Source: Rhizobium sp. Q54 (GTDB lineage: Bacteria > Bacteroidota > Bacteroidia > Flavobacteriales > Flavobacteriaceae). Taken from it: DNA of 64,000 nt. The stretch spans positions 1 through 64,000 of the forward strand of contig CALQAH020000004.1 in NCBI GenBank assembly GCA_943328505.2, given 5' to 3'. The notes below the pieces were generated by a model. The model was not told the origin of the DNA. It made no database searches and saw nothing but the letters and a program-made list of their open reading frames with translations. The position numbers and the translations under genes were made by a program. Of this stretch, positions 1 through 64,000 are shown one piece after another; position 1 is the first letter of the stretch; every line of letters starts with the position of its first letter.

Positions 1-24
1 TTACAAATTTTGTAAAATATTTAT

Positions 25-54
25 TTGATTCTTATATTTTTAAAATTATCTTTG
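25..54 (+). promoter_or_regulatory. atpD promoter (Bacteroidetes type)
   Basis: A -7 box TATCTTTG (47-54) matches the Bacteroidetes TAnnTTTG consensus. A TTG at 25-27 lies 19 bases upstream, the usual -33 spacing. Transcription would start near 61, leaving a leader of about 55 bases before atpD. This is read from sequence only. Confidence 0.7.
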
Positions 55-112
55 CGCTTTGAAAAAAGAACATTTTTTCATAAACCTAAATAGCTATTAA
101 ATAAATACATAA

Positions 113-1627
<1,515 letters not shown>

Positions 1628-1644
1628 AATAGTTAGCAGTGATT

Positions 1645-1691
1645 AGTGTTCAGTATTCAGACTGAGCACTGAACACTGAGCACTGAACACT
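1645..1691 (+). repeat. Tandem and inverted repeat in the atpD-atpC spacer
   Basis: The 14-base unit ACTGAGCACTGAAC occurs twice in tandem (1661-1674 and 1675-1688) and is followed by ACT. AGTGTTCAGT at 1645-1654 is the exact reverse complement of ACTGAACACT at 1668-1677 and again at 1682-1691, so the transcript can fold into either of two hairpins between the two cistrons. Function is unknown. It could stabilise the 3' end of the atpD message or set the beta to epsilon ratio. Confidence 0.7.
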
Positions 1692-1698
1692 AAAAAAT

Positions 1699-1980
1699 AT
1701 GATTTTAGAAATAGTATCACCAGAAGCCTTATTATTTAAAGGAGAAGTAACTTCCGTTTCCCTTCCAGGAGTTGTAGGTTCTTTTCAAATTTTAAATAAT
1801 CACGCACCGATAGTTTCCACATTAAAAAAAGGAACCATTAAAATAGTTGCTGATAGTTTTAGTTTCAAAAAAGAAGTAGTAGAGAAGTTTAAAAAAGTAA
1901 ACGATCAAAACTATACTTTGGATATCGATTCAGGAACTATCGAAATGAAAGAGAACAAAGTAATTGTGTTAGCCGACTAA
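1699..1980 (+). CDS. atpC: F1 ATP synthase subunit epsilon
   Basis: Epsilon subunit of the F1 central stalk, which couples rotation to catalysis and in many bacteria inhibits ATP hydrolysis. The 93 residues cover only the N-terminal beta-sandwich (MILEIVSPEALLFKGEV, then LPGVVGSFQILNNHAPIVS). The C-terminal helical hairpin of the roughly 135-residue E. coli protein is missing. Short epsilon subunits are common in Bacteroidetes, so this is not a truncation by mutation, but inhibition through a C-terminal helix should be absent. It is co-transcribed with atpD across a 71-base spacer holding an inverted repeat and is followed by a strong hairpin terminator. Confidence 0.95.
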   Translation: MILEIVSPEALLFKGEVTSVSLPGVVGSFQILNNHAPIVSTLKKGTIKIVADSFSFKKEVVEKFKKVNDQNYTLDIDSGTIEMKENKVIVLAD

Positions 1981-2016
1981 GACAATTTAAAATAGATTCT
2001 GAAACTAATTCAGAAT

Positions 2017-2050
2017 ACAAAAAGCCAAACAGTATTGTTTGGCTTTTTGT
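2017..2050. terminator. Bidirectional hairpin terminator after atpC
   Basis: ACAAAAAGCCAAAC and GTTTGGCTTTTTGT form a perfect 14-bp stem around AGTATT. A-runs and T-runs at both ends suit termination of atpDC on the plus strand and of the small membrane protein gene on the minus strand, whose stop codon lies at 2058-2060. Confidence 0.85.
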
Positions 2051-2057
2051 ATTAAAC

Positions 2058-2222
2058 TTATCTCTTGAGGGATTTGATAACCATTGAGGCGAGTATATAT
2101 GCTTCAATAGCAAGTCCGACAATCAGAACATATTGTCCAAATTCATTGTGATTAATTTTTAGTAAGGCTCCAATAACGACTAATATCATACCAAGTATTA
2201 AAAAAGTCAGTTCTTTTTTCAT
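2058..2222 (-). CDS. 54-residue two-helix membrane protein, GldL-like
   Basis: A small hypothetical protein of 54 codons starting at an ATG complementary to 2220-2222. It has two hydrophobic helices (about residues 5-22 and 31-48) joined by a short polar loop, and ends in a basic KSLKR. The pattern GALLKINHNEFG followed by GLAIEAYILA resembles, by eye, the first hairpin of the gliding and T9SS motor protein GldL (GALFKI-H, then GL-EA). There is no GldL cytoplasmic domain. It lies directly downstream of the broken regulator remnant at 2229-2300, so the two may be leftovers of one cassette. Function is unknown. Confidence 0.6.
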   Translation of the reverse strand: MKKELTFLILGMILVVIGALLKINHNEFGQYVLIVGLAIEAYILASMVIKSLKR

Positions 2223-2228
2223 AATTAT

Positions 2229-2300
2229 TTATTTTATTTCGTTTACATATTCTAAAATATCTCCAGGCTGGTATTCAAAGACTTTGCAAATAAACAATAA
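2229..2300 (-). pseudogene. C-terminal remnant of a YozG-like HTH regulator
   Basis: The minus strand encodes ICKVFEYQPGDILEYVNEIK and then a stop. The YozG-type Cro/C1 regulators of the HTH_26 family typically end in almost the same string (ICKALxCQPGDILEY). Upstream of ICK the frame no longer matches the family (QIQNLLKLLF in place of a recognition helix), and the bioF start at 2348 occupies the space where the DNA-binding helices should be. The gene has therefore lost its 5' two thirds. The remnant now makes up much of the bioF upstream region. Confidence 0.6.
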
Positions 2301-2347
2301 TTTTAATAAATTTTGAATCTGGAAATGGTTGTTTATCTTTGTAAAAT

Positions 2348-3508
2348 ATGAAACAATTCCCAAAATCATTACACCAAAAACTACAACAACGTGAAGCCAA
2401 TAATGCTTTGCGGAAGTTATCATTACCGAATGATTTAATCGATTTTGCGTCCAATGATTATATAGGTTTTGCTCAAAACGAAACTATCTTCCACGATACA
2501 CATCAATTGCTTTTAGATAAAAACATAAAAGTCAATGGCGCCACTGGTTCCAGACTGCTTTCTGGAAATCATCTATTGTATCAAGAAGCGGAAGCATTTA
2601 TTGCTAATTTTCAAAAAACAGAAGCCTCGTTAATTTTCAATTCAGGTTACGATGCCAACGTAGGGTTTTTTAGCGCTGTGCCGCAACGAAACGACATCAT
2701 TCTATATGATGAATTGTGTCACGCTTCCATTCGCGATGGGATTCAAATGAGTAATGCCAAAAGCTACAAATTCCAACACAACGATTTAGAGGATTTAGAG
2801 AAAAGACTTCGACAAGCTCAGTCTGACAATCGTATTAATGAAGTGTATATTGTTACAGAATCTGTTTTCTCCATGGATGGCGATAGTCCCGATTTAGAAA
2901 AAATGGTTCAACTTTCTGAAAAGTACCATAGCTATTTGGTAGTTGACGAAGCCCATGCTTTGGGAGTTTTTGGTCAACAAGGCGAAGGATTAATCCAAAG
3001 TTTAGGATTACAAAATAATGTCTTTGCCCGAATAATGACTTTTGGAAAAGGATTAGGTTGTCATGGTGCAGCAATTTTAGGGAATGAAGTATTAAAAAGT
3101 TATTTGGTCAATTTTGCACGAAGTTTTATATATACCACAGGACTTTCACCACATTCGGTTGCTGCTATTCGTGTAGCGTATCAGCATTTAGAAAATGAAA
3201 AAAGGACTTTAGAAAAACTAAAAGGCAACATTATTCACTTCAATCAGGAAAAAGTGCGTTTAGGGTTGAAACCACTATTTGTTTATAGTAAATCAGCTAT
3301 TCAATGCGCTATTATTCCAGGAATTGAAAGAGTGAAAACCATAGCCAATCAATTGCAAGAAAAAGGGTTTGATGTAAAACCAATACTATCTCCAACCGTT
3401 CCCGAAGGACAAGAACGACTTCGTTTTTGCTTGCACAGTTACAATTCCGAAAAGGAAATTAGTGATTGCTTGGAATTGTTGAGTACTTTTGTGTTTGAAA
3501 ACAATTAG
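2348..3508 (+). CDS. bioF: 8-amino-7-oxononanoate synthase
   Basis: A PLP enzyme of the alpha-oxoamine synthase family. It condenses a pimeloyl thioester with alanine to give 8-amino-7-oxononanoate, the first committed step of biotin ring assembly. At 386 residues it is full length. Visible motifs are GSRLLSGNH, DELCHASIRDG, TESVFSMDGDSPDL, the cofactor Asp loop VDEAHALGVFG and the Schiff-base lysine K234 in TFGKGLGCHGA. It heads a cluster with bioD, bioA and a ketoacyl synthase. That neighbourhood decides against other members of the family such as 2-amino-3-ketobutyrate ligase or serine palmitoyltransferase. Confidence 0.93.
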   Translation: MKQFPKSLHQKLQQREANNALRKLSLPNDLIDFASNDYIGFAQNETIFHDTHQLLLDKNIKVNGATGSRLLSGNHLLYQEAEAFIANFQKTEASLIFNSGYDANVGFFSAVPQRNDIILYDELCHASIRDGIQMSNAKSYKFQHNDLEDLEKRLRQAQSDNRINEVYIVTESVFSMDGDSPDLEKMVQLSEKYHSYLVVDEAHALGVFGQQGEGLIQSLGLQNNVFARIMTFGKGLGCHGAAILGNEVLKSYLVNFARSFIYTTGLSPHSVAAIRVAYQHLENEKRTLEKLKGNIIHFNQEKVRLGLKPLFVYSKSAIQCAIIPGIERVKTIANQLQEKGFDVKPILSPTVPEGQERLRFCLHSYNSEKEISDCLELLSTFVFENN

Positions 3509-3515
3509 AAAAAAA

Positions 3516-3603
3516 TTACGCAGAGACACACAGAGAAAAAGAAAGATACACAGAGCAAATAAAACTCAGTGAATCTCAGAGAATCTCAATAAATCTCTGT
3601 AAA
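3516..3603 (+). repeat. Imperfect inverted repeat in the bioF-bioD spacer
   Basis: The 105-base spacer is built from near-repeated words (CAGAGA, CACAGAG, GAATCTCA, AATCTC). TTACGCAGAGA at its start pairs imperfectly with TCTCTGTAA at its end. The same word set, in a longer and better-paired form, fills the bioA-ketoacyl synthase spacer at 5629-5726. No reading frame is visible. Confidence 0.6.
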
Positions 3604-3613
3604 ACAAAAAAAT

Positions 3614-4231
3614 ATGAAAATATTCATCACAGGAATAGGTACCGATGTTGGTAAAACCATCGCATCTGCTATAACTACTGAAGCTTTACAAGCGGATTAT
3701 TGGAAACCTGTTCAAGCAGGAGATTTGGATAATTCGGATACACATAAAATCAGAAAATACATTTCAAATACCAAATCAATACTTCATGAAAACTCTTATC
3801 AACTCCATACGCCAGCGAGTCCACATTTGGCAGCAGCATTAGATGGAATTACAATAGATTTAAAGAAATTTGGCGAACCAAAAACCACGAATCATCTCGT
3901 TATTGAAGGAGCAGGAGGAATTTATGTTCCCTTAAATGATAAAGACTTGGTGATTGATTTAATTCAAAAGGACTATGAAGTTATTGTAGTTTCTCGTCAT
4001 TATCTTGGTAGCATCAATCATACTTTGTTGACGGTTGAAGCGTTACAAAACAGAAAATTAAAGGTTGCTGGTATTATTTTTTCGGGTGATGAAAATAAAG
4101 CTACAGAAGAAATTATACTAAAGAAAACTGGCTTGAAAATGATAGGTAGAATTGAAAACGAACCTTATTTTGATCAAAATGTGATTCAATATTATGCGGA
4201 TAAATTCCGTGAAAATCTTTTAAGTTTATAA
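3614..4231 (+). CDS. bioD: Dethiobiotin synthetase
   Basis: ATP-dependent carboxylase that closes the ureido ring of 7,8-diaminopelargonate to form dethiobiotin. The 205 residues are close to the usual length. The P-loop GIGTDVGKT is at residues 7-15, KPVQAGD at about 32-38, and EGAGGIYVPL at about 97-106, the segment that binds substrate and nucleotide. It lies between bioF and bioA in the pathway cluster. The only mild oddity is GIGTDVGKT where GTDTDVGKT is more usual. Confidence 0.95.
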   Translation: MKIFITGIGTDVGKTIASAITTEALQADYWKPVQAGDLDNSDTHKIRKYISNTKSILHENSYQLHTPASPHLAAALDGITIDLKKFGEPKTTNHLVIEGAGGIYVPLNDKDLVIDLIQKDYEVIVVSRHYLGSINHTLLTVEALQNRKLKVAGIIFSGDENKATEEIILKKTGLKMIGRIENEPYFDQNVIQYYADKFRENLLSL

Positions 4232-4234
4232 AAA

Positions 4235-4334
4235 ACAAGAGTAGAGAAGCAAGAAGAAAGATAACTTCTTAATGTATCTTTGCAACAATAATTTCGAAAG
4301 AGCTCTAGTCTTTTCTCTTGTATCTTTCTTCTAT
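4235..4334 (+). repeat. Word repeats in the bioD-bioA spacer with an embedded promoter box
   Basis: CAAGAAGAAAGATA (4250-4263) and TATCTTTCTTCT (4321-4332) are inverted copies. ACAAGAGTAGAGAAG (4235-4249) is loosely inverted at 4305-4321. The arms are not properly nested, so this looks more like shuffled words than one hairpin. TATCTTTG at 4275-4282 matches the -7 consensus and could start a separate bioA transcript, but no good TTG lies at the right distance. Confidence 0.45.
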
Positions 4335-4345
4335 TTTCTTTAAAT

Positions 4346-5617
4346 ATGACCCTTTCCGAAAGAGATAAAAAACACAATTGGCATCCTTACACACAGCATA
4401 AAACGGCTCAGTTTCATCCTGCCATTGTAAAAGGAAAAGACGCTTTGCTTTGGGATGAAAACGGCAAGGAATATATTGACGCAATCGCCTCTTGGTGGGT
4501 CAATCCTTATGGACATTCCAATCAGGTCATTGCCGATGCTATTTATAAACAGCTTACCACTTTAGAACATGTGCTTTTTGGCGGTTTTACCCACGAACCG
4601 GCAGTTTTACTGTCCGAGAAGTTGATGGAAATTTTGCCCAACAATCAAAAGAAAATTTTTTATTCCGATAATGGTTCTACCGCTGTGGAAATTGCAATTA
4701 AAGCTACGTTGCAGTTTTTTTATAATAAAGGAGAAAAACGAACCAAGATTATAGCCTTTGAAAATGCTTTTCATGGAGACACTTTTGGAGCTATGGCAGC
4801 AAGTGGAATTACTTTTTTTACAGAAGCTTTTAAAGGTTCCTTAATTGATGTTATTAGAATTCCAGTTCCAACTAAAGGTTCAGAAACTCAAAGTATTCAA
4901 ACTTTAAAAAATGCATTAGCAACCAACGAATGTGCCGCTTTTGTTTTTGAACCTTTAGTGCAAGGTGCAGCTGGAATGGTGATGTATGATGCAGCTGTTT
5001 TGGATTCCATGATAGCACTTTGTAAAGAAAATACAGTTTTCACTATTGCCGATGAAGTCATGACTGGTTTTGGTAAAACAGGGAAAAACTTTGCTTGTGA
5101 TTATTTGAACAACAAACCCGATATGATGTGTTTGTCAAAAGCCTTAACAGGTGGAACAATTCCAATGGCAATTACCACTTTTACTCAAGAAATTTTTGAT
5201 GGTTTTTGGGATGATGATGTCAATAAAGCGTTGTTTCATGGACATACTTTTACGGCCAATCCAACAGGTTGCGCTGCGGCTTTAGCCAGTATTGCTTTGT
5301 TGCAAAAAGCTGAAATGCAAAACAATATCCAACGAATTAACCAACAACATCTCAAGTTTCAAGAGCAGATTAAAATGCATCCAAAAGTAAAAACAACGCG
5401 TGTACTAGGTGTTATTTTTGCTTTAGAAATTAAAAGAGAAACAGAAGAAAGTTATTATGGTGATTTTCGAAATAAACTCTATAATTTCTTTATCGACAAC
5501 GGAATCATCTTGCGCCCTGTTGGCAATATTGTTTACATTCTTCCTCCCTATATTATTTCCGACACTCAATTAGAAAAAGTATATAAAACTATCGAAAAAG
5601 CATTGGAAATAGTATAA
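4346..5617 (+). CDS. bioA: Adenosylmethionine-8-amino-7-oxononanoate aminotransferase
   Basis: Class III PLP aminotransferase that uses S-adenosylmethionine as amino donor to convert 8-amino-7-oxononanoate to 7,8-diaminopelargonate. At 423 residues it is full length. DKKHNWHPYTQHKT at the N-terminus and the ASWWVNPYGH segment are typical of BioA rather than of ornithine-type transaminases. The cofactor region is FTIADEVMTGFGKTG, and the Schiff-base lysine is about K265 in CLSKALTGG. It sits between bioD and a ketoacyl synthase. The start has an alternative promoter box about 65 bases upstream. Confidence 0.95.
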   Translation: MTLSERDKKHNWHPYTQHKTAQFHPAIVKGKDALLWDENGKEYIDAIASWWVNPYGHSNQVIADAIYKQLTTLEHVLFGGFTHEPAVLLSEKLMEILPNNQKKIFYSDNGSTAVEIAIKATLQFFYNKGEKRTKIIAFENAFHGDTFGAMAASGITFFTEAFKGSLIDVIRIPVPTKGSETQSIQTLKNALATNECAAFVFEPLVQGAAGMVMYDAAVLDSMIALCKENTVFTIADEVMTGFGKTGKNFACDYLNNKPDMMCLSKALTGGTIPMAITTFTQEIFDGFWDDDVNKALFHGHTFTANPTGCAAALASIALLQKAEMQNNIQRINQQHLKFQEQIKMHPKVKTTRVLGVIFALEIKRETEESYYGDFRNKLYNFFIDNGIILRPVGNIVYILPPYIISDTQLEKVYKTIEKALEIV

Positions 5618-5628
5618 TTTTGTATTGG

Positions 5629-5726
5629 TTACGCGGAGATGCACAAAGATTTCTCAGAGATTCACAGAGAAATGGAATAAGAAACTCTGTGAATCTTAAT
5701 TTGTTCTCCGTGAATCTCTGTGTAAT
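5629..5726 (+). repeat. Nested inverted-repeat element in the bioA-ketoacyl synthase spacer
   Basis: GATTCACAGAG (5659-5669) and CTCTGTGAATC (5685-5695) form a perfect 11-bp inner stem. TTACGCGGAGA (5629-5639) pairs imperfectly with TCTCTGTGTAA (5715-5725) as the outer stem. The sequence is made of degenerate copies of GATTCACAGAGA. It fills the whole spacer between two genes that appear co-transcribed. It is related in wording to the bioF-bioD spacer. There is no coding potential and no T-run, so it is not an ordinary terminator. Confidence 0.7.
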
Positions 5727-5729
5727 AAA

Positions 5730-6914
5730 ATGAAAACCAAAATTGCCATCACTGCTCTCACTTCCATTTCTCCATTAGGAAATAATCCTACTGACATTTG
5801 GAACAATTATCTTTCGGACAAAACTTTGATTTCAACGAAAGAATTCGATGGTAAAAGCCAGTTTGTTGCGACAATTCCATCAGAAATCAGAAATGAAATT
5901 ACACAATTACGAAAAGAAGCTATTAAATACAAAGCATTAGATGAAACCGTTTTACTGGCGCTACTTACTTCCAGAAAAGCGATTAAAAACGCCGGTTGGA
6001 AACAAGGTGATGATTTTGGAATCAACATTGGCTCCTCGCGTGGTGCCACACAATTATTTGAAAAGCATCACAAGGAGTTTCTCGAAACAGGGAAGACAGC
6101 TACTTTAACTTCGCCTACAACTACTTTAGGAAATATTTCCTCTTGGGTAGCGCATGATTTAAAAAGTCAAGGTCCAGAAATCTCTCATTCTATAACCTGT
6201 TCTACCGCTTTACATGCGGTATTAAATGCTGTGGCTTGGTTGCAATCAGGATTGGCTACGAAGTTTTTAGTGGGTGGAAGTGAAGCACCATTAACGGCTT
6301 TTACGATTGCCCAAATGCATAGTTTAAAAATATACGCAAAAGAAAATCAAGAGTTTCCGTGTCGCGCTTTTGATTTAGAGAAAACAAAAAACTCGATGGT
6401 TCTTGGAGAAGGCGCAGCTATGGCTTGTTTGGAACTTGGTCAAAATAAGAATGCTTTAGCTTATATAACAGGAATCGGTTATGCTACGGATGAATTGGAG
6501 CATAATATTTCAATATCTGAAGAAGCAATTTGTTTTCAAAAATCGATGCAAATGGCTTTAGGTAAAACAAATTATGGGGAGGTTGATGTCATAATAATGC
6601 ATGCACCAGGAACTTTAAAAGGTGATATTTCAGAATACAAAGCCATCCAAAAAATATTTACTTCGTCAGTTCGCCATTCTGCCTCGGTTGGTGATACATT
6701 GCCAATGCTCACAACCAACAAATGGAAAATTGGTCACACTTTCGGTGCTTCTGGTATGTTGAGTATTGAAATGGCACTATTAATGCTACAACACCAAAAA
6801 TTTATTGGTGTGCCCTTTGCTAAAAATCAAGGAAATAGAAAAGAGATTAGGAATATTCTGGTCAACGCCGTAGGTTTTGGTGGGAATGCAGTGAGTGTTT
6901 TAATCTCAAAGTAA
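5730..6914 (+). CDS. Beta-ketoacyl-[ACP] synthase of the biotin cluster
   Basis: A thiolase-fold condensing enzyme of 394 residues. The Cys-His-His triad of KAS I/II enzymes is present: C157 in SITCSTALHAV, H291 in MHAPGTLKGD and H336 in IGHTFGASG. HAPGT replaces the common HGTGT, and the sequence is divergent from housekeeping FabF. It follows bioA directly, separated only by the inverted-repeat element, which suggests a role in making the pimeloyl thioester that BioF consumes. No bioC, bioH, bioW or bioI is in the window. The link to biotin is inferred from position. An unrelated lipid role remains possible. Confidence 0.8.
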   Translation: MKTKIAITALTSISPLGNNPTDIWNNYLSDKTLISTKEFDGKSQFVATIPSEIRNEITQLRKEAIKYKALDETVLLALLTSRKAIKNAGWKQGDDFGINIGSSRGATQLFEKHHKEFLETGKTATLTSPTTTLGNISSWVAHDLKSQGPEISHSITCSTALHAVLNAVAWLQSGLATKFLVGGSEAPLTAFTIAQMHSLKIYAKENQEFPCRAFDLEKTKNSMVLGEGAAMACLELGQNKNALAYITGIGYATDELEHNISISEEAICFQKSMQMALGKTNYGEVDVIIMHAPGTLKGDISEYKAIQKIFTSSVRHSASVGDTLPMLTTNKWKIGHTFGASGMLSIEMALLMLQHQKFIGVPFAKNQGNRKEIRNILVNAVGFGGNAVSVLISK

Positions 6915-6915
6915 A

Positions 6916-7380
6916 TTATTCTAAAGCTTTCATTTTTTCATAGACTAAATTACTTTCCCATCCTTTTCTTAAAAGATAATCACAAAATTTTTTACGTTTT
7001 TTTAATGTATTTTTTTCTAGAATACTCGTCCAGTGTTTTTCTGAAATTTTAGTAAAGGTTTCTAAATACTCTTCTTCTGAGATTTCTTGTAAGGCCAGTT
7101 TTATATTGGGTTGTGAAATCTGTCGCTGCTTGAGTTCATTAACAATTCTACTATTTCCCCAAAATTTTATGCGGTGTTTTCCTCTAGCAAAACTTCTTGC
7201 AAAGCGCTCTTCATTCAGATAATTTTCTTGGATAAGATATACAATTAGGGTATTTTTTTCTTCTTCGGAAATTAAAAACGGACGCAATTTTTCGTGAATT
7301 TCTTGATGACAACGATCTTGGTAACTGCAGTAATATTCTAACTTTTTTTTTAGGTCTGTTAGGGTTTTATTGATCTCCAT
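6916..7380 (-). CDS. recX: Regulatory protein RecX
   Basis: Small all-helical modulator that binds RecA filaments and limits recombinase activity. The 154 residues are the usual length, with three-helix RecX repeats visible from L31 onward: LIQENYLNEERFARSFARGK, then RIKFWGNSRIVNELKQRQI. The gene converges on the ketoacyl synthase with a single base between the two stop codons and no terminator in between. A minus-strand -7 box TACTTTTG lies at 7403-7410, placing the transcript start within about 20 bases of the ATG. recA is not in the window. Confidence 0.88.
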   Translation of the reverse strand: MEINKTLTDLKKKLEYYCSYQDRCHQEIHEKLRPFLISEEEKNTLIVYLIQENYLNEERFARSFARGKHRIKFWGNSRIVNELKQRQISQPNIKLALQEISEEEYLETFTKISEKHWTSILEKNTLKKRKKFCDYLLRKGWESNLVYEKMKALE

Positions 7381-7402
7381 TGTTTTGGGTATAGTGCGTA
7401 AA

Positions 7403-7410
7403 CAAAAGTA
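7403..7410 (-). promoter_or_regulatory. recX -7 box
   Basis: On the minus strand TACTTTTG fits TAnnTTTG and lies 23 bases before the recX start codon. No convincing TTG was found at the usual distance upstream. Confidence 0.45.
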
Positions 7411-7702
7411 AAGAATATAAAAATACTATTAGAAATAAAAGTATTTAAAAAAATATAGATATAAAGCTACATTTTACAGGAATGTACACAATAAAAAAAC
7501 ATAAGTTTTTGCTTTGTAGGAGTTTAATTAATACTAAGTTAAAATTGACTAATAATTAATCATTTCTTGACCTAAAACGCTTGGAATTAAGTAATTTCGA
7601 TGTAAATTTGTATGCCCAAAATCTACATTTATAAGTCTTGACCTTATTTTATGCGTAAAAACATAGCCATCGCTATGAATATAAAATAGAGATCACCTTT
7701 AA
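7411..7702. other. Intergenic region before the first giant T9SS gene
   Basis: About 290 AT-rich bases between recX and the 2015-residue surface protein. No reading frame or strong repeat was seen. The right half holds the plus-strand promoter at 7581-7610 and a leader of about 85 bases with a small hairpin (ATAGCCATCGCTAT). The left half looks empty. Confidence 0.6.
7581..7610 (+). promoter_or_regulatory. Promoter of the 2015-residue T9SS protein gene
   Basis: TTG at 7581-7583 and TAAATTTG at 7603-7610 with a 19-base spacer match the Bacteroidetes promoter pattern. The start codon is about 90 bases further on. Confidence 0.6.
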
Positions 7703-10700
7703 ATGAAATATAAAAAATTACTCGTAACACTTTTTGTTGTTGTTTGTACTTTAGATTCTAATGCACAATTGTTGCAGTGGAATACCTTTGGGAATACAGG
7801 AACAGAAACTACAGAGCCAAGTGTCGCCAATAATGCTAATATTGCTGCAAGTAATTTAACTCAAGGTACCATTACTGCTGCGGCCAATGGTAATAGATTT
7901 GGCGGGAGCAACTGGTGGAATACTGGGAATACTGTGGCTGGAAATACAATTGCAGAAGCTGTTGCTGGTAATGATTATATTGAATTTATAGTAACTCCAA
8001 ATGTAGGGTTTACATTTACTCCAACTTCTTTTGTGTTTAATTGGGATAAATCGGTAACAGGTCCACAAAATGTAGCGCTTCGCTCTTCGGTTGATAGCTA
8101 TGTTGCTAATTTAGGAACGGTTGCCCCGACAGCTGCAATTGTAACTTCAAATACAATTACAATTTCAGGACTAACAAATTTAAATAGCGCAACAACTTTT
8201 CGTTTATATGGTTATGGCGCCACTGGAACAGGTGGAACAGGCGGTTTTGATAATGGATCAAATGTTGTAAACGTTGTCTTAAACGGAACAACAGCATCTG
8301 CCGGTCCTTACTCTGTGGCTTCTGGAGATTGGGCAAATCCAGCCACTTGGTCAACCAATCCTAGTATTCCTTTATCGTCTGATAATGTTACCATTACTGC
8401 TGGTCATACTGTGTACACTAACGCTACAATAACTAGAAACGCAGCCACTTATGTCAATGGTGCCTTTGAAATACAAAATGGTGGTTGGGCAACTGGAACC
8501 ACTAATTTTTCATACAATACAGTTTCTGGGTTTTTAAATTTTAATACAACAGGTAGTTACAATGTTTCAAACACAGATATTTTTTGGCCTGCTTCCACCG
8601 GACGACCAAATAATGTAAATGTTTTGCAAGGTGGATTAACGATGGCTTCCAATGCCTATAGATCTATTGCTACTTCTTTTACAATAGCCAATGGAGGGTT
8701 TCTTGGAGTTACTTTATCTACAAATCCAACGTTAACAATAAATGGAATTTGCCGAATTAATACCGGTGGTTTTTTTAATACAGGAGCTTCGCCAATTTTT
8801 GGTGCTTCCTCTACTTTAATTTACAATACCGGAGGTACGTATGGTCGCGGTTTAGAATGGAGTGCCTTGGGAGTTGGAACAATTGGAGTAACAGCAGGAT
8901 ATCCAAATAACATTCAAGTTAGCAACAATACTACTGTTGATTACATTAATGGTGCTCTATCTGGTGCAGTTGGAATTAAAGCATTAGCAGGGAATTTGAC
9001 TATAGATGCAGGAAGTTTTTTACATATGAATTACGGAAGTGTTTCTGCTGGAGGTGCTTTAATTGCTGCAGGAAATGTAACTATCGCAGGTACTTTAACT
9101 TTAGGATTTGCTGTAAATGATGATTTAAAATTGGCTGGAAATTTTGTAAACATAGGAACTTTTAACGGAAATAGCAGAGCAGTATTCTTTACAAAAACAG
9201 GAACGCAAACCGTTTCATCATCAACAGCTTTAACAATACCATATGTGGTGACTTCTGGTGGAGGCACAATTGTTCAATTATTGAGTAACTTGATAATTTC
9301 TTCAACTATATCAGGTGGAAATGTTGTGAGTTTTGGAAACGCCGCAGATATAATTGATCTTAATGGAAATACTTTAACTCTTGGAAGTACTGGAAATGCT
9401 AATATTGTATTAGGTTCGGGTACTTTTAAAGGAACTACAACTTCCAATTTAACATTGCTGGGAACAGGAAGTATTGGAATTTTAAATTTCACAACAGGTT
9501 TCCAAAATTTAGGAACGTTTGTGATGAATAGAACCGCCGCAGCTACTGGTTGCGTAATGGGAACAGCGGTAACTATCAATACGGCATTGACTTTAACAGC
9601 TGGTTATGTCGATTTAGGAGCAACTACCATGACATTGGCATCAACTGTTGCGTCAGTAGGTTCTTCTAATAGCTTTGTAATTGCCGACGCTACTGCTGGT
9701 GGCGTTTTAAGAAAAAACATTACAGCTTTTGGAGTTCAGTCATTTCCTGTTGGAGATAAGTTAGGAACAATTGAATATTCGCCTGCTACTGTAAACTTTA
9801 GTGCTGGGACTTTTACAAACGCTTATTTTGGAATTTCTGTTCAAGATTTTGCATTAGCAACAGGAATACATCCCAATTTAGATGCTTCAGCAAATTGGAT
9901 TTCAAGATATTGGGCAATAACCACTTCAGGAACTTTTACAGGACCAACCTATACGTTTACAGGTGTTTATTTGGATTCCGATATCAATGGAACCGAAGCC
10001 TCTTGTGGATCGAATCAATGGGATGGAACAAGTTGGACTTATGGTATTGGGGTGACTGCTGCAACCAACACACTTTCTATTGGAACAACTGTAAATACTG
10101 TAACAAACCATATCACCGCCGGTACACGTGATGCAGAAATTAATGTCGTACAAGGCGCTACTAACTATTTGCATACATCAACATATAATTTTGGAACAGT
10201 ATTAACAAGCTCTGTGACCGATGTGGTTTTTACGGTTCAAAATCTTGGATATTCTCCTTTAACTTTGCTAGGACCGAATAGTATAACTGGAGCACAATAT
10301 AGTTTTGCGCCAGGATTTGCATTAACAACAGGTAATCTAGTAGGACCAGCAGGAACAAGAAATTTCACAATTCGATTAACAGCGCCTGTAGGAGCAGGCA
10401 TCTATGTGGGTAGTATTAGTATTCCAAATGGAGATACTTCGGGAGGTGAAGCGCCTTATGTAATTAATTTTACGTGTAATGTAATTGTGCCAGCACCAGA
10501 GATAAATGTTAAAGGATTTACTGGTGGTACGAACAGTATCGTTGATGGAGATATTACACCAAGCGGACTAGATAATACTTTATTTGGATCTGTTGCATTA
10601 GGTTCAAACGTTACTAAAGATTATGAAATTCAAAATATAGGGACTGCTGTTTTAACATTATCTGGAACACCAACAGTAACAATTGGAGGAACAAATTCAG

Positions 10701-13700
10701 GGGATTTTACAGTTACAACATTTCCTGTAACAAGTAGTATAGCAACAAACACTAGCACTACTTTTATAATTACATTTGCTCCACTAGCTGCAGGAGTTAG
10801 AACTGCCACAGTTTTTATTACCAGTAATGATGCTGATGAAGCTACTTATAATTACGACATTCAAGGAACAGGAACTTGCTTAACTGCAAATACAATAACA
10901 CCAACTTCTGGACCAGTAGGAACAGAAATAACTATTACCGCCACATCAAATAATTTAACAGGAGCAACGGTTACATTTAATGGAACGGCTGCTGTTTCAA
11001 TTACCTATGTTTCCTCAACAGTGATAAAAGTATTGGTGCCAAGTGGAGCAACTTCTGGAAATTTAATTACTACAAATACTCAAGGCTGTACAGCCAATAC
11101 TACTTTTACGGTATTGAATACTTTTGCAAGTAATTGTCAACCGGGGAATACAGTTTCGGAATTATTTATTAGCGAATTTACCGATTCTAATACTGGAGCA
11201 TTAACATATGTAGAAATATACAACGGTACAGGTGTAACTAAAAATCTTTCTGCCTATAATTTAAAAACCGCCAATAATGGTGGCGCATATGGCTTTACGC
11301 TTCCCTTAAGTAATGTGAATTTAACATCAGGAAGTACCTATGTTATAGCTTTAGGAAATGATAGTTCTTGTGCTGCAATTCCAGGAGGGAATGGTTCTTA
11401 TGGTGCTCAATCAAGTGGAAGCGGTTCCGTAAATTTTACATCTGGAGGTCATGACCATGTGGGATTATTTAATGGAGCCACTTTAATAGATAGTTGGGGA
11501 ATATTTGGGAATAATAATTGGGCACCTGGGACAGTTAGTACAGAAGGAGCAACATTTAGGAGAAGAAATACGGCTACATTAATACCCAACCCAACATACA
11601 GTAATTCCGATTGGGATATTATAGATTATCTAAATAATGGTGCTTCAGCCTGCGCTAGCAATGACTATTCAGACATTGGAATATATAATTTCCTTGCAGG
11701 AATACCACCAACGGTTACTTTGCATCCAAATTATATTCCATCATGTAAAACAGCTTCATTAACAGTGGCTGGAACCGAAGGCTTTGTTGGAACAAATTCA
11801 CTAACCTATCAATGGTTTGCTATTGCTCCGGGTATAGCGACTCCATGGATAGCCATAAATGATGGCGCTTTATATAGTGGAACAACTTCGGTAACATTAA
11901 ATCTTCTAAATACAACCACACTTGTTGGGTATCAATATTATTGTCAAATTAGAGACAATTCCAGCACGTGTTATGCGGCTTCAAATGCTGCCATGATTAC
12001 GGTAGGAACAACAACCACTTGGACAGGATCATGGAATAATGGTGCGCCAACATTTAACAAAGCAGTAATCATTAGTGCAAATTATGATACGGCTCCAGCG
12101 GCTCAGGGAAGTTTTGAAGCTTGTAGTGTTACTATTACAGGCGGTAATACATTAACTGTTAGAGGAAATACCTATGTGTCTATTCAAAATGATTTAACTG
12201 TAGATTCCAATGCAACTTTACTTGTTGAAGACAACGGTACATTGGTTCAAATAGACGATACAGGTGTTAATACTAATAATGGTACGGTAAATATAAAACG
12301 TATATCAACCATCAGAAGACAAGATTATGTATATTGGTCTTCACCAATATCAGGATTTTCAGTTTCTAATGTTTCACCGTTAACTCAAGCAAATTATATT
12401 CTTAAGTGGAATCCTATTGGTGCCAATACTAATGGCGGTGAAGGACTTTGGGTAACAACAGCCGAAACGATGGTGCCAGGAAAAGGGTATATTCTTAGAG
12501 GTCCGAGCACATTTGATCTTGTTACTCCAGCCGATATGACGGCCTCTTTTTTAGGAACAACGACTACTCAAAAACCAAATAATGGGATTATAACTCCAAC
12601 AATATCAAGAGGAACAGATTTAAATGCTGGTAGCGCTGGTCCGAATGGAATTATCAGGACTGTCAGAGATGATAATTTTAATTTAGTAGGGAATCCTTAT
12701 GCTTCTGCTATAGATGCTGTCGATTTTTTAACACTTAATAATAATATTGAAGGTGCTATTTATTTGTGGACACATGGTTCATTACCTAGCTCCGCTATAA
12801 CGGATCCTTTCTATGGCAATTATGTTTACAACTATACATCAAGTGATTATATTACCTATAATATTTCTGGAGCTAGTAGTGGCCCAAGTGCTTTTAATGG
12901 TTTTGTGTCTTCGGGTCAAAGTTTCTTTGTAGTAATGAATCCGGGAGCAACGGGTAGCCAGACAGTTACATTTAATAATGCTATGAGACGTGATGCTTTA
13001 ACCAATACGTACTATGATAATACTTATTTTTATCGAAATAATAATGCCATAGCTCAAGTCGGACAATCGTTAGAAAAAAACAGAATATGGTTAGATTTAA
13101 TTGGGCCAAACGGGAATGTTAATAGGACACTTGTTGGTTATATTGAAGGAGCAACAAACGAAAAAGACAGATTATTTGACGCTGAGGTGAAAGTAGGAAA
13201 TGCGCAAAATCTCTATTCAATAATAGGCGATAATACCTTTATTAACCAAGGGAAGTCAGTGCCTTTTACTAATACAGACAAAGTGCCTTTAGGGTTGCAG
13301 TTAACAAATGCTACACAATATACAATTGCTATTTCAGCTATTGACGGGTTGTTTCAAAACCAAAACCAATCTATTTATTTAGAAGATAAATATTTGAATA
13401 TAATTCATGATTTAAAAGTAGCTCCTTATTATTTTTCAAGTATAGCTGGAAGATTTGACGATCGATTTGTTATACGCTATACGAATTCATTATTGGAAAA
13501 CGAAGATTTTGATTTTATAAACAATAATGTTGTAGTGGCAGTTTCAAATCAACAAATTAATATAAAATCTTCGTTTGAAGAAATTAAAGAAATACTAGTT
13601 TATGATATTTTAGGACGCAAAGTCTTTGAAAATGCTAAAATTAATAGCAACTTGTTTACCATAAGTGATGTTGTGCCAAATCATCAATCATTGATTGTTA

Positions 13701-13750
13701 AAATAATATTATTTAATGGACAAGTAATAATACGCAAGATTATTTTATAA
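7703..13750 (+). CDS. Giant T9SS-exported surface protein (choice-of-anchor D, IPT, lamin-tail, type C tail)
   Basis: A 2015-residue secreted protein of unknown target. The signal peptide ends in SNAQ (about residue 22). The first 800 residues are Thr/Asn/Gly-rich, repetitive and probably beta-helical or beta-sandwich. Two choice-of-anchor D (ASPM/SPD-2/Hydin-like) domains follow at about 811-930 and 931-1060, each with EINV. Next come an IPT/TIG-like domain (about 1063-1145, TPTSGPVGTEITI) and a lamin-tail-like domain (about 1155-1285, ELFISEFTDS). The last 575 residues match the C-terminus of the next gene. They end in the ChiA-like type C sorting signal (VYDILGRKVFEN, final KIIL), which directs export through T9SS. 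Probably an adhesin or matrix protein. Confidence 0.85.
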   Translation: MKYKKLLVTLFVVVCTLDSNAQLLQWNTFGNTGTETTEPSVANNANIAASNLTQGTITAAANGNRFGGSNWWNTGNTVAGNTIAEAVAGNDYIEFIVTPNVGFTFTPTSFVFNWDKSVTGPQNVALRSSVDSYVANLGTVAPTAAIVTSNTITISGLTNLNSATTFRLYGYGATGTGGTGGFDNGSNVVNVVLNGTTASAGPYSVASGDWANPATWSTNPSIPLSSDNVTITAGHTVYTNATITRNAATYVNGAFEIQNGGWATGTTNFSYNTVSGFLNFNTTGSYNVSNTDIFWPASTGRPNNVNVLQGGLTMASNAYRSIATSFTIANGGFLGVTLSTNPTLTINGICRINTGGFFNTGASPIFGASSTLIYNTGGTYGRGLEWSALGVGTIGVTAGYPNNIQVSNNTTVDYINGALSGAVGIKALAGNLTIDAGSFLHMNYGSVSAGGALIAAGNVTIAGTLTLGFAVNDDLKLAGNFVNIGTFNGNSRAVFFTKTGTQTVSSSTALTIPYVVTSGGGTIVQLLSNLIISSTISGGNVVSFGNAADIIDLNGNTLTLGSTGNANIVLGSGTFKGTTTSNLTLLGTGSIGILNFTTGFQNLGTFVMNRTAAATGCVMGTAVTINTALTLTAGYVDLGATTMTLASTVASVGSSNSFVIADATAGGVLRKNITAFGVQSFPVGDKLGTIEYSPATVNFSAGTFTNAYFGISVQDFALATGIHPNLDASANWISRYWAITTSGTFTGPTYTFTGVYLDSDINGTEASCGSNQWDGTSWTYGIGVTAATNTLSIGTTVNTVTNHITAGTRDAEINVVQGATNYLHTSTYNFGTVLTSSVTDVVFTVQNLGYSPLTLLGPNSITGAQYSFAPGFALTTGNLVGPAGTRNFTIRLTAPVGAGIYVGSISIPNGDTSGGEAPYVINFTCNVIVPAPEINVKGFTGGTNSIVDGDITPSGLDNTLFGSVALGSNVTKDYEIQNIGTAVLTLSGTPTVTIGGTNSGDFTVTTFPVTSSIATNTSTTFIITFAPLAAGVRTATVFITSNDADEATYNYDIQGTGTCLTANTITPTSGPVGTEITITATSNNLTGATVTFNGTAAVSITYVSSTVIKVLVPSGATSGNLITTNTQGCTANTTFTVLNTFASNCQPGNTVSELFISEFTDSNTGALTYVEIYNGTGVTKNLSAYNLKTANNGGAYGFTLPLSNVNLTSGSTYVIALGNDSSCAAIPGGNGSYGAQSSGSGSVNFTSGGHDHVGLFNGATLIDSWGIFGNNNWAPGTVSTEGATFRRRNTATLIPNPTYSNSDWDIIDYLNNGASACASNDYSDIGIYNFLAGIPPTVTLHPNYIPSCKTASLTVAGTEGFVGTNSLTYQWFAIAPGIATPWIAINDGALYSGTTSVTLNLLNTTTLVGYQYYCQIRDNSSTCYAASNAAMITVGTTTTWTGSWNNGAPTFNKAVIISANYDTAPAAQGSFEACSVTITGGNTLTVRGNTYVSIQNDLTVDSNATLLVEDNGTLVQIDDTGVNTNNGTVNIKRISTIRRQDYVYWSSPISGFSVSNVSPLTQANYILKWNPIGANTNGGEGLWVTTAETMVPGKGYILRGPSTFDLVTPADMTASFLGTTTTQKPNNGIITPTISRGTDLNAGSAGPNGIIRTVRDDNFNLVGNPYASAIDAVDFLTLNNNIEGAIYLWTHGSLPSSAITDPFYGNYVYNYTSSDYITYNISGASSGPSAFNGFVSSGQSFFVVMNPGATGSQTVTFNNAMRRDALTNTYYDNTYFYRNNNAIAQVGQSLEKNRIWLDLIGPNGNVNRTLVGYIEGATNEKDRLFDAEVKVGNAQNLYSIIGDNTFINQGKSVPFTNTDKVPLGLQLTNATQYTIAISAIDGLFQNQNQSIYLEDKYLNIIHDLKVAPYYFSSIAGRFDDRFVIRYTNSLLENEDFDFINNNVVVAVSNQQINIKSSFEEIKEILVYDILGRKVFENAKINSNLFTISDVVPNHQSLIVKIILFNGQVIIRKIIL

Positions 13751-13842
13751 ATAAAAGAGTACAAAAAAATATAAATATTTACATTATAACAACTAAAATA
13801 GTAAATTGTCGGAAGTGAATAGAAAATGTATTCATATACTGT

Positions 13843-13850
13843 TATATTTG
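13843..13850 (+). promoter_or_regulatory. -7 box before the second giant T9SS gene
   Basis: TATATTTG fits TAnnTTTG and lies 35 bases before the ATG. No TTG is seen at the expected distance. It suggests this gene has its own promoter, although read-through from the upstream paralogue is possible because no hairpin terminator separates them. Confidence 0.45.
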
Positions 13851-13884
13851 CAAATGAGTTGGTTATGAAAATTTTAAAACTAAA

Positions 13885-16800
13885 ATGAAGAACAACAAGA
13901 TAAAAACCCCAAGTTTATCAAAAACATCAATATTATTGTTGATGTTTTTCTTGGTTTCAATAAAGTCGTTCAGTCAACTCTCGATTACGAATGTTTCTCC
14001 GAGTGCTACGATTGATTTTTCAAATACGATGCAAACTTCTGTTGGAACAAATCCAAGTACTGCATTTGCAGCTACAGGATTTTCACCTAATCCAACAACT
14101 GCAGGAAGATTAAATTCAAATGCATGGGACATAACAGGGTTTAGTTTTGGTACTTTAGGTTTTGGAGGAATACAAACATTAGATGATTTTGGAAGAGGCT
14201 CAGTTACAACCGCAGTAATATCTAGTGGTATTTATGCTTATGTTGATTTACCAGGATCGGTTGCTAATCCTGCTTTAATGGTGCAACCAGCAGGAAGTGA
14301 TTTTGCTCCAGGTTCGATTATTTTAAAAATTAAGAATAATGGTACTTCAAGTATTACCCAGTTACAGGTGTCTTATGATTTGTTTGTTAGAAATGATGAA
14401 GACAGTTCCAGTTCTTTTAATTTTTCACATTCCAATGATAATTTAGTTTACCAAGCTGAGTCATCCTTAGATTATACTTCACCTCTAGCATTAGATGCAT
14501 TTCAATGGACAAGTGTAGGTGTTTCGCCAGCACGTTCTATAATTTTAACAGGCTTAAACATTTTACCAGGAGGTTTTTATTATATAAGATGGACAAGTAA
14601 TGATGTTGGTGGGACTGGATCAAGAGATGAATTTGGTTTAGACAATATCAATGTTTTTGGAACCTATGGAGGTGCCTCTCCAGAAATAAATGTTACGGGA
14701 TACACAGTAACTATATTAAATGGGGATACAACACCAGTTGTAGCTGATGGAACTGACTTTGCGCCAATTGGAAGCCCGTTGTCTACACTTTTGTCAACAC
14801 AAACCATTAGTTATAATATAGAAAATTTAGGAGGTGCCATTTTAAACATTTCTAATATTACTATAACCGGCACAAATGCTTCCGATTTTACTATTTTTGG
14901 ACCTGTTCCACTTGGAAATATTGCCGCAATTTCTGGAAGTACTATTAGCTATAATCAATTACCAATAACTTTTGACCCAAGCGCTGCCGGATTAAGAACA
15001 GCTATTGTGAGTATTTTTAGTAACGATAGTACTGAGAGCCCATATGTTTTTTACATACAAGGTTATGGATTTAATCCACTTCCTGAAATAGATATTAGGG
15101 GATTAACGGGAGGTACAAGTCCTATTACATCTGGAAGCTTGGTGCCCAATATTTTTAATAATACATTATTTGATCCACAAACGGTTGGATTAACAAATCA
15201 AACCAAAGATTTTAAACTTAGAAGTATCGGTACTGCTCCTTTAATTTTAACAGGAGCATCGCCCTATGTAACCATAACGGGAGCTAACCCATCTGATTTT
15301 ACTTTATTGACATGGCCTTCAACAGGGACTATCCCGGAACTAACATTTCAAACTTTTTCAATTCGATTTAGTCCAACAGCAGTTGGAATTAGAACAGCAT
15401 TAGTATCTATTGCTAATAATGATGGTGATGAAAATCCATACACCTTCTTAATACAAGGAACAGGTATAAGCCCAGAAATGGATGTAACAGGAAATTCTCA
15501 ACCAGTTATAAGTGGAAGTACTATTCCAACATTTGTAAACCACACTTTTTTCGATTATTTGAATATTGTAACAGGAGTTTTGGACAGAACCTTTACCATT
15601 CGAAATAGTGGTACCTTAGCATTAACTATTGGCGCTCTTACGATTTCAGGACTAGGCGCAGCTGATTATAGTTTGATAACGCCACCAGCTGCTTCCCTAG
15701 CAATTGGTGCTTCAACAACTTTTGTCATCAGATTTAATCCGACAACCATTGGGTTAAAAGATGCTATAGTTTCAATTGTGAATAATGATTTAAATGAAAG
15801 CCCATACACATTTGCAATTAGTGGGTATGGTGTAGATTATATTGGATGTTCTTTTGGAGCCATACAAACTATTGCTGTTCAAGATTTTGAAACAACACCT
15901 GCAACTCCAACCTGGAATTATTCCACAGGAGGTACAGGGGTTTCGGTTACTAATGGAACAGGTTTTGCAATCGCTGCTGACGGAGGTTTAACCAATAGAT
16001 ATATTGGAGCTAGAAGTCTTCAAGTTGCAAATGGTACAGCCACACTAACCATGACTAATATAAACACAGTTGCTTTTAGTGATGTTGAATTAAATGTCAG
16101 AGTAGCAGCCTTTTCAACTACAAATTCTGAAGGTATTGATGCTACAACCGATAAAGTTCAAGTTTCAGTAAGTACTGATGGAGGAACTACTTGGTCAAAT
16201 GAATTACAAGTAATTGGAAAGACTAATTCAGTATGGAGTTATACCACAGGAATAGCAACAGCTAGTAAAGTTTACACAGGAACAAATGCTAATACTACTT
16301 TTGGTCCTTCAACGGCACCCTCTGGGAGTATCAATTATCAAACAACAGAAGGATATAGCACAATAGTACTATCCACTTTACCAAAAGTCGCTAATTTAGC
16401 CATTCGATTATCGATAGTAAATAATGTTGCAAATGAAATATGGGCAATAGATAATGTTACGCTTTTTGGAAGAAAAGAAGTTACCTCTACTTGGGATGGT
16501 GCAACTTGGAGTAATGGTGTTCCAACATCTTCTATAAAAGCCATTATAAATGGTAATTACAATACAACTACACACGGAAATTTGAGTGCTTGTAAATGTG
16601 ATGTAAATGCAGGAAAAACTGTTACAATTGATTCTAACACATTCTTAAGTATTGAAAGTGATTTTGTAAATGCAGGAACTGTAACTGTTGAAAATAACGG
16701 TAGTTTTGTTCAAAGAAATGATTTTGCTACAAATAGTGGTTCTATCAATGTGAAAAGATTTACAAGACCCGTTAGAAAATATGATTATACCTATTGGTCA

Positions 16801-18114
16801 TCACCAGTAATTGGACAAACCTTATTTAATCTATCGCCTTTAACACAATCGGATAAATTTTTTATTTTTAACCCTGCAATTAGTAACTGGCAAAACGTGT
16901 TAAGTTCAACAGTTATGACTCCAGCAAAAGGGTATATTGTTAGATCGCCAAATACGTTTAGCATTACTGTTCCTTCAATTTATACAGGAGGCCAGTTTAT
17001 AGGGCAACCTAATAATGGATTTATTCAAATACCCGTAGTATCAAGTCCAGTAAATTGGAATCTAATTGGGAATCCTTATTCTTCTGCAATAGATGCTGAT
17101 TTGTTTTTAGGTTTTCCTGCCAATACCGGTATTGTTGGAGGAACAATTTATCTCTGGACACACAATACTCCATTCACTAATAATGTTTATACTTCTAATG
17201 ATTATGCTGCTTATAATTTAGTTGGTGGAATTGGAACTGCTGCAGCTTCTGCAAATGTTACAAATAATAATACTATGCCAACTGGAAACATTGCGTCTGG
17301 ACAAAGTTTCTTTATTCAAGCAACAGCTAACGGGCAAGCTACGTTTAATAATAGCATGAGAATTACCGGATTCAATTCTGAATTTTATCGAAATAGTATT
17401 GTCAATTCGCCTTTTTCAACTTCAACGAGTGCCATTGAAAAACATAGAATTTGGTTAAATTTGACCAATAATCAAGGTGCTTTCAAACAAACATTAGTTG
17501 GTTATGTTCAATCGGCAACTAATGCAATTGATAGAAGTTTTGACGGTACTTTTTTAAATGGAGCCAATGTTGTTTCTATTTATTCAATTTGTGAAAATCA
17601 AACTTTAGTAATACAAGGTAGAGCATTACCATTTGACGATAACGATTTGGTTCCAATAGGATATTCTTCTACAATTGGAGGTGAATTTTCAATTGGACTA
17701 GAAAATTTCGATGGTTTATTTACGGATCAAAATATTTATTTGGAAGACAAACTATTGAATATTGTTCATGATTTAAAAGAGTCTAACTATACTTTTACCA
17801 CAGAAATCGGAACATTTGATTCGAGATTTATTTTAAGATATACAAATTCCGCGTTAAGTAACGACGATTTTACAAATCAAAATAATGATTTAATTGTTAC
17901 TTCTAAAGATAAAAAAATAGAGTTGTTTTCAACTAATGAAGCAATTCAAAGTGTTGCAATTTATGATATATTGGGTAGAGAATTATTCAATAAAAACAAT
18001 ATTCAAACTACACAGTATAGTATAAAAGATGTTGCTTTAAATCAACAAACGCTGATTATAAAAGTAAAATTAAGTAATGGTATATACGTTACTAAAAAAG
18101 TAGTGTTACAATAA
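13885..18114 (+). CDS. Giant T9SS-exported surface protein, paralogue of the preceding gene
   Basis: A 1409-residue secreted protein. The signal sequence has an extended N-region and a hydrophobic core (ILLLMFFLVSIKSFS), with likely cleavage near residue 31. Residues 32-260 form an unrecognised domain. Three choice-of-anchor D domains follow at about 265-390, 398-528 and 530-650, each opening with PEINV, PEIDI or PEMDV and closing near YTF-I-GYG or GTG. Residues 654-860 resemble a jelly-roll. From about 866 it aligns along its length with the C-terminus of the upstream protein (YWSSP, GNPYSSAIDA, SGQSFF) and ends in a type C T9SS tail (VAIYDILGRELFN). Role unknown; adhesion is the likeliest guess. 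Confidence 0.85.
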   Translation: MKNNKIKTPSLSKTSILLLMFFLVSIKSFSQLSITNVSPSATIDFSNTMQTSVGTNPSTAFAATGFSPNPTTAGRLNSNAWDITGFSFGTLGFGGIQTLDDFGRGSVTTAVISSGIYAYVDLPGSVANPALMVQPAGSDFAPGSIILKIKNNGTSSITQLQVSYDLFVRNDEDSSSSFNFSHSNDNLVYQAESSLDYTSPLALDAFQWTSVGVSPARSIILTGLNILPGGFYYIRWTSNDVGGTGSRDEFGLDNINVFGTYGGASPEINVTGYTVTILNGDTTPVVADGTDFAPIGSPLSTLLSTQTISYNIENLGGAILNISNITITGTNASDFTIFGPVPLGNIAAISGSTISYNQLPITFDPSAAGLRTAIVSIFSNDSTESPYVFYIQGYGFNPLPEIDIRGLTGGTSPITSGSLVPNIFNNTLFDPQTVGLTNQTKDFKLRSIGTAPLILTGASPYVTITGANPSDFTLLTWPSTGTIPELTFQTFSIRFSPTAVGIRTALVSIANNDGDENPYTFLIQGTGISPEMDVTGNSQPVISGSTIPTFVNHTFFDYLNIVTGVLDRTFTIRNSGTLALTIGALTISGLGAADYSLITPPAASLAIGASTTFVIRFNPTTIGLKDAIVSIVNNDLNESPYTFAISGYGVDYIGCSFGAIQTIAVQDFETTPATPTWNYSTGGTGVSVTNGTGFAIAADGGLTNRYIGARSLQVANGTATLTMTNINTVAFSDVELNVRVAAFSTTNSEGIDATTDKVQVSVSTDGGTTWSNELQVIGKTNSVWSYTTGIATASKVYTGTNANTTFGPSTAPSGSINYQTTEGYSTIVLSTLPKVANLAIRLSIVNNVANEIWAIDNVTLFGRKEVTSTWDGATWSNGVPTSSIKAIINGNYNTTTHGNLSACKCDVNAGKTVTIDSNTFLSIESDFVNAGTVTVENNGSFVQRNDFATNSGSINVKRFTRPVRKYDYTYWSSPVIGQTLFNLSPLTQSDKFFIFNPAISNWQNVLSSTVMTPAKGYIVRSPNTFSITVPSIYTGGQFIGQPNNGFIQIPVVSSPVNWNLIGNPYSSAIDADLFLGFPANTGIVGGTIYLWTHNTPFTNNVYTSNDYAAYNLVGGIGTAAASANVTNNNTMPTGNIASGQSFFIQATANGQATFNNSMRITGFNSEFYRNSIVNSPFSTSTSAIEKHRIWLNLTNNQGAFKQTLVGYVQSATNAIDRSFDGTFLNGANVVSIYSICENQTLVIQGRALPFDDNDLVPIGYSSTIGGEFSIGLENFDGLFTDQNIYLEDKLLNIVHDLKESNYTFTTEIGTFDSRFILRYTNSALSNDDFTNQNNDLIVTSKDKKIELFSTNEAIQSVAIYDILGRELFNKNNIQTTQYSIKDVALNQQTLIIKVKLSNGIYVTKKVVLQ

Positions 18115-18116
18115 TA

Positions 18117-18146
18117 CAAAAGGCTCCTTTAATAAGGAGCCTTTTG
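18117..18146. terminator. Bidirectional terminator between the T9SS gene and bioB
   Basis: CAAAAGGCTCCTT and AAGGAGCCTTTTG form a perfect 13-bp stem with a TAAT loop, lying between the convergent ends at 18114 and 18164. Confidence 0.9.
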
Positions 18147-18163
18147 TATTTATAAAAGATATG

Positions 18164-19249
18164 TTATTTCCCTTTAACCGAAGCTTCAAGATTTCTTTCA
18201 ATGGTATGACCAGGTCGTGACCATTTGGGTTTTTCTCCTAATGTTTGATATTCGGAATCAATCGCTTCAACCGTTTCAGGCTGTGCAACTTTAACAAATG
18301 GTTTTTGAGGAATTAACCCAAGCATTTCAAACATTTTCATGTCTTCATTCACATCTGGATTTGGCGTAGTTAATAACTTATCGCCGGCAAAAATAGAATT
18401 GGCACCTGCAAAAAAGCACATCGCTTGACCTTCTCTACTCATATTCATTCTGCCAGCCGAAAGACGAACTTGTGTTTCAGGCATAACTATTCTTGTTGTT
18501 GCAACCATTCGTATCATTTCCCAAATTTCTACAGGCTTTTCATCTTCCATAGGAGTGCCTTCAACAGCTACTAATGCATTGATCGGGACAGATTCAGGTT
18601 GTGGATTTAATGTTGAGAGTGCAACTAGCATTCCTGCTCGATCTTCTATACTTTCTCCCATTCCAATAATACCGCCACTACAAACAGTAACATTCGTTTT
18701 TCGAACATTTTCAATGGTTTGAAGTCTGTCTTCAAATCCACGCGTAGAAATAACTTCCTTATAATATTCTTCAGAGGTGTCTAAATTGTGATTGTAGGCA
18801 TAAAGTCCAGCTTCGGCTAAACGTTGGGCTTGATTTTCAGTAATCATTCCAAGCGTACAACAAACCTCCATGTCTAATTTGTTTATAGTACGAACCATTT
18901 CTAATACTTGGTCAAATTCTGGTCCGTCTTTTACATTTCGCCATGCAGCTCCCATGCATACTCTTGAAGAACCGCTTGATTTTGCTCTTAGTGCTTGTGC
19001 TTTTACTTGACTTACAGACATCAAATCATTGCCTTCAATATCAGTATGATAACGGGCAGCTTGTGGGCAATACCCGCAATCTTCGGGACAACCACCAGTT
19101 TTTATGGAAAGTAAAGTTGAAACTTGAACTACATTTGGATCATGTTGTTCTCTATGTATTGTGGCTGCTTCGTATAACAAATCCATCATAGGTTTGCTGT
19201 AAATTGCAATAATTTCTTCTTTAGTCCAATTGTGCTTAGCAATGCTCAT
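18164..19249 (-). CDS. bioB: Biotin synthase
   Basis: Radical SAM enzyme that inserts sulfur into dethiobiotin, the last step of biotin synthesis. At 361 residues it is slightly longer than E. coli BioB. The radical SAM cluster ligands are C54, C58 and C61 in CPEDCGYCPQA. The auxiliary-cluster Cys residues in RVCMGAAW and MEVCCTLGM are present, as are YNHNLDTSEEYY and the C-terminal Arg in VRLSAGRMNMS. It lies about 11 kb from bioFDA and on the opposite strand, so it is regulated separately. It has a well-spaced promoter at 19271-19301, and no BirA-type operator was recognised. Confidence 0.97.
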   Translation of the reverse strand: MSIAKHNWTKEEIIAIYSKPMMDLLYEAATIHREQHDPNVVQVSTLLSIKTGGCPEDCGYCPQAARYHTDIEGNDLMSVSQVKAQALRAKSSGSSRVCMGAAWRNVKDGPEFDQVLEMVRTINKLDMEVCCTLGMITENQAQRLAEAGLYAYNHNLDTSEEYYKEVISTRGFEDRLQTIENVRKTNVTVCSGGIIGMGESIEDRAGMLVALSTLNPQPESVPINALVAVEGTPMEDEKPVEIWEMIRMVATTRIVMPETQVRLSAGRMNMSREGQAMCFFAGANSIFAGDKLLTTPNPDVNEDMKMFEMLGLIPQKPFVKVAQPETVEAIDSEYQTLGEKPKWSRPGHTIERNLEASVKGK

Positions 19250-19270
19250 TTATGTCAAATTTTATTGAAC

Positions 19271-19301
19271 CAAAAGTAGTTAAATTGTCATAAAGAAGCA
19301 A
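19271..19301 (-). promoter_or_regulatory. bioB promoter
   Basis: On the minus strand TACTTTTG (19271-19278) is preceded by TTG (19299-19301) with a 20-base spacer. The -7 box ends 21 bases before the bioB ATG, so the leader is very short. Confidence 0.65.
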
Positions 19302-19364
19302 TACAAAAAATAGAATTTAATTCTAACAAATTAACTGTTTGTTTAAATAGTTTTTAATAAAAAT

Positions 19365-20294
19365 TTAAACTTTTGTAAGATATGCTAGCGATGTTGCTTT
19401 GTCTAATACCAATTGGTCTTTCAAGGCAGCAAGCGATTCGAATTTTTTTTCATCACGAATTCTTTTTAGAATGGAAACAACTATTTCTTGTTCGTATAAA
19501 TCGTCATTATAATCAAAAAAGTGAATTTCTATAGTTTGTGTTACGCCATCAACAGTTGGTCTTACTCCAATATTCATCATGCCAAAAACTGTTTTATTTT
19601 TGATAATGCTTTTAACAATGTAAACTCCATTTTTTGGAAGTAATTTGTAGTCTTCCTTAATTTGAATATTAGCAGTTGGATACCCAATTGTTCTTCCCAA
19701 TTGTTTTCCCTTGGTTACAATTCCAGTTAATAAATAATTATATCCTAAATATTCAGTAGCTAAATCAATATTTCCTTGATTAAGTGCATTTCTAATTTTA
19801 GTGGAACTTATCGATACTTCATTAATTTCTTGAGCTGAAATTTGTTCCACTTCAAAGTTGTATTTTTTACCAAAATGAATCAAATCATCTATATTAGCAT
19901 TCCTATTTTTCCCAAAACGGTGGTCGTGTCCAATAATTATTTTTTGAATATTTAATTTTTCTACTAAAATTTTCTCTACGAATTCTTCAGCACTAAGTTC
20001 TGAAAAGGCTTTATTAAAAGGATGAATTATCAAGTTGCTTAGTCCTGTTTTTTCAATTAAAAAAACCTTTTCATTTATGGTGTTTAGTAATTTAATTTCC
20101 GACTTATCGTCTAAAACCATTCTTGGATGAGGGAAAAATGTTAGTACTAAACTATCGCAATTTAAATCTAATGCACTTTGTGTAATACGATTCAAAATTT
20201 TAGAATGACCTAGATGAACGCCGTCAAATATGCCAATGGTAACTATGGCTTTTTTGTCATTTTTGTAGGAATCAACAGAATTATATATTTTCAA
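19365..20294 (-). CDS. ribF: Bifunctional riboflavin kinase / FAD synthetase
   Basis: Phosphorylates riboflavin to FMN and adenylates FMN to FAD. At 309 residues it has the standard two-domain form. The N-terminal nucleotidyltransferase has GIFDGVHLGHSKIL (about residues 22-35, the HxGH signature) and ISSTKIRNAL. The C-terminal flavokinase has GRTIGYPTANI (about 202-212) with GVYIV following. The gene stands alone between bioB and the divergent metalloprotease gene. CAAAAATA at 20315-20322 reads TATTTTTG on the minus strand and is a possible -7 box. Confidence 0.95.
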   Translation of the reverse strand: MKIYNSVDSYKNDKKAIVTIGIFDGVHLGHSKILNRITQSALDLNCDSLVLTFFPHPRMVLDDKSEIKLLNTINEKVFLIEKTGLSNLIIHPFNKAFSELSAEEFVEKILVEKLNIQKIIIGHDHRFGKNRNANIDDLIHFGKKYNFEVEQISAQEINEVSISSTKIRNALNQGNIDLATEYLGYNYLLTGIVTKGKQLGRTIGYPTANIQIKEDYKLLPKNGVYIVKSIIKNKTVFGMMNIGVRPTVDGVTQTIEIHFFDYNDDLYEQEIVVSILKRIRDEKKFESLAALKDQLVLDKATSLAYLTKV

Positions 20295-20448
20295 AGCATG
20301 AATTTTTGATTCTACAAAAATATGTTTTAGAATTTGATTATTTTAATTTTAGTAAACTAATTAAATAAGAGGACATGCTAGGCTTTTACAAAAAGTAAAA
20401 TTGGCAATGCAAAAATCAGTGAATTTTAAATAAAAAAACAACTATAAT

Positions 20449-20478
20449 TTGTTAATCATTGAAAGATACTTATCTTTG
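20449..20478 (+). promoter_or_regulatory. Promoter of the first metalloprotease gene
   Basis: TTG (20449-20451), a 19-base spacer and TATCTTTG (20471-20478) give a good match to the flavobacterial promoter, 23 bases before the ATG. Confidence 0.7.
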
Positions 20479-20500
20479 AATCACTAAAAATCAAACTAAC

Positions 20501-23290
20501 ATGAAAAAAACTTTACTATTAGCGTTTATAACCGCTTTTACAGTTTGTACTTTACAAGCACAAACAAGCAAAATTTGGACTCCCTATAAAGGAGCCGCAG
20601 ATAAAATAATAACTGCAAAAGGAGTAGCGAGAGCTTCATTTCCTAAAAATTTTAACCTGTATGATATTAATATTGCTCCTTTAAGACAAGTTTTGTTTTC
20701 AAAAGAAGCATTAGTTTCAAATACTGGAGTTGTAATTACTTTGCCAAATATGAAAGGCGAATTAGAGCAATTTGAAATGTTTGAAGCTTCTAATTTTGAA
20801 GCCGATTTGCAAGCGCAATTTCCTGAGATTAGAGCTTTTTCTGGGAAAGGTATTACCGATAAATATGCTACCATTAAATTGAGTATTTCTCCTCAAGGAG
20901 TTCATACCATGATTTTCAGAACTGATAAAGAAAATGAATTTATGGAGCCTTACTCTCAAGATGGAAAAACATATGCAGTTTTTAATTCAAGTAGACAAAA
21001 AGGCAAATTAGCATGGACATGTGGTACTGATGAAACAAATTTGATGAATGATATTTCACATAAAGTTGTGAATACAAATAAGGCAAACAATGGATTGTTA
21101 AAAACAATGCGTTTGGCTCAATCGTGTACTGCAGAATATTCTAATTATTTTGGAGCAACATCTGCAGTTCAAGTAGCATTAGTATTGGCAGCATTCAATA
21201 CGTCATTAACGCGTTGTAATGGGGTGTATGAAAAAGATTTGGCAGTACACTTAAATCTTGTTGCAAGTTCTACAAATGTGATTTTTTATAATGCAGCTAC
21301 TGATCCTTATTCTGTAGCAGCCACTGGATCAGGAGGAGCTTGGAATGCTGAGTTGCAAAATACTTTAAGTAGCACACTTACTGGAGCAGCAACCACTTTA
21401 GCCGCTAACAATGCCGCTTATGATATTGGACATTTATATGGTGCTTCTGGTGGAGGTGGAAATGCAGGTTGTATTGGTTGTGTTTGTACCAACGATACTG
21501 CAAGTACAACAGATAAAAATAAAGGAAGTGGATTTACTTCTCCAGGGGATAATATTCCTGAAGGAGATAATTTTGATATTGATTATGTGGTTCATGAAGT
21601 GGGTCACCAACTTGGAGGAACGCATTCTTTCTCAAATGGCAATGAAGGTTCTGGAACTAATATTGAAGTTGGTTCGGGTGTAACAATTATGGGTTATGCA
21701 GGTATTACATCTGAAGATGTTGCAGCACACTCTATAGATATTTATCACGCGGCAAATATTGGTCAAATTCAAGCGAATTTGTCAACTAAAACATGTCCCG
21801 TATCAACAAGTCTTACCGGAGTTAATGCCGCGCCAGTTGTAAACGCAGGAGCAGATGTTACTATCCCAAAAAGCACGCCATTTTTACTAACAGGCTCAGC
21901 TACCGATGCCAACCCAAATGATGTACTTACCTATTGTTGGGAACAAAATGATAATGATAATGCTGCTCAAACAGGAGCTGCAAGTGCTGCAAGTCCCACA
22001 AAACCTACTGGACCAAACTGGGTTACCTATCAACAAACGGCTTCTCCCTCTAGATATATGCCAAAACTATCCACTATTTTAGCTAACTCTGTAACAACAG
22101 CAGGAGCTGAAATCAACATTGAGGCATTAAGTTCTGTTGCTAGAACATTAACATTTAGATTAACAGTTAGAGATAATTCTCCTTATGTTGCCTCAACTAA
22201 AGTTGCTCAAACAGGTTTTGATGACAGAATTGTTACTATTGATGCTACAAGAGGACCTTTAAATGTAACTTCACAAGGAGCTGCAAATCAAAGTTGGATT
22301 CAAGGATCAACACAAACAGTTACTTGGACAGTCAACAATACCAATACAAGCACAGGTGGAACTAATGTTGATATTTTATTATCTACCGATGGAGGTTTGA
22401 CTTTTCCAACCACATTATTAGCTGCTACTCCAAATGATGGATCAGAAACGATTACTGTGCCAAACATTACTGCAACAAATTGTAGAGTAATGGTAAAAGC
22501 CTCAGCGGGTATATTCTTTAATGTAAATACTGCACCTATTGCTATTGGTTATACAGTTACTTCAGCATGTAATACGTATACAAATAATACCGTTCTTCCA
22601 GTTGTTGATGGTCTTGCTGCTAATTCACCTGGCCCAACAGCCTCAAAAACTATTACAGTACCAGCACCAGGAGGAACAATCTCTGATGTAAATGTTACTT
22701 TAGGTTTTACACATTCATATATCGAAGATTTGATTATCACAATGAGTCACCCTGACCTAACAGCAGTTACATTATGGAATAGAAATTGTGATAGTGCACC
22801 AACTACATTATCTTATATATTTTCAGATGGCAATCCATTAGTTCCAGGAACAGGTTGTACAGCAACTACTGGAACATTTGGTGCTCCTGGGTCACTAGCT
22901 AGTTTAAATGGTAAACCGAGTAGTGGAACTTGGACATTAAATGCAACTGATTGGTATGTTGGAGATACGGGTAGTATTCAAAACTGGTCAATCGAAGTTT
23001 GTACTACTTCCTATGCATTAGCCAATGCTGATTTTGAATTTGATAATCTTTCTTTGTATCCAAACCCTAATAAAGGTAATTTCACGGTTCAATTTAATTC
23101 AGCTTCAAATGATGATGTGAACATTACAGTTCATGATATAAGAGGTAGAGTTATTTTTGATAATCAATACACAAATAATTCTGGATTATTTTCTCAGAAC
23201 ATCCAATTAGAAAACGCTCAATCTGGAGTTTATCTTGTTTCTATTGAAAATGGTCAAAGAAAAGAAGTTAAAAAGATTGTGGTTGAATAA
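20501..23290 (+). CDS. Secreted reprolysin-like zinc metalloprotease with P-domain and T9SS type A tail
   Basis: A 929-residue exported protease. The signal peptide ends in LQAQ (about residue 21). A propeptide-like region of about 180 residues follows. The metzincin catalytic domain has HEVGHQLGGTH with zinc ligands H365, H369 and H375, general base E366, and the Met-turn IMGYAG. After two beta-sandwich segments comes a proprotein-convertase P-domain (about 689-835, IEDLIITMSHPD). The type A T9SS sorting domain runs from about 855 (LYPNPNKGNF) to the C-terminus (KKIVVE). It is followed by a hairpin and then a paralogue. Likely a surface or secreted endopeptidase; substrate unknown. Confidence 0.92.
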   Translation: MKKTLLLAFITAFTVCTLQAQTSKIWTPYKGAADKIITAKGVARASFPKNFNLYDINIAPLRQVLFSKEALVSNTGVVITLPNMKGELEQFEMFEASNFEADLQAQFPEIRAFSGKGITDKYATIKLSISPQGVHTMIFRTDKENEFMEPYSQDGKTYAVFNSSRQKGKLAWTCGTDETNLMNDISHKVVNTNKANNGLLKTMRLAQSCTAEYSNYFGATSAVQVALVLAAFNTSLTRCNGVYEKDLAVHLNLVASSTNVIFYNAATDPYSVAATGSGGAWNAELQNTLSSTLTGAATTLAANNAAYDIGHLYGASGGGGNAGCIGCVCTNDTASTTDKNKGSGFTSPGDNIPEGDNFDIDYVVHEVGHQLGGTHSFSNGNEGSGTNIEVGSGVTIMGYAGITSEDVAAHSIDIYHAANIGQIQANLSTKTCPVSTSLTGVNAAPVVNAGADVTIPKSTPFLLTGSATDANPNDVLTYCWEQNDNDNAAQTGAASAASPTKPTGPNWVTYQQTASPSRYMPKLSTILANSVTTAGAEINIEALSSVARTLTFRLTVRDNSPYVASTKVAQTGFDDRIVTIDATRGPLNVTSQGAANQSWIQGSTQTVTWTVNNTNTSTGGTNVDILLSTDGGLTFPTTLLAATPNDGSETITVPNITATNCRVMVKASAGIFFNVNTAPIAIGYTVTSACNTYTNNTVLPVVDGLAANSPGPTASKTITVPAPGGTISDVNVTLGFTHSYIEDLIITMSHPDLTAVTLWNRNCDSAPTTLSYIFSDGNPLVPGTGCTATTGTFGAPGSLASLNGKPSSGTWTLNATDWYVGDTGSIQNWSIEVCTTSYALANADFEFDNLSLYPNPNKGNFTVQFNSASNDDVNITVHDIRGRVIFDNQYTNNSGLFSQNIQLENAQSGVYLVSIENGQRKEVKKIVVE

Positions 23291-23313
23291 CTATAAGATT
23301 TTATAAATTTTTT

Positions 23314-23340
23314 AAAAGAGGTGTTTTAACACCTCTTTTT
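23314..23340 (+). terminator. Terminator between the two metalloprotease genes
   Basis: AAAAGAGGTGTT pairs with AACACCTCTTTT, followed by a T-run to 23343. The second protease gene is therefore probably transcribed from its own promoter, with a -7 candidate TATATTTG at 23416-23423. Confidence 0.85.
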
Positions 23341-23444
23341 TTTGTTAAAATAGTGCTATTAATGTTGTAAAAAAAACTTAACATTTTGAATTTCTATTAT
23401 TATAAAAAAATACAATATATTTGAATTTTAAAAAACAAAACGCT

Positions 23445-26153
23445 ATGAAAAAAACATTACTATTAGTAACTATTTTAATTTTCTCAAATAGTTATTCGCA
23501 ATCTCAAATTTGGAGAAAAGCAAACGAGGATAGAGTGGCTTTAAAAGAAAAGCTAGAACGTGCCTCAACACCAATTGAATTTCAAGTTTTCTCACTTGAT
23601 ATGATAGCTTTAAAAGCGCAACTTCAGCAAGCACCTTCTCAGGATAATGTAGCAGGTAGATCAAATGTGATTATTCAATTTCCTTCATCAGATGGTACAA
23701 TTGAAAGTTATAGAATTTACGAATCGGCTGTTATGCATCCTGATTTAGCAGCAAGATATCAAGACATTAAAACCTATGTTGGTCAAGGTATTGAAGATCC
23801 CACAGCTTCAATCAACATTAGTACTACACTTTTTGGTTTACATGCTATGGTATTATCTGGTAAAACAGGAACTACCTATATCGATCCTTATACTAAAGAC
23901 TTAAATGAGTATGTCGTTTATAAAAAATCAAATCTACGTTCTTCAAGATCTTTTACATGTGATGTTGAAGAGGCTCAAGGTTTTACAAATGCACCTTTAA
24001 GCTTAACAACTAAAGCAACAGATAGCAAGTTTAGAACCTATCGTTTAGCAATGGCATGCACTATTGAATATGCAGCTTACCACGTTACTGCAGCCGGTCT
24101 TGCTGCTGGAACTACAGCTCAAAAGAAAGCGGCTGTATTAGCAGCAATGGTTGTTTCCATGACTAGAATTAATGGAGTATATTTAAAAGATATGTCATTA
24201 ACAATGCAATTAGTTGCTAATAATGATTCCATTATTTTTATAACTACGGATAGTTTTAGCAATACTGCGGCAAACAGTTTAATTAATGAAAGTCAAACAG
24301 TAATTGATGGCGCAATTGGATCCGCTAATTATGATATTGGACATACTGTTAGTACAGGTGGTGGTGGATTAGCACAAAGACCATGTGTATGTATCACAGG
24401 TTCAAAAGCTAGAGGTATTACAGGTTCGCCAGCACCAGTTGGAGACGCTTACGATATTGATTTTGTTGCCCATGAAATGGGACATCAATTTGGTGCTAAT
24501 CATACTTTTGCAGGTGATGGTGGTAATTGTGCAGGAAACAGAAGTAATACTACGGCTGTTGAACCAGGAAGCGGAACGACTATTATGGCTTATGCTGGAA
24601 TATGTTCTCCACAAGATGTACAACCAAATAGTGACGATCATTTTCATGCAGTGAGTTTAGCGGAGATGTTTTCACATATTACTGGTGCAGGAAATTGTGT
24701 TGCAGGAGTAGTAAACGGAAATAATCCTCCAGTAATTCCAGCTTTAACAAATTATACTATTCCTAATGGAACGCCATTTAGACTTACAGCAAACAATGTT
24801 ACAGATGCTAATGGAGATGCATTAACGTATTGCTGGGAGCAAAATAATGGAACGTATGTTTCAAGTCCAATACCATCGGCAACATCTACAACAGGATCAA
24901 ATTTCAGATCTTTTTCTCCAACCACATCACCAACTAGATTTTTCCCTAAATTCTCGGATGTTTTAGCTGGAAATTTAGTTCAACCATGGGAATTGTTACC
25001 AACAGTTGCAAGAACTATGGCATTTAGAGTAACCGTTAGAGACAACAGAACTCCAAATGGTGGTCAAACCGCTAGTTCAGATATGACTTTAACGTATGCA
25101 AGCGTTGGTCCATTTAGAATTACGAGTCCAGATGTTACCAATGCCTCATGGATACAAGGATCTCCTCAAACCATAACTTGGGATGTTGCAGGAACGACAG
25201 CAAATGGAATTAATACAGCAAATGTTAATGTTTTATTATCTACTGACGGAGGTGTTACTTTTGGAACTGTATTGGCAGCAAATACTGCTAATGATGGTTC
25301 ATTAAGTATAGATGTTCCAAATGTTGCTGCTCCTTATTGTAGAATTATGATAGAAGCTGTTGGGAATGTATTTTATGCTCTTTCGAAATCCTTTTCAATT
25401 GGATATGTTGTTAATTCAGTAACCACATGTAATACTTATACGGCAAATCCAGGAACCGCTATTGCAGCTCAAACACCATTGTCCTATCAAATTTTAGGTT
25501 CTGTAAATGTTCCTGCTAATGTTGTTATTTCAGATTTAAATTTATCTGTAAATATTACACATACAAGAATAAACGATTTATATGTTGGATTGTTAAAACC
25601 TGGCGCAACTACAGTTGGAGAAATTAGATTAGTTTACCAACAGAGTTGTCCTACGTCAACAACGAGTAGTATGATCACTACCTTTGATGATAGTGGTGTA
25701 ACTCTAGCTTGTGCAGGAATAGCAGGAAGCAATACCTACAGACCTCTAACTACATTGGATATTTATAATGGTCAAAGTTCATTAGGAGATTGGAGACTTG
25801 TTATTGCTGATGTTGTTGCTGCAAATAATGGAACATTAAATAGTTTTGCTGTAAATATTTGTTCTACAACAACTACAGAAACTTTAGCAACCGCTGCATT
25901 TGGATTAACTGATTTTGTTGTTTATCCAAATCCTAATAATGGAGATTTTAATATTAAATTTAATACTAATTCTTCTAATGGTGTTAAAGTATTGGTTCAT
26001 GATATGAGAGGTAGAAGAATACTTGAGAATGATTTCACTAGCAGTGCTACTTTTAATGAAAACATTCATTTAAATAATGCACAATCTGGAGTTTACTTAC
26101 TTACGGTTACTGATGGTGAAAGAAAAGAAGTTAAAAAGATTGTGGTGGAATAA
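23445..26153 (+). CDS. Secreted reprolysin-like zinc metalloprotease, paralogue of the preceding gene
   Basis: A 902-residue exported protease. The ATG at 23445 is chosen because it begins the signal peptide MKKTLLLVTILIFSNSYSQ; the in-frame TTG at 23421 overlaps the -7 box and is unlikely. A prodomain is followed by the metzincin site HEMGHQFGANH (H343, E344, H347, H353) with IMAYAG as Met-turn. Then come a P-domain-like segment (ITHTRINDLYVGLLKPG) and a type A T9SS tail (VYPNPNNGDFN to KKIVVE). Domain order matches the upstream gene, with moderate divergence, so the pair arose by tandem duplication. Confidence 0.92.
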   Translation: MKKTLLLVTILIFSNSYSQSQIWRKANEDRVALKEKLERASTPIEFQVFSLDMIALKAQLQQAPSQDNVAGRSNVIIQFPSSDGTIESYRIYESAVMHPDLAARYQDIKTYVGQGIEDPTASINISTTLFGLHAMVLSGKTGTTYIDPYTKDLNEYVVYKKSNLRSSRSFTCDVEEAQGFTNAPLSLTTKATDSKFRTYRLAMACTIEYAAYHVTAAGLAAGTTAQKKAAVLAAMVVSMTRINGVYLKDMSLTMQLVANNDSIIFITTDSFSNTAANSLINESQTVIDGAIGSANYDIGHTVSTGGGGLAQRPCVCITGSKARGITGSPAPVGDAYDIDFVAHEMGHQFGANHTFAGDGGNCAGNRSNTTAVEPGSGTTIMAYAGICSPQDVQPNSDDHFHAVSLAEMFSHITGAGNCVAGVVNGNNPPVIPALTNYTIPNGTPFRLTANNVTDANGDALTYCWEQNNGTYVSSPIPSATSTTGSNFRSFSPTTSPTRFFPKFSDVLAGNLVQPWELLPTVARTMAFRVTVRDNRTPNGGQTASSDMTLTYASVGPFRITSPDVTNASWIQGSPQTITWDVAGTTANGINTANVNVLLSTDGGVTFGTVLAANTANDGSLSIDVPNVAAPYCRIMIEAVGNVFYALSKSFSIGYVVNSVTTCNTYTANPGTAIAAQTPLSYQILGSVNVPANVVISDLNLSVNITHTRINDLYVGLLKPGATTVGEIRLVYQQSCPTSTTSSMITTFDDSGVTLACAGIAGSNTYRPLTTLDIYNGQSSLGDWRLVIADVVAANNGTLNSFAVNICSTTTTETLATAAFGLTDFVVYPNPNNGDFNIKFNTNSSNGVKVLVHDMRGRRILENDFTSSATFNENIHLNNAQSGVYLLTVTDGERKEVKKIVVE

Positions 26154-26177
26154 TAAATTCAAAGTTATATTTTAAAT

Positions 26178-26207
26178 AAAAAGGCGAGAAGTAATTCTCG
26201 CCTTTTT
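26178..26207. terminator. Bidirectional terminator between protease and ferredoxin genes
   Basis: AAAAAGGCGAGAA and TTCTCGCCTTTTT form a perfect 13-bp stem with a GTAA loop, between convergent genes. Confidence 0.92.
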
Positions 26208-26209
26208 AT

Positions 26210-26542
26210 TTATTGTTCCGGGGCAATTTCAATGGTTAAACCATCAAGTTCTTCTGAGATAGCAATTTGGCAACCCAATCGAGAATTTTCTTTTACATGA
26301 TACGCTTCAGTTAGCATAGCCTCTTCATCATCATTGCGTTCGGTTTGTAAAACATCATTTAACACATAACATTGACACGATGCACACATAGCCATTCCGC
26401 CACAAATACCAATAGTTCCTTCTTCGGCTAGTTCATACATCCTAATAAGCTCCATAATATTTAAGTTCATATCTGTTGGAGCTTGAACTTCATGCTTTAT
26501 ACCTTGACGGTCCGTAATTTTTATGGTGATATCTTGTGGCAT
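26210..26542 (-). CDS. 2Fe-2S ferredoxin, adrenodoxin type
   Basis: Small electron carrier of 110 residues. The cysteine pattern in GICGGMAMCASCQCYV plus a later LGCQI is that of the adrenodoxin-like 2Fe-2S family. It is the last gene of a four-gene run and starts one base after the stop of the ferredoxin-NADP reductase, so the reductase is its probable electron donor. The presence of nifU-like and mrp upstream suggests use in Fe-S cluster assembly, but other acceptors are possible. Confidence 0.93.
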   Translation of the reverse strand: MPQDITIKITDRQGIKHEVQAPTDMNLNIMELIRMYELAEEGTIGICGGMAMCASCQCYVLNDVLQTERNDDEEAMLTEAYHVKENSRLGCQIAISEELDGLTIEIAPEQ

Positions 26543-26543
26543 G

Positions 26544-27596
26544 TTATTCTATCGATTTCACAACTGCTTTTTCAGCCTCTTTGCGTGTACCGTCAAAACC
26601 ATCTACGCCAGAAACAGTAGTGTATTTCAATACATATTTTTTCCCTGGATTCATACGTTGATACACACTTTGTACCATTAAAGTGGCTTCGTGAAATCCG
26701 CAAAGAATTAATTTTAATTTTCCTGGATAAGTGTTTACATCACCAATAGCATAGATGCCGTTGATGTTGGTTTGGTAATCTAATGCATTGTTTACTTTGA
26801 TGGCGTTTTTTTCAATTTCCAAACCCCAATTGGCTATCGAACCTAATTTTGGAGTTAATCCAAAAAGTGGAATAAAATAATCAGTTTCAATTTTTTCTTG
26901 AATACCGTTTTTATCTATAGTAATTGCTGTTAGTTTTTTATCTCCATGAAGAGAAACTAATTCTGCTGGTGTTATTAAATTTACCAAGCCTAATTTTTTA
27001 TATTCTTGTAATTTCTCAACGGAATCTAATGCACCGCGAAATTCATTTCGTCTATGAATTAATGTCACACTTGAAGCTACATCAGCTAGATAAATACTCC
27101 AGTCCAATGCCGAATCACCTCCGCCAGCAATTACAATTTTTTTATCTCTAAAAAGTTCAGGGTCTTTTACAAAATATTCAACCCCTTTATCTTCAAAGAA
27201 ATTAATAGTGTCAAGAATGGGTTTTCGAGGTTCAAAACTCCCTAATCCACCTGCTATTGCAACAGCATTTGCATGATGTTTAGTCCCTTTATTGGTGGTT
27301 ACTATAAAAGTTCCGTCGTCTAATTTGTCAATGGTTTCGGCATTTTCATTCAAAGTAAATCCAGGTTGGAATTGTTTGATTTGTTCCATTAAATTAGACA
27401 CCAAGTCGCCTGCTAATATATCTGGAAACCCGGGTATATCGTAGATTGGTTTTTTGGGATACAATTCAGACAATTGTCCGCCAACTTGAGGTAAAGCGTC
27501 TATAATATGACATCTTAATTTTAATAAACCCGCTTCAAAAACAGCAAAAAGGCCAGTAGGTCCAGCACCGATTATTACTATATCTGTTTCAATCAT
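26544..27596 (-). CDS. Ferredoxin-NADP+ reductase, thioredoxin-reductase-like
   Basis: Flavoprotein of 350 residues that moves electrons between NADPH and ferredoxin. The FAD Rossmann motif is GAGPTGLFAVFEAGLLKL (about residues 10-27). The NADP-binding motif is GGGDSALDWSIYLADVA (about 158-174). The C-terminal FAD-binding AIGDVNTYPGKLKLI is present. The redox Cys pair of true thioredoxin reductases is missing, which identifies the TrxR-like FNR class of Bacteroidetes, Chlorobi and Bacillus. Its partner ferredoxin is the next gene. Confidence 0.92.
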   Translation of the reverse strand: MIETDIVIIGAGPTGLFAVFEAGLLKLRCHIIDALPQVGGQLSELYPKKPIYDIPGFPDILAGDLVSNLMEQIKQFQPGFTLNENAETIDKLDDGTFIVTTNKGTKHHANAVAIAGGLGSFEPRKPILDTINFFEDKGVEYFVKDPELFRDKKIVIAGGGDSALDWSIYLADVASSVTLIHRRNEFRGALDSVEKLQEYKKLGLVNLITPAELVSLHGDKKLTAITIDKNGIQEKIETDYFIPLFGLTPKLGSIANWGLEIEKNAIKVNNALDYQTNINGIYAIGDVNTYPGKLKLILCGFHEATLMVQSVYQRMNPGKKYVLKYTTVSGVDGFDGTRKEAEKAVVKSIE

Positions 27597-27599
27597 TCT

Positions 27600-27839
27600 T
27601 TAAGCAATATTAACAACCGTTTCAATTTGTGGTGCGTACTTTTTAATAGTAGTCTCCACTCCGGCTCTAAGCGTCATTTGGTTTACACTACAACCGGTAC
27701 AAGCACCTTCAAAACGCACTTTTACATGTTTTTCATCATCAATTGAAACCAAACTTATATCTCCACCATCTGAATTCAAAAACGGTCTGATTTCTTGTAG
27801 TGCTTTTTCGATATTTAAGGTTAATTCTTCGTGTGTCAT
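27600..27839 (-). CDS. NifU C-terminal domain protein
   Basis: Fe-S scaffold or carrier of 79 residues made of a single NifU C-terminal domain. The cluster-binding CxxC is in CTGCSVNQMTL, preceded by RPFLNSDGGDISLV. It lies between mrp and the ferredoxin reductase with a 3-base gap to the latter. Together these genes suggest cluster assembly and delivery with a dedicated electron supply. Confidence 0.92.
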   Translation of the reverse strand: MTHEELTLNIEKALQEIRPFLNSDGGDISLVSIDDEKHVKVRFEGACTGCSVNQMTLRAGVETTIKKYAPQIETVVNIA

Positions 27840-27860
27840 AATTTGATTGTTAGATTATTA

Positions 27861-27926
27861 GACTTGCTTAGACTTGCTTAGACATATTAGATTTTTTCAA
27901 CAAATCTAATTTTCTACGTTGTCTAA
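27861..27926 (-). repeat. Repeat-rich spacer between mrp and nifU-like gene
   Basis: GACTTGCTTA occurs twice in tandem (27861-27880). ATTAGATTT (27886-27894) and AAATCTAAT (27902-27910) form a perfect hairpin. Variants of TTGTCTAA and TTAGAC recur on both sides. No coding potential is seen, although the gap lies within an apparent operon. The build is like the spacers of the biotin genes but with different words. Confidence 0.55.
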
Positions 27927-27930
27927 CCTT

Positions 27931-29070
27931 CTAAGTTGTCTGCTTTTTTACGGCGGAACATCCAGCCATTGTTGTTATTTTGATGGCTTCAGTTGGTGCA
28001 AGGTTTTCATTTCTTTTTACCGTTTCTTCTACTACATTTCGAGTAATTTCTTCGAATACTTTTTCTAACGGTGAAGCAGTTTGTAAAGCAGCTGGGCGTC
28101 CATAATCTCCTGCTTCACGAATACTTTGTACCAAAGGTACTTCGCCTAAAAAGGGCACATTCAAATCTTCCGCAAGATTTTTTGCGCCTTCTTTTCCAAA
28201 AATATAATATTTGTTGTTGGGTAATTCTTCTGGCGTGAAATACGCCATGTTTTCAATAATTCCCAATACGGGAACATTAATACTGTCTGACATAAACATG
28301 GATACTCCTTTTTTGGCATCTGCCAAAGCTACTGCTTGTGGAGTGCTCACTACAACTGCTCCCGTAATAGGTAATGATTGCATTATTGATAAATGAATAT
28401 CACCTGTTCCTGGAGGTAAATCGATTAACATAAAATCCAATTCGCCCCATGCGGCATCAAAAATCATTTGGTTCAAAGCTTTGGAAGCCATTGGTCCACG
28501 CCAAATAACAGCTTGACTTGGTGCTGTGAAAAATCCGATAGAAAGAATTTTAATTTCGTAGCTTTCTACAGGTTTCATTTTGGATTTACCGTCTACTTCA
28601 ATAGAAATTGGTTTTTCGTTTTCAACGTCAAACATGATTGGCATGGATGGTCCGTAAATATCGGCATCCAAAATACCAACAGAGAAGCCCATTTTCGCTA
28701 AGGTTACTGCTAAGTTTGCTGTAACCGTTGATTTCCCAACACCTCCTTTTCCAGAAGCTACAGCGATGATATTTTTTATTCCAGGAATATTTTTTCCTTT
28801 GATTTGATTTGGATTTTCTGGCGCTTCTACTTTGATATTCACTTTCACTTTTACCTCTGGTGAAAACTGTTCGTGAATTAGCTTTTTGATATCGTCTTCC
28901 GCACGTTTTTTGATGTGCATCGCTGGAGTATGTATCACCAAATCCACTACCACTTCATCTCCAAAAGTAATTACATTAGTGACAGCACCACTTTCAACCA
29001 TGTTTTTTCCTTCGCCAGCAATAGTTATGGTCTCTAGTGCTTTTAGGATTTCTTTTCTGTCTAATTTCAT
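27931..29070 (-). CDS. Mrp/ApbC family Fe-S cluster carrier ATPase
   Basis: P-loop NTPase of 379 residues that binds and transfers Fe-S clusters. The N-terminal MIP18/DUF59 domain covers about residues 1-90. The deviant Walker A motif GKGGVGKST is at about 110-118. It is followed by DADIYGPSMP, DLPPGTGDIHLSIMQ and GVIENMAYFTPEE-type segments (here GIIENMAYF). The usual central CxxC of bacterial ApbC was not spotted; a Cys occurs in the C-terminal MAGCSAV. It probably heads the run mrp, nifU-like, reductase, ferredoxin. Confidence 0.93.
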   Translation of the reverse strand: MKLDRKEILKALETITIAGEGKNMVESGAVTNVITFGDEVVVDLVIHTPAMHIKKRAEDDIKKLIHEQFSPEVKVKVNIKVEAPENPNQIKGKNIPGIKNIIAVASGKGGVGKSTVTANLAVTLAKMGFSVGILDADIYGPSMPIMFDVENEKPISIEVDGKSKMKPVESYEIKILSIGFFTAPSQAVIWRGPMASKALNQMIFDAAWGELDFMLIDLPPGTGDIHLSIMQSLPITGAVVVSTPQAVALADAKKGVSMFMSDSINVPVLGIIENMAYFTPEELPNNKYYIFGKEGAKNLAEDLNVPFLGEVPLVQSIREAGDYGRPAALQTASPLEKVFEEITRNVVEETVKRNENLAPTEAIKITTMAGCSAVKKQTT

Positions 29071-29123
29071 CGTATTGAATCTTCTGATTTTCAGTTATCT
29101 TTATTTAAACTGATTTTAGATTG

Positions 29124-29154
29124 CAAAGATAGTGAAGAAGACACAAAGTCCCAA
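29124..29154 (-). promoter_or_regulatory. mrp promoter
   Basis: On the minus strand TATCTTTG (29124-29131) is preceded by TTG (29152-29154) with a 20-base spacer. The surrounding bases repeat CAAAG three times (29144-29167), so the -33 assignment could shift. Confidence 0.55.
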
Positions 29155-29208
29155 AGTTTCAAAGTTTATAGATAAATAATTATGTGTTTTTATTTTAATC
29201 AATAGCAA

Positions 29209-29532
29209 TTACAAATCCATAATTGGCGTCCAAAAATGTTTCTCAAAATCCTGAATCTGATTATCAATCACAAGAACTCCTTCGTTTTCTAGCAATTGCT
29301 GCATGAGATTTGTTCCATCAAAGTGATGTTTGCCAGTTAATAATCCTTTTCGGTTGACCACTCGATGTGCTGGAATATCGTCTCTATTATGACAATTATT
29401 CATTGCCCAACCTACCATTCTAGCTGAGCGAGCAGTTCCCAATGCTTTGGCAATGGCGCCATAGGAAGTGACTTTGCCTTCAGGGATTTGTCGTGCTATT
29501 TTATAAACTCTTTCAAAGAAATTATCTTCCAT
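29209..29532 (-). CDS. Alkyltransferase-like protein (ATL), non-catalytic MGMT homologue
   Basis: A 107-residue DNA-binding domain of the O6-alkylguanine-DNA alkyltransferase family. The active-site PCHRV is replaced by PAHRV, with Ala55 in place of the alkyl-accepting cysteine, so it cannot accept alkyl groups. GTARSARMVGWAMN carries the arginine finger and recognition helix. Known ATLs flag bulky O6-alkylguanines for nucleotide excision repair. It starts directly at the stop of the LysE-type gene in a head-to-tail trio with trmB. Confidence 0.9.
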   Translation of the reverse strand: MEDNFFERVYKIARQIPEGKVTSYGAIAKALGTARSARMVGWAMNNCHNRDDIPAHRVVNRKGLLTGKHHFDGTNLMQQLLENEGVLVIDNQIQDFEKHFWTPIMDL

Positions 29533-30168
29533 TTAAAAATAGTATTTTATGACATTTACTAAAGTAATTAAAGCAACAATTCCAGTAATTGATCCAATTA
29601 TTGTATTCATATTTCTAATAAAATAATCGGTTTTGGATTTCATTTTGTTGAAGAAAACAACGTAACAATAGAAAATAATAAAAGAACCGCTAACCGTTCC
29701 AAAAACAAAACTAAAAATGGAAAGAGCATCAAACGAAAAAACTTTAAACGAAGCCAAGGTTACACTGACAAAAACATAATATGGAATAGGGAAAAAGTTA
29801 ATAGCCGAAATTAGCATTCCTATAAAAAAACGACTTTTTTTACTTTTAATTTGAAGTGTACTATCCTTTTGTGGATTTTGTTTTTTGGCAAATCCTAAAA
29901 AATAAATTGACAAAACAGAAAATATAATTAACCCAATTTCTCGAAGTAAAACAATAACTTCTTTATGATTATTAATGTATTGTGCAAAAAGAACTGAAAT
30001 ATAAGTTTGAAAAAATATAACAACTAAAGTGCCAAAAACAAAAAGCATGGCTCGATTTTTTCCATCGTTTATACTGGTTTTTGCTGCGGTCATATTGATT
30101 AATCCAGGAGGAAAAATTCCAATAACAGCTGCAAGTAAGCCAGATAAAAAGGAAATAAATAAAGTCAT
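29533..30168 (-). CDS. LysE-family membrane transporter
   Basis: A 211-residue protein with about six hydrophobic segments, in the LysE/RhtB amino acid exporter superfamily. The N-terminal FLSGLLAAVIGIFPPGLINM resembles the conserved PGP-type motif of LysE proteins. Substrate cannot be told from sequence. It abuts trmB upstream and the ATL gene downstream with no intervening bases, so the three are surely one transcript, though no shared role is obvious. Confidence 0.75.
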   Translation of the reverse strand: MTLFISFLSGLLAAVIGIFPPGLINMTAAKTSINDGKNRAMLFVFGTLVVIFFQTYISVLFAQYINNHKEVIVLLREIGLIIFSVLSIYFLGFAKKQNPQKDSTLQIKSKKSRFFIGMLISAINFFPIPYYVFVSVTLASFKVFSFDALSIFSFVFGTVSGSFIIFYCYVVFFNKMKSKTDYFIRNMNTIIGSITGIVALITLVNVIKYYF

Positions 30169-30843
30169 TTATTTGATTTTGAAACGAATATAAGTAATTG
30201 CTTTGTTTATTTCTAAATATTGATTTTCATAAAATGTTTGAATAGCAGTAACTTCCTGTGGCGAACCTTCATTTTTATATACATTATGATTGGCATACAA
30301 TACTTCATGACCTTCACCGTGAAGTAGTCCTAATGTATAACCATGCATAAATTCACTGTCTGTTTTTAGATTGATGATGCCGTCAGGTTTTAGTATTTTT
30401 TTATACAATTGCAAAAACTCTGAGTTGGTCATTCGGTGTTTGGTTCGTTTGTATTTTATTTGTGGATCTGGAAATGTAATCCAAATTTCGTCTACTTCGT
30501 TTTTATCAAAAATAAAATTGATTAATTCAATTTGTGTTCTTACGAAGGCTACATTATTCATCCCAGTTTCGACTGCCGTTTTTGCACCACGCCAAAAACG
30601 AGCACCTTTTATATCAATACCAACAAAGTTTTTATTTGGATATTTTTCGGCTAAACCAACAGAATATTCGCCTTTTCCACAACCTAATTCTAAAATTAAC
30701 GGATTGTCATTTTTGAAAAATTCGGAATTCCATTTGCCTTTTAATAGAAATTCTCCAGAAACGACTTCTTCCCTTGTTGGTTGGAAAACATTCGTAAATG
30801 TTTCGTTTTCTTTAAATCGTATTAACTTATTTTTACTTCCCAC
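30169..30843 (-). CDS. trmB: tRNA (guanine-N7-)-methyltransferase
   Basis: SAM-dependent enzyme that makes m7G46 in the variable loop of tRNA. The 224 residues are the usual size. The SAM-binding LELGCGKGEYSVGLA is at about residues 50-64, followed by FVGIDIKGAR, and the TrmB signature ITFPDPQIKYKRTKHRM at about 122-138. A GTG start is chosen because MGSKNKLIRFKENETF is the N-terminus expected for flavobacterial TrmB. That GTG overlaps a TAAATTTG box (30843-30850), so either the box is spurious or the true promoter lies further upstream. Confidence 0.93.
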   Translation of the reverse strand: MGSKNKLIRFKENETFTNVFQPTREEVVSGEFLLKGKWNSEFFKNDNPLILELGCGKGEYSVGLAEKYPNKNFVGIDIKGARFWRGAKTAVETGMNNVAFVRTQIELINFIFDKNEVDEIWITFPDPQIKYKRTKHRMTNSEFLQLYKKILKPDGIINLKTDSEFMHGYTLGLLHGEGHEVLYANHNVYKNEGSPQEVTAIQTFYENQYLEINKAITYIRFKIK

Positions 30844-30930
30844 AAATTTAATTTTTTGGTAAAATTAAGGAAATATAAAAGAAGCCAAATGTTTTTAGCT
30901 TGCAACTTGATAATTATGTAAATTCACTTC

Positions 30931-32019
30931 ATGGAATCACCAAAAAAAAACATACTTGTTGCGCCATTAAATTGGGGTTTGGGTCATGCCACGCGTTGTA
31001 TTCCGATAATTCGAGAGTTAGAAAAAAATGGATTCCATCCCATTCTGGCCTCCGATGGAATAGCGTTAAAAATGCTTCAAAAAGAATTTCCCCATTTGTT
31101 AACCTTAGAATTACCTTCGTATCATATTGAGTATGCCAAAAAAGGGGAGGATTTTAAATGGAAATTAATTAAAAATAGCTCCAAAATTATTAAGGCAATT
31201 TTTAGTGAAAAGAAAATTGTCAAACAATGGGTAGTTGATTTTAAATTGCAAGGTATTATTTCGGACAATCGATGGGGTGTTTATAGCAATAAGATTCCAA
31301 CTGTTTTTATTACGCATCAATTGAATGTGTTATCTGGAAAAACTACTTGGATTTCAAGTAAATTACACCAACACTTTATTAAAAAATATACGGAGTGTTG
31401 GGTTCCCGATTTTAAAGAAGATTGGTCTCAAGATTTAGATGGTAAACTTAACTTAACTGGAAAATTAGGGCATTTAAAAAAAACAGATTTAAAATTAAAT
31501 TATATTGGTCCACTAAGTCGATTTGTGAAAAAAGAAGTGTCAATTAAATATGATTTGATGGTTATTCTATCTGGGCCAGAACCACAAAGAACATTATTAG
31601 AACAAAAATTAAAAACAGAAGTTCGGCTTTTTAAAGGGAATGTGGTTTTCATAAAAGGAGTTCTAGAAGAAAAGCAAAAAACGGAGCAGATTGAAAATTG
31701 TTGCTATTACAATTTCATGACATCAACTCAACTTGAACAGACCTTTAACGAAAGTGCTATAGTATTATGTCGTTCGGGGTACACTACTGTTATGGATTTA
31801 GTAAAACTGAATAAAAAAGCATTTTTTATACCAACACCAGGGCAATTTGAACAGGAATATTTAGCGAAGCGATATAAAAGAGATGGATTGGTTCCTTTTG
31901 CAAAGCAAGATGATTTTAGAATTGAAAATCTATTTGAAGTTCCTTTGTACAAAGGATTACCACAAAGTAAAAATGAGATTGATTGGGAACAATTATTTTT
32001 GCTTTTCAAGAGTGAATGA
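30931..32019 (+). CDS. MurG/GT28-like glycosyltransferase
   Basis: A 362-residue GT-B fold enzyme. The N-terminal LVAPLNWGLGHATRCIPIIR (about residues 10-29) is the acceptor-side glycine loop seen in MurG and related UDP-sugar transferases. The C-terminal CRSGYTTVMDLVKLNKKAFF (about 275-294) with PTPGQFEQEY is the donor-binding region. Sugar and acceptor are unknown. It is monocistronic, and its last 27 bases overlap, tail to tail, the end of the histidine kinase gene. Confidence 0.82.
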   Translation: MESPKKNILVAPLNWGLGHATRCIPIIRELEKNGFHPILASDGIALKMLQKEFPHLLTLELPSYHIEYAKKGEDFKWKLIKNSSKIIKAIFSEKKIVKQWVVDFKLQGIISDNRWGVYSNKIPTVFITHQLNVLSGKTTWISSKLHQHFIKKYTECWVPDFKEDWSQDLDGKLNLTGKLGHLKKTDLKLNYIGPLSRFVKKEVSIKYDLMVILSGPEPQRTLLEQKLKTEVRLFKGNVVFIKGVLEEKQKTEQIENCCYYNFMTSTQLEQTFNESAIVLCRSGYTTVMDLVKLNKKAFFIPTPGQFEQEYLAKRYKRDGLVPFAKQDDFRIENLFEVPLYKGLPQSKNEIDWEQLFLLFKSE

Positions 32020-33036
32020 AAATTCGGAACCTTTTCCAAATTCACTCTCAATGTAAATTTTTTCTTGGTGTGCTTCTACAATATGCTTAACAATAGAAAG
32101 CCCAAGACCTGAACCACCTTCACTTCTGGCCCCACTTTTATCAACTCGGAAGAACCTTTCAAACAAGCGTGGGATGTTGTGTTTTTCAATACCTTCCCCA
32201 TTGTCAGTAATTCTAACAATTATTTTATTGTCAACCAAATCTTCTATGGAAACTTCTGAAGTGCCATTTTCTTTTCCATATTTGATGGAATTTACGATCA
32301 AATTGGTTAATAATTGTTGTATTTTTTCTTTGTCAGCAAATACATTGATTGGTTTATTGTGTTTTCTGTCGAACATTAAAATAATATTCTTTTTATCTGC
32401 ATTCATTTCAAGTAAATCGAATACACTTTGTATTAGTTCGACTATATCAAAATTGGTAAAATCCAGATTCAAATCGCCCATTTCAAGCTTGGCAATCATG
32501 TCTAAATCTTCAACAATATAGATTAATCGTTCTACACCTTTTTCCGCTCTTTCGAGGTATTTTTTTCTGATTTTTTTATCATCCATCGCGCCATCTATTA
32601 GCGTTGAAAGATAACCTTGTACTGTAAATAATGGTGTTTTTAGTTCATGTGAAACATTGCCTAAAAATTCGCGTCGGTATTCTTCACGAACCTTTAATGA
32701 TTCGATTTCTAGTTTTTTATCCGTGGCAAATTGCTTTACTTGCTTGGTTAAAGTTGCCATGTCAGTTGTGATGGGTTGACTTCTAAACGTTGTTGATTCT
32801 AGAAGTGAAACATCATCATATATTTTTTTAACACCTCTATAAATAAAGTGTTCCACCCGATATTGGATTAACAAAAAAGAAAAGAATGCTGTGATAACAG
32901 CAAAAGCAGCTAAAAGATTCCAAGAAATTTCAAGAAACAAATAAAGAAGTATCGCTAATATACTAGAAGAAGAAACTGTAATATAAAGCGATGAAAGTAA
33001 AGCAAATAAATATGTTTTTTTGAATTTAATCTTCAT
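31993..33036 (-). CDS. PhoR-like sensor histidine kinase
   Basis: A 347-residue membrane kinase. Two helices (about residues 9-35 and 38-58) are joined by only a few residues, so there is almost no periplasmic sensor. The phosphorylated H130 lies in NVSHELKTPLF. The N box is LIVNSIKYG and the G boxes are DNGEGIEKHN and GGSGLGLSIVKHI. It starts directly after its response regulator with no gap. An intramembrane-type sensor with this architecture fits the PhoR lineage of Bacteroidetes, where input may come from a transporter. That assignment is inference. Confidence 0.9.
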   Translation of the reverse strand: MKIKFKKTYLFALLSSLYITVSSSSILAILLYLFLEISWNLLAAFAVITAFFSFLLIQYRVEHFIYRGVKKIYDDVSLLESTTFRSQPITTDMATLTKQVKQFATDKKLEIESLKVREEYRREFLGNVSHELKTPLFTVQGYLSTLIDGAMDDKKIRKKYLERAEKGVERLIYIVEDLDMIAKLEMGDLNLDFTNFDIVELIQSVFDLLEMNADKKNIILMFDRKHNKPINVFADKEKIQQLLTNLIVNSIKYGKENGTSEVSIEDLVDNKIIVRITDNGEGIEKHNIPRLFERFFRVDKSGARSEGGSGLGLSIVKHIVEAHQEKIYIESEFGKGSEFSFTLEKQK

Positions 33037-33720
33037 CTATACTTCTAACTTATATCCTACACCTTTAATGGTTTTGAATAAATCATCGCCAATTTTTTCA
33101 CGGAGTTTGCGAATATGAACATCGATAGTTCTTCCACCTACTACAACTTCATTACCCCAAACTTTATCTAAAATCTCCTCTCTTTTAAAAACTTTTCCAG
33201 GTTTTGAAGCTAATAAATAAAACAATTCAAATTCTTTTCTTGGGAGACGAATTTCAACACCGTCTTTAACAATCTTATATTCTTCACGATTGATTTCTAT
33301 TCCAGACACATTGAGTGTTTCTGAATTAGAATCTTCCGACTTTAATCGTCGTAATAATGCCTTTACTTTACTCACCAATAATTTTGGTTTAATTGGTTTG
33401 GTAATGTAATCATCGGCACCAGCATCAAATCCAGCAACTTGAGAATAGTCTTCGCTTCTCGCAGTTAAAAAAGTAATGATAACATTGGCTAATTCAGGAA
33501 TTTTTCTAATGTTTTCACAAGCTTCCATGCCATCCATTTCTGGCATCATGACATCCATGATGATGAGTTGTGGCAACTCTTTTTTGGCTTTGGCAACAGC
33601 TTCTCTTCCATTGGTTGCAGTAACTATTTGATAGCCTTCCTGCGCAAGATTATATCCTACTATTTCTAGGATATCTTGTTCGTCATCAACCAATAAAATC
33701 TTTATGTCTTTTTTTTTCAT
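33037..33720 (-). CDS. PhoB-like response regulator, OmpR family
   Basis: A 227-residue two-domain regulator. The receiver domain has D12, D13 and the phosphoacceptor D56 in IIMDVMMPEMDG, then TARSEDYSQVAGFDAGADDY. The winged helix ends with VVVGGRTIDVHIRKLREKIG and TIKGVGYKLEV. It is encoded upstream of its kinase and divergent from a TonB-dependent receptor gene. OmpR-type proteins bind direct repeats with a pitch of 10-11 bases. TTAAC repeats with 11-base spacing lie in the gap between this gene and the receptor, and again before the lipoprotein gene at 36882. Confidence 0.92.
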   Translation of the reverse strand: MKKKDIKILLVDDEQDILEIVGYNLAQEGYQIVTATNGREAVAKAKKELPQLIIMDVMMPEMDGMEACENIRKIPELANVIITFLTARSEDYSQVAGFDAGADDYITKPIKPKLLVSKVKALLRRLKSEDSNSETLNVSGIEINREEYKIVKDGVEIRLPRKEFELFYLLASKPGKVFKREEILDKVWGNEVVVGGRTIDVHIRKLREKIGDDLFKTIKGVGYKLEV

Positions 33721-33782
33721 AGGAACAAAAGTTTCTGCTTTTCGATTGTAAATATAAGCATATAAAAATAGCTAAAATCGTC

Positions 33783-33817
33783 TTAACTGTAATTTAATCT
33801 CTTAACATTTACGTAAT
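33783..33817. promoter_or_regulatory. Candidate PhoB-like operator between regulator and TonB receptor
   Basis: TTAAC (33783) and TTAAT (33794) are 11 bases apart. TTAAC (33802) and GTAAT (33813) are another 11-base pair. The spacing suits two dimers of an OmpR-family regulator. In AT-rich DNA such pairs can arise by chance, so this is a candidate only. Confidence 0.35.
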
Positions 33818-33900
33818 AATTACAAAACATAATGATAAAACACAAGTAACTTAGACTTTACATTAAGGTGGTTTCTTTGCAAAAAATTAAATCATAGTTT

Positions 33901-36693
33901 ATGAAATTTAAATTATCGTTACTTGTTTTATTGATTAGTGTACTTGGTTTTTCCCAAAACAAAGGAACAATCACAGGAATACTAACTGACAAAGAATCGA
34001 ACAATCAACCTTTACCATTTGCAAATGCTGTGATAAAAGGCACAAACATTGGAGTTACTACCGATGAAACAGGTAAATACACAATTGCAATTGCACCTGG
34101 AGAATATATAATTGAATTTAGCTTTATTGGATACGAAAATATAGAAGAAAAAGTGGTTGTTGTGGCTGGAGAAACTCTTACCATTAATAAAGTAATGGGT
34201 TCTGGAGGTTATCAATTAAAAGATGTTGTAGTTCAAAATACCGTAAGTAGAGAGAAAGAAACTGCATTATTGAAAGATCAAAAAAACGCAGTTGAAATCA
34301 AACAAAGTATTGGTGCACAAGAGTTGTCAAGAAAAGGTGTTAGCGATGTTGAAGAAGGTTTAACAAAAATTACAGGGATTACAAAAGTTGGCTCAAGAGG
34401 ATTGTTTGTTAGAGGTTTGGAAGACCGATATAACAATTTATTGATAAACAATCTTGCAGTTCCATCCAATAATCCTTTTAAAAAGATAATTCCTTTGGAT
34501 TTAATCCCAACTGATGTTGTGAGTATTATTGAAACCTATAAAACTTTTAATCCTAATATATATGGAGATTTTGCTGGAGCTACCTTTAATTTAGTAACTA
34601 CTACAAAACCTGCTAAAAACATTACAAAAGTTAGTTTCGGTGCTGGTTTTACTACGAATAATAATTTACGAGATTTTTATACTTCAAAAAATGTAAAATC
34701 TACGAAAGGATTTTTTGGTTTTTCAGGGAATGATAGTGATTTACCATCTGAATTTGGCTCAACGCCTTATCCTCCAGTTACTTTAAGTACTAGTACTGCT
34801 GTAAATGCCTTTAATAGTGGATTTGAAATTGAAAAAAGTCAAAGCCCATTAAATACAAGTTATGGTATTTTGCATGCAGAAAAATTCACAATTAAGAATA
34901 ATAAATTGAGTTATCTAATTTCCTTAAACTTTGACAATTCGTATAATTTCAGAAAAGGTGCTGATAGAACGTTACAAGCTGGAAATTCAATAATATTCAA
35001 CAATAATTTTCAAACATCAGTATATGAATATAAAACAAATATTTCATCTATTATGGGTTTAAATTATTCAACTGATAGATTGAATTTGTCTACAACATTA
35101 TTGTATTTAAAATCTACTAATAGTCAAATTATTGACCAATTAGGGTATCAAAATAATCAACAAGATGTTACTAATTATTTGATTAGAACCAATCAATTGG
35201 ATGAATCAGATTATTTAAATGGACAGTTATTTGGAGAGTATTTTTTAACTCCAAATAAAAATCACAGTATTAAAGGTGGTTTTTCACTTGCGAAAACAGC
35301 ATATAATCAGCCAGATAGAAATTCGTATCAAGGTTCTCAAGTTTCGGAAACAGAAGTTAACACGAGTTATGGAGGAAATAATTTCTTGAGACAATATCTT
35401 GATATCAACAGTAAATTGTTTACCTCGGCATTTGGAGAATACAATTTTAATTTTGGGAAAGGACACAAGCTTTCTGTTGGATATAACGGTAATCACAATT
35501 TAACAATTTCTAAATATCGTTTCATCCAAACTATTAAAAACTTTAATACCAATTCAAATATTGTAATTAATCCTTTTGAATTAGACACTCAAATCACAAA
35601 TGATTTATTAGCTTTCGAAATTTCATTCCAAGAAGCGAGTAATGCCAACTGGAAAGCAAAATTGGAAGAGACAATTAATGCTGGTTATGCCAATTTATTT
35701 TATAAAATTTCTGAAAAGCTAGACGTGAATTTAGGTGCTCGTTTTGAAAAATATGATCGAATTACAAAATATAAGGACATTGGAAGCTTTGACCAAAATT
35801 ATAAAAAAATAAAAGATGATGATGTTTATTTTTTACCATCGGTAAACTCTAAATATGCTTTAAATGAAAATTCAAATGTTCGTTTTGCTGGTTCGATAAC
35901 ATATACAAAACCCGTAATTATGGAGTCTTTCCCAATATCGATTGTAAATCCTGACGGGACAGTTTTTCAAGGAAATCCCTATTTGAAAAATAGTAAGAAC
36001 ATCAATTTTGATTTAAAGTATGAAGTTTTTCCAACATCTAAAGAAATGTTTGCAGTTGGTGTATTTGGTAAAAGTATCGACAATCCTATTGAAAGAACTT
36101 TTATTGCCAATCCAGGAACAACGATTGTGTCTTTTTTAAATTCTAACAAAGCGTCATTATATGGAGTAGAAGCTGAAATGATTTTAGATTTAGCTAGAAT
36201 TTCTAAATCATTAAAAGATTTTTCTTGGGGATTCAATACTTCGATTATGCAAACAAAGGTTACTGTTCCAAATACAGTTATTAATCCTTCTGGAAATATT
36301 GGGCAAAGTATCGAAACACATAGAAGTAGAGAACTTCAAGGTGCATCAAAATGGTTAATCAATTCTGATTTAAAGTACCAATTCAATTTAAAAGAAAACT
36401 GGTCTAACACGCTTTCTCTTGTTTATTCTGTTTTTGGAAAACGTATTTATAGCGTTGGAACTGCGGGAATTGATCATATTTATGAATTACCTGTGAGTAA
36501 ATTAGATCTTGTTTTAGCAAGTAAACTAACAAAGCACATTGATTTAAAATTAGCGGTAGATAACATTTTAAATCCAAGGATAAAACAAGAGTTAGGAAGT
36601 GATAATGTTGGAATATTCGCAGGTAGTAGCCCAATAATTCAAGACTTTAAAAGAGGAGTTGGATTTTCATTCAACCTAGCGTACACTTTTTAA
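33901..36693 (+). CDS. TonB-dependent outer membrane receptor
   Basis: A 930-residue beta-barrel importer. The signal peptide ends in LGFSQ (about residue 19). A carboxypeptidase-regulatory-like domain follows at about 22-105 (GTITGILTDKESN to VVVVAGETL). The plug domain runs from about 108 to 235 (EEGLTKITGITKVGSRGLFVRG). A long barrel ends in FSFNLAYTF with a terminal Phe. No SusD partner follows; instead a surface lipoprotein gene lies 188 bases downstream. Its position beside a PhoB/PhoR-like pair suggests uptake of a phosphorus source or another limiting nutrient, which is inferred from context. A hairpin terminator follows. Confidence 0.92.
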   Translation: MKFKLSLLVLLISVLGFSQNKGTITGILTDKESNNQPLPFANAVIKGTNIGVTTDETGKYTIAIAPGEYIIEFSFIGYENIEEKVVVVAGETLTINKVMGSGGYQLKDVVVQNTVSREKETALLKDQKNAVEIKQSIGAQELSRKGVSDVEEGLTKITGITKVGSRGLFVRGLEDRYNNLLINNLAVPSNNPFKKIIPLDLIPTDVVSIIETYKTFNPNIYGDFAGATFNLVTTTKPAKNITKVSFGAGFTTNNNLRDFYTSKNVKSTKGFFGFSGNDSDLPSEFGSTPYPPVTLSTSTAVNAFNSGFEIEKSQSPLNTSYGILHAEKFTIKNNKLSYLISLNFDNSYNFRKGADRTLQAGNSIIFNNNFQTSVYEYKTNISSIMGLNYSTDRLNLSTTLLYLKSTNSQIIDQLGYQNNQQDVTNYLIRTNQLDESDYLNGQLFGEYFLTPNKNHSIKGGFSLAKTAYNQPDRNSYQGSQVSETEVNTSYGGNNFLRQYLDINSKLFTSAFGEYNFNFGKGHKLSVGYNGNHNLTISKYRFIQTIKNFNTNSNIVINPFELDTQITNDLLAFEISFQEASNANWKAKLEETINAGYANLFYKISEKLDVNLGARFEKYDRITKYKDIGSFDQNYKKIKDDDVYFLPSVNSKYALNENSNVRFAGSITYTKPVIMESFPISIVNPDGTVFQGNPYLKNSKNINFDLKYEVFPTSKEMFAVGVFGKSIDNPIERTFIANPGTTIVSFLNSNKASLYGVEAEMILDLARISKSLKDFSWGFNTSIMQTKVTVPNTVINPSGNIGQSIETHRSRELQGASKWLINSDLKYQFNLKENWSNTLSLVYSVFGKRIYSVGTAGIDHIYELPVSKLDLVLASKLTKHIDLKLAVDNILNPRIKQELGSDNVGIFAGSSPIIQDFKRGVGFSFNLAYTF

Positions 36694-36713
36694 TACTACA
36701 TAAAATAATATGG

Positions 36714-36743
36714 AAAGGCAACATTTATTGTTGCCTTTTTTTT
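36714..36743 (+). terminator. Terminator after the TonB-dependent receptor gene
   Basis: AAAGGCAACA pairs with TGTTGCCTTT, followed by a T-run to 36743. The lipoprotein gene at 36882 must therefore rely on its own promoter or on read-through. Confidence 0.88.
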
Positions 36744-36762
36744 AACATTACTTTTCTTTAGG

Positions 36763-36821
36763 TTACTTTTTATTAACAAAAAAATAAATCTTGATTAACT
36801 ATTTGTTAATTTTTAATTAAC
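36763..36821 (+). promoter_or_regulatory. 11-base-phased TTAAC array before the surface lipoprotein gene
   Basis: TTAC at 36763, TTAAC at 36773, TTAAC at 36795, TTAAT at 36806 and TTAAC at 36817 have their AAC positions in register at multiples of 11 bases; one register (near 36784) is unoccupied. Such phasing is what OmpR/PhoB-family regulators recognise. The array ends 61 bases before the start codon. Confidence 0.5.
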
Positions 36822-36881
36822 GCCAATTGTAAGTATTTAAAAGACATTTGCTCAAACAAAATAACTATTAAAATCAAAAAA

Positions 36882-38063
36882 ATGAAAAAATTAGTATTAA
36901 GCTTGGCTATTATGAGTGCACTTTTCACAGGATGTTCTAGTGATGACGAAAGTGATAATGTTATTGTTCCTCAAACAGGTGAAATAACAGGTGACATAAC
37001 CGTTAGTAAAACTTATGCCTTTGGGAATTATACTTTGAAAGGTATTGTTAAAGTAAAATCAGGTGTTGTTTTGACTTTTGATCCAGGTAGTACCATTACA
37101 TGTGACAAATTAACAGGAGATAATGCATTATTAGTTGAAAATGGTGGAAAACTTATAATTAACGGAACAGATTCTGCACCAGTTATCTTTACAGAGATTT
37201 CTAAAATTCCAGGTTCTTGGGGTGGAATTATTATGTATGGAGATGCGCCAGCTAAAGTATTAGGTGGAGGACCAAGTGCAACATCGGAAGATGGATTGTC
37301 GTATACTTATGGTGGAACTAACGCTGCACATAATGGTGGTAGTTTACTTTATGTAAGAGTTGAATATGCTGGAAAAAAATTAGCGGATGGAACAAAAGAA
37401 TTAAATGGGTTTTCATTCTATTCAGTTGGTTCAGGTACAGTTTTAGACCATTTGGTTTCATACAAAGGAGCAGATGATGGGTTTGAATTTTATGGTGGAA
37501 CGGTAAGTTTAACCAATGCTATTTCTTATGGAAATTACGATGATTCTTTTGACTGGCAAGATGGATGGCAAGGGCAAAACAACACCAACTGGTTAGCCTA
37601 TCAAGAAGTTAAAGGAAACTTTGGTATTGAAGTTGAAGCATCTACAAATAATAATGATTTTTTCCCTAAGTTTACTAACGTAACTTTAAAAAGAGCTGCA
37701 GGTTGTACTCCTGAAGTTGCAGGAGATATTCAAATAGATGCAATTCAATTCAAGAAAAATGGTAATGGTGATTTCAGTAATGTTATAATTGATGGATACA
37801 CTACATATACTGAAGGAGCAAATACATATCAAGGTGCAGCTGTAAAAATTCAAGATGCTGATACTAATACGAATCAAGTAAGTGGTTCAAAAATAAAATT
37901 GACTAATGTTAAGATTACAAATACTGCTCAGGAAATAGCTGGTGCGGGTGTATTAGTAGTTGCGTTTCCAACTGGACAATATGCAACGAGTACAACAGCA
38001 ACAGGGGCAAGTTTGGCTCCAGGTGCATGGGCAACTGTAAGTGGTGTTAATTTAATTCAATAA
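36882..38063 (+). CDS. Surface-exposed lipoprotein with right-handed beta-helix-like repeats
   Basis: A 393-residue lipoprotein. The signal sequence has the lipobox LFTGC. After the Cys comes SSDDESD, an acidic stretch like the lipoprotein export signal that sends Bacteroidetes lipoproteins to the outer face. The rest is rich in Gly, Asn and Val, with repeating strands (GNYTLKGIVKVKSGVVLTFD, then GGKLIINGTDSAPVIFTE) typical of parallel beta-helix folds, and DDSFDWQDGWQGQ in the middle. Function unknown. It follows a TonB-dependent receptor and may be its surface partner, replacing SusD. Confidence 0.75.
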   Translation: MKKLVLSLAIMSALFTGCSSDDESDNVIVPQTGEITGDITVSKTYAFGNYTLKGIVKVKSGVVLTFDPGSTITCDKLTGDNALLVENGGKLIINGTDSAPVIFTEISKIPGSWGGIIMYGDAPAKVLGGGPSATSEDGLSYTYGGTNAAHNGGSLLYVRVEYAGKKLADGTKELNGFSFYSVGSGTVLDHLVSYKGADDGFEFYGGTVSLTNAISYGNYDDSFDWQDGWQGQNNTNWLAYQEVKGNFGIEVEASTNNNDFFPKFTNVTLKRAAGCTPEVAGDIQIDAIQFKKNGNGDFSNVIIDGYTTYTEGANTYQGAAVKIQDADTNTNQVSGSKIKLTNVKITNTAQEIAGAGVLVVAFPTGQYATSTTATGASLAPGAWATVSGVNLIQ

Positions 38064-38075
38064 TTAATTGTCATA

Positions 38076-38115
38076 AAAAAAAGGGCTATTTGCATTTGCA
38101 AATAGCCCTTTTTTT
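38076..38115. terminator. Bidirectional terminator
   Basis: AAAGGGCTATTTGCA and TGCAAATAGCCCTTT form a perfect stem with long A and T flanks, between convergent genes ending at 38063 and 38131. Confidence 0.93.
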
Positions 38116-38130
38116 ACTTTTAATAAGTTA

Positions 38131-38481
38131 CTAGTTCTTTAATGCTATAGCATTCTGATTGCCTTTTTTAACAGCTACAATTTGATTATTTGAAAAATCA
38201 ACTTCTCTAACCGCTACATTGTTTGTATAATAAATCCATTTGCCAGATTTAATACCATTACTATATTCAGCAATTGAAGTAATGGCTCCACTTGCATCAT
38301 AAGTCATCCATTTACCGTCTAGTTTTCCATCTTTAAAATAACCTACTTGCTGAATGTTACCATTATCATAATGGTAGGTTGCTTTTACCAATTGACCTTC
38401 AGCTTCAAGAACAGGTTTAGCGCTTTGACTAAAACCAATTCCAGATATCAATAAAACAACTAATGCTACAAGATTTTTCAT
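38131..38481 (-). CDS. Exported MORN-like repeat protein (YwqK type)
   Basis: A 116-residue secreted protein with signal peptide MKNLVALVVLLISGIGFSQ. Two or three MORN-variant repeats follow: HYDNGNIQQVGYFKDGKLDG, KWMTYDASGAITSIAEYSNG and KSGKWIYYTNNVAVREVDFSN. This kind of repeat is often annotated as toxin-antitoxin YwqK antitoxin, a label without functional weight here. No toxin gene is next to it. Function unknown. TAAC repeats 11 bases apart lie upstream at 38551-38566. Confidence 0.7.
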   Translation of the reverse strand: MKNLVALVVLLISGIGFSQSAKPVLEAEGQLVKATYHYDNGNIQQVGYFKDGKLDGKWMTYDASGAITSIAEYSNGIKSGKWIYYTNNVAVREVDFSNNQIVAVKKGNQNAIALKN

Positions 38482-38550
38482 AATTTGGAAATTTAAATTA
38501 ATAATACAATAACAAATATATACATTATTTTACAATAAAAAAACTTTTTG

Positions 38551-38582
38551 GTAACAATTTGGTAACATTAACATTTTTAACC
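38551..38582. promoter_or_regulatory. TAAC direct repeats in a divergent promoter region
   Basis: GGTAACAATTT and GGTAACATTAA are adjacent 11-base direct repeats (38550-38571), with further TAAC at 38569 and 38578. They lie between the MORN-like gene and the mini T9SS protein gene. The wording is like the TTAAC arrays near the PhoB-like regulator. Weak evidence of a shared operator. Confidence 0.35.
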
Positions 38583-38724
38583 TTTTCCTCTGATAATTAA
38601 AACGCTTGTTTATTTTTTGTTTTGTGAAGTACATCAATAAGATATTGACCTAGTTCATGTTAAATTTTGGAACTTTGGTACAGTAATTGAAATAAATTTT
38701 ATACTTTTACAAAACCAAATCGTT
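38583..38724. other. Remainder of the divergent gap before the mini T9SS gene
   Basis: AT-rich DNA without a visible frame. TACTTTTA (38702-38709) is an imperfect -7 candidate for the downstream gene. Nothing else recognised. Confidence 0.4.
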
Positions 38725-39063
38725 ATGATGGCTAAAAATTACTTTTATATTACACTTTTATTGCTTTCATTTATTTCCTTTAGTAGCAATGCTCAAGAAA
38801 GCAAACCACAGCCTAGAACTCTAGAAACCACTATTGATGGTTTGAGTTTCTATCCAAATCCTGTAAGTAATGGTAAAATTTATATTACTTCAAAATCTAC
38901 TTTAGATAAAGAGATTACCATTTTTGATGTCCTTGGAAAAAAAGTAATGCAAACTACGATAACTTCTAAAGAGTTAAATATTACTTCAATTCCTCCTGGA
39001 GTTTACATCATAAAAATTCGCGAAGGAGAAGCTACTGCCACTAGAAAACTAATTGTCAGGTAG
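38725..39063 (+). CDS. Mini T9SS protein: signal peptide plus type A sorting domain only
   Basis: A 112-residue protein consisting of a signal peptide (hydrophobic core YITLLLLSFISFSS, cleavage near SSNAQ), a linker of about 18 residues, and an apparently complete type A T9SS C-terminal domain (LSFYPNPVSNGKIYITS, ITIFDVLGKKVM, PPGVYIIKI, ending RKLIVR). There is no cargo domain between. Two ATG codons are adjacent (38725 and 38728) and either could start. The tail is closely similar to that of the next gene, so it may derive from a duplication that deleted the cargo. It could compete for or report on the sorting machinery, or be inert. Confidence 0.8.
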   Translation: MMAKNYFYITLLLLSFISFSSNAQESKPQPRTLETTIDGLSFYPNPVSNGKIYITSKSTLDKEITIFDVLGKKVMQTTITSKELNITSIPPGVYIIKIREGEATATRKLIVR

Positions 39064-39136
39064 TTAATTCTCAAATAAATACTTAATCCTTAACCTTTTT
39101 TTTACGTACTTTTTTTCTACAAACAAAATTTGTGCG

Positions 39137-39144
39137 TATCTTTG
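39137..39144 (+). promoter_or_regulatory. -7 box before the 619-residue T9SS protein gene
   Basis: TATCTTTG exactly fits TAnnTTTG, 22 bases before the ATG. No TTG is seen at the expected distance. Confidence 0.55.
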
Positions 39145-39166
39145 TTGCCTAATTAAATTTAAAAAA

Positions 39167-41026
39167 ATGAAAAAACTTTACTCTTTATTACTTTTGGCGT
39201 TAACTACTGTGTCTTTTGGGCAAGTTTTCACCGATAATTTTAACTATGCTGACATTTCCTTATTAACAGACAATGGATGGGCTTTAACAGGTACTTCTGT
39301 AGTAGAGCCTATCGATGTTGGAACTTCTAACGGACTTCTTTACACAGGTTATAATACTACTGCAGGTAATGCAGCACGTTTGGACAACAACGGGCAGGAT
39401 CTAAACAAAGTATTCACTACGCCAGTAACTACCGGAACACTTTATTATTCATTTTTAGTGAATGTGGCTTCTGGAGATGCAGGATATTTTACACATCTTG
39501 GTAACGGAACAAATTTTGTTGCAAGAGTTTTTGTAAAGCCATCAGCAAATGCTGGAAAAATTAATTTTGGTATCTCTAATACAGGCACAGCTTCTTTTGC
39601 TGGTGTTCCAACAGATTTTGATATAAACACAACCTATTTAATAATTGTTAAATATGATGTTTCTACAACTGGAGCTGCAAGTATTTGGGTGAAAGCTGCT
39701 GGAGTTCCAACAACTGAAGCTACTGCTGGAGCACCAGAACATTCTACTTCTGCCTCTGGACAAGCGAATATTGCTGCTGTTTATTTACGCCAGTATGCTG
39801 CTACTCAAAATATCACACTTGATGAGATTAAGGTATATTCAACTTGGTTTGGAACTACACCTTGTGCACTAACGTTAAATGCTGAATCCGTTGCCTGTGA
39901 TAATATAACACCTGCAATTGACACTTATACAGCAACAATACCTTTTACTGGAGGAAATACAGGAACCTATAATTTAGCAACTAATTTTGGAACTATAGGT
40001 GGCGATAATCCATCTACCACAGCAACTGGAAATATTACAATTTCTGGAATTACAGAAGGAGTAAATGTTACTTTAACGGTTACAGGAACATGTGGTTTTA
40101 CAAAACTTGTTGCTGCACCTGTATGCAAACCAGTTAATCCATTACCTTTCAGTGAGTCTTTTCCTTATACAATAGGAAATTCTTTAAATGGAGAGCAAAA
40201 ATGGACGGCTGTAAATACAGGAGATAATATTTTAATAACTACAGGAAATCTTACTTACACTGGAATTACTTCTTCGGGGAACTCAATTACATGGGTTGGT
40301 ATTGGCGCTGAATCAAGAACTCTTTTTACAGATACTACTACGGGTACTATTTATGCATCATTTATTGCAACAGCATCTGACTTAGCTAATATTACAACTG
40401 ATTTAGCAAACACTTATTTTGCTGTATTTACGGATGCTACAGGAGCATCAACTAATGCTAGAGTTTGGATTAGAAAAAATGGAACGCAATACCAATACGG
40501 ATTAGGAACTGGTTCAACTGCGACAGATTGGGATGCTACATTATACAATGCAAATGACATACAGTATGTTGTTTTAGGATATGACTTTTCAGATAATACA
40601 TTAAAATTATTTATCAATCCAACGGTTGGTGGTTCAGCGGCTCCAACAATTGCTGTAACTCCATCAGCTCCTTATACTAGTATAGGTGGATTTTTGTTCA
40701 GACAAGATACAAATACTACAACTCCAACCATGATAGTGGATGAATTAAGAGTTACTTTAACGCCAAACTTTACTTTAGGTTTACAATCTAATACTATAGC
40801 TGGTCTTAACGTATATCCAAACCCAGTTTCAAACGGGAAACTATACATCACTTCAGATAGTGGTGCTGATAAAACAGTTGCTATCTATGATGTTTTAGGA
40901 AAACAAGTAATGGCTACAGCTTTAACTAACGACGTTGTGAACGTTAGCGCTTTAAACGCTGGAGTTTACATTGTTAAAGTTACTGAAGCTGGAAATACTG
41001 CTACAAGAAAATTAGTTATAAGATAA
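39167..41026 (+). CDS. T9SS-exported surface protein with two jelly-roll-like repeats
   Basis: A 619-residue secreted protein. The signal peptide ends in VSFGQ. Two related modules of about 200 residues follow (first NFNYADISLLTDNGWALTG, second ESFPYTIGNSLNGEQKWTAV). Each has a lectin/LamG-like jelly-roll pattern (TLYYSFLVNVASGD and TIYASFIATASD) and an ARVFVK or ARVWIRK strand. A beta-sandwich linker (GNITISGITEGVNVTLTVTG) lies between. The C-terminus is a type A sorting domain (LNVYPNPVSNGKLYITS to RKLVIR). Carbohydrate or polymer binding is plausible, but there are no catalytic motifs. Confidence 0.82.
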   Translation: MKKLYSLLLLALTTVSFGQVFTDNFNYADISLLTDNGWALTGTSVVEPIDVGTSNGLLYTGYNTTAGNAARLDNNGQDLNKVFTTPVTTGTLYYSFLVNVASGDAGYFTHLGNGTNFVARVFVKPSANAGKINFGISNTGTASFAGVPTDFDINTTYLIIVKYDVSTTGAASIWVKAAGVPTTEATAGAPEHSTSASGQANIAAVYLRQYAATQNITLDEIKVYSTWFGTTPCALTLNAESVACDNITPAIDTYTATIPFTGGNTGTYNLATNFGTIGGDNPSTTATGNITISGITEGVNVTLTVTGTCGFTKLVAAPVCKPVNPLPFSESFPYTIGNSLNGEQKWTAVNTGDNILITTGNLTYTGITSSGNSITWVGIGAESRTLFTDTTTGTIYASFIATASDLANITTDLANTYFAVFTDATGASTNARVWIRKNGTQYQYGLGTGSTATDWDATLYNANDIQYVVLGYDFSDNTLKLFINPTVGGSAAPTIAVTPSAPYTSIGGFLFRQDTNTTTPTMIVDELRVTLTPNFTLGLQSNTIAGLNVYPNPVSNGKLYITSDSGADKTVAIYDVLGKQVMATALTNDVVNVSALNAGVYIVKVTEAGNTATRKLVIR

Positions 41027-41044
41027 TTAATTTCAAACAATATT

Positions 41045-41078
41045 AAAAAAGCTCCCCGCCATGGCGGGGAGCTTTTTT
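41045..41078. terminator. Strong GC-rich hairpin terminator
   Basis: AAAAAAGCTCCCCGCC and GGCGGGGAGCTTTTTT form a perfect 16-bp stem with an AT loop, far more GC-rich than the surrounding DNA. Confidence 0.95.
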
Positions 41079-41109
41079 ATTTTATACTACTTTTGTAAAA
41101 AAATTATTT

Positions 41110-42090
41110 TTGATAACTACTCAAGACATATTTACCATTTCCAGCCAAAAGCAATTTGAAAAAATGGCCTTGAAAGTTTTTCGTTTTCAATATGAGAACA
41201 ATCCCGTTTATCAAGAGTTTTGTAATTTTTTAAAGGTGGAGAAAGGCAATGTAAAATCGTTGGAACAAATTCCTTTTTTACCCATACAGTTTTTCAAATC
41301 CCATGAAGTGCTTTCAAGCCCTAATCCCATTCAAGAAACGTTTGTAAGTAGTGGCACAACAGGAATGATAACCAGCAAACATTTAGTTACTGATGTATCA
41401 CTTTATGAATCGAGTTATAAAAATGCCTTTTCGGAATTTTATGGCAACATCGAAGATTACGCTGTTTTAGCTTTGTTGCCTTCCTATTTGGAACGTGAAG
41501 GCTCGTCTTTGATTTATATGGTTAAAGATTTAATTGCCCTTTCAAACAATGGAAATAGCGGATTTCATCTGAATGATTATGACGCTTTAATTGCCAAACT
41601 CATTGATTTGGATGCTTCAGGACAAAACGTGCTTTTAATAGGTGTAACCTACGCTTTATTGGATTTAATAGAACTACATAATTTCCAATTACAAAACACC
41701 ATTATCATGGAAACGGGTGGCATGAAAGGCAAACGCAAAGAAATGATACGAGAAGAATTGCATGAAATACTGTGTAAAGGCTTTGGTGTGACAAGTATTC
41801 ATTCCGAATATGGAATGACCGAATTATTATCGCAAGCCTATTCATTAGGCAATGGAATTTTTGAATGCCCCAATTGGATGAGCATCCTTATTCGCGACAC
41901 CGAAGATGCGTTGACTTATGTAACACTCGGTAAAACGGGAGGAATAAACGTCATTGATTTAGCCAATATCAATTCATGTTCGTTTATTGCAACACAAGAT
42001 TTAGGTAAAAAATATCCCAACAATTCCTTTGAAGTATTGGGGCGTTTTGATAATTCCGATATTCGAGGTTGTAATTTGATGGTGATTTAA
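41110..42090 (+). CDS. LuxE-family acyl-protein synthetase / acyl transferase
   Basis: A 326-residue member of the LuxE (acyl-protein synthetase) branch of adenylating enzymes. FVSSGTTGMITSKHLV (about residues 78-93) is the ATP-binding Ser/Thr/Gly loop, followed by SEYGMTELLSQAY and a C-terminal ATQDLGKKYPN segment. No luxC or luxD is nearby, so this is not a bioluminescence system; related genes occur in polysaccharide and lipid clusters. The TTG start at 41110 fits a TACTTTTG box (41088-41095) and implies an almost leaderless transcript; the first ATG (41164) would cut into the conserved N-terminus. Confidence 0.75.
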   Translation: MITTQDIFTISSQKQFEKMALKVFRFQYENNPVYQEFCNFLKVEKGNVKSLEQIPFLPIQFFKSHEVLSSPNPIQETFVSSGTTGMITSKHLVTDVSLYESSYKNAFSEFYGNIEDYAVLALLPSYLEREGSSLIYMVKDLIALSNNGNSGFHLNDYDALIAKLIDLDASGQNVLLIGVTYALLDLIELHNFQLQNTIIMETGGMKGKRKEMIREELHEILCKGFGVTSIHSEYGMTELLSQAYSLGNGIFECPNWMSILIRDTEDALTYVTLGKTGGINVIDLANINSCSFIATQDLGKKYPNNSFEVLGRFDNSDIRGCNLMVI

Positions 42091-42100
42091 GAATTCTTTC

Positions 42101-42176
42101 ACCACATAATATACATAAGATTTTTTAAGTCATAAAGATTTTATATGACTTTGTTTTCTTTTGTGCCTTATGTGGT
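42101..42176. repeat. Nested palindromes between luxE-like gene and tyrS
   Basis: ACCACATAA (42101-42109) pairs with TTATGTGGT (42168-42176). Inside it AAGTCATA (42127-42134) pairs with TATGACTT (42144-42151). The region lies between two convergent genes and could serve as a weak bidirectional terminator. Its build resembles the spacers in the biotin operon, though the words differ. Confidence 0.6.
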
Positions 42177-42190
42177 TAATTATTTTACAG

Positions 42191-43486
42191 TTAAATAATT
42201 CTCAAAACAAAATAATTCTTCTTTCCACTTTGTAATAACACAAATTGATTGTTGATTAAATCATTTGAAGTTAACTGAAATTCTTCGTTAACTTTGGTTT
42301 TATTTACCGATATTGAATTGGCAGTCAAAGCACGTCTTGCCTCTCCATTGGATTTAAAAAAACCTGATTTTTCGTTTAATACAGATACAATTTCAATACC
42401 GTTTACAATCTCGCTTTTTGCAACTTCTGCTTGTGGTACACCATCAAAAACTTCTAAAAAAGTAGCTTCATCAAGGTTTTTTAAATCATCGGCTGTAGCA
42501 TTTCCAAACAATATATTCGAAGCTTGAATGGCTTTCTCTAATTCGTTTGCGCCATGAACAAATGTGGTAACTTCTTCGGCTAAACGTTTTTGCAACACTC
42601 GTAAATGTTGGGCTTCATGATGTTCAGCAATCAAACCTTCAATCGTATTTTTATCTAAAAAAGTAAAAATCTTAATGTATTTTTCAGCATCAATATCGGT
42701 TGTGTTTAACCAAAATTGATAGAATTTATACACTGAAGTTTTATCGGCAGTTAACCAAACATTTCCACCTTCCGATTTTCCAAATTTTGATCCATCGGCT
42801 TTAGTAATTAAAGGACAAGTCATGGCAAATGCTTTTGCACCTTCGCCATTCATTCTGCGCACAAGTTCGGTTCCAGTGGTAATATTTCCCCATTGGTCAG
42901 AACCTCCCATTTGTAACAAACAGTTGTATGTTTTATATAAATGATGAAAATCATAGCCTTGAATTAATTGATATGTAAACTCTGTAAAACTCATTCCTTC
43001 ACCGTCAGCACTTAATCGTTTTTTTACCGAATCCTTTGCCATCATGTAGTTTACGGTAATGCGTTTGCCCACATCGCGCGCAAAATTGATAAAAGAAAAA
43101 TCTTTCATCCAATCGTAATTGTTTACTAAAATTGGGGCATTGGCAGCCGTAGAATTGAAATCTAAAAACCGAGATAAAACGGCTTTTATTCCTGCAACAT
43201 TTTTATCTAAAGTGGCTTCGTTAAGTAAATTTCTTTCATCCGATTTTCCAGAAGGATCACCAATCATTCCTGTTGCACCTCCAACCAAAGCAATTGGTTT
43301 GTGTCCACATTTTGCAACATGAACCAATAAAATTATAGGAACCAAGTTTCCAATATGTAACGAGTCACTTGTTGGGTCAAATCCAATATAAGTGGTTGTC
43401 ATTTCTTTTAAAAGTTGCTCTTCCGTTCCAGGCATCATATCGTGCACCATGCCACGCCATTGCAATTCTTCAACTAAATTCTTCAT
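42191..43486 (-). CDS. tyrS: Tyrosyl-tRNA synthetase
   Basis: Class I aminoacyl-tRNA synthetase that charges tRNA-Tyr. The protein has 431 residues from the ATG at 43486 ([13 protein letters not shown]); the in-frame codon further upstream adds a low-complexity stretch unlike the family. The HIGH-type motif is HIGN in [10 protein letters not shown]. The tyrosine-binding QGYDFHHLY and [11 protein letters not shown] are present, as is the KMSKS-type loop KFGKS. The C-terminal S4-like RNA-binding domain covers about 365-431. It is divergent from the epimerase gene. Confidence 0.97.
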
Positions 43487-43622
43487 GTTTTTAACAAATT
43501 TAAACAAAGATAACAATTCAAGGTACAATGTCAATGACAATTTCAAAGTCAAAAATAAATTTTATAATTTTAGATTAACTGCGTGGTTTTGTGGCTTCAG
43601 ACCAAAATCCTATCTTTACAAA

Positions 43623-44609
43623 ATGATATTAGTTACAGGCGGAACAGGATTAGTTGGAGCACATTTACTTTTGCATTTGATAGAGAATGGTGAATCTGTT
43701 CGGGCTATTTATAGAAATACCGCTACTATTGAAAAAACAAAATCGCTATTTGATCAACATCAAAAACAAAATTTATTTCAGCTAATTAATTGGGTTAAAG
43801 CAGATATATTGGATGTTCCTTCACTAACATTAGCTTTTGAAAACATTGAATTTGTTTACCATTGTGCTGCCGTAATTTCATTTGACCCAAAAGATGAAAA
43901 CGTACTTAGAAAAGTAAATATTGAAGGCACAGCGAATATTGTTAATTTTTGTATTCATAATAAGATCAAAAAACTTTGTTATGTAAGTTCCATTGCAACA
44001 CTTGGCGATCTAGCACAAAATGAAATTATTCTATCTGAAACATCTGAATGGAATCCGGAAATATACCATAGCGATTATGCCATTTCTAAATATGGTGCTG
44101 AACTTGAAGTTTGGCGTGGCTTTCAAGAAGGATTGCCAGTAGTAATTGTAAACCCTGGAGTTATATTAGGTTCGACTATTTGGAAAGAAGGTAGTGGTGC
44201 TATTTTTGTTAAAGTTAAAAGAGGACTTTCGTTTTATACTAAAGGACAAACAGGCTATGTAGGTGTAAATGATGTTGTAAAAGTGATGACTAAACTTATG
44301 CAAAGTGAAATATCAGGAGAACGCTTTTCGATGATTTCTGAACATTTAACCTACGAAAAAATCATTAAAGTCATTGCCGAAAAAGTTAAAAAAACACCGC
44401 CAAAATATTATGCAAAGCCATGGTTTACTGGAATCATATGGCGAATAGATTGGGTTTTTTCAACTTTTTTTGGTACAAAAAGAAGGATGTCAAAATATGC
44501 AGCAACAACTATTCATACTGTTGATAGCTATAGTAGTGATAAAATAAAAAATGCTTTGAATTTTGAATTTCAAAGCATTGATGCTGTTTTAAATACTATA
44601 ATTGATTAA
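43623..44609 (+). CDS. NAD(P)-dependent epimerase/dehydratase (extended SDR)
   Basis: A 328-residue extended short-chain dehydrogenase. The ATG at 43623 is chosen because the Rossmann motif TGGTGLVGAHLL begins at residue 5; upstream in-frame codons are not protein-like and overlap tyrS. The catalytic YAISKYGAE (YxxxK) is at about 153-161 and VYHCAAVISFDP at about 80. The overall type resembles dihydroflavonol reductase or sugar-epimerase relatives; the substrate is not determined. Its stop codon abuts the stop of the convergent DUF4296 gene. Confidence 0.85.
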   Translation: MILVTGGTGLVGAHLLLHLIENGESVRAIYRNTATIEKTKSLFDQHQKQNLFQLINWVKADILDVPSLTLAFENIEFVYHCAAVISFDPKDENVLRKVNIEGTANIVNFCIHNKIKKLCYVSSIATLGDLAQNEIILSETSEWNPEIYHSDYAISKYGAELEVWRGFQEGLPVVIVNPGVILGSTIWKEGSGAIFVKVKRGLSFYTKGQTGYVGVNDVVKVMTKLMQSEISGERFSMISEHLTYEKIIKVIAEKVKKTPPKYYAKPWFTGIIWRIDWVFSTFFGTKRRMSKYAATTIHTVDSYSSDKIKNALNFEFQSIDAVLNTIID

Positions 44610-45020
44610 TTATTGTACTTGAGGTTCTTCTGAATCTAAAGTGTTAGTGCTAAATTTTGGAATAACTTTTTCACCCTTCTTTTTCATCAATGTATCCAGT
44701 TTATTGCTTTCATTCTGTAACCTGTCTTTTACTTTTTCAAACATTTTTTTATAATTTTTCACATCAGAAGCATAATACTTGTTGTTTTGTAAAAATTGTA
44801 TACTATCAATTTTATATTTTTTATAAATGTATTGACTAATGTTGATAATGTTGTCTGAATTGGATATATTTTGAGACTTTATAGATTCTAAAAGCGATAA
44901 ATCATATAAAATATCTACCATTACATCTTCGTCTATTTGTTTTTCAGGTTTCTCAATGACAGTGTTTTGGCAACCCAAAATTGTTGCAATAAAACAAAGT
45001 GTTACTAGTATTTTTTTCAT
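44610..45020 (-). CDS. DUF4296 lipoprotein
   Basis: A 136-residue lipoprotein with lipobox TILGC after MKKILVTLCFIA. The mature part is helical and charged, with VMVDILYDLSLLESIKSQN near the start, the pattern of the DUF4296 family restricted to Bacteroidetes. It lies 12 bases downstream of pyrC in the run mannose synthase, pyrC, DUF4296. Function unknown. Confidence 0.82.
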   Translation of the reverse strand: MKKILVTLCFIATILGCQNTVIEKPEKQIDEDVMVDILYDLSLLESIKSQNISNSDNIINISQYIYKKYKIDSIQFLQNNKYYASDVKNYKKMFEKVKDRLQNESNKLDTLMKKKGEKVIPKFSTNTLDSEEPQVQ

Positions 45021-45032
45021 CTTTATCTTTTA

Positions 45033-46373
45033 TTATCTATCAAAAAGCATACGTTTACCGACAGGAATATCTTTTACTTTAAAATTTTGATATACCAATT
45101 GTCCGTTTACAAAAGTGTGTGTTATTCGGGATTTAAAATTATATCCTTCAAATGGTGACCAACCACATTTTGCTAAAATATTTTCTTTTTTTACATTCCA
45201 AGGTAAATTGGTATTGACAATAGCTAAGTCGGCATAATAACCTTCTCTAATAAAACCTCGTTTTTCAATTTTAAATATTTTAGCAGGATTATGGCACATT
45301 TTTTCTACTATTTTTTCAACAGAAATTTTACCCTGATGGTATGCTTCAAACATTGCAACTACAGCGTGTTGTACTAATGGTCCGCCTGAAGGCGCTTTAG
45401 TGTATACTTGATTTTTTTCTTCCAATGTATGTGGTGCATGGTCTGTAGCAATCACATCTATTCTGTCGTCTAATAAAGCTTTCCAAAGTGCTTTTCTGTC
45501 ATCAGCAGATTTAACGGCAGGATTCCATTTAATAAGATTCCCTTTGGTTGCATAATCTTCATCCGAAAACCAAAGATGATGAATACAAACTTCGGCGGTA
45601 ATTTGTTTTTCTTCTAAAGGAATTTTATTGGTAAACAAATCCAATTCTTTTGCTGTGGAAATATGGAAAACATGTAATCTTGCTCCTGTTCTTTTTGCTA
45701 ATTCAATAATTTTTACAGTTGATTTGTAACAAGCTTCAACACTTCTAATTTCTGGATGAAACTTAACCGGTATGTCTTCTCCATATTGTAATTTGTATTT
45801 TTCTAAATTCTCTTTCACAGTAGTTTCATCTTCACTATGAACAGCAATTAGCAATTTTGTGCTAGAAAATATCTTTTCCAATATTTCTGAACTATCCACG
45901 AGCATATCGCCAGTAGATGATCCAAGAAAAAGTTTTAATCCTGCAACATTTTTTGGATTGGTTTTTAATATTTCTTCCAAGTTATAATTGGTGCCACCCA
46001 TCATAAAAGAATAATTGGCATAAGAATTTTTGGCAGCAATTTTATATTTTTCTTCCAGAATTTCTTGCGTTACAGCATTTGGAACTGTATTGGGTTGTTC
46101 TATGAAAGAAGTAATCCCACCAGCAACAGCCGCTCTACTTTCTGATGCAATATCTCCTTTGTGTGTTAAACCGGGTTCCCGAAAATGTACTTGATCATCA
46201 ATCGCTCCAGGAATTAGATAACTACCTTCGGCATCAATAATTTTACAACTGGAAAGTTTCGGGCTAATTTTTTCGGCTATTTCAACAATAAATTCGTTTT
46301 CAATCAAAACATCGCCTTCAAAAATTCTTCCTTCGTTTACAATTTTAGCATTTGTAATTAAAACGGTATTCAT
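45033..46373 (-). CDS. pyrC: Dihydroorotase
   Basis: Amidohydrolase that closes carbamoyl-aspartate to dihydroorotate in pyrimidine synthesis. It has 446 residues. The metal-site motif reads DDQVHFREPG, with Gln61 where most dihydroorotases have the first His of HxH (H63 is kept). The carboxylated-Lys region GLKLFLGSSTGDM, His ligands in HVFHISTAKE and EVCIHHLWF, and the catalytic Asp in ATDHAPH are present. The Gln form appears usual for Bacteroidetes as I recall them, but it should change binuclear metal binding. It is co-transcribed with a polyprenol-phosphate mannose synthase. Confidence 0.9.
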   Translation of the reverse strand: MNTVLITNAKIVNEGRIFEGDVLIENEFIVEIAEKISPKLSSCKIIDAEGSYLIPGAIDDQVHFREPGLTHKGDIASESRAAVAGGITSFIEQPNTVPNAVTQEILEEKYKIAAKNSYANYSFMMGGTNYNLEEILKTNPKNVAGLKLFLGSSTGDMLVDSSEILEKIFSSTKLLIAVHSEDETTVKENLEKYKLQYGEDIPVKFHPEIRSVEACYKSTVKIIELAKRTGARLHVFHISTAKELDLFTNKIPLEEKQITAEVCIHHLWFSDEDYATKGNLIKWNPAVKSADDRKALWKALLDDRIDVIATDHAPHTLEEKNQVYTKAPSGGPLVQHAVVAMFEAYHQGKISVEKIVEKMCHNPAKIFKIEKRGFIREGYYADLAIVNTNLPWNVKKENILAKCGWSPFEGYNFKSRITHTFVNGQLVYQNFKVKDIPVGKRMLFDR

Positions 46374-46383
46374 TTTTTTTGAT

Positions 46384-47109
46384 TTATAAACGGTTTAAAA
46401 ATTTTCTAATTCGCAAAGTGATCACACCAAAAATAGCTTCTTTAATTATAGAACCACTCATTTTGGATTGTCCTTTGGTTCGGTCCGTGAAAATTACAGG
46501 AATTTCTTGAATATTGAAATTTTTAGCAAATGCTCTGTATTTCATTTCAATTTGAAAGGCATAACCAATGAATTTAATCTTATCTAAATCAATTTTTTCA
46601 AGAACTTCTCTTTTATAGCAAATGAATCCTGCTGTGGCATCCATAATTTTCATTCCCGTTATCATTCGTACATAAACAGAGGCAAAGTAGGAGAGAAGCA
46701 CTCTGCTTAAAGGCCAATTTACAACATTTACTCCGGTAACATATCTTGAGCCTATTGCTAAATCGGCTCCATTAGAATGACAAGCATCATATAATTTTTC
46801 TAAATCAAGGGGATTGTGTGAAAAATCAGCATCCATTTCAAAAATAAAGTTGTAATTGTTTTTCAAAGCCCATTTAAACCCATGTACATAAGCTGTTCCT
46901 AGTCCTAATTTTTTATCTCTTCTGCCTAAAAACAATTGGTTAGGAAACTCTTTTTGCAACTCCATAACCTTTTCGGCTGTTTTGTCGGGTGAATTATCAT
47001 CAACAATCAAAATATGAAATGGTTTATGGATTGAAAACACAGCTCTAATAATGCTTTCTATGTTTTCAATTTCGTTATATGTTGGGATAATTACAATGCC
47101 GTTAGCCAT
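46384..47109 (-). CDS. Polyprenol monophosphomannose synthase
   Basis: GT2 enzyme that transfers mannose from GDP-mannose to a polyprenyl phosphate, giving the donor for membrane-side mannosylation. It has 241 residues. VIIPTYNEIENIE, DDNSPDKT and the metal-binding EMDADFSHNP identify the DPM1 class. There are no C-terminal membrane helices, so it is the single-domain form. In Flavobacteriia it may feed O-mannosylation of exported proteins, which is inference. It is the first gene of the run with pyrC. Confidence 0.88.
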   Translation of the reverse strand: MANGIVIIPTYNEIENIESIIRAVFSIHKPFHILIVDDNSPDKTAEKVMELQKEFPNQLFLGRRDKKLGLGTAYVHGFKWALKNNYNFIFEMDADFSHNPLDLEKLYDACHSNGADLAIGSRYVTGVNVVNWPLSRVLLSYFASVYVRMITGMKIMDATAGFICYKREVLEKIDLDKIKFIGYAFQIEMKYRAFAKNFNIQEIPVIFTDRTKGQSKMSGSIIKEAIFGVITLRIRKFLNRL

Positions 47110-47198
47110 GTTTTTTCTATCAATTTCAATGCAAAAATAAACTTTTTATCAGTGTTGTATCTTAATTATTTTATAATAATTAAAGAAAAAAAAATTAG

Positions 47199-47206
47199 TA
47201 AATTTG
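47199..47206 (+). promoter_or_regulatory. -7 box before the DUF4271 gene
   Basis: TAAATTTG fits TAnnTTTG and ends 7 bases before the ATG at 47214, so the transcript would be leaderless or nearly so. Confidence 0.5.
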
Positions 47207-47213
47207 TGGCGCA

Positions 47214-47879
47214 ATGATAGAAACTATTTTACAAACTAGAAGTATTCAAAACAAAGATTGGGCTACGCTTTTATTTGTTTTTACTTTTGTATTAATTGCT
47301 ATGGCTAGAACTGCTTTTGAAACGAGATTTAATGATTTTTTAAAAATCTTAGTTTCGGATAAATACATCAAAGTATATAAAGATAGTTCTCATTTGATGA
47401 GCGGTTTTACAATTCTTTTATTTTTAGTTCAATTGCTTTCAGTTTCTTTTTTTATTCAATTCTTGTTGCATTATTTTGGATATTTTGCTAAAACGGATTG
47501 GGTTATATTTTTAAGAATTTTTACCTTTTTCTCAGTTTTTGTGCTTTCAAAGTTTTTAATTGAAAAAATTATTTCAGTCATTTTTAATTTAGATGAATTC
47601 ACGGAGCAGTTTAATTTGCAAAAAGTGAGTTATAGGACTTTTATTGGAGTAGTGCTTTTACCAATTAACATTTATCTTTTTTATAACGATAATCCATCAA
47701 AAACAATTGTTTATGGAATAATCATTGCGATTTTAACAATAAACATGCTAACTTATATAGTTTCTTTGAAAATATATCAAAATTTACTTATAGGCAAGTT
47801 GTTTTATTTTATTTTGTATCTTTGCGCACTTGAAATAGCACCCTACTATTTCATCTATTATTTGATTACAAAAAATTAG
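47214..47879 (+). CDS. DUF4271 integral membrane protein
   Basis: A 221-residue protein with about six membrane helices (including LLFVFTFVLIAMA, FTILLFLVQLLSVSFFIQFL and TFIGVVLLPINIYLFY). It is of the Bacteroidetes-restricted DUF4271 family. The gene is 9 bases from the uroporphyrinogen-III synthase gene, a pairing conserved in the group. Function unknown; a link to haem or porphyrin metabolism is only by association. Confidence 0.82.
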   Translation: MIETILQTRSIQNKDWATLLFVFTFVLIAMARTAFETRFNDFLKILVSDKYIKVYKDSSHLMSGFTILLFLVQLLSVSFFIQFLLHYFGYFAKTDWVIFLRIFTFFSVFVLSKFLIEKIISVIFNLDEFTEQFNLQKVSYRTFIGVVLLPINIYLFYNDNPSKTIVYGIIIAILTINMLTYIVSLKIYQNLLIGKLFYFILYLCALEIAPYYFIYYLITKN

Positions 47880-47888
47880 AGCATAAAA

Positions 47889-48647
47889 ATGTCAAACTTG
47901 AAAGTGAAAACAATCTTGGTGTCACAGCCAGAGCCTAAAGTAGAAAATTCACCTTATTTTGAATTACAACAAAAGCATAAGGTAAAGATAGACTTCCGCT
48001 CTTTTATTCACGTAGAAGGTGTAAGTGCAAAAGATATAAGAGCTCAAAAAATTGACCTCAATAATTTCACGGCAATTATTCTTACCAGCAGAAATTCTAT
48101 TGATCATTTTTTCAGAGTAGCCGAAGAAATGCGTTATAAAGTACCCGAAGATTTGAAATATTTTTGCCAATCTGAAGCTATTGCTTTCTACTTACAGAAG
48201 TATGTTGTGTATAGAAAAAGGAAAATATATGTTGGTCAAAAAGATTTTGTCGATTTATCGCCATTAATCAAAAAATATAAAGAGGAGAAATTTTTATTAC
48301 CGTCTTCGGATCAATTGAATGCAGATATTCCACAAACCCTAAACAATTTAAAAGTAAACTGGCTACCAGGAACTTTTTACAAAACGGTGATGAGTGATTT
48401 ATCAGATTTAGCAGATGTATATTATGATGTTTTGGCTTTCTTTAGCCCAACTGGGATTAAGTCTTTAATGAAAAACTTCCCTGAGTTTAAGCAGAATGAT
48501 ACACGTATTGCCGTTTTTGGAAGTACCACTCAAAAAGAAGCTTTGGAATGTGGATTGCGAATCGATATTTTAGCACCAACTCCAGAAGCGCCATCCATGA
48601 CAATGGCTTTAGAGAAATATATTGCGGAGGCTAATAAAGGAAAGTAA
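47889..48647 (+). CDS. hemD: Uroporphyrinogen-III synthase
   Basis: Cyclises hydroxymethylbilane with inversion of ring D, giving the parent of haem, sirohaem and B12. The 252 residues match the HemD two-domain fold: TAIILTSRNSIDHFFRVAEE in domain one, and FFSPTGIKSLMKNFPEF followed by IAVFGSTTQKEALECGL in domain two. Sequence is weakly conserved in this family, so the call rests on these phosphate-binding segments and on the DUF4271 neighbour. TATCTTTG at 47817-47824, inside the upstream gene, may be an extra promoter. Confidence 0.87.
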   Translation: MSNLKVKTILVSQPEPKVENSPYFELQQKHKVKIDFRSFIHVEGVSAKDIRAQKIDLNNFTAIILTSRNSIDHFFRVAEEMRYKVPEDLKYFCQSEAIAFYLQKYVVYRKRKIYVGQKDFVDLSPLIKKYKEEKFLLPSSDQLNADIPQTLNNLKVNWLPGTFYKTVMSDLSDLADVYYDVLAFFSPTGIKSLMKNFPEFKQNDTRIAVFGSTTQKEALECGLRIDILAPTPEAPSMTMALEKYIAEANKGK

Positions 48648-48667
48648 AATGCTGTAAAATAAAAATT

Positions 48668-48695
48668 AAAAAAGTCGCTAATTAGCGACTTTTTT
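48668..48695. terminator. Bidirectional terminator between hemD and dtd
   Basis: AAAAAAGTCGCTAATTAGCGACTTTTTT is a perfect palindrome lying between convergent genes. Confidence 0.95.
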
Positions 48696-48717
48696 AATGC
48701 TTAAAATGTATTAATAA

Positions 48718-49170
48718 TTACTCTTTGTTTTTTGAATCAATAACAATGGTAACCGGTCCGTCATTTAAGAGAGAAACTTTCATATCAGCACCAAATTGTC
48801 CCGTTTGAACTTTTTTACCCAATTCTAATTCCATATGAACAATGAAATTTTCATAGATTGGAATTGATAGTTCAGGTTTTGCAGCCTTGAGATACGAAGG
48901 TCGATTGCCTTTTTTTGTGGAAGCTTGAAGTGTGAATTGACTAATGATAATAATTTCCCCATCAACCTCTCTTAAAGATAAATTCATCACATGATTTTCA
49001 TCGTCAAAAATTCTAAGATTTGCAATTTTTGATGTTAACCAATTAATATCTTCATGCTGGTCGGTTGTTTCAATGCCGACAAGTACCAATAATCCTTTTT
49101 GAATATCGGCAACGATTTTGTCATCGATTGTAACGGAAGCTTGGGAAACTCTTTGAATAACTACTTTCAT
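48718..49170 (-). CDS. dtd: D-aminoacyl-tRNA deacylase
   Basis: Removes D-amino acids wrongly attached to tRNA. The 150 residues are the family length. Both signature motifs are present: SQFTLQAS (about residues 78-85) and the cis-proline GPVTI (about 137-141). It is 103 bases from rsgA, and the two could share a transcript. Confidence 0.95.
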   Translation of the reverse strand: MKVVIQRVSQASVTIDDKIVADIQKGLLVLVGIETTDQHEDINWLTSKIANLRIFDDENHVMNLSLREVDGEIIIISQFTLQASTKKGNRPSYLKAAKPELSIPIYENFIVHMELELGKKVQTGQFGADMKVSLLNDGPVTIVIDSKNKE

Positions 49171-49194
49171 TATGATTTAAGAATGATGATTGCT

Positions 49195-49235
49195 AAGCCA
49201 GTTCGAGCAAAGCTCTCGGGTAACGGTTTCTGATT
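49195..49235. repeat. GC-richer intergenic fragment between rsgA and dtd
   Basis: Bases 49195-49235 (TAAGCCAGTTCGAGCAAAGC and onward) are clearly richer in G and C than the flanks and hold the small inverted pair GAGC/GCTC. It looks like a fragment of a dispersed repeat, but no second copy was found in the window. Confidence 0.3.
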
Positions 49236-49273
49236 TTAGAATTTAATTATTTTCATTGTAATTGTTTTTGAAA

Positions 49274-50254
49274 CTACTTATTCCTCGTTTCATCACTGGC
49301 AATTCTATCGTCGTTATAAATATCGGTGCGGTAGTTTTCATCGTCACCTTCAAGGATTTTCATGTAACTCTCATAACGAGACCATGATATTTCATTGTTC
49401 TCCAACGCTTTTTTAATGGCGCAATGCGGTTCTTCTTTGTGTAAACAATTGTTGAATTTGCATTGGTCTTTAAGTTTAAAAAACTCTGGGAAATAACCGC
49501 TTATTTCTGCAGGTTCCATATCCACAATACCAAATCCTTTAATTCCAGGAGTGTCAATAATTTTAGCGCCAAAACTCAAGTCATACATTTCGGCAAACGT
49601 TGTGGTATGTTGTCCCTGCTTGCTTTGTTCCGAAATGGTTTTTGTTTTTAAATGTAATGTTGCTTCCATAGCATTGACCAAAGTAGATTTTCCAACACCT
49701 GAATGTCCCGAAAACATACTCACTTTTCCCTTCATCATTTCCTTAAGCTCTTCTACTCCTGTTCCAACTGTTGAGGAAACCCGCAAGCATTGATAACCTA
49801 CTTCCTGATAAATGTGTTGCATATACAATTGTTCGTCGGTGGTAGTTTCATCAAAAGTGTCAATTTTATTAAAAACTAAAACGGTTTCAATGCCATAAGC
49901 TTCGGCTGTGACTAAAAATCGATCAATAAAGTTTGTAGTTGTAGGAGGATTATTTATGGTAATCAACAAAAAAACTTGATCAACATTAGAAGCAATAATA
50001 TGCATTTGATGTGATAAATTCACCGATTTTCTGACGATGTAATTTTTTCGTTCGTGAATGTTATGAATGGTTCCAGTTATGGTATCTGAAGTTTCGTCCA
50101 ATTCAAAATCTACAACATCGCCTACTGCAATGGGATTGGTACTTTTGATTCCTTGCATTCGGAATTTTCCTTTGATGCGACATTCAAAAGTTTGATGATC
50201 TTCTGTCTTCACGGTGTACCAACTTCCTGTAGATTTATAAACGAGTCCTGTCAT
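49274..50254 (-). CDS. rsgA: Ribosome small-subunit-dependent GTPase A
   Basis: Circularly permuted GTPase that checks late 30S subunit assembly. It has 326 residues: an N-terminal OB-fold (about 1-70), then the G4 motif FNKID before G1 GHSGVGKST and G3 DTPGIKGFG, the permuted order. The C-terminal zinc-binding CKFNNCLHKEEPHC is intact. Tail C-terminal residues are charged and probably disordered. Confidence 0.96.
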   Translation of the reverse strand: MTGLVYKSTGSWYTVKTEDHQTFECRIKGKFRMQGIKSTNPIAVGDVVDFELDETSDTITGTIHNIHERKNYIVRKSVNLSHQMHIIASNVDQVFLLITINNPPTTTNFIDRFLVTAEAYGIETVLVFNKIDTFDETTTDEQLYMQHIYQEVGYQCLRVSSTVGTGVEELKEMMKGKVSMFSGHSGVGKSTLVNAMEATLHLKTKTISEQSKQGQHTTTFAEMYDLSFGAKIIDTPGIKGFGIVDMEPAEISGYFPEFFKLKDQCKFNNCLHKEEPHCAIKKALENNEISWSRYESYMKILEGDDENYRTDIYNDDRIASDETRNK

Positions 50255-50322
50255 TTTTTGAATTCAGATTTTCACAAAGGTAAAAAAATGTAACTGTTAA
50301 AAGGTTTAAAGTTGTTTCAAAT

Positions 50323-50353
50323 AAAAAGGCTGTGAAAATATCACAGCCTTTTT
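50323..50353. terminator. Bidirectional terminator
   Basis: AAAAAGGCTGTGA and TCACAGCCTTTTT form a perfect 13-bp stem with an AAATA loop. It lies between rsgA's promoter side and the end of the lipoprotein operon; the minus-strand operon reads into it. Confidence 0.9.
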
Positions 50354-50362
50354 AAATTTTAA

Positions 50363-50434
50363 AATTGAGATTTGGTATTTATAACCAACTCCTGTTTTAA
50401 TATTTTGAGAACCTCCTAAACCTATAAAACAAGC
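50363..50434 (-). pseudogene. Possible remnant of an outer-membrane barrel C-terminus
   Basis: Downstream of the DUF799 gene one minus-strand frame reads FIGLGGSQNIKTGVGYKYQI, preceded at once by a TGA stop and running into the terminator hairpin. GxGGSxxxxxGVGYKYxx is the kind of strand-turn-strand seen at the end of outer-membrane barrels. It could be the stump of a gene once part of this lipoprotein operon. The evidence is a single short stretch. Confidence 0.3.
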
Positions 50435-50462
50435 TCAAAATTTGAACGTCTTTTTATAAACT

Positions 50463-51143
50463 TTAATATTTTGAGTTTAGACTTACATTAAAATCAGGCT
50501 TATCTGAAGGAAGATTTTGATCTAAATTATAGTTAGGACTATATTTCCCTGCAGGGATGTCTTTAAAAGTATATGAATTACATACTCTTGCAACATCAAT
50601 ATAACTTGTTGCGGCTGTACTTGCTACAGAAGCTACCATGTTTGCAACGAATCCCATTCCTGTTGAAACAGAAGCGTCATATCTCACCGTTCCTTTTCGT
50701 TTATAAACAATTTGGTTTGTTTTAGTGGATTTAACAATATACTCAATTTCAACAGTTACTCTAGAGGCGATACTTGATTTGTTCCATTTATTAATTATTG
50801 TAAAAAGGACAAGATCTGCTCCAAATACTTCACCAAATTTATTTAAAGGGGCGTCTAAAAACATTTCGGAATCATACGCGCTTTCCCTTTTCAATATCTC
50901 CATTGACATTAGAGGGGGAATTACATACCAGCCATAGTTGTCAAGTGGGATATTTAGTGTTGAATGAAAATATTCTTTAGCTTCAACATTTGTAGTATGA
51001 TTAATTGGCGGCATAATCAAAATGGTAATTGGATTTTCATCATACATACCTTTGTATGCAACTGACTTTGCAATTGGCGCCGCTGTTTTACAACTTACAA
51101 ATAGCATACTAGCTATTACTGATAATACTAATATTTTTTTCAT
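50463..51143 (-). CDS. DUF799 lipoprotein (GNA1162-like)
   Basis: A 226-residue lipoprotein with lipobox MLFVSC. ITILIMPPINHTTNVEAKEY and IPLDNYGWYVIPP are the signature of the DUF799 family, known from Neisseria GNA1162. The end of the mature domain holds a hydrophobic Gly/Ala/Ser stretch (GFVANMVASVASTAATSY). It is the last gene of a four-gene operon with CsgG, overlapping the upstream gene by one base. Known families place it in the periplasm with a TolB-like or nucleotide-binding-like fold; role unknown. Confidence 0.88.
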   Translation of the reverse strand: MKKILVLSVIASMLFVSCKTAAPIAKSVAYKGMYDENPITILIMPPINHTTNVEAKEYFHSTLNIPLDNYGWYVIPPLMSMEILKRESAYDSEMFLDAPLNKFGEVFGADLVLFTIINKWNKSSIASRVTVEIEYIVKSTKTNQIVYKRKGTVRYDASVSTGMGFVANMVASVASTAATSYIDVARVCNSYTFKDIPAGKYSPNYNLDQNLPSDKPDFNVSLNSKY

Positions 51144-51487
51144 TATTCAATCATTTTTAAAATTCTGTCTACAAAAATTTTTGATTCAGGATATAGTGCG
51201 ATTTCATTTAACAACATAATTTTGCCTTCTTCTTTTCTATTGGTCTGAATTAAAATAAAACCGTAATCCGCATAAACACCTGGGGGAACAACTTTTCGTG
51301 AACCATTTTGTTTTTTAATGATTTTTTCGTACATCTCCAGTAACTTAGATGTTGCCTTTTCATCATTTTTTTTCAAATAATTATAATTTGCATCAGCATA
51401 ATTACCCCATGAATATAATGGTTTTTGTGATGTTGTACATGAGACAAACAAAACTGCTGATATGAAGATTAAAATCCTTTTTTTCAT
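51143..51487 (-). CDS. DUF4810 lipoprotein
   Basis: A 114-residue lipoprotein with lipobox VLFVSC. LYSWGNYADANYNYLKKNDE just after the Cys is the DUF4810 signature, followed by TPR-like helices. It is encoded between a short lipoprotein and DUF799, overlapping both by one to four bases. DUF4810, DUF799 and CsgG recur together in several Gram-negative phyla, so a complex is likely. Confidence 0.87.
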   Translation of the reverse strand: MKKRILIFISAVLFVSCTTSQKPLYSWGNYADANYNYLKKNDEKATSKLLEMYEKIIKKQNGSRKVVPPGVYADYGFILIQTNRKEEGKIMLLNEIALYPESKIFVDRILKMIE

Positions 51488-51828
51488 GGTAGTATAATTT
51501 TTTTAGTTTCCTGAGCTGATACGAATATTTGTTTTTTTAAAATCACATTGTTCTTATAAGATACATTTACAATATGAGTACCTGTTGATATTACATATGT
51601 TGTCCCTCCTTTAACTTTAGCAACATTTCTATTTTTCTCTTTCACAACAACTGCCTTGAAAGAAATTTTTTCATCAATTAAAACGTCAACTCCACCATAG
51701 TAATCACTAGGGTTTCCAATAAATTCTATGAACGATTCGTTTTCTAATCCAATTGCGCTTGTTTTTATTCCACCACAACTTGTTAAAAATAACCCCGCAC
51801 TTACTAAAATTAAAAGTATCTTTTTCAT
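51484..51828 (-). CDS. Small lipoprotein of the CsgG operon
   Basis: A 114-residue lipoprotein with lipobox FLTSC. The mature part is all beta, with SDYYGGVDVLIDEKISFKAV and GTHIVNVSYKNNVILKKQIF, reminiscent of PEGA-type sandwich domains. It overlaps csgG's stop and the DUF4810 start by four bases each, so translation is coupled. No named family recognised. It is the one member that is not part of the usual CsgG-DUF4810-DUF799 set. Confidence 0.7.
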   Translation of the reverse strand: MKKILLILVSAGLFLTSCGGIKTSAIGLENESFIEFIGNPSDYYGGVDVLIDEKISFKAVVVKEKNRNVAKVKGGTTYVISTGTHIVNVSYKNNVILKKQIFVSAQETKKIILP

Positions 51829-52760
51829 AATTTAATCTCCTTTATATAATAATTACCTAAGTCTTTAGAATTAATAGCACCTTCAATAAAAGTAACCATA
51901 GAAAATTCACTTTGAGGATTATCGCCACCCGTAAAATCAATTCTGATTTTACCAATTGTTTTACCCGGCAATTCCATCATCATACCATTTTGAGGATTTT
52001 TAATAGATTTCCCTTTTTGAACAACATCAAAAACATCTCCAATTTTCAACCCTTGACTTTTCCCCCCCGATATAAGAATGCCATTTTCATCATTGGTCAA
52101 AAAATAGGATTTCCAGGGATTGTTCATACAATTATTGATAATGTTTTCAACTAATTTAGAAATTGCTACAGAAATTGCTTTATCACTAAGAGTTTGGTCA
52201 TAATCTGCTTGTTTCCCCAATCCCAAAGTTGTTTTAGAAGTAGTCTCAGCTTCTCCTTTAGCTTCTTCAGAATAAATAATTTGTCCAGTTGACACATCAA
52301 TTAACCTTATACTTACTCCGGCATAAACAGTCTGAGTTTTGGACCTTGAAAAAACCCCTTGACCTCCAACATTTTTACGACCAAATTCGGTGATAGAACC
52401 TATTATTATATAATCAGCCCCTACTTTTTGATATGCATCATTTCCAGCATAGTTAATTTCGGATAAAATTTTATCCAAATCTTCTCGCTCCAATAAAATA
52501 AACTTATTTGAAGAAGCTAGCTTTGTTGATAAAATATCCACCCCTTGCTTACCAACGGGGTCATTATCTTTATTATAAAACACACCTTTCGCATAAGTAG
52601 TTTCATTTGAGAAGCGAGCTATTGCCACTTTTCGCTTTAAACCTGTTTCACCTGTTTTAAATTCTTTAGCTAGAGGCTCAACGTGAATATTTTTATTTTG
52701 AGCATGTGAACTAATTCCAATAAATAAAACAAGTAATTTAATTAATTTTTGTTTTTTCAT
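51825..52760 (-). CDS. CsgG/HfaB-family outer-membrane assembly protein
   Basis: A 311-residue exported protein of the CsgG family, which forms secretion pores or assembly platforms in the outer membrane. The ATG at 52760 is chosen because it starts the signal peptide MKKQKLIKLLVLFIGISSHAQ; there is no lipobox Cys, unlike E. coli CsgG. Family segments are KRKVAIARFSNETTYAKGVF, LLEREDLDKILSEINYAG and GADYIIIGSITEFGRK. It heads an operon with three lipoproteins. Curli genes csgA, csgB, csgE and csgF are absent, so a curli role is unlikely. Confidence 0.88.
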   Translation of the reverse strand: MKKQKLIKLLVLFIGISSHAQNKNIHVEPLAKEFKTGETGLKRKVAIARFSNETTYAKGVFYNKDNDPVGKQGVDILSTKLASSNKFILLEREDLDKILSEINYAGNDAYQKVGADYIIIGSITEFGRKNVGGQGVFSRSKTQTVYAGVSIRLIDVSTGQIIYSEEAKGEAETTSKTTLGLGKQADYDQTLSDKAISVAISKLVENIINNCMNNPWKSYFLTNDENGILISGGKSQGLKIGDVFDVVQKGKSIKNPQNGMMMELPGKTIGKIRIDFTGGDNPQSEFSMVTFIEGAINSKDLGNYYIKEIKL

Positions 52761-52825
52761 TTTTAATATTTTTTTAATTATTAAAATTTTAGTTCTTTTC
52801 AACAATTAAATTCTTAATTTGCTTC

Positions 52826-52857
52826 CAAATATAAGAATTTTTTTATGTGACAAGCAA
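52826..52857 (-). promoter_or_regulatory. Promoter of the CsgG operon
   Basis: On the minus strand TATATTTG (about 52826-52833) is preceded by TTG (about 52855-52857) with a spacer near 21 bases. The leader is about 60 bases. Confidence 0.5.
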
Positions 52858-52894
52858 TATTCGATTTTTTTTTTTATAAATCTCGCTTTCTTTT

Positions 52895-53977
52895 CTACCC
52901 ATTAATAATTTTTTCTTGATGGTTAATACTTTCCTGGTGAATGGCTTTGAATAATTTCAAAATAAATTCCTCACTTAACCCCTTTTCTTCTCCATCCAAA
53001 ATCATTTTACCAAGTATTTCATTCCAGCGTTTGTTTTGTAAAACAGCCACATTTTTAGCTTTTTTTAACGCGCCAATTTGTTCAGCAACTTTCATTCGGT
53101 TGCCCAATAATTCCAACAATTTTGAATCCGCAATATCGATATTGGCCCGTAATTTTATCATCTCGGTATTGTAATCATCTTCTTCGGTGGTCATTTTTTT
53201 GACTTTCAAATTTTCAAAAATCTGTTTTAATACCGCTGGAGTGACTTGTTGGGCGGCATCGCTCCAGGCATTATCTGGATCGGTATGGGTTTCTATAATC
53301 AAACCGTCATAGTTCAAATCCAGCGCTTGTTGGGAAACTTCCTGAATCATATCACGCCTTCCAGTGATGTGTGATGGATCACAAATTAAAGGTAAATCTG
53401 GAAAACGACTTTGTAATTCGATAGCAATTTGCCATTCGGGAATGTTTCTGTATTTGGTTTTTTCATAGGTTGAAAACCCTCTATGAATAACCCCTAGTTT
53501 TTTAATTCCAGCATTGTACAAACGTTCTACTCCGCCAATCCATAAAGCCAAATCGGGGTTTACCGGATTTTTTACTAATACTATTTTATCTGTATTTTGT
53601 AGTGCATCGGCAATTTCTTGAACCGCAAATGGATTAACTGTAGTTCGAGCTCCAATCCATAACACATCAATATCATGTTCTAATGCTAATTTTACGTGAG
53701 TTACATTCGCCACTTCTACAGCCATCAATAGTCCAGTTTCGGCTTTGGCTTTTTGCAACCATTTTAAACCTACGGCACCAACACCTTCAAATCCTCCTGG
53801 ACGTGTTCTTGGTTTCCATATTCCAGCTCTAAAAATAGACACATCAGAATCTTTCAATTCGTGTGCAATTTTCATTACTTGTTCTTCGGTTTCTGCACTG
53901 CATGGTCCAGCAATAACTAATGGATGGTTTAAATTGAAATCATCTAACCATTTTCTGTTTTCTGATGTTATGTTCAT
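52895..53977 (-). CDS. Bifunctional DAHP synthase / chorismate mutase
   Basis: A 360-residue fusion. Residues 1-260 are a 3-deoxy-7-phosphoheptulonate synthase of the KDO8P-synthase-like class (VIAGPCSAETEEQ, FRAGIWKPRTRPGGFEG, CDPSHITGRRD, ETHTDPDNAWSD). Residues 270-355 are an AroQ chorismate mutase helix bundle (LRANIDIADSKLLELLGNRM, then IGALKKAKNVAVLQNKRWNE). It catalyses the first step of the shikimate pathway and the branch to prephenate, and the mutase end probably confers feedback control. No other aro genes are adjacent. Confidence 0.95.
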   Translation of the reverse strand: MNITSENRKWLDDFNLNHPLVIAGPCSAETEEQVMKIAHELKDSDVSIFRAGIWKPRTRPGGFEGVGAVGLKWLQKAKAETGLLMAVEVANVTHVKLALEHDIDVLWIGARTTVNPFAVQEIADALQNTDKIVLVKNPVNPDLALWIGGVERLYNAGIKKLGVIHRGFSTYEKTKYRNIPEWQIAIELQSRFPDLPLICDPSHITGRRDMIQEVSQQALDLNYDGLIIETHTDPDNAWSDAAQQVTPAVLKQIFENLKVKKMTTEEDDYNTEMIKLRANIDIADSKLLELLGNRMKVAEQIGALKKAKNVAVLQNKRWNEILGKMILDGEEKGLSEEFILKLFKAIHQESINHQEKIING

Positions 53978-54151
53978 AGCTTTTTATCTTTTGTAAAATT
54001 ATTGTTTTTTTTAACCATTAGGAAATTATAATATCCAAATGTCAATTCAAAAGCATCAATAATTTAGGTTATTTTAAAAACAGATTTTGATAATTTTTAA
54101 CGCGTTTGTCCTTTATAAATAAATCCATCTGTTATGAATCTAATTAATTGT

Positions 54152-54159
54152 TACCTTTG
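54152..54159 (+). promoter_or_regulatory. gldA -7 box
   Basis: TACCTTTG fits TAnnTTTG and ends 16 bases before the chosen ATG at 54176. No well-placed TTG was seen. It rules out the in-frame ATG at 54134, which lies upstream of the box. Confidence 0.6.
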
Positions 54160-54175
54160 TTTCAAATCATTTGCT

Positions 54176-55075
54176 ATGTCGATAGAAGTTCAAAATATTT
54201 CCAAAAACTATGGTGCTCAAAAAGCATTAGATAACATTTCTTTTTCTATTAAAAAAGGAGAAATTGTTGGTTTTCTTGGGCCAAATGGTGCCGGAAAATC
54301 TACCTTGATGAAAATTTTAACTACATTTATTCAAGCGGATAGTGGCGATGCAAATGTAAATGGCAATGATGTTAATACTACTCAAAAGAAAGTACAACAA
54401 GCGATTGGTTATTTACCGGAGCATAATCCGTTATACTTGGATTTGTATGTTCGTGAATATTTAGAATTCAATGCCAGTGTTTATAAGGTTCCAAAGGAAC
54501 GAATCGAAGAAGTAATCCTGTTAACAGGTTTGTCTATTGAAAGTCATAAAAAAATCGGCCAATTATCTAAAGGATATCGTCAACGTGTTGGGTTAGCAAG
54601 TGCTTTTTTACACAATCCCGATGTTTTGATTTTGGATGAACCTACTACTGGTTTAGATCCAAATCAATTGATAGAAATAAGGGAATTGATAAAAAATATC
54701 GGAAAAAATAAAACTGTTTTACTTTCTACGCACATCATGCAAGAAGTAGAAGCTATTTGTGATCGAGTAATTATCATTGACCACGGAAAAATAGTAACCG
54801 ATAAAAAATTGGACAAATTAGTTTCAGAAGAAAAAGAACAAATCATCGAAGTTGAATTTGATAAAGCAATTGATATTGCTTTTTTATCACTTTTACCCAA
54901 TATTAAAAACTATAAAAATAGCAATCAGAACGTCTGGGAAATAGTTTTTGATACAGAAGAAGACATGCGTCCTATGTTATTCGATTTTGCTACAAACAAT
55001 GGTTTGAAAACGCTTCAAATTAGTTTAAAAAGTAAAAATCTCGAACAAATTTTTAGAGAGAAAACGAAGAAATAA
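54176..55075 (+). CDS. gldA: Gliding motility ABC transporter ATPase GldA
   Basis: A 299-residue ABC ATPase. The start is MSIEVQNISKNYG, downstream of the promoter. Walker A GPNGAGKST is at residues 35-43, followed by IGYLPEHNPLYLDLYVREYL, the signature LSKGYRQRVGLA and Walker B VLILDEPTTGLDPNQ. The sequence reads like GldA of Flavobacterium johnsoniae, which with the permeases GldF and GldG is needed for gliding there. gldFG are not in the window, as in F. johnsoniae where gldA is separate. Presence suggests, but does not prove, that the organism glides. Confidence 0.9.
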   Translation: MSIEVQNISKNYGAQKALDNISFSIKKGEIVGFLGPNGAGKSTLMKILTTFIQADSGDANVNGNDVNTTQKKVQQAIGYLPEHNPLYLDLYVREYLEFNASVYKVPKERIEEVILLTGLSIESHKKIGQLSKGYRQRVGLASAFLHNPDVLILDEPTTGLDPNQLIEIRELIKNIGKNKTVLLSTHIMQEVEAICDRVIIIDHGKIVTDKKLDKLVSEEKEQIIEVEFDKAIDIAFLSLLPNIKNYKNSNQNVWEIVFDTEEDMRPMLFDFATNNGLKTLQISLKSKNLEQIFREKTKK

Positions 55076-55077
55076 TA

Positions 55078-55821
55078 TTAAGGATAAATAACACTTCCTT
55101 GGTACAGTTGTTCTACATCAACAATTGGGGGTACATTTTTTAAAACAATATCACCTGTACTATACATTTTTCCCGTAATGCTTTCTGTTGGATGAACTAT
55201 CATGTCATTGGAACCACGATGGAAAACGTTAATGTTTTTTACAATAAAATTTTCGCCTTCAAAACGGCCATGCCCATCATAAAAATTAAGGTACATTTCA
55301 TCACTTTGACCCGATATAAAATATCGTGAGACATTATTGTTTTCAATCACTGTTTGGTAATTATTTACTTGAATATGAAAATCATTGGTTCCTGCACCTT
55401 CAGACAAATCTATAGCAATTAATCTCAAAATGGGATAAGTTAAAACACCATTGGAAACAATATCTCTTTCGGTTCTGGAATTAATATCTAAATAGTCTAG
55501 CGCAGGTGTAGTAACAAAGACAGTAGTGTGTCCATATTCTCTAACCCAATTACAAGTTGTGTTGTCTTTCAATATTAAGGAACCATCAACCACTTCAACA
55601 GTAATATCTCCCATTAAGTTTTCCCCAGTTTCTACAATTACTTTAAATTCATTCCCTTGTGTTATAACTAGTTTAATACCTTTGTTTACATCAATTCTAT
55701 TAAAAGAAGTGACTTCAAACTCTTTTGTAATAATTGCCCCAGTTGACTCGATACAATCACTCGGTTTAGAGCAAGAGATAACAAGAAAAAAAGTAGTGAG
55801 TATAAAAATAATTTTTTTCAT
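55078..55821 (-). CDS. Head GIN domain (DUF2807) lipoprotein
   Basis: A 247-residue lipoprotein. The ATG at 55821 begins MKKIIFILTTFFLVISCSKPSDC with its lipobox Cys. The rest is a DUF2807 auto-transporter-like beta-solenoid: NRIDVNKGIKLVITQGNEFK and VETGENLMGDITVEVVDGSL are typical opening strands. It is 10 bases downstream of the PagL-like gene and converges on gldA with 2 bases between stops. Probably a surface adhesin-like scaffold; ligand unknown. Confidence 0.83.
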   Translation of the reverse strand: MKKIIFILTTFFLVISCSKPSDCIESTGAIITKEFEVTSFNRIDVNKGIKLVITQGNEFKVIVETGENLMGDITVEVVDGSLILKDNTTCNWVREYGHTTVFVTTPALDYLDINSRTERDIVSNGVLTYPILRLIAIDLSEGAGTNDFHIQVNNYQTVIENNNVSRYFISGQSDEMYLNFYDGHGRFEGENFIVKNINVFHRGSNDMIVHPTESITGKMYSTGDIVLKNVPPIVDVEQLYQGSVIYP

Positions 55822-55831
55822 AGGTAACTTT

Positions 55832-56926
55832 TTATAATCGGACACCTAAAACAAACTCCATGGCTTCAGCTAAGAAAATATGAGTTTTGATTGATAATCC
55901 GGTGTATATTTTTTTGGTTAGATAATATTTCATTCCTAGTCTATCATAAACAGGGATGTCAAATTTATAGGGTTGATACACATAATAGCCAATTTGTGCC
56001 TCTAAAGAAATTCTATTGATAAACAATTCGTGTCCAATAAAAATTCCAACACGTTTATAATCGGTATTGGGATCAACATGATTAGCAGGATAGGCAACAG
56101 ATTGATATTTTATGAAATCTTTGTAGAAATTAGAAAAGAACACTTCTGTTCCTAGTTGTAATGCACTTTTTCTTCCAATTCTTTTATCAGCATAAAATCC
56201 AACATGAAAAAAAGAATGTTGACCACTACCAATAATTGGGCTTTCATTAACGCCACTTCGTATGACAAAATTATACCGAATTGGTTCTTTGAATTTTAAA
56301 TTAACAGGAACTGTGTCGACTTCTCTAATCACTTTCTTATCTAAATTATAATTCAATCCTAAGTTAATGTTGTAGGTATTGACGCCGCTATTAGGCGCTT
56401 TAACTCTTCCGTTGGAGAAATGTGTGAAAATAATTCCGGCTTGAAATCCAACACGGTCAATAACATTTTCTTTTTTATAAGCAAAAACAAAGTTAGTGTT
56501 GGCCATTATTGTAGATCCAAAAGCACTGTTTTTACTATTAGTTACTTTATCTTGAGGATTGGTTGTCATGGCAATACCTTGTGCGATTTTAAATGTCAAT
56601 TTTCTTTTAAAAAAATAGAAATTATAAAAAGTTCCAGCGGCATAACATTGCCCTAATATTTGATTTTTGAAATCTTCATAGATAAAATAAACACCATAGT
56701 CAGGGTAGTTGTATATTTTTTGCCATTCCTGATCGCCATGAGTCTGTTTAAATAAACTAACCATAACTCCATCTGGATGACCTGTAACCAAATGACTTAA
56801 ATCATCGGTGTGCGGTAACACATTACCTCTAAAATAGGAGATGTCAAATCCTGTTGTTTCTTTGTTTTCTTGAGAAAAAAAAGTTGAAGTAGCAAAAAGG
56901 AAAAACAAAAAATAAAGAGGCTTCAT
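55832..56926 (-). CDS. PagL-like lipid A deacylase / acyloxyacyl hydrolase
   Basis: A 364-residue outer membrane protein. The ATG at 56926 begins the signal peptide MKPLYFLFFLFATSTFFSQ. The catalytic His-Ser motif of PagL is visible in THFSNGRVKAPNSGVN (about residues 175-190). Alternating strands and the C-terminal LGVRL fit a beta-barrel. PagL enzymes remove 3-linked acyl chains from lipid A. At 364 residues it is longer than classical PagL (about 170) and matches the longer Bacteroidetes form. It is followed closely by the DUF2807 lipoprotein gene. Confidence 0.82.
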   Translation of the reverse strand: MKPLYFLFFLFATSTFFSQENKETTGFDISYFRGNVLPHTDDLSHLVTGHPDGVMVSLFKQTHGDQEWQKIYNYPDYGVYFIYEDFKNQILGQCYAAGTFYNFYFFKRKLTFKIAQGIAMTTNPQDKVTNSKNSAFGSTIMANTNFVFAYKKENVIDRVGFQAGIIFTHFSNGRVKAPNSGVNTYNINLGLNYNLDKKVIREVDTVPVNLKFKEPIRYNFVIRSGVNESPIIGSGQHSFFHVGFYADKRIGRKSALQLGTEVFFSNFYKDFIKYQSVAYPANHVDPNTDYKRVGIFIGHELFINRISLEAQIGYYVYQPYKFDIPVYDRLGMKYYLTKKIYTGLSIKTHIFLAEAMEFVLGVRL

Positions 56927-56976
56927 TCGAAATTTTATGAAGCACAAATATAACAGAATATATTTAGGATAAAAGG

Positions 56977-57933
56977 CTAAAAAACTTCCAAAGCAATTGC
57001 TTTAATGTTCTCTGCTTTTCCCATCGAATAATAATGCAAAACAGGAATTCCAGCGGCAACTAATTCTTTGCTTTGTTGTGTACACCATTCAATTCCTATT
57101 TGTTTTACATGGTCATTGTCTTTTGCTTTAACGACAGCCATAATTAAATCGTCAGGTAATTCAATACTGAATCGATGAGGAATTAGATTTAATTGTTTCT
57201 TAGTTGCAATGGGTTTTAATCCTGGAATAATTGGAATAGTAATTCCAGCAGCACGACATTTTGCTACAAAATCAAAGAATTTTTTGTTGTCAAAAAACAT
57301 TTGAGTAATGATATAATCGGCTCCGTTTTTAATTTTTTGTTTTAAAAAGTGAATATCGCTGTCCAAACTTGGTGCTTCCATATGTTTCTCAGGGTAACCT
57401 GCAACTCCAATACAGAAATTAGTACAAGCTGAATTCTGTAGATCTTCGTCAAGATAAATCCCGTTATTTAAATTATTGATTTGTAAAACCAAATCGGTTG
57501 CGTATTCATTTCCGTCTTTTTCGGGTTTGAAATAGGTCTCGTTTTTCATTGCATCACCACGAAGCGCCACTACATTGTCGATTCCAAGAAAATCCAAATC
57601 GATTAATAAATTTTCGGTATCTTCTTTCGTAAAACCACCACAAAGGATATGAGGAATGGCATCAACAGAATATTTATTTTGAATTCCAGCACAAATCCCA
57701 ACTGTTCCAGGGCGTTTTTTTACTACTTTTTTCTGTAATAATCCGCTGGGTAATTCTTTAAATTCATACTCTTCACGATGATAGGTTACATCAATAAAGG
57801 GTGGCTTGAATTCCATCAACGGATCAATACTGTCAAAAATAGATTGAATATTTTGACCTTTTAAAGGTGGTAGTATTTCAAAAGAAAATAATGGTTTACC
57901 GTTGGCGTTATCTATATGTTGTGTTACTTTCAT
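56977..57933 (-). CDS. metF: 5,10-methylenetetrahydrofolate reductase
   Basis: FAD enzyme that makes 5-methyltetrahydrofolate, the methyl donor for MetH. The 318 residues are the usual bacterial length. FSFEILPPLKG at the start, DVTYHREEYEF, GICAGIQNK, VVALRGDAM and ADYIITQMFFDNKKF (about residues 217-231) are family landmarks. It is the third gene of metH(N)-metH(C)-metF, 61 bases after the second, so all three should be controlled by the SAM riboswitch at 61755-61856. Confidence 0.95.
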   Translation of the reverse strand: MKVTQHIDNANGKPLFSFEILPPLKGQNIQSIFDSIDPLMEFKPPFIDVTYHREEYEFKELPSGLLQKKVVKKRPGTVGICAGIQNKYSVDAIPHILCGGFTKEDTENLLIDLDFLGIDNVVALRGDAMKNETYFKPEKDGNEYATDLVLQINNLNNGIYLDEDLQNSACTNFCIGVAGYPEKHMEAPSLDSDIHFLKQKIKNGADYIITQMFFDNKKFFDFVAKCRAAGITIPIIPGLKPIATKKQLNLIPHRFSIELPDDLIMAVVKAKDNDHVKQIGIEWCTQQSKELVAAGIPVLHYYSMGKAENIKAIALEVF

Positions 57934-57994
57934 TTTTTTGTTTTTGGTTATCTGTTGTCGGTTTCTACAATTAACTGAGAATAGACAACTGTTT

Positions 57995-60664
57995 TTAATC
58001 TGCTATATTTGGTGAAAGCCATTTTGTGGCGGTTTCTGTCGAGACACCTCTTCTCTTGGCGTAATCTATTACTTGATCTTCTTTAATTTTTCCCAATCCA
58101 AAATATTTACTTTCAGGATTAGCAAAATAATATCCCGAAACCGATGATGCTGGCCACATGGCCATACTTTCGGTTAAGGTGACTCCAATTTCTTGTTCTA
58201 CATTTAAGAGTTTCCATATTGTTGGTTTTTCTAAATGATCCGGGCAAGCTGGATAACCTGGTGCAGGACGAATTCCTTTATACTCTTCATTAATTAAATC
58301 TTGATTGGATAAAGTTTCATCGCAAGCATATCCCCAAATTTCCTTTCGCACTTTTAAATGCAAATATTCTGCAAATGCTTCCGCCAATCTGTCGCCTAGT
58401 GCTTTGACTAAAATGGAATTGTAATCATCCAGTTGTCTTTCATATTCGGTAGCTTTTTCATCCACTCCAAAACCTGTTGTTACACAAAAGCATCCAAAAT
58501 AATCCTGTTTGCCACTATCTTTTGGAGCGATAAAATCAGCTAAAGCAATGTTGGGTGCGCCAGCTGTTTTTTGTGATTGTTGTCTTAAAGTTAAAAACTT
58601 GACTATTTCTTTTCCTCCAATATCTAAAACTTGAATATCATCGTCATTTACTGTATTTGCTGGAAAAATTCCAAGAATTCCTTTGGCAGTTAACCACTTT
58701 TCTGAAACGATTTGGGTTAACATTTGTTTCGCATCTGCAAATAATGAAGTGGCTTGTTCGCCTACAACCTCATCGGTTAAAATCGCTGGGTATTTTCCGT
58801 ACAATTCCCAGGAACTAAAAAACGGTGTCCAATCGATGAAATCAACTAATTCGGATAATTCAACATGGATTGTTTTGACTCCAATGAAATTAGGTTGTAC
58901 TGGATTGAATTCATTCCAATTTAACTGTAACTTATTTTTTCGAGCGTCTTCAATGGATAAATAATTTTTATCGCGACTTCGGTTTAAATAGCCTTCTCTT
59001 AATTTATCATATTCTTCACGAATGGCTTTAACATAACCTACTTTTGTTTCATTTTGCAATAAATTACTTGCTACGGTTACTGCTCTGGAAGCATCGTTTA
59101 CGTGCACTACAGTTTCTTTATATTCGGGTGCAATTTTTACAGCGGTATGTGCACGAGAGGTTGTTGCACCTCCAATCATAATTGGAATTTTTATATTTAA
59201 TTTATCCATTTCTTTAGCGAGATACACCATTTCATCAAGAGATGGGGTGATCAATCCGCTTAAACCAATAATGTCCACATTATGTTCGATCGCTGCTTGA
59301 ATAATTTTTTCAGGTGGCACCATGACGCCCAAATCGATGATTTCGAAATTATTACAACCCAAAACAACGGCAACAATATTTTTACCAATATCATGTACAT
59401 CTCCTTTTACAGTTGCCATCAAGACTTTTCCAGCCGATGACGATTTTCCATCTTTCTGGGCTTCGATAAATGGAAGTAAATACGCCACTGCTTTTTTCAT
59501 TACGCGTGCTGATTTTACGACTTGTGGTAAAAACATTTTTCCGGAACCAAATAAATCACCAACAACATTCATTCCTGCCATCAAATTAATTTCGATAACA
59601 TCAATCGCTTTTTCAGAGGCAGCTCTGGCTTCTTCCACATCAATTTCGATGAATTCGTCAATTCCTTTTACAAGCGAATGTGTTAATCGGTCTTGAACCG
59701 AATCGTTTCGCCACTCTTGTATTGCTTTTTCATTGGCTTTGAAATCGCCTTTAAAACTTTCGGCTAAATCCAATAATCTTTCTGTGGCATCTTCTCTTCT
59801 ATTGAGCAAAACATCTTCAACATGTTCTAGTAATGTTTTATCAATTTCATCATAAATCTCGAGCATTTCTGGATTTACGATTCCCATGGTCATTCCGTTT
59901 TGAATAGCATGAAATAGAAATGCCGAATGCATTGCTTCCCGGACTTTGTCATTTCCTCTAAACGAAAATGAAACGTTACTCACGCCTCCAGAAATATTGG
60001 CATAAGGCAGGTTTTCTCTAATCCATTTAGTGGCTCTAAAGAAATCCAATGCGTTTAATTTATGTTCGTCCATTCCAGTAGCTACAGGAAAAATATTGGG
60101 ATCGAAAATAATATCTTCGGCAGCAAAATGAACTTCATTTACTAAAATGTCATAACTTCTTTTACAAATTTCGATGCGTCTGTCGTAATTGTCCGCTTGT
60201 CCATATTCATCGAAAGCCATCACAATCACAGCAGCACCATAGCGCTTAATTAATTTGGCATGATGAATAAATGCAGCTTCGCCTTCTTTTAAAGATATAG
60301 AATTGACAACTGCTTTTCCCTGAACCACTTTTAATCCGGCTTCGATGATCTCCCATTTGGAACTATCGATCATTACCGGAACTCTTGCAATATCGGGTTC
60401 AGCGGCAATAAGATTTAAGAATTTAGTCATAGCATAAACACCATCCAGCATTCCTTCATCCATATTGACATCGATGATTTGTGCGCCACCTTCAACTTGA
60501 TCTCGAGCTACCGAAAGCGCCTCATCGTATTTCTCTTCTTTGATTAATCGAAGAAATTTACGGGAACCTGTTACGTTAGTTCTTTCGCCAACATTTATAA
60601 AATTAGTTTCGGGAGTAACAATTAAAGGCTCTAAACCTGATAGCTTTAAATATTTTGTATTCAC
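57995..60664 (-). CDS. metH: Methionine synthase, C-terminal part (folate, B12 and activation domains)
   Basis: An 889-residue protein carrying three of the four MetH modules. The pterin-binding domain opens with [17 protein letters not shown] (about residues 21-37). The cobalamin domain has the B12 ligand H424 in DVHDIGKNI. The activation domain has ELYGKYPAI (about 632-640) and [12 protein letters not shown]. It must work with the separate homocysteine-binding protein encoded 2 bases upstream. A split MetH is normal for Flavobacteriia. It confirms dependence on B12, as no metE is present here. Confidence 0.95.
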
Positions 60665-60666
60665 TA

Positions 60667-61656
60667 TTATATTGTTTCTAAAATTTGTCTTGGTTTAAAT
60701 TGAACTGCTATCTCAGCAATGGCTTTGATGTGATCAGGAGTTGTACCGCAACATCCACCAATAATATTTATTAAATTATCTTGTAAATACTCTTTGATAA
60801 GCGCTTGCATTTCTTCGGGTGTTTGATCGTATTGACCAAATGCATTGGGTAATCCAGCATTGGGATGCGCCGAAATATTTAATTGTGTATTCATTGCTAA
60901 ACGACTTAAATACGGTTTCAATTGATCGGCACCAAGGGCACAATTAAATCCGATGCTTAACAAATGAATATGTGAAATAGATATTAAAAACGCTTCAACG
61001 GTTTGACCAGAAAGCGTTCTTCCGGAAGCATCTGTAATAGTTCCTGAAACCATTATTGGAATAGTAATATTGCGTTCTTCTTTTACTTCTTCGATTGCGA
61101 ATAAAGCCGCTTTAGCATTTAAGGTGTCAAAAATGGTTTCGACTAAAAGCACATCGCAACCGCCATCGATTAAGGCTTCAACTTGTTGTTTGTAGGCAAT
61201 TCGCAAGTCGTCAAAAGTAACGGCACGAAAACCAGGATCGTTAACATCGGGTGACATACTTGCGGTTCGATTGGTTGGTCCAATAGAACCTGCTACAAAT
61301 CTTGGTCTGTCAGTAAACTCATTGGCTACTTCACGAGCAATTTTTGCTGATTCATAGTTGAGTTCATAGACTAAATCTTCGAGATGATAATCTGCCATTC
61401 CAATGGTTGTGCCCGAGAAAGTATTGGTTTCTACAATATCGGCACCCGCTTGAAAATATAAGCGGTGGACTTGTTTTACAGCTTCGGGTTGTGTGATAGA
61501 AAGCAAGTCGTTGTTGCCTTTTAACGGATGTGGAAAATCCTTGAAACGTTCTCCACGAAAATCTTCTTCTGAGAAGTTGTTACGTTGTAACATGGTTCCC
61601 ATAGCTCCGTCGAGCACGAGAATTCTTTCTTGTATTGCTTTTTCTATTTTTGACAT
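60667..61656 (-). CDS. metH: Methionine synthase, homocysteine-binding subunit
   Basis: A 329-residue homocysteine S-methyltransferase barrel, equal to the first domain of MetH. Zinc ligands are in GFNCALG (about C237) and [15 protein letters not shown] (about residues 303-317). [19 protein letters not shown] near the start is classic. The stop is 2 bases before the start of the C-terminal part, so the two are translated together. The upstream leader holds an S-box riboswitch and hairpin options that should shut expression when SAM is high. Confidence 0.95.
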
Positions 61657-61670
61657 AACATAAAAATGAT

Positions 61671-61719
61671 AAATCCTTAAATTGGGATTTGAATTTAAAA
61701 AATATCGAAAATGTTATCA
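61671..61719 (-). promoter_or_regulatory. Expression platform of the metH SAM-I riboswitch
   Basis: TGATAAC (complement of 61713-61719) can pair with GTTATCA at the aptamer's 5' end (complement of 61850-61856) and so compete with the P1 stem. Closer to the gene, AAATCC and GGATTT (61671-61690) form a 6-bp hairpin ending 14 bases before the metH ATG. These could form the switching elements; which one is used cannot be told by eye. Confidence 0.45.
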
Positions 61720-61754
61720 AGAAATAGAGAGAAATACAAGCGATGTACTTCTTT

Positions 61755-61856
61755 GTTATCTATCCAAAAATATATTTGGTAGAATGTAGCACCTTCTTTA
61801 AAGATAAAGGGTTGCTAAGGTTTCATCGGGTCTTTCCCTCCGCCTTTCGTGATAAC
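61755..61856 (-). ncRNA. SAM-I (S-box) riboswitch upstream of metH
   Basis: Read on the minus strand. P1 is GTTATC (61851-61856) with GATAAC (61755-61760). Core segments follow in the right order: GGCGGAGGGA, then GACCCGATGAAACC and TTAGCAACC (the P2/kink-turn and P3 region), then AAGGTGCTACATTCTACC (J3/4-P4 signature). These are the conserved stretches of the S-box aptamer. SAM binding normally turns off methionine synthesis genes, which fits the metH-metF operon downstream. Confidence 0.93.
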
Positions 61857-61879
61857 TTTCAATAAAAATATGAACGGTG

Positions 61880-61910
61880 CAAAGTAATGACATAGAATTG
61901 ATTTTTGCAA
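61880..61910 (-). promoter_or_regulatory. Promoter of the metH-metF operon
   Basis: On the minus strand TTACTTTG (61880-61887), one base off TAnnTTTG, is preceded by TTG (61908-61910) with a 20-base spacer. The expected transcript start is just ahead of the aptamer. Confidence 0.55.
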
Positions 61911-61971
61911 GACTTTAAAAGAAAAATATCGATATCGTTGAAGTAAGTTTTTAAAAAAAACAAAAATTAAT

Positions 61972-62000
61972 TTGGTATTCCATTTGAATTCATACCTTTG
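61972..62000 (+). promoter_or_regulatory. metK promoter
   Basis: TTG (61972-61974) and TACCTTTG (61993-62000) with an 18-base spacer. The transcript start, about 7 bases on, is immediately ahead of the candidate SAM-II aptamer. Confidence 0.7.
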
Positions 62001-62011
62001 CCCACGAAAAT

Positions 62012-62066
62012 AAAAAGAGGAAAAATTTGAACTGATTGCAACCTCATTAAAAAAATGCTAAAGCAG
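62012..62066 (+). ncRNA. Candidate SAM-II riboswitch upstream of metK
   Basis: P1 is GAGG (62017-62020) with CCTC (62042-62045). The enclosed loop reads AATTTGAACTGATTGCAA, and the 3' segment reads AAATGCTAAAGCAG (62053-62066). ATTTGA, GATTGCA and GCTAAA are the conserved words of the SAM-II pseudoknot, and CTG in the loop (62032-62034) can pair with CAG (62064-62066). The P1 stem is short, which lowers confidence. The downstream gene makes SAM, as expected for a SAM sensor. Confidence 0.72.
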
Positions 62067-62074
62067 AAATACTT

Positions 62075-62102
62075 CTTTAGCTTTCATCGCAATCCTCTTT
62101 TT
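62075..62102 (+). promoter_or_regulatory. Expression platform between the SAM-II candidate and metK
   Basis: CTTTAGC (62075-62081) is complementary to GCTAAAG (62057-62063) of the aptamer core. TCCTCTTTTT (62093-62102) is the exact complement of AAAAAGAGGA (62012-62021), which includes the P1 5' strand. GCAATC (62089-62094) complements GATTGC (62034-62039). Both anti-aptamer pairings would destroy the SAM-bound fold, giving a mutually exclusive switch. Confidence 0.6.
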
Positions 62103-62136
62103 AACGATTAAATTAATATTAAACTAAATTATAGTT

Positions 62137-63387
62137 ATGGCTTATTTATTTACGTCGGAGTCAGTGAGTGAAGGACATCCAGACAAAGTTGCAGACCAAA
62201 TTTCAGATGCATTGATTGATAATTTTTTAGCATTTGATGCGGATTCTAAAGTAGCATGCGAAACCTTGGTTACTACGGGTCAAGTAATTTTGGCTGGAGA
62301 AGTAAAATCTAGCACCTATCTTGATGTACAATCTATTGCAAGAGAGGTAATCAGAAAGATTGGATATACTAAAAGTGAGTATATGTTTGAAGCTGATTCT
62401 TGTGGTGTTCTATCTGCAATTCACGAACAATCAGCTGACATTAATCAAGGAGTTGATAGAGCAAGTAAAGAAGAACAAGGTGCTGGTGATCAAGGAATGA
62501 TGTTTGGTTACGCTACTAATGAAACTGAAAATTACATGCCTTTAGCATTAGATTTGTCTCATGCTTTATTGATTGAATTGGCCAATTTGAGAAGAGAAAA
62601 CAACGAAATTAAATATTTGCGTCCAGATGCCAAGTCACAAGTTACTTTAGAATATTCGGATGATAATAAACCACAACGAATTGATGCCATTGTAATTTCT
62701 ACACAACATGATGATTTTGCTGCTGAAGCAGAAATGTTAGCTAAAATTAAAAGTGATTTAGTTGGTATTTTGATTCCAAGAATCAAAGCAAAATATCCTC
62801 AATATGCTCATTTATTTAATGATCAAATCACGTATCACATTAATCCTACTGGCAAATTTGTAATTGGTGGACCTCACGGCGATACAGGATTAACAGGAAG
62901 AAAGATTATTGTGGATACTTATGGTGGAAAAGGCGCCCATGGTGGTGGAGCATTCTCTGGAAAAGACCCAAGTAAAGTCGATAGAAGTGCTGCTTATGCT
63001 ACACGTCATATTGCTAAAAATTTAGTAGCTGCAGGATTGTGTGATGAAATTTTAGTTCAAGTTTCTTATGCGATTGGAGTTGCAAAACCTACGTCAATCA
63101 ATGTAGTAACTTATGGTACTTCAAAAGTGAATTTGACAGATGGAGAAATTAGTACTAAAGTAGAAGCAATTTTTGATATGCGTCCTTATTTTATTGAACA
63201 ACGTTTGAAATTAAGAAACCCTATTTACAGCGAAACTGCTGCTTATGGTCATATGGGAAGAAAATCGGAAACGGTTACTAAAACTTTTCAATTGCCAAAT
63301 GGCGCACCAAAAACAATGACAGTAGAGCTTTTTACATGGGAGAAATTGGATTATGTTGATAAGGTAAAAGCTGCTTTTGGTTTATAA
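62137..63387 (+). CDS. metK: S-adenosylmethionine synthetase
   Basis: Makes SAM from methionine and ATP. At 416 residues it is full length. [20 protein letters not shown] is at residues 5-24. [13 protein letters not shown] (about 116-128), [20 protein letters not shown] (about 230-249) and [19 protein letters not shown] (about 268-286) are the classic active-site segments. It is divergent from the metH operon and has its own promoter, a candidate SAM-II riboswitch and a terminator, so it is a single-gene unit. Confidence 0.98.
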
Positions 63388-63408
63388 AATAGAATTGCAT
63401 TTATATTT

Positions 63409-63439
63409 AAAAAGGTGACTAATTTAAGTCAACCTTTTT
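63409..63439 (+). terminator. metK terminator
   Basis: AAAAAGGTGACT pairs with AGTCAACCTTTTT with one bulged A, followed by an AT-rich tail. Confidence 0.8.
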
Positions 63440-63456
63440 AATTTAATACTAAATAA

Positions 63457-63491
63457 AAATCCGATTTTTTCATAGAAGAAATCGGATTTTG
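63457..63491. terminator. Second hairpin, terminator of the small minus-strand gene
   Basis: AAAATCCGATTT and AAATCGGATTTT form a 12-bp stem. A T-run on the minus side suits termination of the 52-codon gene that ends at 63508. Confidence 0.75.
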
Positions 63492-63507
63492 TTTTCGTAG
63501 AAAAAAA

Positions 63508-63666
63508 TTACAAGGCTAAAACACTATTTTCAGCACCTGCAAATTCAGTTGTGTTCCAATTATTGAAATATCCAATTACTGAAGCAACATTTGCTTCTTT
63601 TGCTTCCACTGAAAAGGCAACATTAACTATGGGTTTAGTTTTTATAACTTGTTTTTCAATAGACAT
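63508..63666 (-). CDS. 52-residue CBM48-like (isoamylase N-domain) protein with internal deletion
   Basis: The ATG is complementary to 63664-63666. Residues 1-38 (MSIEKQVIKTKPIVNVAFSV, then EAKEANVASVIGYFNNWN) match the opening of the roughly 100-residue flavobacterial glycogen-binding/isoamylase early-set proteins (typically FTVEAKEAxxVAVVGDFNNWN). Residues 41-52 (EFAGAENSVLAL) match their last dozen residues. The central strands, about 45-50 residues including the usual KLKxGTFKGT and YEFRYxVDG region, are absent, yet the frame is intact. It is therefore an in-frame internal deletion, perhaps still expressed. Whether it folds or binds glycan is doubtful. Confidence 0.65.
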   Translation of the reverse strand: MSIEKQVIKTKPIVNVAFSVEAKEANVASVIGYFNNWNTTEFAGAENSVLAL

Positions 63667-63904
63667 AACTAATTCATTTATAGATTAATGACATAAAGTA
63701 AAGGAATGCTTTGGTAACTTTAACATCACTATATCACTTTTAAGAGATTGCTAAAAAGTATCCCAATTTTAAATACATTTAATAATTTCTGACACTATAA
63801 ATTTTATATCCCCTAACAAGAAACGTTTTCTTAATAGAATATCTTAAAATTAAAATTCGGTATTTTTATAATTATTTTTACCTTTAAGCATTAAAATTTT
63901 TCAA
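63667..63904. other. Intergenic region at the right end
   Basis: About 240 AT-rich bases between the short CBM48-like gene and a plus-strand gene at the window edge. TACCTTTA near 63880-63887 is an imperfect -7 box for the latter. No repeat or RNA structure recognised. Confidence 0.45.
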
Positions 63905-64000
63905 ATGGAAGCAGATCAGCATGAATTATATGAAAATGCGAAAAGTAGAGTGACGCAAAAAAAGTTTTTGTTTTATCATTTGGTCCTTCTTTTAATAGGG
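63905..64000 (+). CDS. 2TM domain protein, 5' part only
   Basis: 32 codons run off the window end. ELYENAKSRVTQKKFLFYHL then a hydrophobic VLLLIG is the opening of the 2TM domain family (a charged helix followed by two membrane helices), common in Flavobacteriaceae, where copies are often fused or adjacent to LytTR regulators. The end is cut by the window, not by mutation. Confidence 0.6.
   Translation, partial: MEADQHELYENAKSRVTQKKFLFYHLVLLLIG

Follow-up and report, generated by a model that had tools for sequence, protein, structure and literature searches.

The intergenic region between metH and metK in the 64 kb stretch of DNA analysed here (the window) carries two predicted SAM riboswitches of different classes, SAM-I and SAM-II long loop, both of which sequence and structure models mark as bona fide. 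They are divergent and each precedes an operon of the methionine pathway, as the first-pass annotation had proposed, and the same layout occurs in some relatives. Both RNAs are probably SAM off switches: when SAM is plentiful, SAM-I would shut metH-metF by pairing a leader strand with the metH start region, and SAM-II long loop would shut metK by another readout, perhaps at the RNA level. The first-pass annotation had suggested that the two sensors might differ in affinity or kinetics; a more specific contrast emerges here, in that their readouts seem to differ.

Scanning the entire window against Rfam returned two gathering-level matches, both in the metH-metK gap and none elsewhere in the 64 kb, and searches of the 2.54 Mb genome gave one match per class (one of these searches scored 150 of its 2663 first-look candidates). 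On the plus side the gap is flanked by metK, the SAM synthetase gene (62137-63387, plus strand; Pfam PF00438, PF02772 and PF02773), and on the other by metH and metF, the latter encoding methylenetetrahydrofolate reductase (56977-57933, minus strand; PF02219); the domains agree with the flanking genes named previously, metH-metF on the minus and metK on the plus strand. The metH gene (57995-61656, minus strand) is split into two adjoining frames, separated by 2 nt should the second begin at GTG 60664, which encode a homocysteine S-methyltransferase protein (part 1, 60667-61656; PF02574) and a protein with the pterin, B12 and activation domains (part 2, 57995-60664; PF00809, PF02607, PF02310 and PF02965).

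The S-box (SAM-I) aptamer of the metH leader (61753-61858, minus strand) matches RF00162 over the full model (positions 1-108 of 108) with 81.5 bits against a cut-off of 44.4 (E 1.2e-17), which bears out the S-box read on this strand of the gap. It reaches 111.9 bits with our own covariance model, R1, although it is itself one of the 18 rows on which R1 was trained. In the formed aptamer, the P1 5′ strand GUUAUCA (61850-61856, minus strand) pairs with the P1 3′ strand AGAUAAC (61755-61761, minus strand). The P2 loop is one base shorter than in 16 of the 17 other aligned rows. At the putative pseudoknot between the P2 loop and J3/4, most rows of the alignment, read by eye, have UAG opposite CUA; the window has AAG, with two pairs left. 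Judged by its sequence, this RNA is a predicted SAM sensor, with the same aptamer sequence and structure as RF00162 over the full model and the same place before met genes.

The plus-strand aptamer of the metK leader (62011-62071) had been put forward as SAM-II under the model RF00521. The class stands, since the segment matches the SAM-II long-loop model RF01726 over its full length (positions 1-60 of 60; 68.6 bits, cut-off 44, E 4e-11), whereas RF00521 is rejected as its family (12.6 bits, cut-off 36). The strands CUG..GCA and UGC..CAG, which we take to be those of the P2 H-type pseudoknot, can be read in the sequence; by eye they are largely invariant in relatives and therefore provide no covariation. 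This RNA is likewise a predicted SAM sensor, and it shows no aptamer difference from RF01726 and lies, as is known for that class, upstream of metK. The two models are 152 nt apart, close to the ~155 claimed, and lie on opposite strands, which rules out a tandem riboswitch with both aptamers in one transcript. Among Flavobacterium SAM-II loci, L110, L112, L117 and L137-L157 carry, by eye, an additional hairpin-like insert, or two of them, in the segment from CCUC to the A-rich run that precedes UGCUAAA.

A Bacteroidetes-type promoter had been assigned to each aptamer, which holds for metK and only partly for metH. The metK -7 element TACCTTTG (61993-62000, plus strand) is a perfect TAHHTTTG, the -7 consensus, whereas the -7-like element of metH, TTACTTTG (61887-61880, minus strand; by eye), departs from it at a single base, where hardly any variation is described (PMC6847099). 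TAHHTTTG lies upstream of SAM-II aptamers in 122 of 123 genus loci (from the best 130 of 191) and 60 of 64 family loci, against a background of 3.8% per 49-mer. For the 78 SAM-I matches of the genus, same-genome copies included, the upstream sequence has the exact motif in 25 and loosened forms, for which there is no background, in 70.

Coexistence of SAM-I and SAM-II is the rule in this lineage. Of the 199 genomes in the Flavobacterium sample, 170 have SAM-I and 191 SAM-II long loop over the cut-off; the family sample gives 234 and 275 of 299, respectively. At E 0.001, and with tables merged by hand, both classes are present in ~168 of the 199 genomes of the genus and ~228 of the 299 of the family, so that the pairing of classes is not unusual for the lineage, contrary to what had been supposed. 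Earlier reports from Bacteroidetes point the same way: a SAM-II element was reported from the Bacteroides group already in 2005 (PMC1273637), and SAM-II long loop was tabulated for Bacteroidetes and marine samples in 2010 (PMC2864571). A 2007 survey, however, had found SAM-I and SAM-II together in no species (PMC2258182). In the F. psychrophilum transcriptome, five Rfam cis-regulatory RNAs are expressed, and SAM riboswitches are not named in the portion of the main text considered (PMC9723704). Across the phylum, SAM-II precedes metK in 48 of 80 named loci, as judged by an upstream pattern match, not a model.

The tight divergent SAM-I/SAM-II pair is a minority layout in the genus and is also found in other genera. 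SAM-I in relatives was detected with the covariance model, two regular expressions being too strict. The genus SAM-II loci are the best 130 of 191, of which 125 matched the SAM-II pattern, 123 of them with 600 nt or more of upstream sequence; loci where the pattern failed were left out (5 of 130 in the genus, 26 of 90 in the family), and the family metK set consists of the 64 remaining loci minus two that precede another gene. SAM-I lies within 340 nt of SAM-II in 15 of the 123 genus loci (from the best 130 of 191), and 13 of these pairs lead to metH and one (L056) to a metX-like gene, L057 being the remaining pair. All 48 distinct SAM-I aptamers upstream in these genus loci are on the opposite strand; their larger distances from SAM-II are no fair sample, because some regions were widened where SAM-I was listed nearby. 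In the family, 12 of 90 loci have a gap of at most 320 nt, which is no fair frequency, as adjacency in five (L233, L250-L253) was known before selection. Nine of these gaps were obtained by script, with 129-142 nt in eight loci and 313 nt in L222, and three by arithmetic from coordinates (L234, 123 nt; L252, 136 nt; L261, 138 nt). The same layout, with a 121-nt gap, is found in a named Bacteroidia MAG (L350). By eye, the SAM-I partner genes include metH, metX-type and cystathionine gamma-synthase type genes and an OsmC-like gene; thus, the layout recurs with different partners. The tight gap is about the length that two divergent promoters would need.

Some copies of both classes precede other genes. 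Two small flavobacterial genomes have two SAM-II copies each, and L164:1639-2070 and L227:1486-1821 are SAM-II copies before a gene that is presumably QueF-like, judging by its motifs. The SAM-I copies L007, L009-L011, L013, L020, L022, L023, L026-L028 and L030, from Flavobacterium genomes of 5.0-6.2 Mb, begin, in the aptamers listed, with CUUAUCCAGAAAGACUGAGGG, not GUUAUCACGAAAGG, and by eye the products of the genes behind them start like secreted or outer-membrane proteins.

In both leaders of the window, the strand downstream of the aptamer complements the 5′ side of its own aptamer, so that the aptamer and anti-aptamer folds would be mutually exclusive. In the metH leader, UUUCUUGAUAAC complements the P1 strand GUUAUCA plus neighbouring bases. 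Comparison of free and aptamer-enforced folds points to a toggling strand, CUAUUUCUUGAUAACAU (61711-61727, minus strand), which complements either the aptamer 5′ half or the metH start region AUGUUAUGUCAAAAAUAG (61644-61661, minus strand; start codon 61656-61654), with which it pairs in the aptamer-enforced fold. UUUAUCA (61667-61673, minus strand) mimics the P1 5′ strand almost like a copy and lies some 11-17 nt ahead of the AUG of metH. The free fold of this leader has -52.6 kcal/mol and the aptamer-enforced fold -45.2, computed without SAM or the pseudoknot; the ligand would thus have to pay ~7 kcal/mol, a plausible sum. In the metK leader, CUUUAGC, GCAAUC and UCCUCUUUUU stand in nested order opposite GCUAAAG, GAUUGC and AAAAAGAGGA of the aptamer. 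CUUUAGC (62075-62081, plus strand) complements GCUAAAG (62057-62063) of the pseudoknot 3′ strand and is seen by eye in many relatives, as are blocks related to GCAAUCCUCUUUUU (62089-62102, plus strand), which complements GAUUGC (62034-62039) and AAAAAGAGGA (62012-62021). The aptamer lies about 55-105 nt upstream of the metK start in relatives.

Across relatives, the duplex of the downstream strand with the aptamer was compared with those of dinucleotide-shuffled strands, and own-species pairing with foreign-species pairing. The mean z in the genus is -3.57 for 20 metH, -3.68 for 14 metX and -2.97 for 123 metK leaders. For 59 metH leaders it is -3.34, with values below -1.5 in 45, and pairing with the own aptamer exceeds that with foreign ones in 46 (p 2e-6). 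The 62 family metK leaders give a mean z of -2.77, with 50 below -1.5, and own exceeds foreign in 44 (p 4e-6). In genus metK, where the aptamer hardly varies, own pairing is not above foreign (55/123, p 0.68). The p values are optimistic and independence is overstated, as species share ancestry.

We propose that, without SAM, the downstream strand of the metH leader would be held by the aptamer 5′ half, leaving the start region freer, and that, with SAM, the aptamer would close and release the strand to pair with the start region. The strand would often target the AUG together with codon 2, or else a P1-strand mimic just upstream, and the pairing would hinder initiation in a phylum without Shine-Dalgarno sequences. 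Bacteroidota naturally lack such sequences (PMC6847099), and by eye no Shine-Dalgarno-like motif is present in the 20 nt before the metH or metK start, so neither leader fits a Shine-Dalgarno-sequestering riboswitch.

Support for start pairing comes from a fold test, adopted after a negative duplex test on 59 leaders, in which the aptamer is omitted and a start codon counts as paired if at least two of its bases pair with the leader. It covered metH leaders of 40-120 nt and other SAM-I leaders (n=15), 40-130 nt long, whose genes start with ATG; 14 TTG-start metX leaders entered only the duplex and accessibility tests. L098, a near-copy of L095, was dropped, and so were second loci from genomes already represented (L016, L019, L025, L004, L005, L006 and L012). 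With the aptamer excluded, the start codon is paired in 52 of 60 metH leaders, compared with 50% of shuffled leaders and 22 of 60 full-length folds; for the other SAM-I leaders, the figures are 15 of 15, 57% and 3 of 15. The mean probability that the metH start codon is unpaired is 0.22, as against 0.42 in shuffled leaders (p 2e-7) and 0.41 in full-length folds (p 3e-7). In the accessibility fold test, it is the full leader that has the freer start region in 19 of 20 metH, 14 of 14 metX and 72 of 123 metK cases. Pairing alone is common, since 15 of 40 long-ORF starts in the window pair with the 50 nt upstream and 20 of 40 with 90 nt. In the window, the probability of an unpaired metH start codon is 0.64 in the full leader, 0.53 with the aptamer excluded and 0.45 in shuffles; the codon is only partly hidden because the A and U of AUG lie in a 2-nt stem bulge.

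Direct duplexes between strand and start gave mixed results. For 20 genus metH leaders, the z is -1.84 and own exceeds foreign in 16 (p 0.0017). For 59 metH leaders, in the short ones of which the split point cut the strand, the z is -0.22 (p 0.55) and own exceeds foreign in 30 (p 0.83), and the own starts of 14 metX leaders are no better than foreign ones (3/14, p 0.17). The own-versus-foreign start test on metH is weakly positive (31/60, p 0.013). The leaders use 57 distinct stems overall, and a frequent solution is UGACAU with AUGUCA, i.e. the start codon and codon 2. GACAT is present in 23 of 60 metH leaders, all with an AUGUC start (23 vs 0), and among those without it 21 have AUGUC and 16 another start (Fisher p 1.5e-4). 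L095 and L091 use bases just before the AUG, CUGAUAAC with GUUAUCAG, and L017 has a 12-nt complement, with UGCUGAUAACAU of the leader opposite codons 1-4, AUGUUAUCAGCA. TATCA within 30 nt before the start is found in 20 of 59 metH leaders, 1 of 185 metK leaders and 8.7% of shuffles.

In an alignment of 22 short metH leaders, the start-codon helix is 97% paired with zero two-sided changes, and three pairs of the preceding hairpin change on both sides. Taken over the whole structure, 53 of 500 shuffles reached three two-sided pairs, five reached the five such cells, three the covariation score and two the 91.2% of paired cells. RNAalifold found no consensus structure for 32 short metH leaders. 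Terminator-like hairpins are absent from all 60 metH leaders and from the window gap, and occur in 3 of 15 other SAM-I leaders. We therefore reject intrinsic termination for metH, and the window is no case of a terminator-type riboswitch, with no intrinsic terminator between aptamer and gene.

The metK leader behaves differently. With the aptamer excluded, its start codon is paired in 42 of 123 genus and 23 of 62 family loci, not above the shuffles (41% and 42%), and in full-length folds in 27 of 123 and 15 of 62. A clamp on the metK start codon received no support in the genus from the duplex, pairing-probability and start-codon fold tests. The genus leader strand has 24.7% C and 7.5% G, compared with 13.5% and 12.4% in 144 control leaders, and its bases not paired with the aptamer have 24.6% C and 5.8% G. 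SAM may release a C/U-rich, G-poor and largely unstructured strand without hiding the start codon. Such a strand would suit Rho loading, and our favoured guess, made with caution, is an RNA-level readout such as Rho-dependent termination or decay.

Terminator-like hairpins are found in 21 of 123 genus metK leaders, or 27 of 123 under looser limits (including L049, L063, L064, L083, L101 and L124). All 27 have a U-rich run, and 25 of them are built with aptamer bases, those of L076 and L135 lying outside; the 25 would form without SAM, which is the wrong logic for an off switch. Termination in the SAM-free state, considered because of these weak hairpins (27/123), is not favoured. In the family, pairing of the leader strand with the bases before the metK start falls below z -1.5 in 13 of 62 loci, with z of -2.9 or lower in L162, L168, L170, L173, L174, L176, L177, L180, L258 and L223; all of these but L223 come from genomes of 1.6-2.2 Mb. 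These nine small-genome loci have a hairpin just before the metK start, in which the stems vary in sequence and the pairing is kept.

A more specific version of the proposal, which we hold only tentatively, unites a start-codon clamp shared by SAM-I leaders of Flavobacteriaceae with a rut-like metK strand for Rho, i.e. two classes acting at two control levels in one 150-bp gap. One strand of the clamp would alternate between two partners, the P1 strand and, at the start codon, a mimic of P1 or a complement, and in some leaders the pairing would extend into the coding sequence. We consider it rather unlikely that both aptamers are ordinary off switches in which the anti-aptamer strand only sets the switching threshold, the metH start codon is not clamped and both leaders act by termination or RNA decay. 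Strong anti-aptamer strands in both leaders, the C-rich, G-poor metK strand, the partly hidden metH start codon of the window and the negative duplex test on 59 metH leaders would all fit such switches; however, start pairing in 52 of 60 metH leaders (50% in shuffles) and in all 15 other SAM-I leaders (57% in shuffles), and the lack of terminator-like hairpins in the 60 metH leaders and the window gap (3 of 15 in other SAM-I leaders), argue against them.

It is improbable that the divergent layout is itself functional, with leaders or promoters interacting through a shared regulator or promoter interference so that methionine and SAM synthesis stay in balance. Gaps of some 110-150 nt do recur in several genera, but only 15 of 123 genus loci (from the best 130 of 191) have a gap of at most 340 nt, two divergent promoters would need about this length anyway, and the SAM-I partners vary by eye (metH, metX type, cystathionine gamma-synthase type). 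Very improbable is a chance match or degenerate relic, with one aptamer no longer functional in this species: the short P2 loop of the window SAM-I, one base below 16 of 17 other rows, is set against two aptamers far over their cut-offs, accompanied by -7 or -7-like elements and anti-aptamer strands.

The proposed strand-start pairing at metH, with another readout at metK, can be compared with described systems. In a review, riboswitch off switches work through terminators or by making the ribosome binding site inaccessible, a site that in SAM-I can be the P1 3′ side, although the same review allows for more varied expression platform structures (PMC2258182). The leader described here differs from these SAM-I platforms, since its strand is predicted to pair with the start codon region and the lineage has no Shine-Dalgarno sequences. 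An anti-aptamer strand in SAM-II long-loop leaders is not described in the portions of the papers considered. The Sinorhizobium metA riboswitch (PMC9373788), which is proteobacterial, shares the SAM-II class and acts on translation at a distance. Tandem bi-mechanism SAM-II/SAM-V pairs, and SAM-II with SAM-I/IV (PMC9481103), likewise combine two sensor classes with possibly different readouts, but they serve one gene in one mRNA, whereas the window pair lies on opposite strands before two operons. In Flavobacterium, start-region structure tunes initiation and mRNA selection was suggested to rely on an accessible AUG (PMC6847099); the theme of start-region structure is shared with that genome-wide study, which in the portion considered does not treat these riboswitches. 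Within the open-licence PMC literature, and in the portions of its papers considered, we found no description of a divergent SAM-I/SAM-II pair or of a start-codon clamp in Bacteroidota SAM-I. The metH start-codon readout looks new, whereas both SAM classes were already known from the lineage.

With the divergent pair, nature provides a setting in which two SAM sensor folds can be compared side by side within one cell. Moreover, a start-codon clamp common to the family, if true, would show how translation can be controlled by a ligand without Shine-Dalgarno sequences, and might provide a design for use in Bacteroidota hosts.
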